This document shows positions 1-64,000 of a stretch of 64,000 nucleotides of DNA, one piece after another (the stretch's first letter is position 1; the number at the start of each line of letters is the position of its first letter). The DNA lies in assembly GCF_002844395.1 (NCBI RefSeq), contig NZ_CP025197.1, forward strand, positions 1,488,001 through 1,552,000, written 5' to 3'. The position numbers and the translations under genes were made by a program. A model generated the notes under the pieces. The model was given only the letters and a program-made list of their open reading frames with translations. It made no database searches and was not told the origin of the DNA. This stretch comes from Acetivibrio saccincola. Its GTDB lineage: Bacteria; Bacillota; Clostridia; Acetivibrionales; Acetivibrionaceae.

Positions 1-2
1 CA

Positions 3-173
3 TATATGACGGTGAAAGCCCTTGTTCAGGCGACTGAAATGTTGGTAAATAAAGGTTACAGATTCAATTTAAGACCGTATTATGTGAAAGTAAGAACAAA
101 AGATAACAATGTGCAATCAGTTGTGAAAACTGCTATCCGATGGACATTGATTGCTAAGGAAAAAAGCATTTAA
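3..173 (+). CDS. Partial small protein, unknown function (5' end outside window)
   Basis: An open frame runs in from the left edge to a TAA at 171-173, giving about 56 residues (contains TVKALVQATEMLVNKGYRFN). The first ATG is at 6, but no ribosome binding site is visible in the few bases before it, so the true start probably lies upstream. The product is basic and soluble, with no membrane segment, and I do not recognise a family. It ends 27 bp before the SymE-like gene on the same strand and could be co-transcribed with it. Confidence 0.4.
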   Translation, partial: YMTVKALVQATEMLVNKGYRFNLRPYYVKVRTKDNNVQSVVKTAIRWTLIAKEKSI

Positions 174-200
174 TCTTGCAGCAACTACAGAGGTGTTAAA

Positions 201-425
201 ATGCAAAAACGTATTCTAAGTGTTTATTATAGTTATACAGGAGATAAGGAAGTACCTCAAATAAGGCTGCAAGGCAAATGGCTTAAGGAACTTGGGTTTG
301 AAACAGGGAAGAAGATAGTTGTTTTAGCAGAGAATGGAGTTTTAGAAATAAGGCTTACTTCTGCTGAAAATAATGTTAGTTTAGTTAAAAAAGATAATAA
401 TAAGGTCTCTAAGAAGAGTTGTTAA
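201..425 (+). CDS. symE: SymE-like type I toxin
   Basis: The 74-residue product carries the SymE signature in residues 18-36 (VPQIRLQGKWLKELGFETG), followed by the short beta-rich segment KKIVVLAENGVLEIRL. This is the AbrB-like fold of SymE, an SOS-linked nucleic-acid-binding toxin that in E. coli is held down by the antisense RNA SymR. AGAGGTG lies 7 bases before the ATG. E. coli symE lies next to the hsd type I restriction genes, and here an hsd operon starts 5 kb downstream, so the association recurs. The length is shorter than E. coli SymE but usual for Firmicutes relatives. An antisense RNA could not be identified by eye. The C-terminal 20 residues are Lys/Asn/Ser-rich and probably disordered. 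Confidence 0.75.
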   Translation: MQKRILSVYYSYTGDKEVPQIRLQGKWLKELGFETGKKIVVLAENGVLEIRLTSAENNVSLVKKDNNKVSKKSC

Positions 426-444
426 AGATACAATATGTAACGGA

Positions 445-460
445 GCAGGTTAACACCTGC
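445..460 (+). terminator. Short hairpin after symE
   Basis: GCAGGT (445-450) and ACCTGC (455-460) form a perfect 6-bp stem with a TAAC loop 20 bp after the symE stop. Only a weak T-run follows, so this may be a weak terminator or an RNA-stability hairpin. Confidence 0.35.
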
Positions 461-530
461 CTTAATTGTACCCACGGTATTTATAAGATTAAATTTATTG
501 CACTTTGAGACATTATTTGTATTCTATTTT

Positions 531-559
531 CACTGCTTAAACAATAAAGCAGTGATTTT
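531..559 (+). terminator. Rho-independent terminator
   Basis: CACTGCTT (531-538) pairs perfectly with AAGCAGTG (547-554) and is followed by ATTTTT, the classical stem plus U-tract. It closes the transcript from the symE side and lies directly before the DUF4829-like fragment, which therefore probably has no promoter. Confidence 0.7.
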
Positions 560-561
560 TC

Positions 562-798
562 TTGTTTAAGGGTGAAGATAAAATTGACTATAACATTAAT
601 AGTGCAAAGTTGTTGGAGATAAAAGAGTTAAAGGGATTTAACAATGAGCCAGGGGTGTTGGAGTATCAGGTTAAAGTTGATTTTGATTTTAAAAAACTAA
701 TAACAGCAGATGATGGAGTCTGGCCAAGATTTATTATATTGAAGAAAGAATCTGAAAAAAGCGGCTGGAGGATTGACGGTGTTGGTACGGGACCGTGA
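562..798 (+). pseudogene. C-terminal fragment of a DUF4829-like protein
   Basis: The open frame can only start at a TTG immediately behind a terminator and has no ribosome binding site. The last residues (GWRIDGVGTGP) and the preceding beta-strand pattern resemble the C-terminal end of DUF4829-type secreted or lipoprotein domains of clostridia. A normal member would have a signal peptide and roughly twice this length, so I read this as a 5'-truncated remnant. The family assignment comes from the pattern only and is moderate. No partner gene is evident. Confidence 0.45.
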
Positions 799-935
799 TT
801 AGGGAGTATGTGATATAAAGTACATGCTTTTATAGCGTGCACTTTTGTTTTTTATATCAAATTTAAAAGGATTTTATTCACAATTATCGAATAGAAAAGT
901 AGAATAAACAGTTTAAAGGTATAAGGAATGATAGT

Positions 936-1790
936 ATGCTTGATAACAACTATTATGTATACAAAAAAGAAGTGGACTGGTCGGTGCTGCAGCAGGGTGT
1001 AAGCATTCCAGTAACCATACAGGTAGTTTTCCAAAATACTATAAATAAGTTTTTGCCAAGAGGCAAGTCTAAAGATATTTATCTGGTATTGGAAGGACTG
1101 ACTTATAAGGCAAGGCTTGTAAACCAGAAATTCGATGAGAGAAAATATCCTAATAGAAAAGATATACTGCAAATAAGGTATCATCCACAAAGTGAGATTG
1201 CGGAAAGACTTAGAAGCATTTTTGCTGCAAGTTACAGGTATATATTAGAGCAGAGGAATAGCCTGCCTGAAAATCAACGCAAATTCATTAAAGTTCCTGA
1301 AGAAATAAAGGAATACCTGGCTATATATACAACAGAGTATCCAGATACATATCTACTTGAATGTATTACGCAGGAGGATACAAGGATAATAAAGGAAACA
1401 ATGGTTCATGAAGATGAGCAGGAATATGAAGCAAGTATTAACTATAACACTGTTGACCCTAATGCTACTATTGCTGCAGTGAACCAAATAGTAAAGATTC
1501 GTAAACTTAACAGGGCAATAGGAGAAAGCCTGAAACTTCTTTATAATTACCGCTGCCAGATATGTGGAGAGAATATTAGTGCAAGATATGGAGTCAATGT
1601 TGTTGAATCGCACCATATAAACCCATTTGTTGAATCACTCAATAATAATTCAGAAAATCAGGTTATTATTTGTCCTAATCATCATCGGATTATTCATAGG
1701 GCAAGACCTGTTTTTGACAGGAGAAAACTAATATTTGTTTATCATAATGGAGTAGAAGAAAGGATTATATTGAACCGACATTTGCAGTAA
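936..1790 (+). CDS. HNH endonuclease with unassigned N-terminal domain
   Basis: This 284-residue protein has a C-terminal zinc-containing HNH nuclease module: CQIC near residue 207, the HH of ESHHINPF near residue 230, then N, CPNHHRIIH near residues 247-255 (second Cys and the final catalytic/metal His). HNH modules of this kind cut DNA in McrA-like modification-dependent restriction enzymes. The N-terminal 190 residues (YKKEVDWSVLQQGVSIPV...) probably recognise the substrate, but I cannot name the domain. AAGGA lies 9 bases before the ATG. The gene stands alone between a remnant and the helicase gene and fits the surrounding defence context. Confidence 0.75.
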   Translation: MLDNNYYVYKKEVDWSVLQQGVSIPVTIQVVFQNTINKFLPRGKSKDIYLVLEGLTYKARLVNQKFDERKYPNRKDILQIRYHPQSEIAERLRSIFAASYRYILEQRNSLPENQRKFIKVPEEIKEYLAIYTTEYPDTYLLECITQEDTRIIKETMVHEDEQEYEASINYNTVDPNATIAAVNQIVKIRKLNRAIGESLKLLYNYRCQICGENISARYGVNVVESHHINPFVESLNNNSENQVIICPNHHRIIHRARPVFDRRKLIFVYHNGVEERIILNRHLQ

Positions 1791-1940
1791 GAGAAGGTAA
1801 TAGTTACAAGTTTGACTTTATGCAATAAATTTACATATATGTTTTAATATATATTTAACTCCTAATGTCATAATGGTAAAATATACTTAACATTAAATTT
1901 GTGAAGTAAATGGATTAAGTTACATGAAGAGGAGGGGACA

Positions 1941-4900
1941 ATGATGAACTTAACTGAAGAGGCTTTAAAAATAATTATGGATTTGGGTGATAAAAATATA
2001 TTTGTCATAAAAACTTGTGATTTTAGTTTATATTATAGTATTCTAGATGAATTAAAAAATAACACGTTATTTTATGTTCCCAATACAGAAATTAAATACA
2101 GGAGTTTTAAAGAACTATATGAAAGTACAGACAATTTGTTAATAGATTATATATATAACTTAAGGACAAAGAGTATTATTTTGTTGTATGAACAATTTAT
2201 TCAGATAATTGAAAAGATTGATTTCAAAATAATTAACAGTAGTATAATAGTGCTTAATAATAATATTGAACGCTATAAATTTTTGCCTATAAACGAAGAA
2301 AAAGTTATAAATAAAATTGCTACTACAGATATCAACGAAATCCAAGATGAAGAAATAGATTATATGCTTGAATATTATGATGATATAAGAGTCGACAGAT
2401 ATGGTGATACACAAAGAGTTATTATAGATTACAAAGATAAAAATATTTTTGAAAATTTAAGTGTAGAGGAAATTAACTTGGTAGATACAACCCGTGCCTT
2501 ATCTATACAACGTAAAAAATATGGAGATTATGTGAGTGATAATAGTGTAGAAAAATGCTTAATTTATTTAGCACAGGATTTAAAAATATATATTAATAAA
2601 GAGTATTATAACAGACTTCAAAGTGATATATTATTGAAGGAATTCTATAATAGTTCATATAATCAAGTTTGCGTAATTGCAAATCCTGAACATTTTGATT
2701 CGTTACCTATGTATCTTAATGCATGGTGTAGAATTTTTAAAAATATTATACTAGTGGAATATGATATTGATACTAATATATCTTATGAACAAACATATGA
2801 TATTGATTTATTATTAAAAAAATATTGGAATAGTAATAAATTCCGAGAGTACTGTATTTATGATATTTATTCAAATAAGTATCAAGTAAAAAAAATTACA
2901 CAGAAAGAAATTATAATGCAAATTCTATCACAATATGTAAAATCTAAAAGCGGCAATAGTAATGAATGGAAAGATATTTTTTTTATTGCTTCAACTGGAG
3001 CAGGTAAGTCATTGCTATATCAACTACCTTCAATTATTTTAAATGATGAAAATAGAATTACTATTGTAGTTTCTCCTTTAAAAGCGTTAATGAAAGACCA
3101 ATTACAGACTATGCATGAAAAAGGGTTAACTTATGCTACATATATAAATTCAGATGTTTCGTATTCGGAACAGATAGAAAGACTTGAAGGAATAAAAAAT
3201 GGAAAATATTCCTTGATATATGTGTCTCCTGAATTTTTACAAAAGTATTCCAGTGCTAAATATCTTGTTGGTGATAGAAAAATAGGATTAGTAGTTGTAG
3301 ATGAGGCTCATTGTGTTAGTACATGGGGAAAAGATTTTCGTGCTGATTATGGATATTTAGGAGATTATATAAAAAGATACAGAAAAGAGATGCAATTTCC
3401 AATTTTAGCATTAACGGCAACTGCAGTGTGGGGTGGAGAATTTGATACACTAAATGAAATAATAGGATATTTAAACCTTATGCCAGCCCCTATCATCTAT
3501 TATACAGATATTAAAAGAACAAATGTAGATATAGAAATAAAAAAAGTAAATGTTACTGGGAATTACCGTGAAACCAAAATAAAAATGACTATTGATGAAA
3601 TCACTAAGATAGTAAAGGAAGGAAAGAAAGCAATAGTATACTTTCCGTGGAAAAGCCAAATTAAAGATATTTATATTAGACTTTCAGAAGATATTCAATC
3701 TAAAGTAGCAATTTATACTGGTGACACAAAGGGAGAAGAAGGTGAAGAAATTATTTCAAAGTTTAAGTCTGGAGAATATATAGTTGTTCTTGCAACGAAA
3801 GCCTTTGGCATGGGTATAGATATATCTGATATTGAAATAGTATATCATCATGCGATACCTGGAAATTTGGCTGATTATTCCCAAGAAATTGGACGAGCGG
3901 GCAGGAATCGAGAAATTAGAGGAAAAGCCTATACTCTATTTAATCAAAAAGATTTTCAATATTGGAGAATTCTTAAAGGAATTTCTCGTCCTACACAATG
4001 GGAGTTAAAACTTATAGTTAATAAATTATATGATGAGTTTAAATATGGTAAGAAAAAACGTCTACAAAAGTTATTGCCTTTAGATACTTTTTCATTTGTT
4101 TTTAACGAAAATGAAGTAGATAATACCGAGCAAAAAATAAGGACAGCATTATTTTTAATAGAAAAAGATTTTTTTAAAAGATTTGGTTGGAATATAATTA
4201 GCGTCTACCCAAGAGATGAATTTGGTAACTATTACTGTACAGTAGATGACGGTAATAAAGATGAATTTATAAATAAATATGGAAAATATGTTAGAGAAAT
4301 TTGCAATATAGAAGACAATATTAGATTTTCAAGAGATAAATACTATTTGTGCAAAGATATTGGTAATATTCTCGAAATTGATTTAAAGAAGTTATGGGAA
4401 GAGAAATACTATGATAAAAACTATAGGTCTATTAAGTATCTGTTTTTTAACAATAAACTCTTTGAAGATTTTTCGGTCATACCAAGGATTTATACAAAAA
4501 TAGAACTTCAGAGTTCTAAAGAAAAGGTACTAGGGCAACTTGAATATGCATTGAATATAATTGCGACAGCACTTCAAACGCAGGATAAGTTTACAAAGAA
4601 TGAATTGGAAAAGTCTCTGAGAAGGGTAGTAAGAGATGATTATGGGTTAGATGACAAGGAAATTATCAATAAACTTCTACATATATGTACTACTTTTCTT
4701 TACATGGAAGTTGGAAGTAATAACTATTCTCATAAGATGATTATACGTAAAAGAGATGAAGGCAATGAATATATTTATATTGCTCCAAGACTTAAAATTT
4801 CGTTAGGATTACAAAACATTATTAAGATATTTAATAATAGGTTCGAAGATGGGGAAATATTTGAAAAGTTTTTAGTTCCACCATATATTGGAAACTCTAT

Positions 4901-5168
4901 TTATACTTGCGAGACATTGGATTTAGCATATATACTAGAAACTATGGGATTAGCAAGTTTTATTATCAATGGTGGTCATATGCAATATGTTAACATTGTT
5001 GTAAACTCGGTTGATAAGTTAGCCACGGCATACTATAAAAATCAATTATTGATGGATATGCGAACAAGGGATGACAATGAAATCAAGATAGTCGAAAGAT
5101 TTATCAATACAGATAAGAATAAATGGGATTATATTGAAGATTACTTTTTAGGAAGATTAAATATATAA
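1941..5168 (+). CDS. RecQ-like superfamily 2 DNA helicase, long form
   Basis: The 1075-residue protein contains a complete SF2 helicase core in its middle third: Walker A STGAGKSLLYQLPS near residue 350, the DEAH box in VVVDEAHCVSTWGKDFRADY near 452, LALTATAV, and motifs V-VI in GMGIDISDIEIVYHHAIPG and GRAGR near 625-660. The DEAHC-STWG-FR-DY block is typical of RecQ enzymes, which unwind DNA 3'-5' with ATP. The first 340 and last 350 residues are not standard RecQ domains; neither RQC nor HRDC is obvious. Two ATGs are adjacent (1941, 1944); the second is better spaced from GGAGGGG. The length and position beside type I restriction genes suggest a defence-island helicase rather than the housekeeping enzyme. 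The role is inference. Confidence 0.8.
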   Translation: MMNLTEEALKIIMDLGDKNIFVIKTCDFSLYYSILDELKNNTLFYVPNTEIKYRSFKELYESTDNLLIDYIYNLRTKSIILLYEQFIQIIEKIDFKIINSSIIVLNNNIERYKFLPINEEKVINKIATTDINEIQDEEIDYMLEYYDDIRVDRYGDTQRVIIDYKDKNIFENLSVEEINLVDTTRALSIQRKKYGDYVSDNSVEKCLIYLAQDLKIYINKEYYNRLQSDILLKEFYNSSYNQVCVIANPEHFDSLPMYLNAWCRIFKNIILVEYDIDTNISYEQTYDIDLLLKKYWNSNKFREYCIYDIYSNKYQVKKITQKEIIMQILSQYVKSKSGNSNEWKDIFFIASTGAGKSLLYQLPSIILNDENRITIVVSPLKALMKDQLQTMHEKGLTYATYINSDVSYSEQIERLEGIKNGKYSLIYVSPEFLQKYSSAKYLVGDRKIGLVVVDEAHCVSTWGKDFRADYGYLGDYIKRYRKEMQFPILALTATAVWGGEFDTLNEIIGYLNLMPAPIIYYTDIKRTNVDIEIKKVNVTGNYRETKIKMTIDEITKIVKEGKKAIVYFPWKSQIKDIYIRLSEDIQSKVAIYTGDTKGEEGEEIISKFKSGEYIVVLATKAFGMGIDISDIEIVYHHAIPGNLADYSQEIGRAGRNREIRGKAYTLFNQKDFQYWRILKGISRPTQWELKLIVNKLYDEFKYGKKKRLQKLLPLDTFSFVFNENEVDNTEQKIRTALFLIEKDFFKRFGWNIISVYPRDEFGNYYCTVDDGNKDEFINKYGKYVREICNIEDNIRFSRDKYYLCKDIGNILEIDLKKLWEEKYYDKNYRSIKYLFFNNKLFEDFSVIPRIYTKIELQSSKEKVLGQLEYALNIIATALQTQDKFTKNELEKSLRRVVRDDYGLDDKEIINKLLHICTTFLYMEVGSNNYSHKMIIRKRDEGNEYIYIAPRLKISLGLQNIIKIFNNRFEDGEIFEKFLVPPYIGNSIYTCETLDLAYILETMGLASFIINGGHMQYVNIVVNSVDKLATAYYKNQLLMDMRTRDDNEIKIVERFINTDKNKWDYIEDYFLGRLNI

Positions 5169-5193
5169 GAAATTAATTCTTAAAAAGCAGGAC

Positions 5194-5227
5194 AACCTAT
5201 AAGAATAGAATCTTTGACTTATAGGTT
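5194..5227 (+). terminator. Hairpin after the helicase gene
   Basis: AACCTATAAG (5194-5203) and CTTATAGGTT (5218-5227) form a perfect 10-bp stem with a 14-base loop, 25 bp after the helicase stop. There is no clear U-tract, so termination is plausible but not certain. Confidence 0.5.
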
Positions 5228-5307
5228 TAGATATTCATTAGCAAATATCAAAAAGTTTTTAAATAACTATTATTGAATTATATATAACTTGAGCAGGAGT
5301 GATAAAG

Positions 5308-7326
5308 TTGATTAACTTTCAAGATAAAGTTAATTTTATATGGAGTATAGCAGAACTTTTAAGAGGCCCCTATAAAAAAGAACAATACGGAGATGTGATT
5401 CTCCCAATGGCCGTACTCAGGAGGTTTGACTGTGTCCTTGCAGCAACTAAAGATGAAGTATTAGAAAAGTATGAAGCCTTAAAGAAGTCAGGGCTCCAAA
5501 ACATGGACCCTGTTTTAAATAGAATATCAAAGCAGGAATTCAATAACACCAGTAAATATGATTTTGAAAAATTATTAGCTGAGCCTGATGATATCGCAAA
5601 TAATTTAAGGAATTATATTAATGGTTTTTCTAAAAACGCCAGAGAAATTATAGAACACTTTGATTTTGACAAGCAGATTACAAAACTTAATGACAACAAC
5701 CTGCTTTATCTCGTGGTATCTGAGTTTAATAAGATAGACTTACATCCTGATAAGGTAAGCAATACCGAAATGGGGTACATATTTGAAGAACTGATAAGGA
5801 GATTTTCCGAACACGCAGAGGCAGGAGACCACTATACCCCTCGTGAGGTTATCAGGCTTATGGTGAATATTCTCCTGAATGAAGATAACGAGGAATTAAC
5901 GCAGCCAGGGCTTGTTGTAACTGTTTACGACTGCTGTGCGGGGACGGGAGGAATGCTTTCAGTTGCAGAGCAGTACCTGAAAGAATTAAACCCAGGAATA
6001 CAGGTTGAATTATTTGGGCAGGAGATAAATCCCCAATCCTTTAGCATCTGCAAATCCGACATGCTTATAAAAGGACAAAACGCAGATAACATCATTTTAG
6101 GCGACAGTTTTACTGAAGATGGACACAGGGGAAGAACCTTTAGGTACATGCTTACCAATCCGCCCTTCGGTGTGGAATGGAAGAAAGCGGAGAAATTTAT
6201 TCGTGAAGAATATGAGAAAGAAGGCTTTAACGGCAGATTCGGGGCTGGGCTCCCCAGAATATCCGATGGTTCCCTTTTATTCTTACAGCACTTAATATCT
6301 AAAATGAAACAGGACGAAAAAGGCAGCCGTATTGCTATTATCTTTAATGGCTCACCATTGTTTACGGGGGACGCAGGTTCAGGTGAATCGGAAATAAGGC
6401 GCTGGATAATTGAAAATGACATGCTGGAAGGTATTATTGCATTGCCTGACCAGTTATTCTATAACACAGGTATTTCTACCTACATATGGATAGTTACCAA
6501 TCGTAAAAATAATGACCCAATGAAGGGGCCTGTAAGGACGGGTAAAATACAATTGGTTAATGCAGTAGATTTCTATCAAAAAATGAGAAAAAGCCTTGGG
6601 AATAAGAGAAATGAAATCACTGAAGAGCAGATAAAAGAAATTACAAGGATATATGGTGAGTTTAAGGAGAATGAATACTGCAAGATTTTTGATAATGAAG
6701 ATTTCGGATATCAGAAGATAGTTATAGAAAGACCTTTAAGGCTTAATTTTCAGGTAACTGAAGAAAGAATTAATAATTTATATAATGAAACAGCCTTTAG
6801 TAATCTTGCAAAGTCTAAGAAAAAGGGAACAGCAGGGCTAAAAGAAATAGAAAAAGGTAGGAAACTACAACAGCAAATAATAGAAACCTTAAAAACAATG
6901 GACTCTACTATTTTGTATAAAAATAGAGATGAATTTACAAAAGTGCTGAAGAAGGCTTTTAAAGACAGTGATATTAAACTGGATAGTGCACTTTTAAAGG
7001 CTATCCTGTCTGCCATTTCCGAAAAAGATGAAACAGCGGATATTTGTGTGGACAGCAATGGCAATCCTGAACCAGACCCAGACCTGAGGGATACTGAAAA
7101 CGTACCTTTGAAAGAAGATATATATGAGTATTTTAAACGGGAAGTAAAACCCCACGTGCCCGATGCCTGGATAGATGAAACTAAGACTAAAATTGGATAT
7201 GAAATACCTTTTACAAGGCATTTTTATAAGTACCAGCCTCTGAGACCTTCTGAAGAGATTATGAAAGAGATTATAGAACTGGAAAAGAGCATTTCAGAGA
7301 AATTGAAGAAGGTGATGGGTGAATGA
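5308..7326 (+). CDS. hsdM: Type I restriction-modification methyltransferase subunit HsdM
   Basis: This subunit transfers a methyl group from S-adenosylmethionine to adenine in the type I recognition site. The N-terminal helical HsdM domain begins INFQDKVNFIWSIAELLRGP; the AdoMet motif CAGTGGM lies near residue 212 and the catalytic NPPF near 283, as in N6-adenine methylases. I place the start at TTG 5308 because AGGAG (5295-5299) is correctly spaced to it; an upstream in-frame GTG at 5299 overlaps that sequence. At 672 residues it is longer than classical HsdM (about 500), with a C-terminal extension of coiled-coil and partner-binding character common in one HsdM subtype. It overlaps hsdS by 4 bp (ATGA), implying translational coupling. 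Confidence 0.95.
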   Translation: MINFQDKVNFIWSIAELLRGPYKKEQYGDVILPMAVLRRFDCVLAATKDEVLEKYEALKKSGLQNMDPVLNRISKQEFNNTSKYDFEKLLAEPDDIANNLRNYINGFSKNAREIIEHFDFDKQITKLNDNNLLYLVVSEFNKIDLHPDKVSNTEMGYIFEELIRRFSEHAEAGDHYTPREVIRLMVNILLNEDNEELTQPGLVVTVYDCCAGTGGMLSVAEQYLKELNPGIQVELFGQEINPQSFSICKSDMLIKGQNADNIILGDSFTEDGHRGRTFRYMLTNPPFGVEWKKAEKFIREEYEKEGFNGRFGAGLPRISDGSLLFLQHLISKMKQDEKGSRIAIIFNGSPLFTGDAGSGESEIRRWIIENDMLEGIIALPDQLFYNTGISTYIWIVTNRKNNDPMKGPVRTGKIQLVNAVDFYQKMRKSLGNKRNEITEEQIKEITRIYGEFKENEYCKIFDNEDFGYQKIVIERPLRLNFQVTEERINNLYNETAFSNLAKSKKKGTAGLKEIEKGRKLQQQIIETLKTMDSTILYKNRDEFTKVLKKAFKDSDIKLDSALLKAILSAISEKDETADICVDSNGNPEPDPDLRDTENVPLKEDIYEYFKREVKPHVPDAWIDETKTKIGYEIPFTRHFYKYQPLRPSEEIMKEIIELEKSISEKLKKVMGE

Positions 7327-8867
7327 GTAAGTATAAGAGGTATGAAAGGTACAAGGATTCAGGAATTGAGTGGATAGGGGAGATACCAGAACATTGGGAG
7401 ATAACGAAATTAAAATATATTTGTTCTGAATCAGCAGTTTATGGCTTAAATGAATCGGCAGAGAATTATGTAGAAGAGGGAGTAAGATTCATTAGAACTA
7501 CTGACATCGATAATAAAGGAAACTTAGATAATAGTATGGGAGGAGTTTTTTTACCTGAAGAAAAAGTAAAGGGTTATATTCTAAAAACAGGCGATTTATT
7601 AGTATCAAGAAGTGGTTCATTGGGTACATCCCTTTATTTTGACGAAGATAAATACGGAAAATGTTCTTATGCAGGATATTTAGTTAAATTCCGAGCAAAT
7701 AGCAAGAATTGTCCTAAATTTTTGTTCTATTTCAGTAAGTCAAATATTTTTTATATACAGATTCAATTGGCATTAGTGTCATCGACTATAAGTAATTTTA
7801 ATGGGAATAAATATGCCAATATGATATTGCCACTGCCTAGTTATTATGAACAGAAAGCCATTAGCAATTTCCTCGACCAAAAGACTGCCGAAATAGATAG
7901 TTTGATTGCTGATAAGGAAAAACTAATTGAATTACTGCAGGAAAAACGACAGGCTATTATAACTGAAGCCGTTACCAAAGGGCTTAATCCGAATGTTAGG
8001 ATGAAGGATTCAGGGATTGAGTGGATAGGAGAGGTACCAGAACATTGGAAAGTTACAAAAGTAAAATATTTTTATGATATATGTTTAGGAAAAATGATAC
8101 AACCCAATCGGAAAGACTATTCTGATACTCTTGAGTATTATTTATGCTCTATCAACGTGACATGGGACGGTATAGATATAAGCAATTTAAAAGAAATGTG
8201 GTTTTCTAATGATGACAAGAAGAAATATTCAATAAAAAGTGGAGACTTAATAGTCTGTGAAGGTGGAGATGCTGGTAGAGCAAGTATATGGGATGGTAGC
8301 GTAGAAAATTGCTATATACAAAATGCTGTACATAGAGTTAGAGAAAAGAAAAATAGTTCAAACAAATATCTTTATTATTGGCTTTATTTTCTTAAACATG
8401 CTGGATATATTGATTTAATATGTAATAAGGCAACAATTATGCATTATACTTATGAGAAGTTTTTAAATACAGTTTTAATTATACCAGATTTAAGCGAACA
8501 ACAGGAGATTAGTAATTATCTCGACAAAAAAATAGCAGAAATAAACTCATTGAGAAAGGAAATTGAGTGGCAAATTCAAAAACTCAAAGAATACCGCCAA
8601 TCCCTTATATCCGAAGCAGTAACAGGTAAAATTGATGTTAGGGATTATAAGGATGAGGGAATGAGCAATCTTAATCTAATAAAGAAAGTTGAAAGGCGAG
8701 TGAGCAGAATGAAGAATGAAACAATTTATTTGGACAGAGATATGAATCAGAGGTTCGAGAAGGAATTTGAAGCGGCAAAAAAAGATTGGGAGAAAGGCAA
8801 ACAGGAATACGAGAAACAGAAAAGAGATAATGACAAAAGCAATTTTAAACCATCAGATAGAACTTGA
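7323..8867 (+). CDS. hsdS: Type I restriction-modification specificity subunit HsdS
   Basis: The protein reads the bipartite DNA target for the HsdM/HsdR complex. Two target-recognition domains are visible, each opening with nearly the same block (KDSGIEWIGEIPEHWE near residue 12, KDSGIEWIGEVPEHWK near 228). Each ends in a conserved helical spacer (LDQKTAEIDSLIADKEKLIE and LDKKIAEINSLRKEI). After the usual C-terminal end (SEAVTGKIDVRDY) comes an unusual, highly charged tail of about 70 residues with coiled-coil character. The near-identical DNA repeats that open the two domains are annotated separately. Confidence 0.93.
   Translation: MSKYKRYERYKDSGIEWIGEIPEHWEITKLKYICSESAVYGLNESAENYVEEGVRFIRTTDIDNKGNLDNSMGGVFLPEEKVKGYILKTGDLLVSRSGSLGTSLYFDEDKYGKCSYAGYLVKFRANSKNCPKFLFYFSKSNIFYIQIQLALVSSTISNFNGNKYANMILPLPSYYEQKAISNFLDQKTAEIDSLIADKEKLIELLQEKRQAIITEAVTKGLNPNVRMKDSGIEWIGEVPEHWKVTKVKYFYDICLGKMIQPNRKDYSDTLEYYLCSINVTWDGIDISNLKEMWFSNDDKKKYSIKSGDLIVCEGGDAGRASIWDGSVENCYIQNAVHRVREKKNSSNKYLYYWLYFLKHAGYIDLICNKATIMHYTYEKFLNTVLIIPDLSEQQEISNYLDKKIAEINSLRKEIEWQIQKLKEYRQSLISEAVTGKIDVRDYKDEGMSNLNLIKKVERRVSRMKNETIYLDRDMNQRFEKEFEAAKKDWEKGKQEYEKQKRDNDKSNFKPSDRT
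7353..7397 (+). repeat. HsdS direct repeat, copy 1
   Basis: A 45-bp segment encoding the opening of the first recognition domain. It matches 8004-8048 with only a few silent or conservative changes. The two are 651 bp apart, a multiple of three, so recombination between them or with another hsdS would keep the frame. Confidence 0.85.
8004..8048 (+). repeat. HsdS direct repeat, copy 2
   Basis: Partner of 7353-7397, opening the second recognition domain. See the HsdS entry for the domain layout. Confidence 0.85.
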
Positions 8868-8903
8868 AGAACTAATGTTAACAATTAAATCGGAGTGGTT
8901 TAT

Positions 8904-9812
8904 ATGGGTGATTTGAAACTTTTTAGAATAAAAAATGAAGTAAAAGAACTTGTAGGTACTTCAGTAGCCATTGAAAAGTCTATTCAGACTTTAATTGAAA
9001 ATAATATGGAAGCATTTTTCGGTATTACTTTTCTGGCGTCAGAGTATTCTACGGGCAAGAATCATGGCGGAAGAATAGATTCTTTGGGGATAGACGAAAA
9101 CTATTGCCCAGTGATACTGGAGTACAAGAGAGCATTAAATGAAAATGTAATAAATCAGGGGCTGTTTTATCTTGACTGGCTAATGGACCATAAAGCAGAG
9201 TTTAAATTACTCGTAATGGAGAAATTGGGAAAGGATATTGCCGATAAGATTGAATGGTCTATGCCGAGACTTTTGTGTATTGCAGGTGATTTTACAAAGT
9301 TTGATGAATACGCTGTAAAGCAGATTAATAGGAATATAGAACTTATTAGATATAAAAAATATGAAGATGACTTGATTTTGTTTGAACTGGTAAATGCCAC
9401 TACAGCATCTCAAACAGCAATAGTTTCAGATGATAGCACAACTAAATCAAACATATATAAAACAGTAACAGAGAATCTTCAACAGGCCGATAAGGAATTA
9501 CAGGATATGTATTATTCAGTAAGAGACTTTATATTAAACCTTGGAGACGACATCCAGGAGAAAGTTTTGAAATACTATATTGCTTTTAAAAAGATACGAA
9601 ATTTTGCCTGTGTAGAAGTATATTCCAAAAGCAAAACAATTCTTATGCATTTGAATATAAATCCTGACGAGGTAGAGTTGAAGGAAGGGTTTACCAAAGA
9701 TGTGAGAAATATCGGTCATTACGGCACAGGAAACTTAGAGGTTAGGATAAACAGTAAAGACGAATTTGAAAAGGCTAAAGCGCTTATAGCAAAAAGTTAT
9801 GATGAAAATTAA
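8904..9812 (+). CDS. DUF5655-type protein with PD-(D/E)XK-like N-terminal domain
   Basis: The 302-residue product has an N-terminal half with a nuclease-like pattern: GGRIDSLGID, then VILEYKRA, reading as the D...ExK core of a PD-(D/E)XK fold. The C-terminal 100 residues (from YYSVRDFILNLGDDIQEK) match the DUF5655 type. Such proteins are often found next to type I restriction genes, but their role is not established. I choose ATG 8904 because GGAG sits 8 bases upstream; a GTG at 8895 overlaps it. The gene lies between hsdS and hsdR, on the same strand with short gaps, so it is part of the operon. It could be an accessory nuclease or a regulator of HsdR. Confidence 0.75.
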   Translation: MGDLKLFRIKNEVKELVGTSVAIEKSIQTLIENNMEAFFGITFLASEYSTGKNHGGRIDSLGIDENYCPVILEYKRALNENVINQGLFYLDWLMDHKAEFKLLVMEKLGKDIADKIEWSMPRLLCIAGDFTKFDEYAVKQINRNIELIRYKKYEDDLILFELVNATTASQTAIVSDDSTTKSNIYKTVTENLQQADKELQDMYYSVRDFILNLGDDIQEKVLKYYIAFKKIRNFACVEVYSKSKTILMHLNINPDEVELKEGFTKDVRNIGHYGTGNLEVRINSKDEFEKAKALIAKSYDEN

Positions 9813-9828
9813 TTTTGGGGGGATATAA

Positions 9829-12819
9829 ATGGCTAAAACTCCTGAAGAACTTTTAGAAAAGGGCTTTGAAGAGTATATAGAGGAGCATCTTTTAAAATCT
9901 GGATATATCAAGGGTAACCCTGACGACTATAACAAAGAATTTGCCCTTGACACTAAAATTCTGTTTGACTTTTTAGAAGATACCCAGCCCAAGAAAATGG
10001 AAAGATTAAGAGAAATTTATAAAGACCAGTATCAATTTAAGATTTTAAGCCGATTAAATCGTGAACTTAGTAACCGTGGTATGATTGATGTATTAAGGCA
10101 TGGGATTAAAGATTATGGCGTATACTTGGACCTTGCCTATTTTCAGCCTGCCAGCAAATTAAATGATGAGATGGTAAAACTCTATGAAAAGAATCGGATA
10201 TCCGTCACAAGGCAGGTACACTACAGTACCAAAAACGAAAACAGTATAGATATGCTTATCTGTGTGAACGGACTTCCGGTTGTTGTATTAGAACTTAAGA
10301 ACCCTTTTACTGGTCAAACCTATGAAGATGCAATCATGCAGTACAAGAAAGACAGAAGCCCTAATGAACTGTTGTTTCAGTTTAAGAAAAGAGCCATTGT
10401 ATTCTTTGCAGTAGATACTCAAGAAGCCTATATGACTACGAGGCTCTCAGGAGATAAAACTTCTTTTCTTCCATTTAATAAAGGTTGTGATGGAGGAAAA
10501 GGAAATCCAGACAATCCTGATGGCTTAAAAACGGATTATCTTTGGGAAGAGATACTTCAAAAAGATAGCCTGATGGACATATTAAAAAGATTTGTATTTA
10601 TAGAGACTCAAGAAAAGAAAGACATAGACGGTAATACTTATACCTCGGAAACCGTCATATTCCCAAGATACCACCAATTAGATGTAGTAAGGAAACTGGA
10701 AGCCGATGCAAAAAAGAAAGGCGTAGGGACGAACTATCTTGTGCAGCATAGCGCAGGGTCAGGGAAAACCAACTCCATATCATGGCTTGCCCACAGACTT
10801 GCCAATCTTCATGATGATAATGATAACCCTGTATTTGATTCGGTTATTGTTATTACGGATAGAAGAGTTTTGGACAGGCAGTTGCAGGATAGTATTTATC
10901 AATTAGAGCATAAACACGGAGTTGTACAGAAAATAGATAAAGACTCAAATCAATTGGCTGATGCCCTGAAAAGTGGAACCAGGATTATTATCTCTACCCT
11001 GCAAAAGTTTCCTTTTATCATTGAAAAGGTAGGAGAGTTGGAAAATCGTGAGTATGCCGTCATTATAGACGAGGCTCATTCCAGCAGTGCAGGGGAAAAT
11101 ATGGCTTCATTAAGGGAAGTTTTGTCGACAAACAGCCTTGAAGAAGCAGCGAAACTGGATGAAGAGTTGGAAGGCAAGGAATATGACCCTGAGGAGGAAA
11201 TTATAAAAACAATAAAGAAAAGGGGAAAACAGCCGAATATTAGTTTCTTTGCTTTTACTGCCACACCTAAAGCAAAAACATTAGAGATGTTTGGAACCAT
11301 AGGTGATGATGGACTTCCTCATCCTTTCCATTTATATTCTATGAGACAAGCGATTGAGGAAGGATTTATCCTTGATGTACTTCAAAACTATGTAACTTAT
11401 GAAACTTATTTTAAACTGGCAAAGAAAATTGAAGATGACCCTGCATTTGATAAGGCGAAGGCCACAAAAGCGCTTACAAGATACGTCAGCCTTCATCCTC
11501 ATAATATCGCTCAAAAAACTGAAATTATGGTAGAACACTTTAGAAACGTAACCAGGCATAAAATAGGCGGAAGAGCCAAGGCAATGGTTGTAACCAGTTC
11601 CAGGCTTCACGCTGTACGATATAAACTTGCTTTTGATGAATATATAAAAAAGAAGGGTTACAAGGATATGAAAACCCTTGTAGCCTTCACAGGAACAGTA
11701 AAGGATAATGGAGTGGAGTATACTGAGAGTGGTATGAACAAATTTAAGGAGTCAGAACTTCCAGAACGTTTTGCCACTGATGAATATCAAGTACTGTTAG
11801 TTGCAGAAAAGTATCAGACAGGTTTTGACCAGCCACTTTTACATACCATGTATGTAGACAAAAAATTGTCAGGAGTCAAGGCGGTACAGACTTTATCAAG
11901 GCTTAACAGAACTTGCCCAGGAAAAGAAGATACCTTTATTCTTGATTTTGTAAATAAAGCAGAGGATATTCAAGAAGCGTTTAAACCTTATTATCAGGCA
12001 ACTATTGTGGAAGAAGTAACGGAACCAAATATTCTATACGATATTGAAAATCAATTACATGCCTATGGAGTATATATAAAAGATGAGTTGGATAGGTTTA
12101 ATAATATATATTTTAAACCGAAGGATAAAAGGACTTCTAAAGACAGGGCTATATTAAACCACTTAATAGATGTAGCAGTAGAAAGATTTAAAAAACTGGA
12201 AGAACAACGGAAGCAAGATTTTAGTGGCCAAGCAACGAAATACATAAGACTTTACTCATTCATACTACAAATTACACCTTTTGAAGATGTTGAATTACAT
12301 AAGTTGTATGTATATTTAACATATTTGCTTAAAAAACTGCCAAAAGAAAAAGGTTCTACTATACATCTGGCGGATGAAGTTGCTTTGGAATATTATACTG
12401 TTAAAAAGACATTTGAAGGGAGCATCTCATTAACCCCAGATGATGAGAATGTACCAGTTACACCTGTAAAATTTGCAGGAACTGGGGTAAAGGAAGAACA
12501 GAAAGAATATCTGTCCAGCATTATTGAACGGCTTAATAAGCGGTTTGGAACTAACTTCACAAAAGCGGACCAGTTATCGGTAGAGCAAATAAAAGAGGAT
12601 TTTGCCGCTGATGAAGATTTGGTTCAAAAGGCTAAAACAAATACTATTGATGATTTTAGATTTGCCTTTGAAAAAGTGTTTATAAACAAAGTGATTGACA
12701 GAATGGACCAGAATCAGGTATTTTTTACCCGTGTTTTAGACGATGAGCAATTTAGGAATGCCCTTATGGAGTATATGCTGGTCGAAACTTATGAGAAATT
12801 AAATAGTATGGTGAAGTAA
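9829..12819 (+). CDS. hsdR: Type I restriction endonuclease subunit HsdR
   Basis: The motor and nuclease subunit, 996 residues, cuts unmethylated DNA after ATP-driven translocation. Visible elements in order: the PD-(D/E)XK nuclease core with VVVLELKNPF near residue 152 (Glu and Lys retained), Walker A SAGSGKT near 307, DEAH near 413 (VIIDEAHSS), FFAFTATPKAK near 473, and the motif V-VI region YQTGFDQPLL...QTLSRLNR near 663-694, followed by the C-terminal helical domain that docks on HsdM. The length is normal and I see no lesions, so the system should be active. The start has GGGGGG upstream at good spacing, 16 bp after the DUF5655 gene. Confidence 0.95.
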   Translation: MAKTPEELLEKGFEEYIEEHLLKSGYIKGNPDDYNKEFALDTKILFDFLEDTQPKKMERLREIYKDQYQFKILSRLNRELSNRGMIDVLRHGIKDYGVYLDLAYFQPASKLNDEMVKLYEKNRISVTRQVHYSTKNENSIDMLICVNGLPVVVLELKNPFTGQTYEDAIMQYKKDRSPNELLFQFKKRAIVFFAVDTQEAYMTTRLSGDKTSFLPFNKGCDGGKGNPDNPDGLKTDYLWEEILQKDSLMDILKRFVFIETQEKKDIDGNTYTSETVIFPRYHQLDVVRKLEADAKKKGVGTNYLVQHSAGSGKTNSISWLAHRLANLHDDNDNPVFDSVIVITDRRVLDRQLQDSIYQLEHKHGVVQKIDKDSNQLADALKSGTRIIISTLQKFPFIIEKVGELENREYAVIIDEAHSSSAGENMASLREVLSTNSLEEAAKLDEELEGKEYDPEEEIIKTIKKRGKQPNISFFAFTATPKAKTLEMFGTIGDDGLPHPFHLYSMRQAIEEGFILDVLQNYVTYETYFKLAKKIEDDPAFDKAKATKALTRYVSLHPHNIAQKTEIMVEHFRNVTRHKIGGRAKAMVVTSSRLHAVRYKLAFDEYIKKKGYKDMKTLVAFTGTVKDNGVEYTESGMNKFKESELPERFATDEYQVLLVAEKYQTGFDQPLLHTMYVDKKLSGVKAVQTLSRLNRTCPGKEDTFILDFVNKAEDIQEAFKPYYQATIVEEVTEPNILYDIENQLHAYGVYIKDELDRFNNIYFKPKDKRTSKDRAILNHLIDVAVERFKKLEEQRKQDFSGQATKYIRLYSFILQITPFEDVELHKLYVYLTYLLKKLPKEKGSTIHLADEVALEYYTVKKTFEGSISLTPDDENVPVTPVKFAGTGVKEEQKEYLSSIIERLNKRFGTNFTKADQLSVEQIKEDFAADEDLVQKAKTNTIDDFRFAFEKVFINKVIDRMDQNQVFFTRVLDDEQFRNALMEYMLVETYEKLNSMVK

Positions 12820-12869
12820 AGGTGACCAATAGATAGTGTTTAAAAGCATTTTACTTATGGGGGAGCAAT

Positions 12870-14021
12870 ATGAGTTTTGATTATAAACTTCTTGGTAGAA
12901 AGATAAAAGAGGCAAGAGAAAGCCTTCTTATTGAAAAAGACGAAATTGCTAAATATTTAAGATGCTCAGTTGAAGAGTATGAAAAAATCGAAAGTGGTGA
13001 ATTAAATAGCATAGATGGAGATACAATCATAATCATTTCTCAAGTGTTAGAAATGGATTTTAGATAGTTTGTCTCTGGTGATTATGTATCTGCAGAATCA
13101 CAGGTTAAGGAACTTTTTAGGCAAAATGGAGATATAACTAAGAATGATAGAAAAGCGATTCGGAAATTTATTAGACTATGTGAAGAAAAACATAATTTAG
13201 AAGATTTGCTATCGAGACAAAAGCCTATGCCATATGATTATAGTAAATATGAATTTAAAAGTGATAATCATAAATACCAGGGAATAACTGCTGCGTATTT
13301 AGAAAGAGAACGTCTTAAAATTGATGATTCTATCAATGATATCTATGGCCTTTTGCGAAAACAAAAGATTCATATTTTTAGAAGAAAACTTGAAGATAGC
13401 GACATTTCTGGTGTTTACATAAAACATCCAATTGCTGGGCATTGTGTACTTATTAACTATTCAGATGATTTATATAGACAGAATTTCTCTATGGCACATA
13501 AATACTGTCATGTCCTTTTTGATTCTGGCAAAGAACAATCAATTACATATTTTAACAGAGAAATGGATTATGTAGAAATCCGTGCAAATAATTTTGCGAG
13601 TAATTTTCTGCTTCCTGACAAGGGAATAGAATCAATTAATACTGATATTTCATACGAAGAACTAATAAAGATAATTTTAGACATATGCAATCACTATAAT
13701 GTTAGTAGTAAAGTTGTAATATATAGGTTAAAAGGAAAAAGGTTTAGTGAGAAACTTATAGAAAGACTATTAAAAGATGAAAGACTCATTATATCAAAGT
13801 CTGATAAGATTGACCCCGAATTGGTTGGAGCATCAAAAAATCTTCATGAAAGATTGAAAAAGATTATTGAAAGTGGAATTTCACTGGAATTTATAGAGTT
13901 GGTAAGAAACGCTTATCAACAGAATGAAATATCTTATGGCAAAATGCTGGAATGCTTACAAATGAATATTGAAGATGCAAAACAGTTGATTGACTTATGG
14001 GATGTTTACATGGAGGTGTGA
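12870..14021 (+). pseudogene. XRE-ImmA/IrrE regulator interrupted by an in-frame TAG, catalytic Glu lost
   Basis: Residues 1-65 form an XRE helix-turn-helix (LLGRKIKEARESLLIEKDEI). A TAG at 13065-13067 ends it, but the same frame continues open (FVSGDYVSAESQVKELFRQN) to 14021 and reads into an ImmA/IrrE peptidase domain with FSMAHKYCHVLFDSG and RANNFASNFLLP. Relatives are single proteins of about 380 residues, matching the length if the TAG replaced one sense codon (probably Tyr). The metalloprotease motif HExxH is HKYCH here, so the catalytic Glu is missing. It is either a pseudogene, two separately translated parts (TTG 13206 could start the second) or an amber-readthrough product. It lies 2 bp before the PIN gene, as in toxin-antitoxin pairs of this class. 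Confidence 0.75.
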
Positions 14022-14023
14022 TA

Positions 14024-14566
14024 ATGAGCAGTATCGCTGTTATTGATACGAGTACGTTGATAAATTTAAAGAATATTAAGTGTAGTAGTTTAATAGATTA
14101 CTTAGAATATTATTTATGCACTACTATTTATGTTATACAGGAAATTGAAAAAGGAAAAGAAGATACCAAAAATTTTTATAGACAGTTAGTATCTAAAAAT
14201 AAAATCAAACATGTAAAACTATCTATTGAAGATTTAATAGAGATGGCACAAGTTCCAGAGCATAAGAAAAGAATTAGTAATGCAGAGTTGTCATGTTTTG
14301 TTAAGGCCAAAAACTTTGGATGTATAACTTTTTGTGATGATAAAAGAGCAATAAATTATGCTAAAAGATACATAGAGTTAGGCGAAATTGTTGGAATAAT
14401 TCATCTTATAAAAGAAGCATACATTAGAGGATATATTGGAGATAATGAAGTATCAACCTATCAGAATAGATTGAATAAGAATAAATTTAAAATACAAGGG
14501 GATTTGCTAAGCGAAGTTGCTGCAGAAAAACTTAGACTTCTTATGGAAGGCAAAGCGATATCATAG
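14024..14566 (+). CDS. PIN-domain protein, putative toxin ribonuclease
   Basis: The 180-residue product opens with IAVIDTSTLINL, the first acidic residue of a PIN active site, and has further acidic positions in VIQEIEKGKED, ISNAELSCFVKA and TFCDDKRA, in the usual order. PIN proteins are Mg2+-dependent RNases, and those paired with XRE-ImmA/IrrE genes are thought to be toxins. The start at 14024 follows GGAGG at 7 bases; an in-frame upstream start at 13997 lies inside the previous gene. The 2-bp gap indicates co-translation. The substrate is unknown. Confidence 0.75.
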   Translation: MSSIAVIDTSTLINLKNIKCSSLIDYLEYYLCTTIYVIQEIEKGKEDTKNFYRQLVSKNKIKHVKLSIEDLIEMAQVPEHKKRISNAELSCFVKAKNFGCITFCDDKRAINYAKRYIELGEIVGIIHLIKEAYIRGYIGDNEVSTYQNRLNKNKFKIQGDLLSEVAAEKLRLLMEGKAIS

Positions 14567-15100
14567 ATGAGTTAATATTTATGGAAAAAATACATTATAT
14601 GAAAGAAGTAAAGTCAATTCTGTCAAGATATAAAGTGGATAGAATTGACTTGTTCATTATTATGCCTAATAAATATAAGTTTTCTTCAGAGGGCATTACA
14701 TTTTTTCATTAACTTATGATAAGTACAAGTCTAATTGAAAAATAATGATTGTTTAAAGAATAGAGGAATAGTTAAATAACATTTGCAAATAACAATAAAT
14801 TGCGCTATCATTCTGAGTAGGATATAAGGAATTTAGATTTAAAGGATTTAGGTTGTAAGAAATAAAACACGGATGGAGGCACATCTCCTTTACGGCCAGT
14901 TTCACAACTGGAATTAAACGAAAGGGAGATGTGCCTTTTCACTTATTTATAATAAATATGTGGTGAAGGATATGATGTTGTATTTTCAGAAATAGCAGAT
15001 ATGAAATTTAACAGACGATGCTATCTTTGGAAGAGAACTTTATTTTATTGTTAGGATTTAGAGGGTAGAGTATAAAAATGCAGTTAAAGGGGATGAAAGA
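14567..15100. other. Gene-poor spacer with two structured elements
   Basis: No supported gene. AAGTCAATTCT (14611-14621) and AGAATTGACTT (14641-14651) form a perfect 11-bp inverted repeat with a 19-base loop. A 43-codon frame at 14581-14712 overlaps it without a ribosome binding site. The element at 14877-14936 is listed separately. The rest is A+T-rich with no signal I can name. Confidence 0.5.
14877..14936 (+). ncRNA. Nested stem-loop, possible terminator or structured RNA
   Basis: AGGCACATCTCCTTT (14877-14891) pairs with AAAGGGAGATGTGCCT (14921-14936) with a single bulged G. Inside it, CCAGTT (14896-14901) and AACTGG (14906-14911) form a second perfect stem with a TCAC loop. TTTTC follows the 3' arm. 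The 15-bp outer stem is far longer than needed for a terminator and no gene ends nearby. I match it to no known riboswitch; it may be a small RNA, a terminator or a mobile palindromic element. Confidence 0.5.
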
Positions 15101-15829
15101 ATGCTTACGCTTCAAGAATTCGTACAGAATATTTCAGAGGATTTTAAGAAAGTATTTCCTGAAGTGAGGGTAGAAGATAGGTTTATCCGTCTTGGGACAG
15201 GAGTAACTCATGTGGAATTGCCAATCAATAGCATGTATAAAGAATACCAAGTTACGGATTATGAAAGTATAAAGAAATTATATATAAAGATTTCAAATGA
15301 AATATTAAATCAATACAAATTTAAAGTAGACTACAATAATGTGTATCCATTGCTTAAAAGCAGGGAGTTTGGGAAAGGGGAAAAGAATTTAGGGTTTTAT
15401 AGAGAGCAAACCTTTGCTGATATAGACACATTTTATGTATCAGATGAAGGGGAAATTTTTAGATTTATTCTGAAAAGTGATGATGTAGAGTTTCACAGGG
15501 TGAAAAGGGCAGCGTGGGAAAACTTGAATAAGATGGCCAATCCATTGGTAAAGTTGGATAAGACACTTGATATTTTTTGCCTGAAGTATTCTACAGACTA
15601 TAATTCGACCCTGTTGTTAAGTACTGCACTACAGAATCAGATATGCAAAAAGATAGGGCGGGAATATCTTTTTGCAATTCCTTCTTCAACTACACTTATC
15701 ATAGCCAAATTTCGTCCTGAATATATTTCGATAATAAAGTCATTAATGGCAATAGACACAGACACGAACAGAATTTCGGATAAAGTGTATCAGTATAAAA
15801 ATGGGATATTTGATATTGCATCGGTTTGA
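15101..15829 (+). CDS. DUF1444-like cytoplasmic protein, unknown function
   Basis: The 242-residue protein has no signal peptide or membrane segment. The arrangement NVYPLLKSREF, then FADIDTFYVSDEGEIFRFI, and a C-terminal half with SSTTLIIAKFRPE resembles DUF1444 proteins of Firmicutes (the YtpQ type), whose function is not known. GGGG lies 9 bases before the ATG. The gene is monocistronic, flanked by long spacers. The assignment rests on pattern memory only. Confidence 0.55.
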   Translation: MLTLQEFVQNISEDFKKVFPEVRVEDRFIRLGTGVTHVELPINSMYKEYQVTDYESIKKLYIKISNEILNQYKFKVDYNNVYPLLKSREFGKGEKNLGFYREQTFADIDTFYVSDEGEIFRFILKSDDVEFHRVKRAAWENLNKMANPLVKLDKTLDIFCLKYSTDYNSTLLLSTALQNQICKKIGREYLFAIPSSTTLIIAKFRPEYISIIKSLMAIDTDTNRISDKVYQYKNGIFDIASV

Positions 15830-15989
15830 AAAGTATATTTATATTAAGGAAGTATAGGAATAAGGGTTAAGTATTATTTATTGATACTTACGGTGATTTA
15901 TTTCCTAATTTGTTTGAGTAAAAAGTTTGAGTTTAGGTATTTTGTATATTGTACTATACTAGTAATATATGGAAAGGAGATATTACAGT

Positions 15990-16271
15990 ATGAATAAGGT
16001 TTTAATTGAATGTGATACTCTTATTGATAAATATAAATTAAATAAAGAAGGCATTATAAAACAACTAGAAACGATTAAAATAGAAAAAGACCAGAATTTT
16101 ATAATTGCTTATGATAAGGATTTTAGGTTTACTCTAGTCGGTGAAATGAATATAAATAATAATTCAATAATTCTAACCAATGTTATAAAGGCCATTGATT
16201 TTAGGAAAATAGATAATTCAGACCTGTTCGAATTTATAAAGAGACAGGGGGTTAATAGGATTAAGGAATAA
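15990..16271 (+). CDS. Small hypothetical protein
   Basis: From ATG 15990 the product is 93 residues (MNKVLIECDTLIDKYKLNKE...). AAAGGAG lies 10 bases before this ATG and lies inside the frame if the earlier ATG at 15969 is used, so the later start is preferred. The protein is rich in Ile, Asn and Lys and has no membrane segment or motif I recognise. A strong bidirectional terminator begins at its stop codon and separates it from the convergent gene downstream. Confidence 0.6.
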   Translation: MNKVLIECDTLIDKYKLNKEGIIKQLETIKIEKDQNFIIAYDKDFRFTLVGEMNINNNSIILTNVIKAIDFRKIDNSDLFEFIKRQGVNRIKE

Positions 16272-16313
16272 GACCTTTGCGGATAGGGTTTTCTATCCTG
16301 CAAGGCCTTATTT
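16267..16313. terminator. Bidirectional terminator
   Basis: The arms AATAAGACCTTTGCGGATAG and CTATCCTGCAAGGCCTTATT pair over about 20 bp with few mismatches and a short loop, with A-runs on one side and T-runs on the other. It sits exactly between two convergent genes, which supports the minus-strand gene and argues against a plus-strand frame starting at 16277. Confidence 0.85.
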
Positions 16314-16315
16314 TA

Positions 16316-16621
16316 TTAGCATTTGGGTATTTCACTTTTTACTTTTTCCATGAAAATTCTTATGGTGGGGATATTGTTCATCAGGAGTTGATATTTATCT
16401 GGTTCTATTTCCTGCTGAATCTGATTTATGTACTGTTCAATTGTTTGAAGGTAAGAAAGGGATAAGGAATCGTAGGTATTAGGAGAAAGGAAACAAGTGA
16501 CTAATGCTGTAATTGCTTCACTTATTTCCCCTGAAGCCTTATCCCCCAAGATGCCCTTTGCAACCTGCTTCAGGTAATTTAGTTCCAGTCTGAAAACTTC
16601 TAAATTTATTATTATGACCAC
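16316..16621 (-). CDS. Hypothetical helical protein
   Basis: The 101-residue product reads like a real soluble helical protein (LNYLKQVAKGILGDKASGEI...). It ends at a bidirectional terminator shared with the convergent gene. The annotated GTG start directly abuts AAGGAG, so initiation may be a few codons further in, at a non-ATG codon. No family recognised. It is isolated on the minus strand within a plus-strand region. Confidence 0.55.
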   Translation of the reverse strand: MVIIINLEVFRLELNYLKQVAKGILGDKASGEISEAITALVTCFLSPNTYDSLSLSYLQTIEQYINQIQQEIEPDKYQLLMNNIPTIRIFMEKVKSEIPKC

Positions 16622-16784
16622 TCCTTCAGAAAATTTTGAGGTATTATACAGATGAGGACATTACAAATCAAAAAATCAGTGCAAAAATTTTATTTAAAGA
16701 ATTAAGAATTTTAATTGTCTTGTAAGGTGTCAATTAAATAAATGTGGACATAATATATATAGAAGTTAAGAATTGGAATTATGC

Positions 16785-16813
16785 TTGAAAAAATCATAAG
16801 GATGTGATATCAT
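16785..16813 (+). promoter_or_regulatory. Promoter of the MazF-like toxin-antitoxin pair
   Basis: TTGAAA (16785-16790), a 17-bp spacer and TATCAT (16808-16813) form a good vegetative promoter 34 bp before the antitoxin ATG. MazEF-type pairs usually repress their own promoter; no clear operator palindrome is visible. Confidence 0.55.
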
Positions 16814-16847
16814 AAGGGTAAGAAAGGCAAGAAAGGGGTTGTATAGA

Positions 16848-17042
16848 ATGGCGACGGTAGTTAGCATTAAGGATTATAAATTAAATCAAATACCTAAACG
16901 GCAGGATGTTTCCACTCTTGATATGATATTCAACCCCGTTAAGAGAAGAAAGTTTTATGCAGATATCGATAAAGACTATGTAGAAACAGATGATGAAAAA
17001 GAGATTTTCGATGAAATGACTAAAAGGCGGAGGGGTGAGTAA
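16848..17042 (+). CDS. Putative antitoxin of MazF/PemK-like pair
   Basis: From ATG 16848 the product is 64 residues, short and charged (MATVVSIKDYKLNQIPKRQD...), with an acidic C-terminal half ending in EMTKRRRGE. It stands 3 bp before a PemK/MazF-like gene, the typical antitoxin position. I see no clear AbrB or ribbon-helix-helix signature, so the role rests on position and size. The ATG is preferred over an upstream TTG at 16839 because GAAAGGGG precedes it. Confidence 0.6.
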   Translation: MATVVSIKDYKLNQIPKRQDVSTLDMIFNPVKRRKFYADIDKDYVETDDEKEIFDEMTKRRRGE

Positions 17043-17045
17043 GTT

Positions 17046-17549
17046 TTGCCCTGTCCAGCGTTGCCGAAAAATCCACAAAAGAGTACCCATTTTGAGAAGG
17101 GTTGCATTCACTGGTTTGATTTAACTGGTAATAGTGACCCTTCAATTGCTTCACAAAAGGCAAGACCATTTATAATTATTAGCAGATATAACCCTAAATC
17201 AAGCAGAGTTATTATTTGTCCAGTGTCAGACATGATACACTATTTAGAAAAAGATACATATGGCAATATAATACAACCGCAAAAATTAAAATATCCTTAT
17301 CACGCACCATTGTATAAAAAGGATTACCCTTTCCTGGATAAGGATAGTGTCGTACTTCTTGACCAGGTATATACTGTATCAAAAGATGAACTGTTTGAAG
17401 ACTGGTATATGGGACAAGTTGTAAACACAAGGGAGATAGATGAAGCAATTTTTTATAACTATGATTTATTTGCGTCTATTAATGAAGTTATTCAAGATTT
17501 GCTGAATTCCATTGAAAATATGCATATAGAAAAATACTCTAGAAAGTAA
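17046..17549 (+). CDS. MazF/PemK-like endoribonuclease toxin
   Basis: The 167-residue protein shows the PemK/MazF layout: GCIHWFDLTG near residue 19, ARPFIIISRYNPKSSRVIIC near 39-58 with the conserved PVS, and VVLLDQVYTVSKDEL near 100, where family members carry the V-L-D-Q-I motif. Such proteins are RNases that cut mRNA at short motifs. It is longer than typical MazF (110-120 residues), with an insertion near 65-95 and an extended C-terminus. TTG is the only suitable start, with GGAGGGG 10 bases upstream. Coupled to the preceding small gene. Confidence 0.75.
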   Translation: MPCPALPKNPQKSTHFEKGCIHWFDLTGNSDPSIASQKARPFIIISRYNPKSSRVIICPVSDMIHYLEKDTYGNIIQPQKLKYPYHAPLYKKDYPFLDKDSVVLLDQVYTVSKDELFEDWYMGQVVNTREIDEAIFYNYDLFASINEVIQDLLNSIENMHIEKYSRK

Positions 17550-17571
17550 TTTGAACTAAATTCAAGAATAG

Positions 17572-17610
17572 AAAACCAAGGGCTAATCAGTAGGACAAGT
17601 TCTTGGTTTT
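17572..17610 (+). terminator. Probable terminator of the toxin-antitoxin operon
   Basis: AAAACCAAG (17572-17580) pairs with CTTGGTTTT (17602-17610) across a 21-base loop and is followed by ATTATTTTTA. The 280 bp after it, up to the next gene, show no other feature. Confidence 0.55.
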
Positions 17611-17893
17611 ATTATTTTTACTTTATATATTAGTTAAAGTAGGATATAGGCTTATGTTTTAAGGATTTAAGGAATTGAAAGTTCATTAAAGCATTAAAAA
17701 TATTGCATTAACTTTATGTCAGATTTGGTTATTAAAAAATTGTGTTTATATAATGTTGAAGTAAAATGATATGGTAAAACAGACGTTGAATCGCAGGAGG
17801 TTATACAGAAATGGCGTAAAATGACTAAAGACGATGTTATCAGTGGCAAGAGTATTTAGATAAGTATTTTTATACAAGACTAGGAGGGAAATT

Positions 17894-18634
17894 ATGTTCT
17901 ATAATGCTCGATTAGAAATAAGTAAAGAAGTATGGTCTCAAATACTCACAGACAGAGAAGTTACTACAGAGTCTGACTTGAATATTCTAAAAATTGTGTA
18001 TGAGAGTAAAAACCATGAGATAGGAGCATCTGAGATAGCCTCAAAGTTAAACATTCCACATCATGTGTTAATCAACTTACAGATAAGCAGATTTAGCAAA
18101 CGTGTAATTCATAAAACAGGAGTCCAGCCACCTTTGAGAAGAGACGGAAAACCTAGATGGTGGCACGTTCCTTTTTTAGGATATAAAAAAGCAGGAAAAT
18201 TTCCTTGGATTATGCGTCCTGAACTGGTAATTGCCTTTGAGGAAGTTTTTGGTCAAAGTAATACTGAATTAGTTTATTCTGAAGAAATTACTATTGAAGA
18301 TATTTCTTCTCTATCCGAAGGTACAGTAAGACAGGTTTTTGTTAACCGTTATGAAAGAAATAGAAAGGCAAGAAGTATATGTATCGCCCATTATGGCAGC
18401 AAGTGTGTCGTTTGTGGTTTTGATTTCGAGAAGACATATGGACCAATAGGTAAGGATAAAATTCATATACACCATTTAATACCTTTGTCTGAGATACAAA
18501 AGGAATATGAAGTAGACCCTATACGAGATTTAAGACCAGTATGTCCTAATTGTCATCTTATAATTCACAGCAAGAGAGAACCTTTTACAATTGAAGAGGT
18601 AAGAGAAATGATTACTATGTCCAATAACGGTTAG
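17894..18634 (+). CDS. HNH endonuclease, McrA-like restriction type
   Basis: The 246-residue protein ends in a classical zinc HNH module: CVVCGFDF near residue 175, IHIHHLIPLSE near 197, then RPVCPNCHLIIHS near 215-227, giving the four zinc cysteines and the catalytic HH/N/H set. The N-terminal half (ASEIASKLNIPHHVLINLQI, then RWWHVPFLGYKKAGKFPWIM) suggests a winged-helix-like DNA-reading part. McrA-like enzymes cut modified foreign DNA. AGGAGG lies 7 bases before the ATG. It is the second HNH gene of this island and not a close copy of the one at 936-1790. Confidence 0.8.
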   Translation: MFYNARLEISKEVWSQILTDREVTTESDLNILKIVYESKNHEIGASEIASKLNIPHHVLINLQISRFSKRVIHKTGVQPPLRRDGKPRWWHVPFLGYKKAGKFPWIMRPELVIAFEEVFGQSNTELVYSEEITIEDISSLSEGTVRQVFVNRYERNRKARSICIAHYGSKCVVCGFDFEKTYGPIGKDKIHIHHLIPLSEIQKEYEVDPIRDLRPVCPNCHLIIHSKREPFTIEEVREMITMSNNG

Positions 18635-18726
18635 TAATTGTCTAGATAATGCACATTTAAACAGGCGAAAATGATAAATATTTTCGGGTTGGGATAAACG
18701 TATTTAATTTAAGGAGGTCCAAAACG

Positions 18727-19230
18727 GTGTTTGAGATAGGAAATATAAATGCTCAAAATAAGCAGGAGTTTTATAAGCAACTAAACACATATCTCATTGG
18801 TTTAATTAGTGAAGAAACAGACTGGCTTGCAGGTATCTCCAATGCATCCGCTTTACTGTATCTACTACTGCCTGATATTAATTGGGCAGGATTTTATTTA
18901 TATAAAGGTGGAGAATTAGTTTTGGGACCATTTCAGGGGAAACCAGCCTGTGTCCGTATTGCTTTAGGAAAGGGAGTCTGTGGTACTGTAGCAAAGACAA
19001 GAAAAATACAGGTGGTGGAGGATGTGAATGAATTTCCAGGTCATATTGCTTGCGATGCTGCATCCCAATCGGAAATTGTTATACCCATTATAAAGAATGA
19101 TAAATTGATAGGTGTTTTAGATATTGACAGCCCTGTTAAAGCCAGATTAGATAAACAGGATTCTGAAGGATTAAGCAGTTTTGTAAATATTCTAAATCAG
19201 TATATTGACTGGCCAGAACAGTTTGAATAA
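18727..19230 (+). CDS. msrC: Free methionine-(R)-sulfoxide reductase (GAF fold)
   Basis: This enzyme reduces free methionine-R-sulfoxide with thioredoxin-type electrons in the cytoplasm. The GAF-fold product of 167 residues carries the three family cysteines at 75 (PACVRI), 85 (KGVCG) and 109 (HIACDAAS), with the 10- and 24-residue spacing of the characterised fRMsr. DINWAGFYLYKGGELVLGPF and SEIVIPI are also family blocks. The start is GTG with AAGGAGGT 8 bases upstream. It is a housekeeping oxidative-stress gene standing alone. Confidence 0.9.
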   Translation: MFEIGNINAQNKQEFYKQLNTYLIGLISEETDWLAGISNASALLYLLLPDINWAGFYLYKGGELVLGPFQGKPACVRIALGKGVCGTVAKTRKIQVVEDVNEFPGHIACDAASQSEIVIPIIKNDKLIGVLDIDSPVKARLDKQDSEGLSSFVNILNQYIDWPEQFE

Positions 19231-19431
19231 TCAATAAAAGGGCAAGCAAATAGAACAAATAAAATATTATAAAAATGCACTTGAAATTATCAATAAAACT
19301 TGAAACATACTTTAATCCTCTTTTATTATTTCTTTAAATTAATAGGAATTCAGCATTCTATAAAGGATAAATGGACTAAGAAAAGTACTTTGCTGAAATA
19401 TCCGCTGGAATTTAATATTGAGGTGAAAAGT

Positions 19432-19710
19432 ATGGAAACAGCATGCCAGATGAATAATTGTTTTAGTAAGTGCTTTAAAGAAAAATTATTAAATACTGAA
19501 CTGGGATTTTTAATAAAACAAGAAGGGGTTAAAGAAGGTATAAAGGAGGCAATACTAATACTTTTATTAAAGAAAGCAGATACTCTGCCAGACGATATTT
19601 ATAACAGTATTATGAATCAGGAAAATCAGAGTACTTTGATGGAATGGGTAAGACTGGTTTCGGAAACACAAAATATGGAACAGATAAGAAAAGTAATAAA
19701 TGGGAAATAA
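19432..19710 (+). pseudogene. Stand-alone C-terminal part of an Rpn-type protein
   Basis: The 92-residue frame from ATG 19432 contains IKQEGVKEGIKEAILILLLK followed by ADTLPDDIYNSIMNQENQST and a helical tail (MEWVRLVSETQNMEQIRKVI), the usual C-terminal region of Rpn-family nucleases. The frame is open back to 19300, but the PD-(D/E)XK nuclease part is absent. GAGGTG lies 6 bases before the ATG, much like the internal start sites of the rpn genes in the array. It is either a truncated remnant or an orphan antitoxin-like small protein. A strong terminator follows. Confidence 0.5.
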
Positions 19711-19736
19711 AAAATAAGCCTTCACGGCTTATTTTT
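19710..19736. terminator. Bidirectional terminator
   Basis: AAAAATAAGCC (19710-19720) and GGCTTATTTTT (19726-19736) form a perfect 11-bp stem with a TTCAC loop, A-run before and T-run after. It serves the Rpn fragment on the plus strand and the convergent frame on the minus strand. Confidence 0.85.
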
Positions 19737-19911
19737 TTTGCCCACCTTGCTCTTCTACAACTGCCTTAATCAGTTTCACAATCAAGCGTAAATTATCCTC
19801 GGAGCAGTCTTTAAGAAGATTTGCTATTTCATCTTTTATGTATTCTCTTGATTTATATAAAGAATCATATAAGACAAAATCGGGGGTTATACCGAGAGTG
19901 TAGATTTTCAT
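19729..19911 (-). pseudogene. C-terminal fragment of a regulator-like protein cut by a transposon end
   Basis: The 60-residue frame ends in LKDCSEDNLRLIVKLIKAVV, a helix often seen at the C-terminus of clostridial XRE-type regulators. Its first four codons lie in the transposon end that starts at 19899, so the N-terminal DNA-binding part has been lost and the frame is chimeric. Not expected to be functional. Confidence 0.45.
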
Positions 19912-20051
19912 TTTAATTTAGGTAAATCTACCCTTATTTTATCACATTAAAATAGGTGAAAAAAATTTTTAACCCTACCGCAATTTGAAAAAATATTTTC
20001 ACTTTACAGTAGGATTATTTTTTATAATATATTGCGGAGGGTGATGTAAAA

Positions 20052-20666
20052 ATGCAATATATCTTCAATGTTCATGAAGGAATTCATGAATATATTAAAC
20101 TTGGGAGAAATTATCCTTTTCCACCGCCACCAACTAAAAGATGTCACAATCCAAAATGCAATAAATTAGTTAGTTTCCGCAAACATGGCTTCTATGAAAG
20201 ATATTATTACTCAAAAGAATATAAAGGGAAAATAGTAATCAGACGCTATATATGTCCTCTATGTGGATGCACCATATCATATATTCCTAACTTTTGTTTA
20301 CCCGGATTTATTAATGCAATAAATCATATTTTTGAATACATATATAATTTATTTTATCGTAAAGGTAGTATTAATTCAGTTATAAAACAACTAAATCTAA
20401 AAAACAACGTACAGTTTTCAAGGCAAATTCTATACTATTACAGAAAAAAATTCATTAAAAATCTCAATACAATACAAAATGGATTAAGACAAATAATACA
20501 CAAAGTGAAATTACCGGATGAAACTCTTGGAAACACAGAAAAAGCAAGAAACGTTTTAGCAATAGTAGTAAGAGAATTCCCCAACATTCAACTATTCTCT
20601 CAAAAATACTATCAAGCTACCGCTAAAACATTTCTTGAAACAAGCAATAATGTCTTTGTACTATAA
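20052..20666 (+). CDS. DUF6431-type zinc-finger protein of the transposon
   Basis: The 204-residue product has an N-terminal zinc ribbon, CHNPKC near residue 36 and CPLCGC near 72, followed by a helical, basic part. Small zinc-finger proteins of this type precede the DDE transposase and ATPase genes in some clostridial Tn7/Tni-like elements, where a target or end-binding role is likely but not proven. Residues after about 160 reach the internal deletion junction, so the C-terminus may be chimeric. The start has GGAGGGTGATG upstream. In copy 2 the homologous frame stops after residue 159. Confidence 0.65.
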   Translation: MQYIFNVHEGIHEYIKLGRNYPFPPPPTKRCHNPKCNKLVSFRKHGFYERYYYSKEYKGKIVIRRYICPLCGCTISYIPNFCLPGFINAINHIFEYIYNLFYRKGSINSVIKQLNLKNNVQFSRQILYYYRKKFIKNLNTIQNGLRQIIHKVKLPDETLGNTEKARNVLAIVVREFPNIQLFSQKYYQATAKTFLETSNNVFVL

Positions 20667-21108
20667 TCAAAAAATTACTCCGGTTATTATCCTTGACGAG
20701 GTACAGATGCTGTCAAACAGCATACTTGAAGAATTAAGGCTTTTATTTAACTTTAAAATGGACTCTGAAAATCCTTTTATATTAATATTGTCGGGGCAAT
20801 CGCAAATCAGGAACAAATTACAGTTAGCGGTAAATGCACCTTTAAAGCAGCGTATAGCCGTAAAATACGTAATGCAGGGGTTAAAGCCTGAGGAACTTTC
20901 AGACTATATTTTTACAAGGCTAAAGTCTGCCGGTTTACATGAAAATATATTTACCCAGGCTGCAATTGAAGCTATTTATTCTGCATCAAAAGGCGTACCC
21001 CGCCTTGTTAACAGTCTTGCAACCTCAAGCCTTATGTATGCTTGTTCAATAAAGCAAAAGCATGTAGATGAAGAATTTGAAAATTTGATTATCGCGTTCC
21101 TATTTTAA
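20650..21108 (+). pseudogene. ExeA/TniB-like AAA ATPase, N-terminus deleted
   Basis: The frame begins at the Walker B region (TPVIILDEVQMLSNSILEEL) and continues through sensor 1 (FILILSGQSQIRNKL) and the arginine-finger region (LKQRIAVKYVMQGL) to the C-terminal lid. The Walker A half is absent, so no ATPase activity is expected. The family drives target choice in Tn7/Tni-like transposition. It overlaps the end of the DUF6431 frame, marking the deletion junction. A second deletion at its 3' end joins it straight to the right transposon end. Confidence 0.7.
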
Positions 21109-21407
21109 TTTGAAAATATTCACTAATTTGTGGTAAAATTGACCTAAAATAATTTGAAAATATTATCTAATTTAATTTGAAAATTTACAATATATTTAAC
21201 AAGTTAAAAGGGATTGGTAGAGTACCTATTATTGCACAAATTGGTGGTTTTCGAGGACATCGGAGACGGGGACGTTATATGGAATTTACTATGTTCTGTT
21301 CCATACGAGGGAGAGTTTTGAGCGAGAGGCTTTGGAAAAGCAGAATAACATTATTTGTGAAAATTACAAATATTCACAGTAGATATATTTGGTTAGAGGT
21401 GAAGATA

Positions 21408-21749
21408 TTGAGGGATCCTGATGTTGAAGCTATATTCAAATTTATAAAACCTGAAGATGGCGGTAGAAAGTTATGTGTATCTGGATATCGACCAGTACAT
21501 AAAGTTTGTGAAAATTATTTAACTACTGGAATTCATCATTATTACGATAAAGATATTGTATATCCAGGAGAATTTATTTGGGGAACAATTACGTTTATTA
21601 CACCAGAATACTACCCAAATTGTCTTTGGAAAGGCAAGATTATCACTATTCAAGAAGGTAGAAAAATTGTTGGGTATGCGGAGATCGTTAAGATATTCAA
21701 CGAAATTTTAAGATCAGACAATAAAACTGAGCATGACAATGGTGTGTAG
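21408..21749 (+). CDS. Small EF-Tu domain 3-like protein
   Basis: From TTG 21408 (AGAGGTGA just upstream) the product is 113 residues. The pattern DVEAIFKFIKPEDGGRKLCV, then SGYRPVHKV, GEFIWGTITFITPEYYP and IQEGRKIVGYAEIVKIF follows the C-terminal beta-barrel of elongation factor Tu. There is no GTPase part. Isolated proteins of this type occur in Firmicutes with unknown role. The frame is open back into the transposon end, but 21190-21407 looks like decayed coding of another frame (VFEDIGDGDVIWNLLCSVPY then a stop), so the short version is preferred. Confidence 0.5.
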   Translation: MRDPDVEAIFKFIKPEDGGRKLCVSGYRPVHKVCENYLTTGIHHYYDKDIVYPGEFIWGTITFITPEYYPNCLWKGKIITIQEGRKIVGYAEIVKIFNEILRSDNKTEHDNGV

Positions 21750-21979
21750 CCTAAGTTATTTGAGGCTCGAACATCCTTGTCCTAGTCTGGCTTTGAGGGA
21801 CAGGGAACTCTACATGTCAAAGCTTATTCTAAAGGGTGTGGTGGAGAAAGGACATGAAAAAGGGTTCTGTAAGTTATCCCAAAAAAAAGCCACACCGTAG
21901 CTCTTCATCGGCTCGAGTGCACCGATAAATAAAGATTTTTTCTTTTTAGAGAAATAAAAAGATTTGCAGGACGAGGATA
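21750..21979. other. Spacer without recognisable gene
   Basis: Nothing coding is supported. GGTGTGG (near 21837) and CCACACC (near 21890) form a distant inverted pair, and ATCGG/CCGAT a small stem near 21908-21928. No RNA family could be matched. Confidence 0.35.
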
Positions 21980-22508
21980 AAGCCAGACTTGGATGACGGA
22001 GTAAAAGTAAATTATGCCAAATTTTAAGGTGTTGAGATACCTAAGGGAGAAGGCAAGAAGCCAATGATAACCGGGAGAATTCAGGATATTGCAGAACAGA
22101 TAATGGTTGTTATAAAGAATAATATGCTTGTTTTATCGGTGATAGACGGATTGAAAAGAAAAAGAAGAATATCCAATGCTTGTTATTAGAGAGGCTGTTG
22201 TAAATTCCCTTGTACATAGAAATTACAGCATCAGCGGTTCTAAAATAAGGGTGTTAATGTATGACGACCGGATTGAGTTTAGAAGCCCGGGACGGCTTCC
22301 TAATACGGTTACAATAGAAAAAATGAAAATTGGTGTATCCTATGCCCGGAATCCTTTTCTTGTTAAGTATATGGAAAATATGATATATATTGATCAGCTG
22401 GGAAGAGGAATACCTATGATACTGAAGAAAATGAAGGAAGCAGGCGCAAAAGAACCATTACTCATGGAGCAGGGAGAAGAGTTTGTTTTAATAATATACA
22501 AAGCATAG
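21980..22508 (+). pseudogene. Remnants of a methylase-like tail and a COG2865 (AlbA/RecG-like) ATP-binding protein
   Basis: The first frame (21980-22027) reads KPDLDDGVKVNYAKF and stops; this tail resembles the C-terminus of BREX PglX-type methylases, on memory only. From 22028 the sequence reads GVEIPKGEGKKP...GRIQDIAEQIMVVIKNN, then, after a frameshift near 22155-22175, IREAVVNSLVHRNYSISGSK and IEFRSPGRLPNTVTIEKMKI, the GHKL-type ATP-binding half of COG2865 proteins, ending at 22508. A 110-residue piece from 22176 is open, but the AlbA DNA-binding N-terminus is gone. This is decayed defence-type DNA. Confidence 0.6.
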
Positions 22509-22565
22509 ATTTTTTAGAGTTTGAAAATGCAAAGATACTAAAACTGAGTAATAATATTTTTTGAT

Positions 22566-22751
22566 AAATACCAATTAGAAGAAGCGGATACTCAATCCAG
22601 TTACCTTATTTATATACCTTTTGGAGAACCAAGTCTTAGGGAGAATTATAAGGTATACAAAGAAACATTACCTGAAAACCTTCAACTTAGGGCGGGAGAA
22701 TAACCGGTAAAAATATACTGGGCTTATGACAATGAACTTTCAAAGGATTAA
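22566..22751 (+). pseudogene. Unidentified coding remnant
   Basis: A frame without start reads KYQLEEADTQSSYLIYIPFG and continues to LRAGE, TAA, then PVKIYWAYDNELSKD and TAA. Codon use looks like genuine protein, interrupted twice. I do not recognise it. The remainder of 22509-22878 holds only the A+T-rich leader of the next gene. Confidence 0.4.
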
Positions 22752-22878
22752 GGTCTTAGACAAACAAGATATAAAAACGGAACAGGATAACAATTTTTAA
22801 CAATTTTAAAAGCTTGTTTTTTGTCCTTTAGTAATTTAAAATTATAGGAAAAAGATTATTTAGAAAAGGAGAGAGAAT

Positions 22879-24924
22879 ATGTTTAAAAAAGCAACATGTA
22901 TTTTACTTACAATCATACTAATTACGTCATTTGTAACATTTCAGGCAACAGCACAAGAACAGAATATAGTGGTTAAAATTGATGGTGAAGTGGTAGAATT
23001 TCCTGATGCAAAGCCTTTTATAGACGAACAATCCAGAACATTATGCCCTATCAGATTTATTGCTGAGAATTTGGGTGCTGAAGTTTTATGGAATAATGAA
23101 GACAAAACGGTATCAATTAAGAAAGATGATACTGATATCCTGCTAAAGATAGGTGACAACACAGCAGTGGTTAACGGTGTTGAAAAAACATTTGATACAT
23201 ATCCCCAGATTTTTGAAGACAGGACTTATGTTCCATTGAGATTTATAAGTGAAACACTGGAAATGGACGTTGATTGGGACGGTGAAACAAAAACAGTTAT
23301 AATAACAACCCCGGAAAAATTAGCTGAACTCAGTACAGAAGAACACTTTGACAGGTACTTAACTGCCATGGAGAAAAATAAAGGTTTTAGAGGTGCCGTT
23401 TTAGTTGCAAAGGAAGGGGAAATACTCTTTAATAAGGGGTATGGATATGCAAATTATGAAGAGAAAATAAAAAATACCCCTGATACCTTGTTTGCAATAG
23501 GCTCTATAACAAAGCAATTTACAGCAATGGCAATAATGCAGCTTTATGAAAAAGGTCTTTTAGACTTGGAGGATGCTGTTTCAAAATACTTACCTGATGT
23601 TATTGAAGGCGATAATATTACTATCAGGCATCTTTTGACCCATACTTCAGGATTGGTTAATTATACTGATTTTCTTTTGGAAATGGTAGAAGCACCGGAA
23701 GATACTTCAATTGATTTTGTTTTAGGTTTGTTTAAAGATGAACCTTTAATATTTGAACCCGGTACACAGTGGCAATACAGCAATTCCGGGTATGTGCTTC
23801 TTGGATATATTGTTGAAAAAGTAAGTGGGGTAAGTTATGATGAATATTTAAAAGAGAATATATTTAAACCCTTGGAAATGAATAATACAGGAACTTATTA
23901 TGATAAAATGGAAGAAGATTATGCAATTGGCTATATGGGGATTACTGAATTAACCCCTGTACATGAAGATGAGATTGTATTAAAGATTGCATATGGGGCA
24001 GGAAATATTTTATCAACTGTAAATGACTTGTATAAGTGGGACAGGGCTCTTCAAACAGAAAAGCTTGTGAAAAAAGAGACTTTAGATATGATTTTTGACA
24101 TTCAAGAAAAAATGCCGGAAAGTGATATGTATACTTTTGACGGGTATGGATTTGGCTGGTTTATTGAAAATAATCCGGAGCTTGGGAAAATTGTATCCCA
24201 CGGAGGAAATACGCTGTCCTATTCAGCCCAGTTATCAAAATATGTGGATAAGGATATTACCATTATAATCACAACAAATGCCGGAAGTTATGTATTAGGT
24301 CCCGTTGAAGAGACTCTTGTGGATATTTTAATGGGAAATAGCTATGAATTGCCGGAGAGTTTAGTTGAAATAGAGTTAGATGCTGAGGTGTTAAAGGAAT
24401 ATACAGGTATTTATGAATATACAAAAGGTTTTAACATAGTTATTACAGAAAGTGAAGGTCAGCTGTATGCCCAGCTTCCTGGACAGGTAAAAGCAGAAAT
24501 ATATCCTAAGTCCCAAACAGAATTTTTCTATAAAGTAATAGATGCAAAAATTACATTTAATACAGATGATAATGGCAAAATAACTGGTCTTGTCTTTGAA
24601 CAGGGGAATACGATTCTTGAGACCACCCGTGTAGGGGATGCTCCACAGCGGGAGATTGCAGATATAGATAAAGAAATATATGAAAAGTATGTGGGCGAGT
24701 ACGAGATAGAAAATATCGGAATAATTACAGTATCAGTAGAAGATGAAAAGCTGTATGCGCGTCTTACAGGGCAGGTTAAATTAGAAATACTACCTATGTC
24801 CGAAACAGAATTTTTCTATAAAGATATCCAGGCTGAGATAGATTTTGTTGTAGCCAATGACGGAACGGTGAAGGGTTTAGTGCTAAAACAAGAAGGACTT
24901 ATGTTTATGGCAAAAAAAATCTAG
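22879..24924 (+). CDS. Secreted CuAO-stalk protein with class C beta-lactamase-like serine hydrolase
   Basis: A 681-residue exported protein. Residues 1-25 are a signal peptide. Residues 30-145 form a copper-amine-oxidase-N type domain with two repeats (RTLCPIRFIAENLGAEVLW, RTYVPLRFISETLEMDVDW), used as a stalk or wall module in clostridia. Residues 160-490 are a beta-lactamase/PBP4*-type fold: SxxK in GSITKQFTAMA near 209, YSN near 300 and SHGG near 440, so the catalytic set is complete. The C-terminus has two homologous repeats (each ending LPGQVKAEIYPKSQTEFFYK or LTGQVKLEILPMSETEFFYK). Likely acts on peptidoglycan or small esters/peptides outside the cell. GGAGAG precedes the ATG. Single gene with strong terminator. 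Confidence 0.85.
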   Translation: MFKKATCILLTIILITSFVTFQATAQEQNIVVKIDGEVVEFPDAKPFIDEQSRTLCPIRFIAENLGAEVLWNNEDKTVSIKKDDTDILLKIGDNTAVVNGVEKTFDTYPQIFEDRTYVPLRFISETLEMDVDWDGETKTVIITTPEKLAELSTEEHFDRYLTAMEKNKGFRGAVLVAKEGEILFNKGYGYANYEEKIKNTPDTLFAIGSITKQFTAMAIMQLYEKGLLDLEDAVSKYLPDVIEGDNITIRHLLTHTSGLVNYTDFLLEMVEAPEDTSIDFVLGLFKDEPLIFEPGTQWQYSNSGYVLLGYIVEKVSGVSYDEYLKENIFKPLEMNNTGTYYDKMEEDYAIGYMGITELTPVHEDEIVLKIAYGAGNILSTVNDLYKWDRALQTEKLVKKETLDMIFDIQEKMPESDMYTFDGYGFGWFIENNPELGKIVSHGGNTLSYSAQLSKYVDKDITIIITTNAGSYVLGPVEETLVDILMGNSYELPESLVEIELDAEVLKEYTGIYEYTKGFNIVITESEGQLYAQLPGQVKAEIYPKSQTEFFYKVIDAKITFNTDDNGKITGLVFEQGNTILETTRVGDAPQREIADIDKEIYEKYVGEYEIENIGIITVSVEDEKLYARLTGQVKLEILPMSETEFFYKDIQAEIDFVVANDGTVKGLVLKQEGLMFMAKKI

Positions 24925-24960
24925 GAAAAGATTGGATAAAGAACAATTTTAAAATAAAAA

Positions 24961-24999
24961 AAGTGCTGTGATTTTTTAAAATCACAGCACTTTTTTTGA
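24961..24999 (+). terminator. Strong rho-independent terminator
   Basis: AAGTGCTGTGATTTT (24961-24975) and AAAATCACAGCACTT (24978-24992) form a 15-bp perfect stem followed by a T-run. It closes the serine-hydrolase transcript. Confidence 0.9.
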
Positions 25000-25042
25000 A
25001 TCGATTTGTAAGCGTCAAATAGAATAGAACATAATAACAAAA

Positions 25043-25321
25043 TTAGGCTTCTTTACTTTTTCTTAACCATTTATTAAAAGCGGCCGATATTCTTGTTCTG
25101 AATTCATCATCCGTTAATTCCTGATTGATAATATTTTCATATGTATAATCTATGGTATTGACAAAACGATCCGCAAGCGCCGGATTCTCATTTTCCATGT
25201 AGGGAAAATGCTCTATTACATAGGCATCATAATCCAATTTGAAAAAATAACTGTCTATCTCTCCATCTATGAAATCTTTAATAAAACCTATCATAAACGA
25301 TGTGTGTTTCCCGATTTTCAT
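25043..25321 (-). CDS. Small hypothetical protein inside the IS66 remnant
   Basis: The 92-residue product (MKIGKHTSFMIGFIKDFIDG...) has a composition like a soluble helical protein, with LTDDEFRTRISAAFNKWLRK at its end. It overlaps the 3' end of the broken tnpA and stops 26 bp from the IS66 end. It could be an IS passenger gene. The short helical layout faintly recalls colicin-D-type immunity proteins, but that is not more than a guess. Confidence 0.5.
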   Translation of the reverse strand: MKIGKHTSFMIGFIKDFIDGEIDSYFFKLDYDAYVIEHFPYMENENPALADRFVNTIDYTYENIINQELTDDEFRTRISAAFNKWLRKSKEA

Positions 25322-25678
25322 TCCTCTTCCTCTTAACCACCCCGCAGACGTCTTTTAACAACTTGAGGTCGGTATTTCCCTTTACAGTGATATGGCAACA
25401 GTTAATTTCTATTGATATGCTTTCATCCGGACGTTGTGGTTTTTCCGGGTTCAGCCTAATCCATCCATCCGGTACATTCTTTGTGGATTTCTCTGCTATT
25501 GTTAGTTCACTTAAGGCTTTCTCACGTAATTTCCATTGCCAATAAAAATATGCGTATCTACTTGTTCCTGCATCTTCACAGAACTTCTTGATACTTTTCC
25601 GCTCTCGTCTCTGGCCTTTATTATTTGTGCCCATTGACTCAACCGGTATTCATTTGCGTCTTTCGTGTATTCATACAA
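25278..25678 (-). pseudogene. IS66 TnpA, frameshifted
   Basis: Reading from TTG 25678 gives YEYTKDANEYRLSQWAQIIK and ARDESGK in one frame; the sequence then continues in another frame as SIKKFCEDAGTSRYAYFYWQ and WKLREKALSEL to VPDGWIRL and LKLLKDVCGVVKRK. Together these make the usual IS66 accessory protein TnpA. One A is missing in the A-run near 25590-25600, so the gene is broken. AGGAG lies just before the TTG. Confidence 0.75.
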
Positions 25679-25808
25679 TCGCTCCTATCTTGGTTGAAAA
25701 AGTTTTTACACTTTTCGCACTTTGCACACTTTTTGCACTTTTTTAAAGCTTTTCACAACATTTTCAACCGTTTTTTCATGATTGTACTACTTTAAATTCA
25801 ATTAATCC

Positions 25809-26717
25809 ATGTACGAATCAGTTTGCCGCTTACAGATATTACAAGCTCAAACTTCAAATAAAGATTTTGTAATATCTGCAAATTTACCTAGTGCAGTAGT
25901 TAATTATTTAAATTCCGGTAAAGATAATTTAAAGTTTAAAATAAGGGAAACAAATAATAAAAATTATGTTTATAATGAAGTAAAACATAAATTTCAATAC
26001 AGAATAGACGTAGCAAGTAGGAAAATTTATTTAAAATTTCAACCTCAATTTAATGTTAGACGAGGAGAAGATTTTTGGGCAGGTTCTATACATGAAGAAG
26101 TAATACCTCTTCTTCCTGTTGTTCAAGAAGGATATGGAAATGCTATGTTTGCTGTATATACTAGAAATCCTAGAGTTGAAACAGGGGAGTTAGAATATGG
26201 ATTAGATGATCCTAGAAAATTACAAGATCCTGACGAAATAAGGCTTAGTGGATCCGATGGACTTTTATAAGATGATAAAACTTATATTTTTTCAAATGGT
26301 GTAGAATTTCAAGGTGGAGACTATCAAATAGGGGACGGAACTTTTACAGGCGGTGGAGCAATGGGTATAGAGTTCTTTTTTTGTTTTGATGTAGAATATT
26401 ATGCTGGTTTTGATGGAGATTTTGAAATACATATAGACGGACAGAATAAAACAGATTCAAACCATAATGTAGAAATGTCGGATACTGATTATGGGAAAAG
26501 AACATATAACCCTACACTTAAATACGTAGGTCCTACAGAGGGAATAAGTAAAGTAGAATGGAAAGATAATTTTGGTTTTACATTTACAGCAAATGCTCCA
26601 AATTTTAGTACGCAAGGACGAGCCATAGGAGATGAATATCCAGGACAAAAAAATACTTATAATATGAAAGTATATTATACAAATGGTGACACATATCCTG
26701 GAACAGGAGAAGGATAG
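25809..26717 (+). pseudogene. Decayed relative of the array's large secreted protein B
   Basis: One frame runs from 25809 to a TAA at 26268-26270 and then, in the same frame, on to 26717. Blocks recur in the same order as in B: RKIYLKFQPQFNV, then VIPLLPVVQEGYGNAMFAVY (B: IPFVDPDYGMNLYAIW), GVEFQGGDYQIGDGTFTGGG followed by a Phe/Tyr-rich strand (B: SVGSGTFKNGGAVGFRFDYP). Sequence identity to B is low, so this is a distinct branch, not a recent copy. The N-terminal anchor is missing. I read it as a fossil of the same family, upstream of the array. Confidence 0.6.
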
Positions 26718-26934
26718 TGGACAACGCTCATATGAGAAACTAATTAAAGCTGGAGAATTAAAAGTAGTTTGTTCAACTACTTTTAAAAATTCAAATACAG
26801 AAAATATAAGACTATAAATGATATCTTTTACGAAAAACATTCTATAGAAGTCTAAAAAATAAAAACAAGTGAAAACCGCCTGTTAGTAATGTATAATATA
26901 AATTGGTATAAAAAACAAAAAAGAAGTTTACATG
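26718..26934. other. Scrambled B-gene fragment and spacer
   Basis: After the decayed B relative, 26733-26800 reads YEKLIKAGELKVVCSTTFKN, which matches the N-terminal part of B (YEKLINTENLKVVCSTTLKD). It lies downstream of more C-terminal-like sequence, so the order is rearranged. Nothing else is seen before the first array unit. Confidence 0.5.
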
Positions 26935-27148
26935 GGAACTATAGATAAACACGTAGAGTTTTTGAAAAATATCTTAATTAGTGAAAGAGAGAATATAAGA
27001 GTATATAAAAATGTAAACAAAAACCACAAACAATACGATAAAAACATTAGATGATAATAAATACATTTAAATTCTAAAAGCAAGAAATTCAAAGTTTTTT
27101 AATATACAAGTATATTCTTTTGAAAAATTCATATGGAGGTTTGAAAAA

Positions 27149-28135
27149 ATGAAAAAGATTGCTTTTATACTAGTACTAATAACAGTTGTAAGCACAATAC
27201 TAACAGTAAATATTTTTGCTGCAAAAATACCTCTTCGTGTGGTGGTAAACGGCAGCAAGATAAACTTTCCGGATGCTCAGCCCTTTATTGATGAAAATGG
27301 CCGTACACAGGTACCTGTAAGATTTGTAAGTGAGGCATTAGGAGCAGATGTAGGATGGGACGGCAAAACAAAGACGGTCACTATAGAGCAGGGAAAAAAC
27401 AAGATATCTTTGGTGGTAGGAAAATCAGAGTATACAGTTAACGGCAAGACAATGGAAATGGACACAACTGTGCTTTTATTGGAAGACAGGACATTTGTAC
27501 CTGTAAGGTTTGTAAGTGAGGGTTTAGGTGCAAATGTTGAGTGGAATGCTTCAATAAGAACGGTGTATATAACAACGGGAGGAACCGTTCCAACTCCGAC
27601 TCCGGAAGAAGGAGAAGTAAGGTATTATGACGGCATTGCCTTTAATCCTGCAACAGATGTTGATGAATTTGGAAGGATGACAATAGAGAAGTCTCAGGAG
27701 TTTTTATTAAAGATGGCGGATCAGTTGTCATTTGTTAAGGAAAACGGCAAGTATTATATTGTAGGCGAATATCCAGAAATACCGGAAGAATTTGAATGGG
27801 CAGTAGGGATTGGCATAATTCTTAAAAGCGGAGGAGTACGGAATTTTTCAACCGGAACTGCCCGTAAAGATTATCTTATACCGAGAGAAGGAAGTTTTAA
27901 AAAGGATACAACAGGATTGATAGATATAAATGATATTGAAGGTTTTAATATAGTTATTGCAGTACAAAATAAAGAAATAAAAAGGGATTTGGGAAGATTA
28001 AGTATTTCATATATAATTCATGGAACATTTTATGATGGCACAACAAAGAGAGCAGTCTTTATTCCAGAGTCAGGTGCAATTTCACGAATATCTTATACCG
28101 ATACTTTTAATTTTGAAAAAATGTTTCGATGGTAA
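27149..28135 (+). CDS. A1: secreted CuAO-N domain protein
   Basis: A 328-residue exported protein. Residues 1-24 are a signal peptide (KKIAFILVLITVVSTILTV). Residues 30-147 form a copper-amine-oxidase-N type domain with two PVRFVSE repeats (QVPVRFVSEALGADVGWDG and FVPVRFVSEGLGANVEWNA). A Pro/Thr linker (TVPTPTPEEG) leads to a C-terminal domain of about 170 residues that I do not recognise, ending YTDTFNFEKMFRW. Despite the name, the CuAO-N domain is not catalytic; in clostridia it is a stalk or wall-binding module. GGAGG lies 9 bases before the ATG. B1 starts 20 bp after the stop, so A and B are probably one operon. Confidence 0.85.
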   Translation: MKKIAFILVLITVVSTILTVNIFAAKIPLRVVVNGSKINFPDAQPFIDENGRTQVPVRFVSEALGADVGWDGKTKTVTIEQGKNKISLVVGKSEYTVNGKTMEMDTTVLLLEDRTFVPVRFVSEGLGANVEWNASIRTVYITTGGTVPTPTPEEGEVRYYDGIAFNPATDVDEFGRMTIEKSQEFLLKMADQLSFVKENGKYYIVGEYPEIPEEFEWAVGIGIILKSGGVRNFSTGTARKDYLIPREGSFKKDTTGLIDINDIEGFNIVIAVQNKEIKRDLGRLSISYIIHGTFYDGTTKRAVFIPESGAISRISYTDTFNFEKMFRW

Positions 28136-28154
28136 AAGATAGGTGAAAACAATA

Positions 28155-31091
28155 GTGAGAAACAAAGGGTTTTTTGCAGTAATATTCATAGTTTGCATAG
28201 TTTCCGTTGTGTTTTTAATTAATGATTATGTAAAAGCACAAGAAATTAATATTGAAATTCTAATTGATGGAGTAGATGATGTACCAAAAGTTGGACGTAT
28301 AGGTGAGCCCATTAAATTTGAAGAATATATTGAAATGTGGCATAGTAGCGGTGGGTACTGGAAGTATAAAGATTTAATAATTTACGATAAAAGTTTAAAA
28401 TATGATTTAGAAGATGAACGAGGATTTGAAGATGCTTTAATAGATGCTACTAAAGGAGAGTTTGCTTTTGAATATGAGCTGGATTCTGAATTATATGAAA
28501 AGCTGATTAATACTGAAAATTTAAAAGTGGTTTGTTCAACTACTTTAAAAGATCCAGTAACTGGAGAATACAAGGCTATAAATGACATTTTTTATAAAAA
28601 ACCTTCTATAGAACTCAAAAATGGAAAGATATATTTCAAAGGTAAGCCAAAACTGAATTTTTATAAAAAAGAAAGAATTACTTTTGAAGATATTATCGAT
28701 GACGTACTCGAAGTACAAATTCCATTTGTTGACCCTGACTATGGTATGAACCTTTATGCCATTTGGAGTAGAAATTCCGGTGGAAATAAATCAGTTGGCT
28801 TGGGCGGTGCATGGGGTTACTTTAACAAAGATGATATATTTGCCACGCCTAATGTACCTACAATAGATGAAATAAAACATTTAGCTGACATACCTGATAT
28901 AGAAAATTACAGCCACATCCTTGATATACCCAATATAGATAAAATCCTTGAAAGACCAATACAGGAACTTGGAGCAATTGCCCCTTCACAAATAAAAGAC
29001 TCCTCAGGACACCTTGTGGAGGGATTTAAACTTGTATGCGGAGGAAAGGTATATGTTTCCGATGAATGCTCCGTTGGTTCAGGAACATTTAAAAATGGCG
29101 GGGCTGTGGGCTTTCGTTTTGACTATCCAATTGTACTGACCTTTTATGCACCGGGAAATGACCTGTCTGCAAATTTTGAAGAAATACCTTCAGGTGCTGT
29201 AAAAGACAGCGAAGTTTTAGTAAGTGTCGTAGTTAATTCCACCTTTGAAGAAGAAATAAAAACAAACTATGAGTGGGAAATTACAGATAAAAAAGGCAAT
29301 AAAATAAATGCTGAGTTTTTAGGAAATGCTTCTGAAAAACAGGGTGAAGTAAAAATACCGGCAGGAGGAGAAGCACTGTTTTATGCAATTTTTAAAATGC
29401 CGGAAAGTGATGTAAGAATACAGTTTAAAATAAATGAAAACGGACAAGAACCTGTGGAAAAATATCTTAATAATAATATTTTGGACTCCGAGTCTTTTGC
29501 AATACACTTGGTGAAAAAGTATGAAACAGAAAGGACATTTGATTTACCATATAATGCACTGTCAAGAAAAATACGCTTTCCTTTAGCTGAGGACGAAGAC
29601 ATCACCGCCCATTTAACTAAACCACGGGGGGAATGGAAAAAAGGAAGCCTTGCTACAGGAAGTTTAAACATAGAGCAAAAAGATTCTCAAATATTAAAAG
29701 GCATTAAACTATTCAAATCATATAGCCCAAAAACAATTGGTGTTAGTGAAAACAGCGATACGATAGTATTAAACCCTGATGTAACGGCAACTGTTGAAAG
29801 ACCTGTTTTTGGAGATGACCCTTTAAAGAAGAAGTGGCTTAATTTACCTGATCCTAGAAAACCCAAGGTTTTAGACGGGGAATTTACATACGGTGGAGAG
29901 GTAAGAAGGACATATGTTTACAAAAGAGATACCGGTTTATATGACGAAGATGAAATAGAAATTGAAGGAGTGGCAAAGGCGCCGTTTAATCCAGGAAGTG
30001 ATAGAATATTTATAAATGCTTACATATATAACGGCAAAAAGGATTTAAAACCACCAAGTTTTGAAAATAAAATAGAGAACAACGGAAACATGTACTTGCA
30101 AAAGAGCCTATTATGGCAGAGTGAACCTTACCCTTTTGATGTGATAAGATGGATGTGCCACATAGATGAAAACGGAAGAGAACATAATTGGACTGCTGTT
30201 GACGGACAATACAAAAGAACTTTCCTCCAGCAAAACAGTGCCAATATAAAAGTTGAAAGGATAAGAACGATGGCAGATGAATACTACCAGGGAAGGGATG
30301 CGGCAGAAAAGGGTATAAACAGAAAAGACCTGTATGACAAAGCCGTATTTGCAACGGACAAGGAACTTCAAAGATTTGACTATCCTATAAAATCAGGCTA
30401 TTATTTTAATCCTGCAGGTGAATATAAAATCACCCTTGAGACTGTGACATATAAGCCTGTAGCTGGGAAAACAAAAGACCATGAGAATTTAGTCAACGCC
30501 CTTATTAATTCCTTCAGGTACGAAACGGATTTAATATACATAACCGATAGAAGGGAAGCAGTTAATATAAACAACAATCCTGTAAAAAGCATAGGAGGAA
30601 AACTTGAAAAAGAGCCGGGGGCAGTATCGGTAATGAATAACCAAAGCGTCAACGGTATAAATCTTTTAACTATAGATACATCTTATAAAAGTGATTTTGA
30701 AGAAGTAAAATACAGCCCTGTAAGCGGTGGATTTACAGATGAGCGTTGGAAGCAGGTTATGGAAGGCTACAGTGAATCAGGTACTTTAGACAGCAGGGAT
30801 AATTTTAAATACAGGGAATATGTAAAAGAAGGCCAGAGCATGTACAAAATAACCGAGACTACGGAAATCACAATTAAAGTAAACAAAGACAATATAAATT
30901 TTTATACCCATGCACATATGCCTGACGGAGAGTACTACATAAGGGTATGGATGGCGGATATAAACCTTGCAAGTAATAATTTTACAAGCATAAATAATGC
31001 ATATAATTCATTAGGCACTTTAAAAGGAATAGTACCTTTAGATGAAATTATTATTACAGTAAAAGGCTCTATGCATGATGATACAAATTAA
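28155..31091 (+). CDS. B1: large secreted protein, intact copy
   Basis: A 978-residue protein with an N-terminal signal or anchor helix (RNKGFFAVIFIVCIVSVVFL) followed by KAQE, then an all-extracellular region without catalytic motifs I can name. Residues about 340-440 look like a CARDB/Ig-type module (beta pattern ending EKYLNNNI). The rest is Tyr/Asn/Lys-rich beta sequence. I choose GTG 28155 because the variant copies in units 3 and 5 keep this GTG, while the earlier GTG at 28143 is out of frame there; AGGTGA precedes it. No LPxTG or S-layer motif is seen. It may belong to an uncharacterised clostridial family (DUF5704-like proteins are one candidate to test). This is the only unbroken B in the array. 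Confidence 0.8.
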   Translation: MRNKGFFAVIFIVCIVSVVFLINDYVKAQEINIEILIDGVDDVPKVGRIGEPIKFEEYIEMWHSSGGYWKYKDLIIYDKSLKYDLEDERGFEDALIDATKGEFAFEYELDSELYEKLINTENLKVVCSTTLKDPVTGEYKAINDIFYKKPSIELKNGKIYFKGKPKLNFYKKERITFEDIIDDVLEVQIPFVDPDYGMNLYAIWSRNSGGNKSVGLGGAWGYFNKDDIFATPNVPTIDEIKHLADIPDIENYSHILDIPNIDKILERPIQELGAIAPSQIKDSSGHLVEGFKLVCGGKVYVSDECSVGSGTFKNGGAVGFRFDYPIVLTFYAPGNDLSANFEEIPSGAVKDSEVLVSVVVNSTFEEEIKTNYEWEITDKKGNKINAEFLGNASEKQGEVKIPAGGEALFYAIFKMPESDVRIQFKINENGQEPVEKYLNNNILDSESFAIHLVKKYETERTFDLPYNALSRKIRFPLAEDEDITAHLTKPRGEWKKGSLATGSLNIEQKDSQILKGIKLFKSYSPKTIGVSENSDTIVLNPDVTATVERPVFGDDPLKKKWLNLPDPRKPKVLDGEFTYGGEVRRTYVYKRDTGLYDEDEIEIEGVAKAPFNPGSDRIFINAYIYNGKKDLKPPSFENKIENNGNMYLQKSLLWQSEPYPFDVIRWMCHIDENGREHNWTAVDGQYKRTFLQQNSANIKVERIRTMADEYYQGRDAAEKGINRKDLYDKAVFATDKELQRFDYPIKSGYYFNPAGEYKITLETVTYKPVAGKTKDHENLVNALINSFRYETDLIYITDRREAVNINNNPVKSIGGKLEKEPGAVSVMNNQSVNGINLLTIDTSYKSDFEEVKYSPVSGGFTDERWKQVMEGYSESGTLDSRDNFKYREYVKEGQSMYKITETTEITIKVNKDNINFYTHAHMPDGEYYIRVWMADINLASNNFTSINNAYNSLGTLKGIVPLDEIIITVKGSMHDDTN

Positions 31092-31129
31092 TTAAAGGTA
31101 AACAAATAATTAAATATTTTACTAAAAAA

Positions 31130-31160
31130 AATAACTGTTGCTATTTAGGCGGCAGTTATT
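31130..31160 (+). terminator. A-B operon terminator, unit 1
   Basis: AATAACTGTTGC pairs with GCGGCAGTTATT (12 bp, two G-U) around a TATTTAG loop and is followed by CTTTTT. The same hairpin closes the A-B pair in units 2, 3 and 4. Confidence 0.85.
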
Positions 31161-31283
31161 CTTTTTATATAAGACGGATATTTAACTTTTAATCAATATT
31201 CAAAATACATGGGTTTTTTTAAAATGCACAAATTTTATATAACGGCTTCAAATAAAATATCAGGAATAGGAGTAGAAATAGCT

Positions 31284-31320
31284 TTATGATATTTTCATAA
31301 TAGTTAAAAAATGATATACT
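31284..31320 (+). promoter_or_regulatory. rpn1 promoter with overlapping palindrome
   Basis: TTATGA (31284-31289) and TCATAA (31295-31300) form a perfect palindrome with a 5-bp centre. A -10 box TATACT sits at 31315-31320, 17 bp after a weak -35 (TTTTCA) inside the palindrome. ATG follows 28 bp later with AAGAGGAG. The layout suggests a repressor operator on the rpn promoter. Identical in units 2-4. Confidence 0.55.
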
Positions 31321-31348
31321 ATAATAAAAGGAAAAAGAGGAGTAAAAA

Positions 31349-32398
31349 ATGCCGGAAGGAAGGATAAATAAGGAACATGACCTGGGCTACAAGCATTTAT
31401 TGACGCATAAAAAGACCTTTATTCAACTGTTGAGAAGTTTTGTAAAAGAAGACTGGGTAAAGGAAATAGATGAAAGTCAGGTTATGCTGATAAATAAGAG
31501 TTATGTTTTGCAGGATTTTAAGGAAAAAGAATCGGATATAGTATATAGGTTAAAAATAAAGGACAGGAACGTAATATTTTATTGTTTGTTGGAACTGCAA
31601 TCATCAGTTGATTATCAAATGCCGCTAAGACTGTTGTTCTACATGATAGAGATATGGCGTGATATACTAAAAAACACTGAGCATCATGAGGCAGAGCGAA
31701 AGGGTTTTAAACTTCCCTGTATAGTACCTATTGTACTGTACAATGGAGTAAATAATTGGACGGTATGCAGAAGTTTTAGGGAAATGCTTGATGGCAGTGA
31801 AATATTTTCAAATCATGTATTAGATTTTAATTATATATTGTTTGATGTAAACAGATATGAGGAAGAGGAACTGCTGGGACTTGCAAACCTTATATCAGGA
31901 GTATTTCTATTGGACCAGAAAATAGATTCTGAACAGTTAAAGGACAGGTTGGTAAAAATGATAGAGATATTAGGGGACCTGTCGGAAGAGGAATTTGGTT
32001 TATTTAAAGGTTGGCTAAAATGGATATTAAAGCCGAGGATATCAGAGGAATTGCGTTTTAAGATAGATGACATACTGGAAAAATCGAGACCAACGGAGGT
32101 GGAAAATATGGTTTACAATCTTGCCAATACAATTGACGAAATGACTCAAAAAGCTATGGAAAAGGGAATAGAAGAAGGAATACAAAAGGGAATACAAAAG
32201 GGAATACAAAAGGGAATAGAAGAGGGAATACAAAAGGGAATAGAAGAAGGATTACAAAAGGGAATAAAAGAAGGGGTATTGAAAGTTGCGAAATCAGCCT
32301 TGGAGAAGGGGGCAGACATAGACTTTGTAGCAAGTATTACCGAATTGGATATTGAAATAGTAAAGAAACTAAAGGAAGAAATTGAAAGGACAAAATAA
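31349..32398 (+). CDS. C1: Rpn-family PD-(D/E)XK nuclease
   Basis: A 349-residue Rpn protein (recombination-promoting nuclease/Transposase_31 family). The start (MPEGRINKEHDLGYKHLLTH) and ESDIVYRLKIKDRNVIFYCL followed by LELQSSVDYQMPLRLLFYM show the nuclease core with Asp and the E-L-Q motif. Known Rpn proteins are Mg2+-dependent DNA endonucleases that stimulate RecA-independent recombination, and some act against phage. The C-terminal end has ten 4-residue repeats of the [EQK][EK]G[IL] type, then a helical dimerisation-like tail. An internal ribosome binding site before Met254 is annotated separately. Own promoter and own terminator, so not part of the A-B operon. Confidence 0.88.
   Translation: MPEGRINKEHDLGYKHLLTHKKTFIQLLRSFVKEDWVKEIDESQVMLINKSYVLQDFKEKESDIVYRLKIKDRNVIFYCLLELQSSVDYQMPLRLLFYMIEIWRDILKNTEHHEAERKGFKLPCIVPIVLYNGVNNWTVCRSFREMLDGSEIFSNHVLDFNYILFDVNRYEEEELLGLANLISGVFLLDQKIDSEQLKDRLVKMIEILGDLSEEEFGLFKGWLKWILKPRISEELRFKIDDILEKSRPTEVENMVYNLANTIDEMTQKAMEKGIEEGIQKGIQKGIQKGIEEGIQKGIEEGLQKGIKEGVLKVAKSALEKGADIDFVASITELDIEIVKKLKEEIERTK
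32108..32398 (+). CDS. Intragenic C-terminal Rpn product (putative antitoxin), unit 1
   Basis: GGAGGT at 32095-32100 is followed after exactly 7 bases by an in-frame ATG (32108) inside rpn1. Translation from it would give 96 residues (MVYNLANTIDEMTQKAMEKG...) comprising the 4-residue repeats and the tail without the nuclease domain. For E. coli RpnA a small protein made from such an internal start binds and blocks the full-length nuclease. The motif is conserved in all five copies here. Production is inferred, not observed. Confidence 0.65.
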   Translation: MVYNLANTIDEMTQKAMEKGIEEGIQKGIQKGIQKGIEEGIQKGIEEGLQKGIKEGVLKVAKSALEKGADIDFVASITELDIEIVKKLKEEIERTK

Positions 32399-32440
32399 AA
32401 ATTTTATAAGTATGTCAAAAGTATTCTAAAAGCAAAGAGA

Positions 32441-32457
32441 AGGGGAATAGTTCCCCT
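32441..32457 (+). terminator. rpn1 terminator
   Basis: AGGGGAA and TTCCCCT form a 7-bp perfect stem with a TAG loop, followed by ATATTTTTT. Repeated after every complete rpn copy. Confidence 0.85.
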
Positions 32458-32499
32458 ATATTTTTTGGTTAAAAGAGGGAATGAAGAGGAACTGCCGTA

Positions 32500-32850
32500 T
32501 TAATATTTCTTTGTGTGGTGGTAAACGGTAATAGAATAAACTTTTCGGATGCCCAGCCATTTATAGATGAAAATGGTCGTACATAGGTGCCTGTAAGGTT
32601 TGTAAGTGAGGGACTAGGTGCAAATGTTGAGTGGAATGCTTTCATAATGACGGTATATATAACGACGGCAGGAGTTGTGCAAGTTTCAAGTCCGGAAGAG
32701 GGAGAAATAAGGTATTATGATGGCATTGCATTTAATCTTGGGACGGACGTTGATGAGTTTGGAAGGATGATTATAGGGAAGTCCCAGGTGTTTTTATTAA
32801 AGGTGGCGGACCAGTTGGATTTTATGAAGGAAAGTTGGGTAAAGGGATGA
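32500..32850 (+). pseudogene. D1: decayed A-type CuAO fragment
   Basis: The DNA matches A from VVVNGNRINFSDAQPFIDEN through a TAG stop (32584-32586, Gln position) and then jumps to the second CuAO repeat (VPVRFVSEGLGANVEWNAF), ending after about 60 residues of the C-terminal domain with a short tail (KESWVKG). One CuAO repeat and most of the C-terminal domain are missing, and there is no signal peptide. Copies with the same stop follow rpn in units 2, 3 and 4. Confidence 0.8.
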
Positions 32851-33137
32851 AGAAATATGGTTACATATAGTGTAACAAAGGCAAGCGTGGCAGAGATACC
32901 GAAAGAAAATAAACTTACGTAGGAACTATCAGATAAACACGGAGAATATTTTAAGGAATATCTTAATTAGTGAAAGAGATAATATAAGAGTATATAAAAA
33001 TGTAAACAAAAACCATAAAACATACGATAAAAACATTAGATGATAATAAATACATTTAAATTCTAAAAGCAAGAAATTAAAAGTTTTTTAATATACAAGT
33101 ATATTCGTTTGAAAAATTCATATGGAGGTTTGAAAAA

Positions 33138-34124
33138 ATGAAAAAGATTGCTTTTATACTAGTACTAATAACAGTTGTAAGCACAATACTTACAGTAAAT
33201 ATTTTTGCTGCAAAAATACCTCTTCGTGTGGTGGTAAACGGCAGTAGGATAAACTTTCCTGATGCCCAGCCCTTTATTGATGAAAATGGCCGTACACAAG
33301 TACCTGTAAGATTTGTAAGTGAGGCATTAGGAGCAGATGTAGGATGGGACGGCAAAACAAAGACGGTCACTATAGAGCAGGGAAAAAATAAGATATCTTT
33401 GGTGGTAGGGAAATCAGAGTATACAGTTAACGGCAAGACAATGGAAATGGACACAACTGTGCTTTTATTGGAAGACAGGACATTTGTACCTGTAAGGTTT
33501 GTAAGTGAGGGTTTAGGTGCAAATGTTGAGTGGAATGCTTCAATAAGAACGGTGTATATAACAACGGGAGGAACCGTTCCAACTCCGACTCCGGAAGAAG
33601 GAGAAGTAAGGTATTATGACGGCATTGCCTTTAATCCTGCAACAGATGTTGATGAATTTGGAAGGATGACGATAGAGAAGTCTCAGGAGTTTTTATTAAA
33701 GATGGCGGATCAGTTGTCATTTGTTAAGGAAAACGGCAAGTATTATATTATAGGTGAGTATCCAGAAATACCGGAGGAATTTGAGTGGGCAGTGGGGATT
33801 GGCATAATTCTTAAAAGCGGAGGAGTACGGAATTTTTCAACCGGAACTGCCCGTAAAGATTATCTTATACCTAGAGAAGGAAGTTTTAAAAAGGATACAA
33901 CAGGATTGATAGATATAAATGATATTGAAGGTTTTAATATAGTTATTGCAGTACAAAATAAAGAAATAAAAAGGGATTTGGGAAGATTAAGTATTTCATA
34001 TATAATTCATGGAACATTTTATGATGGCACAACAAAGAGAGCAGTCTTTATTCCAGAGTCAGGTGCAATTTCACGAATATCTTATACCGATACTTTTAAT
34101 TTTGAAAAAATGTTTCGATGGTAA
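33138..34124 (+). CDS. A2: secreted CuAO-N domain protein
   Basis: 328 residues, almost identical to A1. I see only a Lys-to-Arg change in NGSRINF and Val-to-Ile in YYIIGEYPE; the C-terminal variant is the same as in A1 (LSISYIIHGTFYDGTT). Same leader and ribosome binding site. Likely functional even though the B gene behind it is broken. Confidence 0.85.
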   Translation: MKKIAFILVLITVVSTILTVNIFAAKIPLRVVVNGSRINFPDAQPFIDENGRTQVPVRFVSEALGADVGWDGKTKTVTIEQGKNKISLVVGKSEYTVNGKTMEMDTTVLLLEDRTFVPVRFVSEGLGANVEWNASIRTVYITTGGTVPTPTPEEGEVRYYDGIAFNPATDVDEFGRMTIEKSQEFLLKMADQLSFVKENGKYYIIGEYPEIPEEFEWAVGIGIILKSGGVRNFSTGTARKDYLIPREGSFKKDTTGLIDINDIEGFNIVIAVQNKEIKRDLGRLSISYIIHGTFYDGTTKRAVFIPESGAISRISYTDTFNFEKMFRW

Positions 34125-34143
34125 AAGATAGGTGAAAACAATA

Positions 34144-36483
34144 GTGAGAAACAAAGGGTTTTTTGCAGTAATATTCATAGTTTGCATAGTTTCCGTTGTG
34201 TTTTTAATTAATGATTATGTAAAAGCACAAGAAATTAATATTGAAATTCTAATTGATGGAGTAGATGATGTACCAAAAGTTGGACGTATAGGTGAGCCCA
34301 TTAAATTTGAAGAATATATTGAAATGTGGCATAGTAGCGGTGGGTACTGGAAGTATAAAGATTTAATAATTTACGATAAAAGTTTAAAATATGATTTAGA
34401 AGATGAACGAGGATTTGAAGATGCTTTAATAGATGCTACTAAAGGAGAGTTTGCTTTTGAATATGAGCTGGATTCTGAATTATATGAAAAGCTGATTAAT
34501 ACTGAAAATTTAAAAGTGGTTTGTTCAACTACTTTAAAAGATCCAGTAACTGGAGAATACAAGGCTATAAATGACATTTTTTATGAAAAACCTTCTATAG
34601 AACTCAAAAATGGAAAGATATATTTCAAAGGTAAGCCAAAACTGAATTTTTATAAAAAAGAAAGAATTACTTTTGAAGATATTATCGATGACGTACTCGA
34701 AGTACAAATTCCATTTGTTGACCCCGACTATGGTATGAACCTTTATGCCATCTGGAGTAGAAAATCCGGTGGAAATAAATCAGTTGGCTTGGGCGGTGCA
34801 TGGGGTTACTTTAACAAAGATGATATATTTGCCACGCCTAATGTACCTACAATAGATGAAATAAAACATTTAGCTGACATACCTGATATAGAAAATTACA
34901 GCCACATCCTTGACATACCCAATATAGATAAAATCCTTGAAAGACCAATACAGGAACTAGGAGCAATTGCTCCTTCATAAATAAAAGACTCCTCAGGACA
35001 CCTTGTGGAGGGATTTAAACTTGTATGCGGAGGAAAGGTATATGTTTCCGATGAATGCTCCGTTGGTTCAGGAACATTTAAAAATGGCGGGGCTGTGGGC
35101 TTTCGTTTTGACTATCCAATTGTACTGACCTTTTACGCACCGGGAAATGACCTGTCTGCAAATTTTGAAGAAATACCTTCAGGTGCTGTAAAAGACAGCG
35201 AAGTTTTAGTAAGTGTCGTAGTTAATTCCACCTTTGAAGAAGAAATAAAAACAAACTATGAGTGGGAAATTACAGATAAAAAAGGCAATAAAATAAATGC
35301 TGAGTTTTTAGGAAATGCTTCTGAAAAACAGGGTGAAGTAAAAATACCGGCAGGAGGAGAAGCACTGTTTTATGCAATTTTTAAAATGCCGGAAAGTGAT
35401 GTAAGAATACAGTTTAAAATAAATGAAAACGGACAAGAACCTGTGGAAAAATATCTTAATAATAATATTTTGGACTCCGAGTCTTTTGCAATACACTTGG
35501 TGAAAAAATATGAAACAGAAAGGACATTTGATTTACCATATAATGCACTGTCAAGAAAAATACGCTTTCCTTTAGCTGAGGACGAAGACATCACCGCCCA
35601 TTTAACTAAACCACGGGGGGAATGGAAAAAAGGAAGCCTTGCTACAGGAAGTTTAAACATAGAGCAAAAAGATTCTCAAATATTAAAAGGCATTAAACTA
35701 TTCAAATCATATAGCCCAAAAACAATTGGTGTTAGTGAAAACAGCGATACGATAGTATTAAACCCCTGATGTAACGGCAACTGTTGAAAGACCTGTTTTT
35801 GGAGATGACCCTTTAAAGAAGAAGTGGCTTAATTTACCTGATCCTAGAAAACCCAAGGTTTTAGACGGGGAATTTACATACGGTGGAGAGGTAAGAAGGA
35901 CATATGTTTACAAAAGAGATACCGGTTTATATGACGAAGATGAAATAGAAATTGAAGGAGTGGCAAAGGCGCCGTTTAATCCAGGAAGTGATAGAATATT
36001 TATAAATGCTTACATATATAACGGCAAAAAGGATTTAAAACCACCAAGTTTTGAAAATAAAATAGAGAACAACGGAAACATGTACTTGCAAAAGAGCCTA
36101 TTATGGCAGAGTGAACCTTACCCTTTTGATGTGATAAGATGGATGTGCCACATAAAGGCTACAGTGAATCAGGTACTTTAGACAGCAGGGATAATTTTAA
36201 ATACAGGGAATATGTAAAAGAAGGCCAGAGCATGTACAAAATAACCGAGACTACGGAAATCACAATTAAAGTAAACAAAGACAATATAAATTTTTATACC
36301 CATGCACATATGCCTGACGGAGAGTACTACATAAGGGTATGGATGGCGGATATAAACCTTGCAAGTAATAATTTTACAAGCATAAATAATGCATATAATT
36401 CATTAGGCACTTTAAAAGGAATAGTACCTTTAGATGAAATTATTATTACAGTAAAAGGCTCTATGCATGATGATACAAATTAA
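34144..36483 (+). pseudogene. B2: broken copy of the large secreted protein
   Basis: Compared with B1 there are three lesions. A CAA-to-TAA change makes a stop at 34978-34980 (after AIAPS). One extra C at 35763-35766 shifts the frame (ACCCCTG instead of ACCCTG). A 598-bp deletion joins CACATA to AAGGCTAC near 36152. The first 279 codons are open and would give a secreted N-terminal fragment. The rest of the DNA remains nearly identical to B1. Confidence 0.9.
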
Positions 36484-36521
36484 TTAAAGGTAAACAAATA
36501 ATTAAATATTTTACTAAAAAA

Positions 36522-36552
36522 AATAACTGTTGCTATTTAGGCGGCAGTTATT
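36522..36552 (+). terminator. A-B terminator, unit 2
   Basis: Same 12-bp hairpin and T-run as in unit 1. Confidence 0.85.
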
Positions 36553-36675
36553 CTTTTTATATAAGACGGATATTTAACTTTTAATCAATATTCAAAATAC
36601 ATGGGTTTTTTTAAAATGCACAAATTTTATATAACGGCTTCAAATAAAATATCAGGAATAGGAGTAGAAATAGCT

Positions 36676-36712
36676 TTATGATATTTTCATAATAGTTAAA
36701 AAATGATATACT
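36676..36712 (+). promoter_or_regulatory. rpn2 promoter with palindrome
   Basis: Identical palindrome (TTATGA/TCATAA) and TATACT box as before rpn1, with the same spacing to the ATG. Confidence 0.55.
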
Positions 36713-36740
36713 ATAATAAAAGGAAAAAGAGGAGTAAAAA

Positions 36741-37802
36741 ATGCCGGAAGGAAGGATAAATAAGGAACATGACCTGGGCTACAAGCATTTATTGACGCAT
36801 AAAAAGACCTTTATTCAACTGTTGAGAAGTTTTGTAAAAGAAGACTGGGTAAAGGAAATAGATGAAAGTCAGGTTATGCTGATAAATAAGAGTTATGTTT
36901 TGCAGGATTTTAAGGAAAAAGAATCGGATATAGTATATAGGTTAAAAATAAAGGACAGGAACGTAATATTTTATTGTTTGTTGGAACTGCAATCATCAGT
37001 TGATTATCAAATGCCGCTAAGACTGTTGTTCTACATGATAGAGATATGGCGTGATATACTAAAAAACACTGAGCATCATGAGGCAGAGCGAAAGGGTTTT
37101 AAACTTCCCTGTATAGTACCTATTGTACTGTACAATGGAGTAAATAATTGGACGGTATGCAGAAGTTTTAGGGAAATGCTTGATGGCAGTGAAATATTTT
37201 CAAATCATGTATTAGATTTTAATTATATATTGTTTGATGTAAACAGATATGAGGAAGAGGAACTGCTGGGACTTGCAAACCTTATATCAGGAGTATTTCT
37301 ATTGGACCAGAAAATAGATTCTGAACAGCTAAAAGACAGATTGGTAAAAATGATAGAGATATTAGGGGACCTGTCGGAAGAGGAATTTGGTTTATTTAAA
37401 GGTTGGCTAAAATGGATATTAAAGCCGAGGATATCAGAGGAATTGCGTTTTAAGATAGATGACATACTGGAAAAATCGAGACCAACGGAGGTGGAAAATA
37501 TGGTTTACAATCTTGCCAATACAATTGACGAAATGACTCAAAAAGCTATGGAAAAGGGAATAGAAGAAGGAATACAAAAGGGAATACAAAAGGGAATAGA
37601 AGAGGGAATACAAAAGGGAATAGAAGAAGGATTACAAAAGGGAATAAAAGAAGGAATACAAAAGGGAATAAAAGAAGGGGTATTGAAAGTTGCGAAATCA
37701 GCCTTGGAGAAGGGGGCAGACATAGACTTTGTAGCATGTATTACCGAATTGGATATTGAAATAGTAAAGAAACTAAAGGAAGAAATTGAAAGGACAAAAT
37801 AA
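36741..37802 (+). CDS. C2: Rpn-family nuclease, 11 repeats
   Basis: 353 residues, nearly identical to C1 across the nuclease domain. The 4-residue repeat tract has 11 units (an extra KEGI-QKGI pair and one QKGI less than C1). One Ser-to-Cys change (VACITELD) near the C-terminus. Open and with intact promoter and terminator. Confidence 0.87.
   Translation: MPEGRINKEHDLGYKHLLTHKKTFIQLLRSFVKEDWVKEIDESQVMLINKSYVLQDFKEKESDIVYRLKIKDRNVIFYCLLELQSSVDYQMPLRLLFYMIEIWRDILKNTEHHEAERKGFKLPCIVPIVLYNGVNNWTVCRSFREMLDGSEIFSNHVLDFNYILFDVNRYEEEELLGLANLISGVFLLDQKIDSEQLKDRLVKMIEILGDLSEEEFGLFKGWLKWILKPRISEELRFKIDDILEKSRPTEVENMVYNLANTIDEMTQKAMEKGIEEGIQKGIQKGIEEGIQKGIEEGLQKGIKEGIQKGIKEGVLKVAKSALEKGADIDFVACITELDIEIVKKLKEEIERTK
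37500..37802 (+). CDS. Intragenic C-terminal Rpn product, unit 2
   Basis: Same GGAGGT and 7-base spacing to ATG 37500; the predicted product has 100 residues, four more than in unit 1 because of the longer repeat tract. Confidence 0.6.
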   Translation: MVYNLANTIDEMTQKAMEKGIEEGIQKGIQKGIEEGIQKGIEEGLQKGIKEGIQKGIKEGVLKVAKSALEKGADIDFVACITELDIEIVKKLKEEIERTK

Positions 37803-37844
37803 AAATTTTATAAGTATGTCAAAAGTATTCTAAAAGCAAAGAGA

Positions 37845-37861
37845 AGGGGAATAGTTCCCCT
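37845..37861 (+). terminator. rpn2 terminator
   Basis: AGGGGAA/TTCCCCT hairpin as after rpn1. Confidence 0.85.
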
Positions 37862-37899
37862 ATATTTTTGGTTAAAAGAGGGAATGAAGAGGAACTGCC

Positions 37900-38219
37900 G
37901 TATTAATATTTCTTTGTGTGGTGGTAAACGGTAATAGAATAAACTTTTCGGATGCCCAGCCATTTATAGATGAAAATGGTCGTACATAGGTGCCTGGGTG
38001 CAAAAATGTGAATGGAATGCTTCATAATGACGGTATATATGAGTTGTGCAAGTTTCAAGTCCGGAAGAGGGAGAAATAAGGTATTATGATGGCATTGCAT
38101 TTAATCTTGGGACGGACGTTGATGAGTTTGGAAGGATGATTATAGGGAAGTCCCAGGTGTTTTTATTAAAGATGGCGGACCAGTTGGATTTTATGAAGGA
38201 AAGTTGGGTAAAGGGATAA
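37900..38219 (+). pseudogene. D2: decayed CuAO fragment
   Basis: Same fossil as D1, with the same TAG, but with further losses near 37995-38045 (GTGCCTGGGTGC and TATATGAGTTG junctions), so even the second CuAO repeat is disrupted. It ends with TAA instead of TGA. Confidence 0.75.
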
Positions 38220-38506
38220 AGAAATATGGTTACATATAGTGTAACGAAGGCAAGCGTGGCAGAGATACCGAAAGAAAAGAAACTTACGTAGGAACTATCA
38301 GATAAACACGGAGAATATTTTAAGGAATATCTTAATTAGTGAAATAGATAATATAAGAGTATATAAAAATGTAAACAAAAACCATAAAACATACGATAAA
38401 AACATTAGATGATAATAAATACATTTAAATTCTAAAAGCAAGAAATTAAAAGTTTTTTAATATACAAGTATATTCGTTTGAAAAATTCATATGGAGGTTT
38501 GAAAAA

Positions 38507-39493
38507 ATGAAAAAGATTGCTTTTATACTAGTACTAATAACAGTTGTAAGCACAATACTTACAGTAAATATTTTTGCTGCAAAAATACCTCTTCGTGTGG
38601 TGGTAAACGGCAGTAGGATAAACTTTCCTGATGCCCAGCCCTTTATTGATGAAAATGGCCGTACACAAGTACCTGTAAGATTTGTAAGTGAGGCATTAGG
38701 AGCAGATGTAGGATGGGACGGCAAAACAAAGACGGTCACTATAGAACAGGGAAGAAATAAAATAACTTTGGTGGTAGGTAAATCAGATTATACAGTTAAC
38801 GGCAAGACAATGGAAATGGACACAACTGTGCTTTTATTGGAAGACAGGACATTTGTACCTGTAAGGTTTGTAAGTGAGGGACTAGGTGCAAATGTTGAGT
38901 GGAATGCTTCAATAAGGACGGTGTATATAACAACGGGAGGGGCTGTACCAACTCCAAGTCCTGAAGAGGGGGAAATAAGGTATTATGACGGCATTGCGTT
39001 TAATCCTGCAACAGATGTTGATGAATTTGGAAGGATGACAATAGAGAAGTCTCAGGAGTTTTTATTAAAGATGGTGGATCAGTTGTCATTTGTTAAGGAA
39101 AACGGCAAGTATTATATTGTAGGCGAATATCCAGAAATACCGGAAGAATTTGAATGGGCAGTAGGGATTGGCATAATTCTTAAAAGCGGAGGAGTACGGA
39201 ATTTTTCAACCGGAACTGCCCGTAAAGATTATCTTATACCGAGAGAAGGAAGTTTTAAAAAGGATACAACAGGATTGATAGATATAAATGATATTGAAGG
39301 TTTTAATATAGTTATTGCAGTACAAAATAAAGAAATAAAAAGGGATTTAGGGGTATTAGAAATTGCTTATTTGATGGAAGGTACATTAGGTGATGGGACA
39401 ACGAGAAGAGCAAACTTTATTCCAGAGACGGCAAAAAATCAAAGAATACCTTATACCGATACTTTTAACTTTGAGAAGATGTTTCAATGGTAA
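38507..39493 (+). CDS. A3: secreted CuAO-N protein, chimeric
   Basis: 328 residues. The first 280 residues follow the A1/A2/A4 type. The last 45 (GVLEIAYLMEGTLGDGTTRR and the tail ending KMFQW) follow the A5 type. The switch occurs after EIKRDLG, within DNA that is nearly identical in all copies, and looks like a recombination joint. CuAO repeats and signal peptide are intact; the first repeat has QGRNKITLVV as in A5. Confidence 0.85.
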   Translation: MKKIAFILVLITVVSTILTVNIFAAKIPLRVVVNGSRINFPDAQPFIDENGRTQVPVRFVSEALGADVGWDGKTKTVTIEQGRNKITLVVGKSDYTVNGKTMEMDTTVLLLEDRTFVPVRFVSEGLGANVEWNASIRTVYITTGGAVPTPSPEEGEIRYYDGIAFNPATDVDEFGRMTIEKSQEFLLKMVDQLSFVKENGKYYIVGEYPEIPEEFEWAVGIGIILKSGGVRNFSTGTARKDYLIPREGSFKKDTTGLIDINDIEGFNIVIAVQNKEIKRDLGVLEIAYLMEGTLGDGTTRRANFIPETAKNQRIPYTDTFNFEKMFQW

Positions 39494-39514
39494 AAGAAGG
39501 TAGGTGAAACAATA

Positions 39515-41741
39515 GTGAAAAATATAGGGGTTTTCACAATAATATTCATAGTTTTCATTGTTGCTAATGTGTTTTTAATTAATGAATATGTAAAAGCGCA
39601 AGAAATTAATATTGAAGTTTTAATTGATGGTTTGGATGATGTACCAAATGTAGTTCGTATAGGTGAGTCTATTAAATTTGAAAAACACATTGAAATGTGG
39701 CATCACAGTGGAGGATATTGGAGTTATGAAGGTATAAAAATTTATGATAGTGAGTTAGAAAATAATTTAACTGATGAAGATGCTTTAGCAAAAGCAATTA
39801 AAGGCGAATTTACATTTGAATGCGATCTGGATTCTGAACTGTATGAAAGGCTAATTAAAATCGAAGATTTAAAGGTAGTTTGTTCAACTACTTTAAAAAA
39901 TCCAATAACGGATGAGTATAAGACCATATATGACATCTTTTATGAAAAACCTTCTATAGAGCTCAAAAATGGCAAAATATATTTTAAAGGCAAACCAAAA
40001 CTTAATTTTTTTAAAGGGAACCGGATTAATTTTGAATATATAATAGGAGACATACTTGATGTACAAATTCCATTTGTTGACCCTGACTATGGTATGAACC
40101 TTTATGCCATTTGGAGTAGAAATTCCGGTGGAAATAAATCAGTTGGCTTGGGCGGTGCATGGGGTTATTTTAATAAAGACGACCCATTTGCCACTCCTAA
40201 TGTACCTACAATAGATGAAATAAAACATTTAGTAAACATACCTAATATAGAAAATTACAGCCACATTCTTGACATACCCAATATAGATAAAACCTTGAAA
40301 TACCAATACAGGAACTTGGAGCAATTGCCCCTTCACAAATAAAAGACTCCTCAGGACACCTTGTGGATGGATTTAAACTTGTATGCGGAGGAAAGGTATA
40401 TGTTTCCGATGAATGCTCCGTTGGTTCAGGAACATTTAAAAATGGCGGGGCTGTGGGCTTTCGTTTTGACTATCCAATTGTACTGACCTTTTACGCACCG
40501 GGAAATGATCTGTCTGCAAATTTTGAAGAAATACCTTCAGGTGCTGTAAAAGACAGCGAAGTTTTAGTAAGTGTCGAAGTTAATTAACAGGGTGAAGTAA
40601 AAATACCGGCAGGAGGAGAAGCACTGTTTTATGCAATTTTTAAAATGCCGGAAAGTGATGTAAGAATACAGTTTAAAATAAATGAAAACGGACAAAAACC
40701 TTTGGAAAAATATCTTAATAATAATATTTTGGACTCCGAGTCTTTTGCAATACACTTGGTGAAAAAATATGAAACAGAAAGGACATTTGATTTACCATAT
40801 AATGCACTGTCAAGAAAAATACGCTTTCCTTTAGCTGAAGGCGAAGACATCACCGCCCATTTAACTAAACCACGGGGGGAATGGAAAAAAGGAAGCCTTG
40901 CTACAGGAAGTTTAAACATAGAGCAAAAAGATTCTCAAATATTAAAAGGCATTAAACTATTCAAATCATATAGCCCAAAAACAATTGGTGTTAGTGAAAA
41001 CAGCGATACGATAGTATTAAACCCTGATGTAACGGCAACTGTTGAAAGACCTGTTTTTGGAGATGACCCTTTAAAGAAGAAGTGGCTTAATTTACCTGAT
41101 CCTAGAAAACCCAAGGTTTTAGACGGGGAATTTACATACGGTGGAGAGGTAAGAAGGACATATGTTTACAAAAGAGATACCGGTTTATATGACGAAGATG
41201 AAATAGAAATTGAAGGAGTGGCAAAGGCGCCGTTTAATCCAGGAAGTGATAGAATATTTATAAATGCTTACATATATAACGGCAAAAAGGATTTAAAACC
41301 ACCAAGTTTTGAAAATAAAATAGAGAACAACGGAAACATGTACTTGCAAAAGAGCCTATTATGGCAGAGTGAACCTTACCCTTTTGATGTGATAAGATGG
41401 ATGTGCCACATAAAGGCTACAGTGAATCAGGTACTTTAGACAGCAGGGATAATTTTAAATACAGGGAATATGTAAAAGAAGGCCAGAGCATGCACAAAAT
41501 AACTGAGACTACGGAAATCACAATTAAAGTAAACAAAGACAATATAAATTTTTATACCCATGCACATATGCCTGACGGAGAGTATTACATAAGGGTATGG
41601 ATGGCGGATATAAACCTTGCAAGTAATAATTTTACAAGCATAAATAATGCATATAATTCATTAGGCACTTTAAAAGGAATAGTACCTTTAGATGAAATTA
41701 TTATTACAGTAAAAGGCTCTATGCATGATGATACAAATTAA
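39515..41741 (+). pseudogene. B3: broken copy, second N-terminal type
   Basis: The first 190 residues are clearly divergent from B1 (KNIGVFTIIFIVFIVANVFL; HIEMWHHSGGYWSYEGIKIY). From IPFVDPDYGMNLYAIWSR onward the DNA is almost the same as B1. Lesions: a 1-bp deletion near 40292 (AAAACC instead of AAAATCC), a 99-bp in-frame deletion near 40582 whose joint makes a TAA, and the same 598-bp deletion as B2 near 41410. The first two are shared with B5, the third with B2. Confidence 0.9.
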
Positions 41742-41779
41742 TTAAAGGTAAACAAATAATTAAATATTTTACTAAAAAA

Positions 41780-41810
41780 AATAACTGTTGCTATTTAGGC
41801 GGCAGTTATT
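41780..41810 (+). terminator. A-B terminator, unit 3
   Basis: Same hairpin as in units 1, 2 and 4. Confidence 0.85.
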
Positions 41811-41989
41811 CTTTTTATATAAGACGGATATTTAACTTTTAATCAATATTCAAAATACATGGGTTTTTTTAAAATGCACAAATTTTATATAACGGCTTCA
41901 AATAAAATATCAGGAATAGGAGTAGAAATAGCTGTTAGCGTAAAGTTATTGTAGGGAATGAGACATAAAATACCATATATAATTGAAAA

Positions 41990-42053
41990 GAAGATGACAT
42001 CCTGTTAAGATATTAATTAAGCAAAAATAATAAATAGAAAGGATGACATCTTC
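41990..42053 (+). promoter_or_regulatory. Inverted repeat covering the transposase start
   Basis: GAAGATGACATCCT (41990-42003) and AGGATGACATCTTC (42040-42053) pair over 14 bp with one mismatch. The 3' arm contains the AGG ribosome-binding bases and the ATG at 42043. In a long transcript entering from outside, it would hide the start site. Confidence 0.65.
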
Positions 42054-43494
42054 TATGTATAATAGTATACAACATTTTAATGAATTTGGGGTAAAAAGAA
42101 TTGAAAAAAAGATAAAAAATTTTATTGAAGAAGGAAAAGACTTAGCTGATCTTGTTCTTGGTCTAAAAGAAGATTTATTTAAACTTGGACGCGATATACT
42201 TAAAGAAGTGCTTGAAGATATGGATGAATATTTCCGTAACTGTGAAATAAGGAAACAGTATTGGGAAATTATAAGAAAAGATAAAACAGCTATTTTAACG
42301 ACATTTGGAACACTAAGTTATAACAGGACATATTTTAAGCATAAGGAAAATGGTAATAGACAACACCTAGTCGACAGGATTGTAGGTGTAGAACCACATG
42401 ACAGAGTAAGTGCCGATGTTGTAATTAATGCAATAGATGAAGCAGCTGACAGCAGCTACAGAAAGGCAGGAGAAAAGGCGACATATATTGATGAAATCAG
42501 CAAACAAGCAGTGATGAATAAAATACATAATATTGAAATAGTTGAGCCTGAAATAAAAGTAGATAAAAAGAGAGAAGTAAAAATATTGTATGTTGAGGCC
42601 GATGAGGACCATGTAGCATTACAACAAAAAAGTATATTGAGACAGAATGAGAAGGGCAAGAGAAATACAATTATGCCAAAACTTGTATATGTGCATGAGG
42701 GAATTGACTTTGAAAAAAGTAATAAGAAGAGAAAAGTATTAAAGAATGTTCGATATTTTGGGGGAGTGTATAAGAATTCAGAAGATTTGTGGCTTGAAGT
42801 ATCGGAATACATATATAAACAATATGACGTTGATTTTTTAGAGACGGTGTATATATCAGGAGATGGGGCGTCATGGATAAGGCAAGGAGTTAACTGTCTT
42901 TCAAAAAGTAAATTTGTACTTGATAGATACCATCTTCAAAAATACGTAAGAGTTGCGACCACACATTTAAATGATGAAGCAATAAGCCAAGATTTACAGG
43001 AGGCTTTGAATTTATCTGATAAAAAAATGCTAACAAAGGTTTTTAAAAAGATAATTGAAAAGACAGGCGATAATGAAAATAAAATAAAGGCTATAAAAAA
43101 TGCAAAGCGATATATTTTAAATAATTGGGATGGTATAGAAATAAGGTCAAACAGAGGAATAGTGGGTTGTAGTGCTGAAGGTCATGTGAGTCATGTATTT
43201 TCATCCCGTTTAAGTTCAAGACCTAAAGGCTGGTCGAGAAAAGGTGTAGAAAAGATGTCAAAGCTAATAATATACAAGAAGAATGGCGGTAAGGTATATG
43301 ACATAGTTATGGCACAAAAACAAAAAAAGTTAGCATCTAGTAGGCAAGAAATTCAGGAAAAATTAATTAAGGAATTAAAGAAGTCATCAAACAGGTATGA
43401 GAGTGTATGGAATAGTAATTTAACTGTTATTCATAAGGGGTGTAAAACTGGTTTATATAAAGAATTAAGGCGTATTATAGGTATATGCGGATAG
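42043..43494 (+). CDS. ISLre2 transposase (UPF0236 family)
   Basis: The 483-residue protein shows the ISLre2 pattern: YNSIQHFNEFGVKRIEKKIK at the start, TFGTLSYNRTYFKHKENG near 90, LYVEADEDHVALQQK near 188 and YISGDGASWIRQGVNCL near 270, with VLDRYHLQKYV following and acidic residues fitting a DDE-type active site. ATG 42043 overlaps the AGG; ATG 42055 gives better spacing and the commoner MYNS start. The frame is open over the whole usual length, so the element may be active. Confidence 0.88.
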   Translation: MTSSMYNSIQHFNEFGVKRIEKKIKNFIEEGKDLADLVLGLKEDLFKLGRDILKEVLEDMDEYFRNCEIRKQYWEIIRKDKTAILTTFGTLSYNRTYFKHKENGNRQHLVDRIVGVEPHDRVSADVVINAIDEAADSSYRKAGEKATYIDEISKQAVMNKIHNIEIVEPEIKVDKKREVKILYVEADEDHVALQQKSILRQNEKGKRNTIMPKLVYVHEGIDFEKSNKKRKVLKNVRYFGGVYKNSEDLWLEVSEYIYKQYDVDFLETVYISGDGASWIRQGVNCLSKSKFVLDRYHLQKYVRVATTHLNDEAISQDLQEALNLSDKKMLTKVFKKIIEKTGDNENKIKAIKNAKRYILNNWDGIEIRSNRGIVGCSAEGHVSHVFSSRLSSRPKGWSRKGVEKMSKLIIYKKNGGKVYDIVMAQKQKKLASSRQEIQEKLIKELKKSSNRYESVWNSNLTVIHKGCKTGLYKELRRIIGICG

Positions 43495-44002
43495 GGATGA
43501 GGTAATAATAAAGCAAAAATTACGGGAAAGTTTACAAGTAAGCCTATCCAATAGGAATTATACATATCTGGAAAAAAGACAAAGAAAAAGAAAAAACATA
43601 AAAAAAGAAAAAGAAAAGAAAAAAGCAAAACTTTAGTACCATGACCCGCGGAGCCCTACTACTTGTCAAGGCCGGGCTTTGCCCGCTTGTTTTAGCCTTG
43701 ACAAAATGGAAAATGGTACAATAGAAATACTTTTTTCTTTTAAAAGTAGCGTTAAAATGTGAAGGAACATAGATAACAAAACGTACTAATTTGTCACAAG
43801 TATTGAGTAAAATGAATTCTTTATAGAAAGAAAGAGTTATATGGTATAATAGACAATAAGTTAGAGGAATTATAAAAGAAAATAAGGCTCAAAATGATGT
43901 AAAACACTTTCGTTACTAAGAGACCGTTATTTGAAATAGTTGCACAAATAAAAAATGGGATGCCATCTACTTTTCTTTTTCCTACAATAAATTGACGCTA
44001 TC
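43495..44002. other. 3' non-coding part of ISLre2 with GC-rich nested hairpin
   Basis: TTGTCAAGGC (43663-43672) and GCCTTGACAA (43695-43704) are a perfect 10-bp inverted repeat that encloses CGGGC/GCCCG (43673-43685). This G+C-rich block stands out in A+T-rich DNA. Before it is a purine-rich stretch coding nothing obvious. No passenger gene is seen. Confidence 0.6.
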
Positions 44003-44011
44003 GAAATAGCT

Positions 44012-44048
44012 TTATGATATTTTCATAATAGTTAAAAAATGATATACT
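44012..44048 (+). promoter_or_regulatory. rpn3 promoter with palindrome
   Basis: Identical to the rpn1 site; starts one base after the IS target duplication begins to be read as unit DNA (its last T is 44011). The IS therefore replaced everything upstream of the operator. Confidence 0.55.
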
Positions 44049-44076
44049 ATAATAAAAGGAAAAAGAGGAGTAAAAA

Positions 44077-45162
44077 ATGCCGGAAGGAAGGATAAATAAG
44101 GAACATGACCTGGGCTACAAGCATTTATTGACGCATAAAAAGACCTTTATTCAACTGTTGAGAAGTTTTGTAAAAGAAGACTGGGTAAAGGAAATAGATG
44201 AAAGTCAGGTTATGCTGATAAATAAGAGTTATGTTTTGCAGGATTTTAAGGAAAAAGAATCGGATATAGTATATAGGTTAAAAATAAAGGACAGGAACGT
44301 AATATTTTATTGTTTGTTGGAACTGCAATCATCAGTTGATTATCAAATGCCGCTAAGACTGTTGTTCTACATGATAGAGATATGGCGTGATATACTGAAA
44401 AACACTGAGCATCATGAGGCAGAGCGAAAGGATTTTAAACTTCCCTGTATAGTACCTATTGTACTGTACAATGGAGTAAATAATTGGACGGTATGCAGAA
44501 GTTTTAGGGAAATGCTTGATGGCAGTGAAATATTTTCAAATCATGTATTAGATTTTAATTATATATTGTTTGATGTAAACAGATATGAGGAAGAGGAACT
44601 GCTGGGACTTGCAAACCTTATATCAGGAGTATTTCTATTGGACCAGAAAATAGATTCTGAACAGCTAAAAGACAGATTGGTAAAAATGATAGAGATATTA
44701 GGGGACCTGTCGGAAGAGGAATTTGGTTTATTTAAAGGTTGGCTAAAATGGATATTAAAGCCGAGGATATCAGAGGAATTGCGTTTTAAGATAGATGACA
44801 TACTGGAAAAATCGAGACCAACGGAGGTGGAAAATATGGTTTACAATCTTGCCAATACAATTGACGAAATGACTCAAAAAGCTATGGAAAAGGGAATAGA
44901 AGAAGGAATACAAAAGGGAATACAAAAGGGAATAGAAGAGGGAATACAAAAGGGAATAGAAGAGGGAATACAAAAGGGAATAGAAGAAGGATTACAAAAG
45001 GGAATAAAAGAAGGAATACAAAAGGGAATAAAAGAAGGGGTATTGAAAGTTGCGAAATCAGCCTTGGAGAAGGGGGCAGACATAGACTTTGTAGCAAGTA
45101 TTACCGAATTGGATATTGAAATAGTAAAGAAACTAAAGGAAGAAATTGAAAGGACAAAATAA
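44077..45162 (+). CDS. C3: Rpn-family nuclease, 13 repeats
   Basis: 361 residues, the longest copy, with 13 four-residue repeats. One Gly-to-Asp change (AERKDFKLP). Otherwise like C1. Confidence 0.87.
   Translation: MPEGRINKEHDLGYKHLLTHKKTFIQLLRSFVKEDWVKEIDESQVMLINKSYVLQDFKEKESDIVYRLKIKDRNVIFYCLLELQSSVDYQMPLRLLFYMIEIWRDILKNTEHHEAERKDFKLPCIVPIVLYNGVNNWTVCRSFREMLDGSEIFSNHVLDFNYILFDVNRYEEEELLGLANLISGVFLLDQKIDSEQLKDRLVKMIEILGDLSEEEFGLFKGWLKWILKPRISEELRFKIDDILEKSRPTEVENMVYNLANTIDEMTQKAMEKGIEEGIQKGIQKGIEEGIQKGIEEGIQKGIEEGLQKGIKEGIQKGIKEGVLKVAKSALEKGADIDFVASITELDIEIVKKLKEEIERTK
44836..45162 (+). CDS. Intragenic C-terminal Rpn product, unit 3
   Basis: Same internal GGAGGT-7-ATG site; predicted length 108 residues because of the 13 repeats. 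Confidence 0.6.
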   Translation: MVYNLANTIDEMTQKAMEKGIEEGIQKGIQKGIEEGIQKGIEEGIQKGIEEGLQKGIKEGIQKGIKEGVLKVAKSALEKGADIDFVASITELDIEIVKKLKEEIERTK

Positions 45163-45204
45163 AAATTTTATAAGTATGTCAAAAGTATTCTAAAAGCAAA
45201 GAGA

Positions 45205-45221
45205 AGGGGAATAGTTCCCCT
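45205..45221 (+). terminator. rpn3 terminator
   Basis: AGGGGAA/TTCCCCT hairpin with T-run. Confidence 0.85.
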
Positions 45222-45274
45222 ATATTTTTTGGTTAAAAGAGGGAATGAAGAGGAAATGCCGTATTAATATTTCT

Positions 45275-45616
45275 TTGTGTGGTGGTAAACGGTAATAGAA
45301 TAAACTTTTCGGATGCCCAGCCATTTATAGATGAAAATGGTCGTACATAGGTGCCTGTAAGGTTTGTAAGTGAGGGGCTGGGTGCAAAAATGTTGAATGG
45401 AATGCTTTCATAATGACGGTATATATAACGACGGCAGGAGTTGTGCAAGTTTCAAGTCCGGAAGAGGGAGAAATAAGGTATTATGATGGCATTGCATTTA
45501 ATCTTGGGACGGACGTTGATGAGTTTGGAAGGATGATTATAGGGAAGTCCCAGGTGTTTTTATTAAAGGTGGCGGACCAGTTGGATTTTATGAAGGAAAG
45601 TTGGGTAAAGGGATGA
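45275..45616 (+). pseudogene. D3: decayed CuAO fragment
   Basis: Same fossil with the shared TAG. In addition AAAAATGTTGAATGG replaces AAATGTTGAGTGG, shifting the frame inside the second CuAO repeat, a change shared with D4. Downstream residues remain as in D1. Confidence 0.75.
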
Positions 45617-45903
45617 AGAAATATGGTTACATATAGTGTAACGAAGGCAAGCGTGGCAGAGATACCGAAAGAAAATAAACTTACGTAGGAACTATCAGAT
45701 AAACACGGAGAATATTTTAAGGAATATCTTAATTAGTGAAATAGATAATATAAGAGTATATAAAAATGTAAACAAAAACCATAAAACATACGATAAAAAC
45801 ATTAGATGATAATAAATACATTTAAATTCTAAAAGCAAGAAATTAAAAGTTTTTTAATATACAAGTATATTCGTTTGAAAAATTCATATGGAGGTTTGAA
45901 AAA

Positions 45904-46890
45904 ATGAAAAAGATTGCTTTTATACTAGTACTAATAACAGTTGTAAGCACAATACTTACAGTAAATATTTTTGCTGCAAAAATACCTCTTCGTGTGGTGG
46001 TAAACGGCAGTAGGATAAACTTTCCTGATGCCCAGCCCTTTATTGATGAAAATGGCCGTACACAAGTACCTGTAAGATTTGTAAGTGAGGCATTAGGAGC
46101 AGATGTAGGATGGGACGGCAAAACAAAGACGGTCACTATAGAGCAGGGAAAAAATAAGATATCTTTGGTGGTAGGGAAATCAGAGTATACAGTTAACGGC
46201 AAGACAATGGAAATGGACACAACTGTGCTTTTATTGGAAGACAGGACATTTGTACCTGTAAGGTTTGTAAGTGAGGGACTAGGTGCAAATGTTGAGTGGA
46301 ATGCTTCAATAAGGACGGTGTATATAACAACGGGAGGGGCTGTACCAACTCCAAGTCCTGAAGAGGGGGAAATAAGGTATTATGACGGCATTGCGTTTAA
46401 TCCTGCAACAGATGTTGATGAATTTGGAAGGATGACAATAGAGAAGTCTCAGGAGTTTTTATTAAAGATGGCGGATCAGTTGTCATTTGTTAAGGAAAAC
46501 GGCAAGTATTATATTGTAGGCGAATATCCAGAAATACCGGAAGAATTTGAATGGGCAGTAGGGATTGGCATAATTCTTAAAAGCGGAGGAGTACGGAATT
46601 TTTCAACCGGAACTGCCCGTAAAGATTATCTTATACCGAGAGAAGGAAGTTTTAAAAAGGATACAACAGGATTGATAGATATAAATGATATTGAAGGTTT
46701 TAATATAGTTATTGTAGTACAAAATAAAGAAATAAAAAGGGATTTGGGAAGATTAAGTATTTCATATATAATTCATGGAACATTTTATGATGGCACAACA
46801 AAGAGAGCAGTCTTTATTCCAGAGTCAGGTGCAATTTCACGAATATCTTATACCGATACTTTTAATTTTGAAAAAATGTTTCGATGGTAA
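45904..46890 (+). CDS. A4: secreted CuAO-N domain protein
   Basis: 328 residues. The C-terminal variant is the A1/A2 type (LSISYIIHGTFYDGTT, ending KMFRW). The linker reads AVPTPSPEEG as in A3 and A5, unlike A1/A2 (TVPTPTPEEG), another patchwork sign. One Ala-to-Val change (NIVIVVQNK). Confidence 0.85.
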   Translation: MKKIAFILVLITVVSTILTVNIFAAKIPLRVVVNGSRINFPDAQPFIDENGRTQVPVRFVSEALGADVGWDGKTKTVTIEQGKNKISLVVGKSEYTVNGKTMEMDTTVLLLEDRTFVPVRFVSEGLGANVEWNASIRTVYITTGGAVPTPSPEEGEIRYYDGIAFNPATDVDEFGRMTIEKSQEFLLKMADQLSFVKENGKYYIVGEYPEIPEEFEWAVGIGIILKSGGVRNFSTGTARKDYLIPREGSFKKDTTGLIDINDIEGFNIVIVVQNKEIKRDLGRLSISYIIHGTFYDGTTKRAVFIPESGAISRISYTDTFNFEKMFRW

Positions 46891-46909
46891 AAGGTAGGTG
46901 AAAACAATA

Positions 46910-49845
46910 GTGAGAAACAAAGGGTTTTTTGCAGCAATATTCATAGTTTGCATAGTTTCCGTTGTGTTTTTAATTAATGATTATGTAAAAGCACAAGAAA
47001 TTAATATTGAAATTCTAATTGATGGAGTAGATGATGTACCAAAAGTTGGACGTATAGGTGAGCCCATTAAATTTGAAGAATATATTGAAATGTGGCATAG
47101 TAGCGGTGGGTACTGGAAGTATAAAGATTTAATAATTTACGATAAAAGTTTAAAATATGATTTAGAAGATGAACGAGGATTTGAAGATGCTTTAATAGAT
47201 GCAACTAAAGGAGAGTTTGCTTTTGAATATGAGCTGGATTCTGAATTATATGAAAAGCTGATTAATACTGAAAATTTAAAAGTGGTTTGTTCAACTACTT
47301 TAAAAATCCAGTAACTGGAAAATACAAGGCTATAAATGACATTTTTTATGAAAAACCTTCTATAGAACTCAAAAATGGAAAGATATATTTCAAAGGTAAG
47401 CCAAAACTGAATTTTTATAAAAAAGAAAGAATTACTTTTGAAGATATTATCAATGACGTACTCGAAGTACAAATTCCATTTGTTGACCCTGACTATGGTA
47501 TGAACCTTTATGCCATTTGGAGCAGAAATTCCGGCGGAAATAAATCAGTTGGCTTAGGCGGTGCATGGGGTTATTTTAACAAAGATGACCCATTTGCCAC
47601 TCCTGATGTACCTACAATAGATGAAATAAAACATTTAGTAAACATACCTAATATAGAAAATTACAGTCACATCCTTGACATACCAAATATAGATAAAATT
47701 CTTGGAAGGCCAATGCAGGAACTTGGAGCAATTGCCCCTTCACAAATAAAAGACTCATCAGGACATCTTGTGGATGGATTTAAACTTATATGCGGAGGAA
47801 AGGTATATGTTTCCGATGAATGCTCCGTTGGTTCAGGAACATTTAAAAATGGCGGGGCTGTGGGCTTTCGTTTTGACTATCCAATTGTACTGACCTTTTA
47901 CGCACCGGGAAATGACCTGTCTGCAAATTTTGAAGAAATACCTTCAGGTGCTGTAAAAGACAGCGAAGTTTTAGTAAGTGTCGTAGTTAATTCCACCTTT
48001 GAAGAAGAAATAAAAACAAACTATGAGTGGGAAATTACAGATAAAAAAGGCAATAAAATAAATGCTGAGTTTTTAGGAAATGCTTCTGAAAAACAAGGAG
48101 AAGTAAAAATTCCGGCAGGAGGAGAAGCACTGTTTTATGCAATTTTTAAAATGCCGGAAAGTGATGTAAGAATACAGTTTAAAATAAATGAAAACGGACA
48201 AGAACCAGTGGAAAAATATCTTAATAATAATATTTTGGACTCCGAGTCTTTTGCAATACACTTGGTGAAAAAATATGAAACAGAAAGGACATTTGATTTA
48301 CCATATAATGCACTGTCAAGAAAAATACGCTTTCCTTTAGCTGAAGGCGAAGACATCACCGCCCGTTTAACTAAACCACGGGGGGAATGGAAAAAAGGAA
48401 GCCTTGCTACAGGAAGTTTAAACATAGAGCAAAAAGATTCTCAAATATTAAAAGGCATTAAACTATTCAAATCATACAGCCCAAAAACAATTGGTGTTAG
48501 TGAAAACAGCGATACGATAGAATTAAACCCTAATGTAACGGCAACTGTTGAAAGGCCTGTTTTTGGAGATGACCCTTTAAATAAAAAGTGGCTTAATTTA
48601 CCTGATCCTAGAAAACCAAAAGTTTTAGACGGGGAATTTACATACGGTGGAGAGGTAAGAAGGACATATGTTTACAAAAGAGATACCGGTTTATATGACG
48701 AAGATGAAATAGAAGTTGAAGGAGTGGCAAAGGCACCGTTTAATCCAGGAAGTGATAGAATATTTATAAATGCTTACATATATAACGGCAAAAAGGATTT
48801 AAAACCACCAAGTTTTGAAAATAAAATAGAGAACAACGGAAACATGTACTTGCAAAAGAGCCTATTATGGCAGAGTGAACCTTACCCTTTTGATGTGATA
48901 AGATGGATGTGCCACATAGATGAAAACGGAAGAGAACATAATTGGACTGCTGTTGACGGACAATACAAAAGAACTTTCCTCCAGCAAAACAGTGCCAATA
49001 TAAAAGTTGAAAGGATAAGAACGATGGCAGATGAATACTACCAGGGAAGGAATGCGGCAGCAAAGGGGATAAACAGAAAAGACCTGTATGACAAAGCCGT
49101 TTTTGCAACGGACAAGGAACTTCAAAGATTTGACTATCCTATAAAATCAGGCTATTATTTTAATCCTGCAGGTGAATATAAAATCACCCTTGAGACTGTG
49201 ACATATAAGCCTGTAGCTGGGAAAACAAAAGACCATGAGAATTTAGTCAACGCCCTTATTAATTCCTTCAGGTACGAAACGGATTTAATATACATAACCG
49301 ATAGAAGGGAAGCAGTTAATATAAACAACAATCCTGTAAGAAGCATAGGAGGAAAACTTCAAAAAGAGCCGGGGGCAGTATCGGTAATGAATAACCAAAG
49401 CGTCAACGGTATAAATCTTTTAACTATAGATACATCTTATAAAAGTGATTTTGAAGAAGTAAAATATAGCTCTGTAAGCGGTGGATTTACAGATGAGCGT
49501 TGGAAGCAGGTTATGGAAGGCTACAGTGAATCAGGTACTTTAGACAGCAGGGATAATTTTAAATACAGGGAATATGTAAAAGAAGGCCAGAGCATGCACA
49601 AAATAACTGAGACTACGGAAATCACAATTAAAGTAAACAAAGACAATATAAATTTTTATACCCATGCACATATGCCTGACGGAGAGTACTACATAAGGGT
49701 ATGGATGGCGGATATAAACCTTGCAAGTAATAATTTTACAAGCATAAATAATGCATATAATTCATTAGGCACTTTAAAAGGAATAGTACCTTTAGATGAA
49801 ATTAATATTACAGTAAAAGGCTCTATGCATGATGATACAAATTAA
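46910..49845 (+). pseudogene. B4: single early frameshift
   Basis: First N-terminal type, full length, no large deletion. One base is missing near 47300 (TTTAAAAATCC instead of TTTAAAAGATCC), ending the first frame at 47314. The remaining frame is open for 852 codons to the normal stop. It differs from B1 by scattered substitutions (IELNPNVTATV, GRNAAAKG). A one-base insertion would restore it, so this is the least damaged silent copy. Confidence 0.88.
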
Positions 49846-49883
49846 TTAAAGGTAAACAAATAATTAAATATTTTACTAAAAAA

Positions 49884-49914
49884 AATAACTGTTGCTATTT
49901 AGGCGGCAGTTATT
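49884..49914 (+). terminator. A-B terminator, unit 4
   Basis: Same hairpin as in unit 1. Confidence 0.85.
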
Positions 49915-50037
49915 CTTTTTATATAAGACGGATATTTAACTTTTAATCAATATTCAAAATACATGGGTTTTTTTAAAATGCACAAATTTTATATAACGGC
50001 TTCAAATAAAATATCAGGAATAGGAGTAGAAATAGCT

Positions 50038-50074
50038 TTATGATATTTTCATAATAGTTAAAAAATGATATACT
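50038..50074 (+). promoter_or_regulatory. rpn4 promoter with palindrome
   Basis: Same palindrome and TATACT box as in the other units. Confidence 0.55.
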
Positions 50075-50102
50075 ATAATAAAAGGAAAAAGAGGAGTAAA
50101 AA

Positions 50103-51140
50103 ATGCCGGAAGGAAGGATAAATAAGGAACATGACCTGGGCTACAAGCATTTATTGACGCATAAAAAGACCTTTATTCAACTGTTGAGAAGTTTTGTAAA
50201 AGAAGACTGGGTAAAGGAAATAGATGAAAGTCAGGTTATGCTGATAAATAAGAGTTATGTTTTGCAGGATTTTAAGGAAAAAGAATCGGATATAGTATAT
50301 AGGTTAAAAATAAAGGATAGGAACGTAATATTTTATTGTTTGTTGGAACTGCAATCATCAGTTGATTATCAAATGCCGCTAAGACTGTTGTTCTACATGA
50401 TAGAGATATGGCGTGATATACTGAAAAACACTGAGCATCATGAGGCAGAGCGAAAGGGTTTTAAACTTCCCTGTATAGTACCTATTGTACTGTACAATGG
50501 AGTAAATAATTGGACGGTATGCAGAAGTTTTAGGGAAATGCTTGATGGCAGTGAAATATTTTCAAATCATGTATTAGATTTTAATTATATATTGTTTGAT
50601 GTAAACAGATATGAGGAAGAGGAACTGCTGGGACTTGCAAACCTTATATCAGGAGTATTTCTATTGGACCAGAAAATAGATTCTGAACAGTTAAAGGACA
50701 GGTTGGTAAAAATGATAGAGATATTAGGGGACCTGTCGGAAGAGGAATTTGGTTTATTTAAAGGTTGGCTAAAATGGATATTAAAGCCGAGGATATCAGA
50801 GGAATTGCGTTTTAAGATAGATGACATACTGGAAAAATCGAGACCAACGGAGGTGGAAAATATGGTTTACAATCTTGCCAATACAATTGACGAAATGACT
50901 CAAAAAGCTATGGAAAAGGGAATAGAAGAAGGAATACAAAAGGGAATACAAAAGGGAATAGAAGAGGGAATACAAAAGGGAATAGAAGAAGGATTACAAA
51001 AGGGAATAAAAGAAGGGGTATTGAAAGTTGCGAAATCAGCCTTGGAGAAGGGGGCAGGCATAGACTTTGTAGCAAGTATTACCGAATTGGATATTGAAAT
51101 AGTAAAGAAACTAAAGGAAGAAATTGAAAGGACAAAATAA
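50103..51140 (+). CDS. C4: Rpn-family nuclease, 9 repeats
   Basis: 345 residues, the shortest complete copy, with nine four-residue repeats. One Asp-to-Gly change (EKGAGIDF). Nuclease core as in C1. Confidence 0.87.
   Translation: MPEGRINKEHDLGYKHLLTHKKTFIQLLRSFVKEDWVKEIDESQVMLINKSYVLQDFKEKESDIVYRLKIKDRNVIFYCLLELQSSVDYQMPLRLLFYMIEIWRDILKNTEHHEAERKGFKLPCIVPIVLYNGVNNWTVCRSFREMLDGSEIFSNHVLDFNYILFDVNRYEEEELLGLANLISGVFLLDQKIDSEQLKDRLVKMIEILGDLSEEEFGLFKGWLKWILKPRISEELRFKIDDILEKSRPTEVENMVYNLANTIDEMTQKAMEKGIEEGIQKGIQKGIEEGIQKGIEEGLQKGIKEGVLKVAKSALEKGAGIDFVASITELDIEIVKKLKEEIERTK
50862..51140 (+). CDS. Intragenic C-terminal Rpn product, unit 4
   Basis: Same internal start; predicted length 92 residues, the shortest of the four. 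Confidence 0.6.
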   Translation: MVYNLANTIDEMTQKAMEKGIEEGIQKGIQKGIEEGIQKGIEEGLQKGIKEGVLKVAKSALEKGAGIDFVASITELDIEIVKKLKEEIERTK

Positions 51141-51182
51141 AAATTTTATAAGTATGTCAAAAGTATTCTAAAAGCAAAGAGA

Positions 51183-51199
51183 AGGGGAATAGTTCCCCT
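51183..51199 (+). terminator. rpn4 terminator
   Basis: AGGGGAA/TTCCCCT hairpin with T-run. Confidence 0.85.
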
Positions 51200-51239
51200 A
51201 TATTTTTGGTTAAAAGAGGGAATGAAGAGGAACTGCCGT

Positions 51240-51593
51240 ATTAATATTTCTTTGTGTGGTGGTAAACGGTAATAGAATAAACTTTTCGGATGCCCAGCCA
51301 TTTATAGATGAAAATGGTCGTACATAGGTGCCTGTAAGGTTTGTAAGTGAGGGGCTGGGTGCAAAAATGTTGAATGGAATGCTTTCATAATGACGGTATA
51401 TATAACGACGGCAGGAGTTGTGCAAGTTTCAAGTCCGGAAGAGGGAGAAATAAGGTATTATGATGGCATTGCATTTAATCTTGGGACGGACGTTGATGAG
51501 TTTGGAAGGATGATTATAGGGAAGTCCCAGGTGTTTTTATTAAAGATGGCGGACCAGTTGGATTTTATGAAGGAAAGTTGGGTAAAGGGATAA
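51240..51593 (+). pseudogene. D4: decayed CuAO fragment
   Basis: Shares the TAG and the AAAAATGTTGAATGG change with D3, and the terminal TAA with D2. Confidence 0.75.
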
Positions 51594-51880
51594 AGAAATA
51601 CAGTAACATATAGTGTAACGAAGGCAAGCGTGGCAGAGATACCGAAAGAAAATAAACTTACGTAGGAACTATCAGATAAACACGGAGAATATTTTAAGGA
51701 ATATCTTAATTAGTGAAATAGATAATATAAGAGTATATAAAAATGTAAACAAAAACCATAAAACATACGATAAAAACATTAGATGATAATAAATACATTT
51801 AAATTCTAAAAGCAAGAAATTAAAAGTTTTTTAATATACAAGTATATTCGTTTGAAAAATTCATATGGAGGTTTGAAAAA

Positions 51881-52867
51881 ATGAAAAAGATTGCTTTTAT
51901 ACTAGTACTAATAACAGTTGTAAGCACAATACTTACAGTAAATATTTTTGCTGCAAAAATACCTCTTCGTGTGGTGGTAAACGGCAGTAGGATAAACTTT
52001 CCTGATGCCCAGCCCTTTATTGATGAAAATGGCCGTACACAAGTACCTGTAAGATTTGTAAGTGAGGCATTAGGAGCAGATGTAGGATGGGACGGCAAAA
52101 CAAAGACGGTCACTATAGAACAGGGAAGAAATAAAATAACTTTGGTGGTAGGGAAATCAGAGTATACAGTTAACGGCAAGACAATGGAAATGGACACAAC
52201 TGTGCTTTTATTGGAAGACAGGACATTTGTACCTGTAAGGTTTGTAAGTGAGGGACTAGGTGCAAATGTTGAGTGGAATGCTTCAATAAGGACGGTGTAT
52301 ATAACAACGGGAGGGGCTGTACCAACTCCAAGTCCTGAAGAGGGGGAAATAAGGTATTATGACGGCATTGCCTTTAATCCTGCAACAGATGTTGATGAAT
52401 TTGGAAGGATGACGATAGAGAAGTCCCAGGAGTTTTTATTGAAGATGGCAGACCAGTTAGCTTTTGTGAAAGAAAATGGTAAGTATTATATTATAGGTGA
52501 GTATCCAGAAATACCGGAGGAATTTGAGTGGTCATTAGGGATTGGTATAAACCTTAAAAGCGGGGGTACACGAACTTTTGCTCCAGGAACCAGGGTACCA
52601 GGGTTTGATATACCTCGAGAAGGAACTTTCAAAAAGGATACAACAGGACTAATAGAAATAAATGATGTTAGGGGAATTGGTATAGTTATTGCAGTTCGTA
52701 ATAAAGAAATAAAAGAGTATTTAGGGGTATTAGAAATTGCTTATTTGATGGAAGGTACATTAGGTGATGGGACAACGAGAAGAGCAAACTTTATTCCAGA
52801 GACGGCAAAAAATCAAAGAATACCTTATACCGATACTTTTAACTTTGAGAAGATGTTTCAATGGTAA
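51881..52867 (+). CDS. A5: secreted CuAO-N protein, second C-terminal type
   Basis: 328 residues, same signal peptide and CuAO-N domain as A1. From about residue 222 on, the C-terminal domain is of a second type (SLGIGINLKSGGTRTFAPGT; IEINDVRGIGIVIAVRNKEI; GVLEIAYLMEGTLGDGTTRR). Both types have the same length and framework, so they look like alleles of one domain. Confidence 0.85.
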   Translation: MKKIAFILVLITVVSTILTVNIFAAKIPLRVVVNGSRINFPDAQPFIDENGRTQVPVRFVSEALGADVGWDGKTKTVTIEQGRNKITLVVGKSEYTVNGKTMEMDTTVLLLEDRTFVPVRFVSEGLGANVEWNASIRTVYITTGGAVPTPSPEEGEIRYYDGIAFNPATDVDEFGRMTIEKSQEFLLKMADQLAFVKENGKYYIIGEYPEIPEEFEWSLGIGINLKSGGTRTFAPGTRVPGFDIPREGTFKKDTTGLIEINDVRGIGIVIAVRNKEIKEYLGVLEIAYLMEGTLGDGTTRRANFIPETAKNQRIPYTDTFNFEKMFQW

Positions 52868-52888
52868 AAGAAGGTAGGTGAAACAATA

Positions 52889-55713
52889 GTGAAAAATATA
52901 GGGGTTTTCACAATAATATTCATAGTTTTCATTGTTGCTAATGTGTTTTTAATTAATGAATATGTAAAAGCACAAGAAATTAATATTGAAGTTTTAATTG
53001 ATGGTTTGGATGATGTACCAAATGTAGGTCGTATAGGTGAGTCTATTAAATTTGAAAAACACATTGAAATGTGGCATCACAGTGGAGGATATTGGAGTTA
53101 TGAAGGTATAAAAATTTATGATAGTGAGTTAGAAAATAATTTAACTGATGAAGATGCTTTAGCAAAAGCAATTAAAGGCGAATTTACATTTGAATGCGAT
53201 CTGGATTCTGAACTGTATGAAAGGCTAATTAAAATCGAAGATTTAAAGGTAGTTTGTTCAACTACTTTAAAAAATCCAATAACGGATGAGTATAAGACCA
53301 TATATGACATCTTTTATGAAAAACCTTCTATAGAGCTCAAAAATGGCAAAATATATTTTAAAGGCAAACCAAAACTTAATTTTTTTAAAGGGAACCGGAT
53401 TAATTTTGAATATATAATAGGAGACATACTTGATGTACAAATTCCATTTGTTGACCCTGACTATGGTATGAACCTTTATGCCATTTGGAGTAGAAAATCC
53501 GGTGGAAATAAATCAGTTGGTTTAGGCGGTGCATGGGGTTATTTTAATAAAGACGACCCATTTGCCACTCCTAATGTACCTACAATAGATGAAATAAAAC
53601 ATTTAGTAAACATACCTAATATAGAAAATTACAGCCACATTCTTGACATACCCAATATAGATAAAACCTTGAAATACCAATACAGGAACTTGGAGCAATT
53701 GCCCCTTCACAAATAAAAGACTCCTCAGGACACCTTGTGGATGGATTTAAACTTGTATGCGGAGGAAAGGTATATGTTTCCGATGAATGCTCCGTTGGTT
53801 CAGGAACATTTAAAAATGGCGGGGCTGTGGGCTTTCGTTTTGACTATCCAATTGTACTGACCTTTTACGCACCGGGAAATGACCTGTCTGCAAATTTTGA
53901 AGAAATACCTTCAGGTGCTGTAAAAGACAGCGAAGTTTTAGTAAGTGTCGTAGTTAATTAACAGGGTGAAGTAAAAATACCGGCAGGAGGAGAAGCACTG
54001 TTTTATGCAATTTTTAAAATGCCGGAAAGTGATGTAAGAATACAGTTTAAAATAAATGAAAACGGACAAAAACCTTTGGAAAAATATCTTAATAATAATA
54101 TTTTGGACTCCGAGTCTTTTGCAATACACTTGGTGAAAAAATATGAAACAGAAAGGACATTTGATTTACCATATAATGCACTGTCAAGAAAAATACGCTT
54201 TCCTTTAGCTGAAGGCGAAGACATCACCGCCCGTTTAACTAAACCACGGGGTGAATGGAAAAAAGGAAGCCTTGCTACAGGAAGTTTAAACATAGAGCAA
54301 AAAGATTCTCAAATATTAAAAGGCATTAAACTATTCAAATCATACAGCCCAAAAACAATTGGTGTTAGTGAAAACAGCGATACGATAGAATTAAACCCTA
54401 ATGTAACGGCAACTGTTGAAAGGCCTGTTTTTGGAGATGACCCTTTAAATAAAAAGTGGCTTAATTTACCTGATCCTAGAAAACCAAAAGTTTTAGACGG
54501 GGAATTTACATACGGTGGAGAGGTAAGAAGGACATATGTTTACAAAAGAGATACCGGTCTGTATGACGAAGATGAAATAGAAGTTGAAGGAGTGGCAAAG
54601 GCACCGTTTAATCCAGGAAGTGATAGAATATTTATAAATGCTTACATATATAACGGCAAAAAGGATTTAAAACCACCAAGTTTTGAAAATAAAATAGAGA
54701 ACAACGGAAACATGTACTTGCAAAAGAGCCTATTATGGCAGAGTGAACCTTACCCTTTTGATGTGATAAGATGGATGTGCCACATAGATGAAAACGGAAG
54801 AGAACATAATTGGACTGCTGTTGACGGACAATACAAAAGAACTTTCCTCCAGCAAAACAGTGCCAATATAAAAGTTGAAAGGATAAGAACGATGGCAGAT
54901 GAATACTACCAGGGAAGGAATGCGGCAGCAAAGGGGATAAACAGAAAAGACCTGTATGACAAAGCCGTTTTTGCAACGGACAAGGAACTTCAAAGATTTG
55001 ACTATCCTATAAAATCAGGCTATTATTTTAATCCTGCAGGTGAATATAAAATCACCCTTGAGACTGTGACATATAAGCCTGTAGCTGGGAAAACAAAAGA
55101 CCATGAGAATTTAGTCAACGCCCTTATTAATTCCTTCAGGTACGAAACGGATTTAATATACATAACCGATAGAAGGGAAGCAGTTAATATAAACAACAAT
55201 CCTGTAAGAAGCATAGGAGGAAAACTTCAAAAAGAGCCGGGGGCAGTATCGGTAATGAATAACCAAAGCGTCAACGGTATAAATCTTTTAACTATAGATA
55301 CATCTTATAAAAGTGATTTTGAAGAAGTAAAATACAGCTCTGTAAGCGGTGGATTTACAGATGAGCGTTGGAAGCAGGTTATGGAAGGCTACAGTGAATC
55401 AGGTACTTTAGACAGCAGGGATAATTTTAAATACAGGGAATATGTAAAAGAAGGCCAGAGCATGTACAAAATAACCGAAACTACGGAAATCACAATTAAA
55501 GTAAACAAAGACAATATAAATTTTTATACCCATGCACACATGCCTGACGGAGAGTACTACATAAGGGTATGGATGGCGGATATAAACCTTGCAAGTAATA
55601 ATTTTACAAGCATAAATAATGCATACAATTTGCTGGGTACCTTAAAAGGAATAGTGCCTTTAGATGAGATTATAATTACGGTAAAAGGCTCTATGTATGA
55701 TGATACAAACTAA
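52889..55713 (+). pseudogene. B5: broken copy, second N-terminal type
   Basis: N-terminal type as in B3. It shares with B3 the 1-bp deletion (near 53668) and the 99-bp deletion with TAA at the joint (53959-53961), but not the 598-bp deletion. The C-terminal 564 codons are open from 54019 and resemble B4 in their substitutions (IELNPNVTATV). The 3' end differs slightly (NLLGTLKGIV, SMYDDTN). Confidence 0.9.
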
Positions 55714-55756
55714 TTAAAGATAAATAATTAAATATTTTACCAAAAAGAATAACCGT

Positions 55757-56021
55757 TGTATTTTTATTGGACCAGAAAATAGACTCGAATCAGCTAAAAG
55801 ACAGATTGGTAAAAATGATAAAAATATTAAAGGACCTGTCGGAAGAGGAATTTGGTTTATTTAAAGGTTGGTTTAAATGGATATTAAAGCCGAGGATATC
55901 AGAAGAATTGCGTTTTAAGATAGATGACATACTGGAAAAATCGAGACCAACGGAGGTGGAAAATATGGTTTACAATCTTGCCAATACAATTGACGAAATG
56001 ACTCAAAAAGCTATGGTGTAG
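55757..56021 (+). pseudogene. rpn5 fragment between a deletion and a transposon end
   Basis: The sequence jumps from the broken A-B terminator (AATAACCGTTG) into rpn at LDQKID, about codon 190, and stops at KAMV because the transposon begins at 56017. The nuclease core is gone. The internal GGAGGT-7-ATG site (ATG 55965) is kept but opens only an 18-residue frame. Confidence 0.88.
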
Positions 56022-56169
56022 ATTTTCATTTTAATTTAGGTAAATCTACCCTTATTTTATCACATTAAAATAGGTGAAAAAAATTTTTAACCCTACCGCA
56101 ATTTGAAAAAATATTTTCACTTTACAGTAGGATTATTTTTTATAATATATTGCGGAGGGTGATGTAAAA

Positions 56170-56649
56170 ATGCAATATATCTTCAATGTTCATGAAGGAA
56201 TTCATGAATATATTAAACTTGGGAGAAATTATCCTTTTCCACCGCCACCAACTAAAAGATGTCACAATCCAAAATGCAATAAATTAGTTAGTTTCCGCAA
56301 ACATGGCTTCTATGAAAGATATTATTACTCAAAAGAATATAAAGGGAAAATAGTAATCAGACGCTATATATGTCCTCTATGTGGATGCACCATATCATAT
56401 ATTCCTAACTTTTGTTTACCCGGATTTATTAATGCAGTAAATCATATTTTTGAATACATATATAATTTATTTTATCGTAAAGGTAGTATTAATTCAGTTA
56501 TAAAACAACTAAATCTAAAAAACAACGTACAGTTTTCAAGGCAAATTCTATACTATTACAGAAAAAAATTCATTAAAAATCTCAATACAATACAAAATGG
56601 ATTAAGACAAATAATACACAAAGTGAAATTACCGGATGAAACTCTTTAG
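56170..56649 (+). pseudogene. DUF6431-type protein, truncated (copy 2)
   Basis: 159 residues identical to copy 1 apart from one Ile-to-Val change (FINAVNHIF). It stops right after KLPDETL at the deletion joint. The zinc ribbon is intact, so a partial function in end or target binding is possible, but the C-terminus is missing. Confidence 0.65.
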
Positions 56650-56904
56650 AAGAAAAGCTTCTTTTACGTGTAAAACGCAAAGTTAACCATGACGGTACAT
56701 TTTTTTACAAGGCTAGAATCTGCCGGTTTACATGAAAATATATTTACCCAGGCTGCAATTGAAGCTATTTATTCTGCATCAAAAGGCGTACCCCGCCTTG
56801 TTAACAGTCTTGCAACCTCAAGCCTTATGTATGCTTGTTCAATAAAGCAAAAGCATGTAGATGAAGAAATCGTATACCAAGGACAAAAAGACTTTGATAT
56901 CTAA
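56644..56904 (+). pseudogene. Fused remnants of DDE transposase C-terminus and AAA ATPase C-terminus
   Basis: Directly after the joint the DNA reads LEEKLLLRVKRKVNHDGTFF, which resembles the C-terminal beta-barrel segment of Mu/TniA-type transposases. It then joins FTRLESAGLHENIFTQAAIE, the lid region of the ExeA/TniB-like ATPase also seen in copy 1, ending at 56904. Neither protein can be functional. Confidence 0.6.
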
Positions 56905-57235
56905 AATACTTTTATCTTTAACCGGCAGCCTTAGTACAACGGTTATAAACCGTTTAAGTAATAAATGTTGTAAACTTATTGAATTTATACTTAAAAGTTT
57001 TCTATTATCAATATTTTGATTAAAATTTTAAGAGCAGTTAATCTGCTCATTTTTATTATACAAATTTGAAAGTGTTATGCAATACTTATTTTTCCAAATT
57101 TTATTTTGAATCCTACTGGAATTTGAAAATTTGATTATCGCGTTCCTATTTTAATTTGAAAATATTCACTAATTTGTGGTAAAATTGACCTAAAATAATT
57201 TGAAAATATTATCTAATTTAATTTGAAAATTTACA
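56905..57235. other. Right end region of transposon copy 2
   Basis: Contains a terminator-like hairpin GAGCAG/CTGCTC (57032-57048) followed by ATTTTTATT. AATCCTACTG near 57110 is an inverted copy of CAGTAGGATT at the left end. The direct AATTTGAAAAT repeats lead to ACA at 57233-57235. No gene. Confidence 0.6.
57032..57055 (+). terminator. Terminator of the transposon operon
   Basis: GAGCAG, loop TTAAT, CTGCTC, then ATTTTTAT. It is absent from copy 1 because of that copy's second deletion. Confidence 0.6.
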
Positions 57236-57319
57236 TCATATATTGTCATTTAATTCAATTAACCCTGGAAAGAACCAATTAAATTTTACCACTGACAATA
57301 TGAATATGCGGCTTTCATT

Positions 57320-57568
57320 ATGTCAAAGACAGCGGAACGTTTTCCTGAAGTTGGCATTGACGGAGGAATAGATTGTGCCGGAGGTTTTGTAGATGGATGT
57401 ACATATTCGTGTAATTTATATGGATTTGAAAGGATAACTCTTGCAACAGAGAATATTGCTCAGACAATAAAACAGATATTAGAGAAACTCGAGATTAAAC
57501 CGATGAGGCGGGCAGGAAGATACGGTTGGAATCTTAAAGAATGTTCAACTATTCGTTATATAATTTAA
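57320..57568 (+). CDS. Hypothetical 82-residue protein or remnant
   Basis: The frame MSKTAERFPEVGIDGGIDCA...GWNLKECSTIRYII has no ribosome binding site and begins 85 bp after the transposon end. Gly/Cys-rich N-terminal half and a charged helix (NIAQTIKQILEKLEIKPMRR). No family recognised; it could be the truncated remainder of a larger gene cut by the transposon. Confidence 0.35.
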   Translation: MSKTAERFPEVGIDGGIDCAGGFVDGCTYSCNLYGFERITLATENIAQTIKQILEKLEIKPMRRAGRYGWNLKECSTIRYII

Positions 57569-57884
57569 TTGATGACAATAAGTGGAAAACTAAGTATATT
57601 GATGCAAAAGCTAAGATTATTAAAGAGATTTCTGGCGGAAAACAAGAGTATACTCCGGAGGAATATGAACAATTTGTGAAAAAAATTTCAGAAATTGAGT
57701 TGTTTGATAGTGTAGACTTCACTTATTATTGTACTTGCTGCGCGTTATAATTAAAAATGAGCTTTGTGCTTTGACTTGCATAAAAGAAGAAGGAAGAATA
57801 TGGCTGGAGTTTAGAGTGGTTTCAGAAATTAGGGAGGAGTTTGAAAAAGAGCTCCGATCTTGCGGTATATCAATATTAGATTAA
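57541..57884 (+). pseudogene. Unknown protein with a frameshift
   Basis: One frame (57541-57750) reads NLIDDNKWKTKYIDAKAKII and KEISGGKQEYTPEEYEQF, to FTYYC. The other frame then takes over, VIIKNELCALTCIKEEGRIW, EFRVVSEIREEFEKELRSCG, to a stop at 57882-57884. The two halves together look like one soluble protein of about 110 residues. Not recognised. Confidence 0.4.
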
Positions 57885-58300
57885 TCTTTACAAAAATATA
57901 TAGTGCATGCAATGCATTTAGCACTTTAAAAGGAATATTTCTAAACACAGCATATTCCCATATACAAAACCTCTTTGTTGATACAAAGGAGCTTTGTATA
58001 TTATTCAATCTTTATTTTAGCTTTTGATAAAAGCAGATATGATTAGTCTTTTGGTATTCCATACCGTGCCAGGCTGCCGTTTTTATATCTATTATCACTT
58101 GTAACTTCTTTGGTTATCCATGAAGGGGGGATGTAGTTGTTTTCTTTGTTTCATTTTATCTTTCCTCCATTGTTTTGTTATTTAAATTGTATCATTTATA
58201 TGTAATTTTGGGAATCTATTATGTAACTTAGCAATAAAAAATAATTTTTAGAAGATGTACTTAAAAAGATGTATTTTAAAAAATGTATAAAATTTTTATA
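57885..58300. other. Non-coding stretch with a trace of B sequence
   Basis: TTTAGCACTTTAAAAGGAAT near 57918 matches the 3' end of the B genes (TTAGGCACTTTAAAAGGAAT), a possible short fossil of the array. Otherwise A+T-rich. A short minus-strand frame is listed separately. Confidence 0.35.
58095..58154 (-). CDS. Possible 19-residue peptide
   Basis: On the minus strand GGAGGAAAGATAAAATG gives a textbook ribosome binding site before a frame reading MKQRKQLHPPFMDNQRSYK. A neighbouring frame (NYIPPSWITKEVTSDNRYKN, ending ARYGIPKD) also looks coding, so this may be a frameshifted remnant rather than a peptide gene. Confidence 0.25.
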   Translation of the reverse strand: MKQRKQLHPPFMDNQRSYK

Positions 58301-58308
58301 AACATTTA

Positions 58309-58338
58309 TTGACAAGGAGGTATATTTAGTCATATAAC
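58309..58338 (+). promoter_or_regulatory. Promoter of the sulfur-amino-acid lyase pseudogene
   Basis: TTGACA (58309-58314), an 18-bp spacer and TATAAC (58333-58338) make a near-consensus promoter. Transcription would begin around 58345, at the 5' arm of a long inverted repeat. Confidence 0.55.
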
Positions 58339-58346
58339 ATAAAACA

Positions 58347-58481
58347 TATTGGAATACTTGGTTAACGATAGTGATAATTATAAGAAGAACTATTGAGATT
58401 ATAAAGGCTAGTAAAGCTCGTGTGCCGGACTATCAAAGCTTTTGAAGAAAGAACTAATAAGAAAATAAAGGTATTCCAATA
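58347..58481 (+). ncRNA. Structured leader closed by an 11-bp perfect stem
   Basis: TATTGGAATAC (58347-58357) pairs perfectly with GTATTCCAATA (58471-58481). The enclosed 113 bases contain a smaller pair AAAGCT/AGCTTT (about 58412-58442). The closing stem ends 7 bases before the AAAGG of the following gene. Neither the S-box nor the T-box consensus is present. It may be a riboswitch-like or attenuator leader of an unknown class. Confidence 0.4.
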
Positions 58482-58494
58482 AAACAAAGAAAGG

Positions 58495-59399
58495 ATGATG
58501 AAAATTGGGAATGTATTCAAACACAGTATAAGTACAAAGGTGGTTCATGGTTCTAAATACTACGACCCACAAACGGGAGCTGTAAGCTTCCCTATATATC
58601 AAAGTGCTACTTTCAGGCATCCGGGTTTATATCAGACTACCGGTTATGATTACTCACGCTTGCAAAATCCTACAAGAGAAGAACTTGAAAATACAATTGC
58701 AAATATTGAAAACGGTAAATTCGGGTTTGCTTTTTCCAGTGGAATGGCGGCAATATCAACTATACTTTCCCTTTTCTCACCGGGAGATCACATTATTGTT
58801 TCTGATGACTTCTATGGAGGTACATACAGGCTGTTTGAGGAAATATACAAAAAATACGGTATGGAATTTTCCTATGTTGATACCAGCAAGATTCAAGATA
58901 TAGAAAAGGCAGTGAAAAATAACAGTAAAGGGTTTTTTATTGAAACCCCTTCAAACCCCATGATGAAAGTGACTGATTTAAAGAAAGTATCGGAATTTGC
59001 AAAAGACAGGGGAATGCTTTTAATTGTAGATAATACTTTTTTTCAAAGTGGCTTTGTACCAATAAAAATGTAACAAAGGTTTACTATGTAGGTTTGCCTG
59101 ACCATGAAGGATACAGAATCTCAAAATCCCAGGAATCTGGTTTTGGAGCCATGATTTCCTTTAACGTAAAAGAGGTGGAAATTGTTGAGAGGGTTTTGAG
59201 AAAGGTACGGCTGGTATTGTTTGCTGAGAGTCTTGGTGGAGTGGAAAGCCTGATTACATATCCTGTTGTCCAGACCCATTCTGCCATACCGGAGGAATTA
59301 CGGCAAAAAATAGGGGTTACTGACACCCTTTTGAGACTTTCTGTTGGAATTGAAGCGGCTGAAGATATAATTGCTGACCTTGAACAGGCATTGGAGTAG
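58495..59399 (+). pseudogene. Cystathionine gamma-synthase/methionine gamma-lyase, internal deletion
   Basis: The first 192 codons match this PLP enzyme family (YSRLQNPTREELENTIANIE, FAFSSGMAAISTILSLFSPG, FIETPSNPMMKVTDL, LIVDNTFF). At 59060 the sequence jumps, in another frame, to VTKVYYVGLPDHEGYRISKS and GFGAMISFNV to the normal C-terminus (LLRLSVGIEAAEDIIADLEQ). About 130-150 residues are missing, including the SATK segment with the PLP-binding lysine, so no activity is possible. An intact gene would make or degrade sulfur amino acids, as do its neighbours. Confidence 0.85.
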
Positions 59400-59615
59400 A
59401 GAGATGAACTTAGCTAAATAAGGTCTTAAATAATTTTTTTAACCATAAACATACAAAACATATAGGAATAATACGAAAAGTACAGTGTATATTGCCAATA
59501 GTAAAAAAATGAGTAAGCATATATAAAAATAATATATGAAAATAATATGTGAAATGAGGTGCCAATGTGGATTTTTATAGAGATATAAGATATCACCACA
59601 AGGATTTTAAAATTT
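59400..59615. other. Non-coding A+T-rich spacer
   Basis: No gene or structure seen between the lyase pseudogene and the cooS-like fragment. The next spacer, 59745-59943, likewise holds only A+T-rich DNA and the ribosome binding site of the GNAT gene. Confidence 0.4.
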
Positions 59616-59744
59616 GTAACTAGGGAAAGAATTGAAAAGTGGAAAGAAATGGACATTCTTCCTGTAGGAGCTTATCACGAAGTATTTGAGGCACTGCATA
59701 GAACCAGTACGGGAACGGACGGGGATTGGGAGAATGATATGTAA
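59616..59744 (+). pseudogene. Fragment of anaerobic CO dehydrogenase (CooS)
   Basis: A 42-codon piece reads EMDILPVGAYHEVFEALHRT followed by STGTDGDWEND. It matches the CooS block with the pattern L-I-P-x-G-I-D-H-E-I-x-E-x-M-H-R-T-S-M-G-x-D-x-D, which lies in the N-terminal third of the Ni-Fe-S CO dehydrogenase. Nothing of the cluster-binding cysteine regions is nearby. The fragment suggests an ancestor with the acetyl-CoA pathway or CO oxidation. Confidence 0.55.
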
Positions 59745-59943
59745 TATATTTACGTTACTAATTTTAAAAAAATTTAGTTTTCTTATAAAGAATAATGTAG
59801 TAAAATAGTTATATTAGCAAAAATCAGACCAAACAATTCACCAAGGGGTATTTGAAAAATATTTTTATATATTTAAAAATGTATTAGGGGAAAATATATT
59901 TAATCGGGGTTAGAAAAGTAACCTTGCAAGATTGGGGGGCATT

Positions 59944-60372
59944 ATGTCAATAAATATTCAAATTGTTGAAAGAAAAATAGAAGTTGGGGAGTATATTGAT
60001 TTAAGAAAAGCAGTGGGATGGAAGATTCTAGATATTGAATACATTGAAAAGGGTTTAAGTAATTCATTGTTTTGTGTTTGTGCACAAATGGAAAATGAAG
60101 TTATCGGAATGGCGAGGGTAATTGGTGATGGTAGCATTTGTTTTTATATACAGGATGTAATTGTAAAACCCCAATATCAAAGCTTGGGAGTTGGCAAGAT
60201 GTTAATGGAAAGTGTAATGTCATATATTTCAAAAAATGCTGCTGAAGGTGCAGGAATTGGACTAATGTCTACAAAAGGGAAAGAAGGGTTTTATGAGAAA
60301 TTTGGATTTTGGCGAAGGCCCAACGATAATTATGGACACGGAATGGTGCAATATTGGGAAAAAGAGAAGTAG
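59944..60372 (+). CDS. GNAT-family N-acetyltransferase
   Basis: 142 residues from ATG 59944 (GGGGGG 7 bases upstream; a TTG at 59932 is less likely). The acetyl-CoA binding motif lies in VIVKPQYQSLGVGKMLMESV (Q-x-x-G-x-G type), and the C-terminal end FYEKFGFWRRPNDNYGHGM is typical of the small GNAT subgroup. It moves an acetyl group to an amine; the substrate is unknown. Confidence 0.85.
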   Translation: MSINIQIVERKIEVGEYIDLRKAVGWKILDIEYIEKGLSNSLFCVCAQMENEVIGMARVIGDGSICFYIQDVIVKPQYQSLGVGKMLMESVMSYISKNAAEGAGIGLMSTKGKEGFYEKFGFWRRPNDNYGHGMVQYWEKEK

Positions 60373-60378
60373 TTTGTG

Positions 60379-60420
60379 GAATAGTTAAAATATAAGGATG
60401 AATAGTTAAAATATAAGGAT
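60379..60420 (+). repeat. Perfect 21-bp tandem duplication
   Basis: GAATAGTTAAAATATAAGGA plus T occurs twice in a row. It contains the AAGGAT used as ribosome binding site of ridA, so ridA has a doubled leader. Confidence 0.85.
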
Positions 60421-60431
60421 GGTGATTTTAA

Positions 60432-60812
60432 ATGAATATTGAAGTTATAAAGACAGATAATGCTCCTGAGGCAATAGGGCCGTATTCACAGGCAATTGCT
60501 GTGGGTTCATTTATTTACACATCAGGGCAAATTCCCATCCACCCAAAAACGGGGGAAGTGGTGGGAAATGAAATTCAGCAGCAGGCTGAGCAGGTGCTGG
60601 AGAATCTAAAAAATGTTCTTGAGGCAGCCGGCAGCGGTATGGACAAGGTGGTAAAGACCACTGTATTTATAAAGGATATGAACAGCTTCTCAAAAGTAAA
60701 TGAAGTGTATGCCAAGTATTTCAAAGAGCCTTATCCGGCAAGGTCATGTGTGGAAGTGTCAAAACTTCCTAAAGATGTACTGGTGGAAATTGAAGCTGTT
60801 GCGGTAAGATAG
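60432..60812 (+). CDS. ridA: RidA family imine/enamine deaminase
   Basis: A 126-residue protein of standard family length with [36 protein letters not shown], the Arg of [20 protein letters not shown] (conserved R-x-x-V/x-V-x-x-L-P) and the terminal EIEAVAV. RidA trimers hydrolyse reactive 2-aminoacrylate and related imines released by PLP enzymes. The next gene is a C-S lyase that makes such an intermediate, so the pairing is functional. AAGGATGGTGAT precedes the ATG. Confidence 0.93.
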
Positions 60813-60859
60813 CTTAAGTAAGATTGAGAAGAGATGAGTATTAGAACAAGGAGGATTAT

Positions 60860-62038
60860 ATGAGAAATATATTTGACGAGGTTGTAGACAGGAAAAACAC
60901 CAACAGTATGAAGTGGGACTTTTGTAAAGAAGTATTTGGAAAGGCGGATATTCTTCCTATGTGGGTGGCTGATATGGATTTTCAGTCCCCGTCTGTTATA
61001 GTTGAGGCACTTGTGCAAAGAGCCCGCCACGGGGTATTTGGATATACCAAGGCGTCGGAGAACCTTTCGGCATCTTTGTCCGGGTGGATGAAAAAAAGAC
61101 ATAACTGGCAGATAGAAAAAGACTGGATTGTATATAGTCCAGGTATTGTTACTTCGATAAAAACTGCAATACTTGCATATACTAATCCAGGGGATAAGAT
61201 TTTGATACAAACACCTGTGTATCACCCTTTTTATTCTAGTATTAAGAATAATGAAAGGGAGCTTATTACAAATCCTCTTAAAAACAATAACGGATATTAT
61301 GAAATTGATTTTGAAGATCTTGAAAAAAAACTTGCTGAAAACAATGTGAAGGCAATGATTTTTTGCACCCCCCACAACCCCATTGGAAGGGTGTGGAGAG
61401 CTAATGAGCTTGAAGAGGTGTTAAGGCTTTGTAAAAAATATGATGTTTTTATTATTTCAGACGAAATACATTCAGATTTAGTGTTTAAAGGGTATAAGCA
61501 TATTCCCACCGGTTTGCGGGACGGGGATTTTAAAAACTATATTTCGTTGGTGTCACCTACAAAAACATTTAATATAGCGGGACTTTCCATATCTGCTGCA
61601 ATAATACCTGATGAAGGTCTCAGGGGAAAGTTTGTTTATGCTTTAAAAAAAACCGGTGCAGATATGCTGAATATTTTTGGCTTGACGGCGGCAGAAGCTG
61701 CTTATACATATTGCGAAGATTGGCTGGATGAATTACTTTTATATCTTGAGGGCAATTTAAATATGCTGGAGAAATTTTTTAAGGACAATATTCCTCAAAT
61801 AAGAGTAATAAGACCGGAGGCAACATACCTGGCATGGCTTGACTGCAATGAACTGCCAGTTCTGCCGGAGAAGCTTAATGACTTTTTTGTTAATGAAGCG
61901 GGTGTAGGGTTAAATGATGGTTTAATATTTGGTATAGAAGGTTCTGGATTTCAGAGATTAAATTTTGCTTGCCCTAAAGCAGTTTTATCAGAGGGTTTGG
62001 AGAAAATAAAGAAAGCAGTAGAAAAACTCGTCAATTGA
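60860..62038 (+). CDS. patB: MalY/PatB family cystathionine beta-lyase / aminotransferase
   Basis: The 392-residue fold-type I PLP enzyme has the MalY/PatB start (ILPMWVADMDFQSPSVIVEAL), the NPxGR block FCTPHNPIGRVW near 170, IISDEIHSDLV near 202 and the PLP lysine at about 235 (SPTKTFNIAGLS). It cleaves cystathionine or cysteine S-conjugates to thiol, pyruvate and ammonia through an aminoacrylate intermediate. RidA lies 47 bp upstream on the same strand. AAGGAGG precedes the ATG. Confidence 0.92.
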   Translation: MRNIFDEVVDRKNTNSMKWDFCKEVFGKADILPMWVADMDFQSPSVIVEALVQRARHGVFGYTKASENLSASLSGWMKKRHNWQIEKDWIVYSPGIVTSIKTAILAYTNPGDKILIQTPVYHPFYSSIKNNERELITNPLKNNNGYYEIDFEDLEKKLAENNVKAMIFCTPHNPIGRVWRANELEEVLRLCKKYDVFIISDEIHSDLVFKGYKHIPTGLRDGDFKNYISLVSPTKTFNIAGLSISAAIIPDEGLRGKFVYALKKTGADMLNIFGLTAAEAAYTYCEDWLDELLLYLEGNLNMLEKFFKDNIPQIRVIRPEATYLAWLDCNELPVLPEKLNDFFVNEAGVGLNDGLIFGIEGSGFQRLNFACPKAVLSEGLEKIKKAVEKLVN

Positions 62039-62172
62039 AAGAACTGTTAAGATTGGTTAATCTTTAATAAAAGCAAGAATTGCATGAAAATACAGAACTC
62101 TTAGGAAAAGTAAGAAAAGTTGGATAAACTATAAACAAGATAAAAATATTATAAAGCACAGGAGGATGTATA

Positions 62173-62682
62173 GTGTTAAATATCAGCTATATAGAGGGAG
62201 GTCGGGAATTACTTGAAGAAGTAAGACCTCTGTGGATAAAAAAAAGAAAGTATCATAAAGAAAAATCAACATATTTTCCTCATAAGTTTGCACAGATGAC
62301 ATTTGACGGGAGAACGGAGGAAATGCTTGAGAAGTCAGAAATAAGAGTTGTTATAGCAAAAGATAGGGAAAAAGATAAGTATGTTGGATTTTGTATATCC
62401 ACTATTGATGAAAAAAGACTTGGGATGATTGAGTCTATTTTTATTGAAGAGGAATACAGAAGAAACAGAATAGCTGAAAACCTCATGAATTTATCATTAA
62501 AATGGATGGATGAAAAAGGAGTAAAAAATAAAAGGCTTAATGTGGCAATAGGAAATGAAGAGGTTTTGAATTTTTATAAAAGGTTTAATTTTAAGCCGTT
62601 TCTAATTATTTTAGAACAAAAAAATGATGACAACCCTGCAAATGATAACTCTGCAAATGACAACCCTGAAAATAATTTATAA
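62173..62682 (+). CDS. GNAT-family N-acetyltransferase with Asn-rich tail
   Basis: 169 residues from GTG 62173 (AGGAGG at ideal distance). SIFIEEEYRRNRIAENLMNL holds the R/Q-x-x-x-x-A acetyl-CoA loop, and NFYKRFNFKPFLIILEQK the C-terminal strand. The last 18 residues (NDDNPANDNSANDNPENNL) are a low-complexity repeat coded by imperfect 12-bp DNA repeats. Substrate unknown. Confidence 0.82.
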   Translation: MLNISYIEGGRELLEEVRPLWIKKRKYHKEKSTYFPHKFAQMTFDGRTEEMLEKSEIRVVIAKDREKDKYVGFCISTIDEKRLGMIESIFIEEEYRRNRIAENLMNLSLKWMDEKGVKNKRLNVAIGNEEVLNFYKRFNFKPFLIILEQKNDDNPANDNSANDNPENNL

Positions 62683-62794
62683 TGTCGTATAATTACTTAT
62701 AACAATTTACTACTATTTATAAATATTTATGGTGCAAATATTTATAGTATAAATTTTGCAGTATAAATCCGCAATAAATATAAAAAATATTAGT

Positions 62795-63178
62795 ATGGAT
62801 TTATTAAATAAATTTGCTAAAGCGAATAAAAAATATTTTAAATATATAGTAATAGGGATGGTTACAGGTATTGCTAACGGACTTTTTGGTTCAGGAGGCG
62901 GCACATTGGCAGTACCTGCCATGGTATATTTGCTGGGAAGTGATGAGCATAAAGCTCATGCGACTGCTATTTCCATTATTCTGCCCCTTACAATTGTGAG
63001 CAGCTTTTTTTATATTAAAAATAATCTGGTGGACTGGACTTTGACCTATAAAGTGGTGACGGGAGGTATTGTAGGAGGATATATAGGAGCTAAACTTCTA
63101 AACATATGTCCTGCCGGGATCCTTAGAAAAATTTTTGCAATATTTATTATTGCTGCAGCAATCAGGATGATAATGTAG
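62795..63178 (+). CDS. Half-size TauE/SafE (TSUP) membrane protein 1
   Basis: From ATG 62795 the product has 127 residues and about four membrane segments. It opens with the TSUP motif GMVTGIANGLFGSGGGTLAV, followed by PAMVYLLGSDEHKAHATAIS and GGIVGGYIGAKLLNICP. Full TSUP exporters (sulfite, sulfonates or similar anions) have about 250 residues with two such halves. Here the halves are separate genes, the partner being 63308-63697. A TTG at 62756 would add 13 residues; neither start has a clear ribosome binding site. The stop lies just before a tandem repeat. Confidence 0.8.
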   Translation: MDLLNKFAKANKKYFKYIVIGMVTGIANGLFGSGGGTLAVPAMVYLLGSDEHKAHATAISIILPLTIVSSFFYIKNNLVDWTLTYKVVTGGIVGGYIGAKLLNICPAGILRKIFAIFIIAAAIRMIM

Positions 63179-63298
63179 AGATGATGTAGGAATGATGTAG
63201 AGACGATGTAGAGATGATGTAGAAATGATGTAGAAATGATGTAGAAACGATTTAGAAATGATACAGCAATTATATAGAAATGATATAGAAATGGGCAG
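63178..63298 (+). repeat. 11-bp tandem repeat between the TSUP genes
   Basis: About ten copies of GAAATGATGTA (variants GAGATGATGTA, GAAACGATTTA, GCAATTATATA and others) run head to tail from the stop codon of the first TSUP gene to the ribosome binding site of the second. The unit length is one helical turn and not a multiple of three. Confidence 0.9.
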
Positions 63299-63307
63299 GA
63301 GGAATTT

Positions 63308-63697
63308 ATGAAATTATTCTTAATAGGCATTGTGTCAGGAATAGTGAGTGGAATGGGGATAGGTGGCGGGGCTATACTAATACCAGCCCTTGTTATGTTT
63401 GTAAAGCCGCCCCAGCACATAGCCCAGAGTGTCAATTTACTATATTTTATACCTACTGCAATAGTTGCACTTATTATACACATAAAGAATAAAAAAATAG
63501 ATTTTAAAATTGCAGTGCCCATTATTATATTCGGGCTATTTGGGGCATATATAGGTTCGCAGATTGCAGTTAATTTGTCCGAGGATACTTTAAGAAAATG
63601 TTTTGGTGTTTTTTTATTTTTGATAGGCATTAACGAAATGATAAGAAAGGATGGGAAAAATAAAATAAAAAAAAATAAAGATAAAATTAAAAAATAA
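63308..63697 (+). CDS. Half-size TauE/SafE (TSUP) membrane protein 2
   Basis: 129 residues with four membrane segments and the TSUP opening GIVSGIVSGMGIGGGAILIP, then PPQHIAQSVNLLYFIPTAIV and FGLFGAYIGSQIAVNL. Lys-rich C-terminus. GGCAGGAGG precedes the ATG. It probably pairs with the first half to form one transporter of a small sulfur-containing or organic anion, which would suit the C-S lyase nearby; the substrate is inference. Confidence 0.82.
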   Translation: MKLFLIGIVSGIVSGMGIGGGAILIPALVMFVKPPQHIAQSVNLLYFIPTAIVALIIHIKNKKIDFKIAVPIIIFGLFGAYIGSQIAVNLSEDTLRKCFGVFLFLIGINEMIRKDGKNKIKKNKDKIKK

Positions 63698-63706
63698 TAT
63701 GGAAAC

Positions 63707-64000
63707 TTATAAATTTATATATTCCCAGCCTTTGTTTGTAATTTTACCTTTTCTATATGAATATGTGAATATATAATTTCCAGCCCCTAATTGCAATTCA
63801 TAAACCTGGATGCTGTGTTTAGACATAAGGTTAGAAATAATATTTATATAATAATTTACAAGAGTATTTGAAAAATCTCTATTTTTTACAAGCTCAAGTA
63901 AATTTGTTCTATCTGTTCTGGATTGATATAACAAAATATTATAGCATCCAACAATGCTTCTGCCAAACAGTCCGTCAAAATTAATCCTGATGTTATTATA
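63707..64000 (-). CDS. Partial hypothetical protein (5' end outside window)
   Basis: The minus-strand frame is open from the right edge to a stop at 63707-63709, giving 97 residues (INFDGLFGRSIVGCYNILLY...GKITNKGWEYINL). There is no membrane segment or known motif. It converges with the second TSUP gene, 9 bp apart. No start is chosen because the frame continues beyond the window. Confidence 0.55.
   Translation of the reverse strand, partial: YNNIRINFDGLFGRSIVGCYNILLYQSRTDRTNLLELVKNRDFSNTLVNYYINIISNLMSKHSIQVYELQLGAGNYIFTYSYRKGKITNKGWEYINL

Follow-up and report, generated by a model that had tools for sequence, protein, structure and literature searches.

The tandem rpn genes of Acetivibrio saccincola carry a second, internal start, and each intact copy very probably forms a gene-within-gene toxin-antitoxin unit, in which the full-length protein RpnL and a small C-terminal protein in the same frame, the predicted antitoxin RpnS, are encoded by one gene. 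By comparing codon usage under the internal site in diverged homologues, we show that the internal start and its Shine-Dalgarno (SD) sequence have been conserved by selection at the DNA level across Bacillota. Judged by its sequence, the anatomy agrees with the published RpnL/RpnS system in the features that we tested, and is of an already known kind. That RpnS is translated, that it neutralises RpnL and that the system defends against phage is what we infer for these genes from the experimentally studied systems.

The rpn copies and their internal starts

The DNA analysed here (the window, 64,000 nt) spans positions 1,488,001-1,552,000 of one 3.6-Mb contig and contains, in tandem, four intact copies of rpn and a fifth that is a fragment (Table 1). 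Three more intact copies are located at 3.57 Mb of the same genome, giving seven in all. The amplified unit (approximately 5.3-7.5 kb; window 26900-56020) consists of rpn, a protein with a copper-amine-oxidase N-domain and a protein of approximately 980 aa, often broken. The same type of unit was tandemly amplified again, in a more diverged form, at 3.57 Mb (L070, genome 3.560-3.580 Mb), and at 0.46 Mb (L072, genome 0.452-0.466 Mb) there is a remnant that has a truncation junction in common with rpn5. A distant second Rpn gene at 2.80 Mb (L012:1501-2535) has, at the junction of nuclease and tail, AAGGAGGT / GAGAAGGAGGTTGAAGCTATG together with an in-frame ATG.

Table 1. Features of the rpn array, in window coordinates
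Feature	Position	Strand	Support or remark
Promoter-like site TTTTCA-17-TATACT before rpn1	31292..31320	+	Weak; such sites no commoner than in shuffles
rpn1, full-length RpnL, 349 aa	31349..32398	+	PF04754 E 1.7e-32; TIGR01784 64.7 bits, cut-off 52.1; own SD GAGGAG before ATG 31349
rpn1 internal SD GGAGGT, 7-nt spacer, rpnS1 ATG	32095..32110	+	Duplex energy -10.8 kcal/mol; conserved in homologues
rpnS1, predicted 96-aa antitoxin, same frame as rpn1	32108..32398	+	ORF; AlphaFold model
rpn1 12-bp/4-aa repeat stretch (GIEE/GIQK)	32162..32272	+	Number differs between copies
Terminator-like hairpin after rpn1	32441..32457	+	
rpn2 RpnL, 353 aa	36741..37802	+	PF04754 match
rpn2 internal SD and rpnS2 (SD 37487, ATG 37500, 100 aa)	37487..37802	+	
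rpn2 4-aa repeat stretch	37554..37676	+	
rpn3 RpnL, 361 aa	44077..45162	+	PF04754 match
rpn3 internal SD and rpnS3 (SD 44823, ATG 44836, 108 aa)	44823..45162	+	
rpn3 4-aa repeat stretch	44890..45036	+	
rpn4 RpnL, 345 aa	50103..51140	+	PF04754 match
rpn4 internal SD and rpnS4 (SD 50849, ATG 50862, 92 aa)	50849..51140	+	
rpn4 4-aa repeat stretch	50916..51014	+	
rpn5 fragment (SD 55952, ATG 55965)	55758..56019	+	Lacks the nuclease N-terminus; stop in the internal frame after 18 aa

The first-pass annotation had described GGAGGT, exactly 7 nt and an in-frame ATG in all five window copies, with products of given lengths from the four intact ones, and both descriptions proved correct (Table 1). The predicted N-terminal peptide of RpnS is MVYNLANTIDEMTQK at each of the four intact internal starts, and the products indeed lack the nuclease domain, which Pfam places at residues 9-211 of 345-361, upstream of the internal start. 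The fragment had also been counted as an instance; the motif is present there, but the internal frame reads MVYNLANTIDEMTQKAMV and then meets a stop, and therefore no RpnS can be made from rpn5, which is a dead copy for both products and not countable as a functional instance. The exact pattern GGAGGT-N7-ATG was found six times in the window compared with 0.31 expected, the sixth occurrence (57380) being outside any rpn gene.

In rpn1, the internal SD was stronger than that of the gene's own start (-8.5 kcal/mol) and the strongest among all in-frame ATG, GTG and TTG sites of the gene. It was not unusually open in the local fold (unpaired 0.59; background 0.54). A promoter-like site was sought inside rpn1 before the RpnS part and none was seen, in contrast with E. 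coli rpn genes, which have internal transcription starts (PMC10327210). The claim that such an SD is unlikely by chance did not hold for rpn1 taken alone, as synonymous shuffling gave p values of 0.075 locally and 0.24 gene-wide, whereas it was borne out across diverged homologues. It had also been cautioned that near-identical copies are not independent evidence, which we confirmed for the five window copies; thus, the question of chance has to be decided in diverged homologues.

Conservation of the internal start in homologues

Homologues were collected from the same family, order, class and phylum. For 24 of them (37-59% identity), alignment to rpn1 set the SD position; rpn1 itself, as the discovery sequence, was left out. 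First, the summed SD energy was -262.9, whereas synonymous draws gave -136 +/- 13.5 (z -9.4), and GAG coded for the SD glutamate in 20 of 20 cases (6.2 expected). Second, the residues under the SD varied (EV, ES, EA, EG, ET, GKV, KED and EGDGG) while the SD itself stayed, and a second subfamily made it from EGSE or ERSE in a different codon phase. This examination of diverged homologues had been proposed in the first-pass annotation, and its outcome, an SD kept while the encoded residues change, is the reverse of the one named there as speaking against an internal start. Finally, M254 was nearly invariant within an otherwise variable tail, and in one homologue (L054) GTG replaced ATG as the internal start.

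These data bear on the possibility that a conserved junction peptide (K/x-E-V) produces the SD-like sequence incidentally, with no initiation at that place. Such a reading would account for the frequent E-V at the junction and for the lack of significance in rpn1 alone; however, the SD persisted with quite different residues and in another codon phase, the preference for GAG and the summed energy went far beyond synonymous expectation, and a start codon was kept after the SD even where it had become GTG. We consider it very improbable.

In the genome of another family, one relative (L076, minus strand, approximately 3640-4120) had a deleted and frameshifted nuclease part, with the SD (GGAGGTGGAAAATATG) and the tail frame intact, and is possibly an antitoxin-only remnant. 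An apparent standalone RpnS in a 77% relative (L013/L023) was rejected as a real split, the break being a scaffold gap (a run of N).

The analysis was extended to 88 Bacillota Rpn representatives below 60% identity, a level at which shared ancestry is not fully removed. The best internal SD-start was 56-130 codons from the stop in 83 of the 88 (shuffles: 50.8, maximum 60), and in 72 it lay in this interval with E<=-8, a strong site at the nuclease/tail junction (shuffles: 22.8 +/- 3.4, maximum 31). Among unrelated ORFs of the same loci, 6 of 89 had a comparable SD-start. The interval was chosen after the sites had been seen, and the same interval was applied to shuffles and controls. Single genes were rarely significant against synonymous shuffling and the signal is collective; per-gene local p values, taken at the best position, are biased, whereas whole-gene maxima are not. 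It has also to be asked whether the SD might be a vestige of the fusion of a once separate nuclease gene and small tail gene, now without use. Standalone RpnS genes are known in E. coli (PMC10327210), which would fit; on the other hand, a relic would decay, whereas the site and its codon bias were kept down to 37% identity and in the 88 diverged representatives, and a mere vestige appears scarcely credible to us.

Family assignment and predicted structure

The full-length copies belong to the Rpn family (for rpn1, PF04754 at 113 bits against a cut-off of 21, with TIGR01784 also above its cut-off; Table 1). Both family models, PF04754 being named YhgA-like putative transposase, match the full-length copies but do not describe the internal product. 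The PD-(D/E)XK-type core is intact, and D63, E82 and Q84, which belong to the columns that do not vary in 25 homologues, are presumably the catalytic residues (an E-x-Q variant). EndoMS and Shedu nuclease rows covered the N-terminal part with Z values of 6.9 and 5.5, under the safe threshold.

For the tail, AlphaFold run on the alignment (mean pLDDT 87.8) placed helices at 248-319, 324-331 and 335-348, with the modelled Met 254 near the start of the long helix and the two short helices after it. In this model, the tail would be a small three-helix domain with a long first helix, as is RpnAS, a three-helix bundle whose first helix is long (PMC10327210). The family profile matched RpnAS (7TH0) weakly, at an E value of 0.47 that is not significant alone; a single-sequence PDB search gave chance matches only, and Foldseek gave no match at E<=0.001. 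VIA-align rows had middling Z values and were mostly helical, with RpnAS absent among them. In addition, a PADLOC candidate defence model (PDLC01084; C3a178, 90 positions, 'putative invertase') matched the RpnS part (window 32108-32395, E 1.5e-7). Small standalone RpnS-like proteins may be among that candidate list, and the repeats could also produce the match.

Repeat number in the seven intact copies

The repeats are variable 4-aa units that begin approximately 18 residues after the internal Met, within the 8-20 residues typical of the RpnL/RpnS system. All seven intact copies differed in the number of the 12-bp unit, with RpnS lengths of 72, 80, 84, 92, 96, 100 and 108 aa, and the surrounding DNA was nearly uniform: over the 759 nt leading up to the internal start, copies differed by 2-15 nt, and over the final 130 nt by 0-2. 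Among 106 pairs sharing at least 75% identity in the nuclease part (21 of them from this genome itself), only 4 had equal length and 55 differed by a non-zero multiple of four. That all seven differ is not significant by itself, being expected in about 6% of random draws from ten equally likely lengths, and rapid slippage, to which short tandem repeats are prone, could account for the length differences in the absence of selection.

In E. coli RpnC, one extra repeat abolishes cross-neutralisation (PMC10327210), and for this reason the copies may be insulated pairs. That the two tandem arrays represent seven near-identical RpnL/RpnS units which do not neutralise one another, insulated by the change of repeat length alone, is an idea that we put forward tentatively and regard as rather doubtful.

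Comparison with known systems and possible mechanism

In E. coli, translation of RpnS begins at an internal start, and the protein binds RpnL and inhibits its nuclease activity both in vivo and in vitro (Zhong et al. 2023, PMC10327210); RpnS was also made by a C. difficile rpn gene (PMC10327210). It is because of these published experiments that we propose an antitoxin role for the small product here. The genes share with E. coli RpnA-E and RpnP2 and with C. difficile rpn (PMC10327210) the nuclease family and an in-frame internal start with a ribosome-binding site at the domain junction, as well as the helical tail, the variable 4-aa repeats after the internal Met and the tandem copies arising by duplication. 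Differences from these systems were also observed: RpnS is longer here (72-108 aa, compared with the 49-residue chain of 7TH0), owing to the repeats, and near-identical copies in one genome all differ in repeat number.

On this basis, one mRNA with two SD-led starts would be produced from each intact gene. The first start would give RpnL, with a PD-(D/E)XK-type nuclease domain and a C-terminal helical tail, and the second, at the domain junction, would give RpnS, the tail alone. The long repeat helix would let RpnS dimerise with RpnL, whose tail is identical, and the nuclease would stay inactive until released by a trigger. If repeat number sets the specificity of pairing, as in E. coli RpnC, the seven lengths would be partly or fully insulated from one another.

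Cas11d, encoded inside cas10d (cited in PMC10327210), is likewise a second product from an internal start of one gene; however, it is a working subunit and not an inhibitor. By analogy with Cas11 in Cascade, RpnL might need RpnS for its activity, as a structural partner or assembly subunit. The same anatomy would suit a stoichiometric subunit and the strong SD predicts the small product in excess, but inhibition of RpnL by E. coli RpnS both in vivo and in vitro, extended by inference to such distant relatives, makes this role unlikely, and we favour an antitoxin. With regard to phage, a plasmid rpn system protects against some phages (PMC10327210). In the phage collection, there were only two distant Leptospira phage matches, to the nuclease part, and no phage-borne RpnS; plasmid matches were all distant (<60% identity).

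Taken together, the internal start of RpnS, previously established in a handful of tested genes, becomes a selection-supported feature of the Rpn genes of Bacillota, many of which carry no annotation other than 'putative transposase'. Less expected is the series of repeat lengths within a single genome, and the seven copies, which are nearly identical in the nuclease part but differ in repeat number, provide a natural set for studying whether repeat number is the specificity code of this toxin-antitoxin family.
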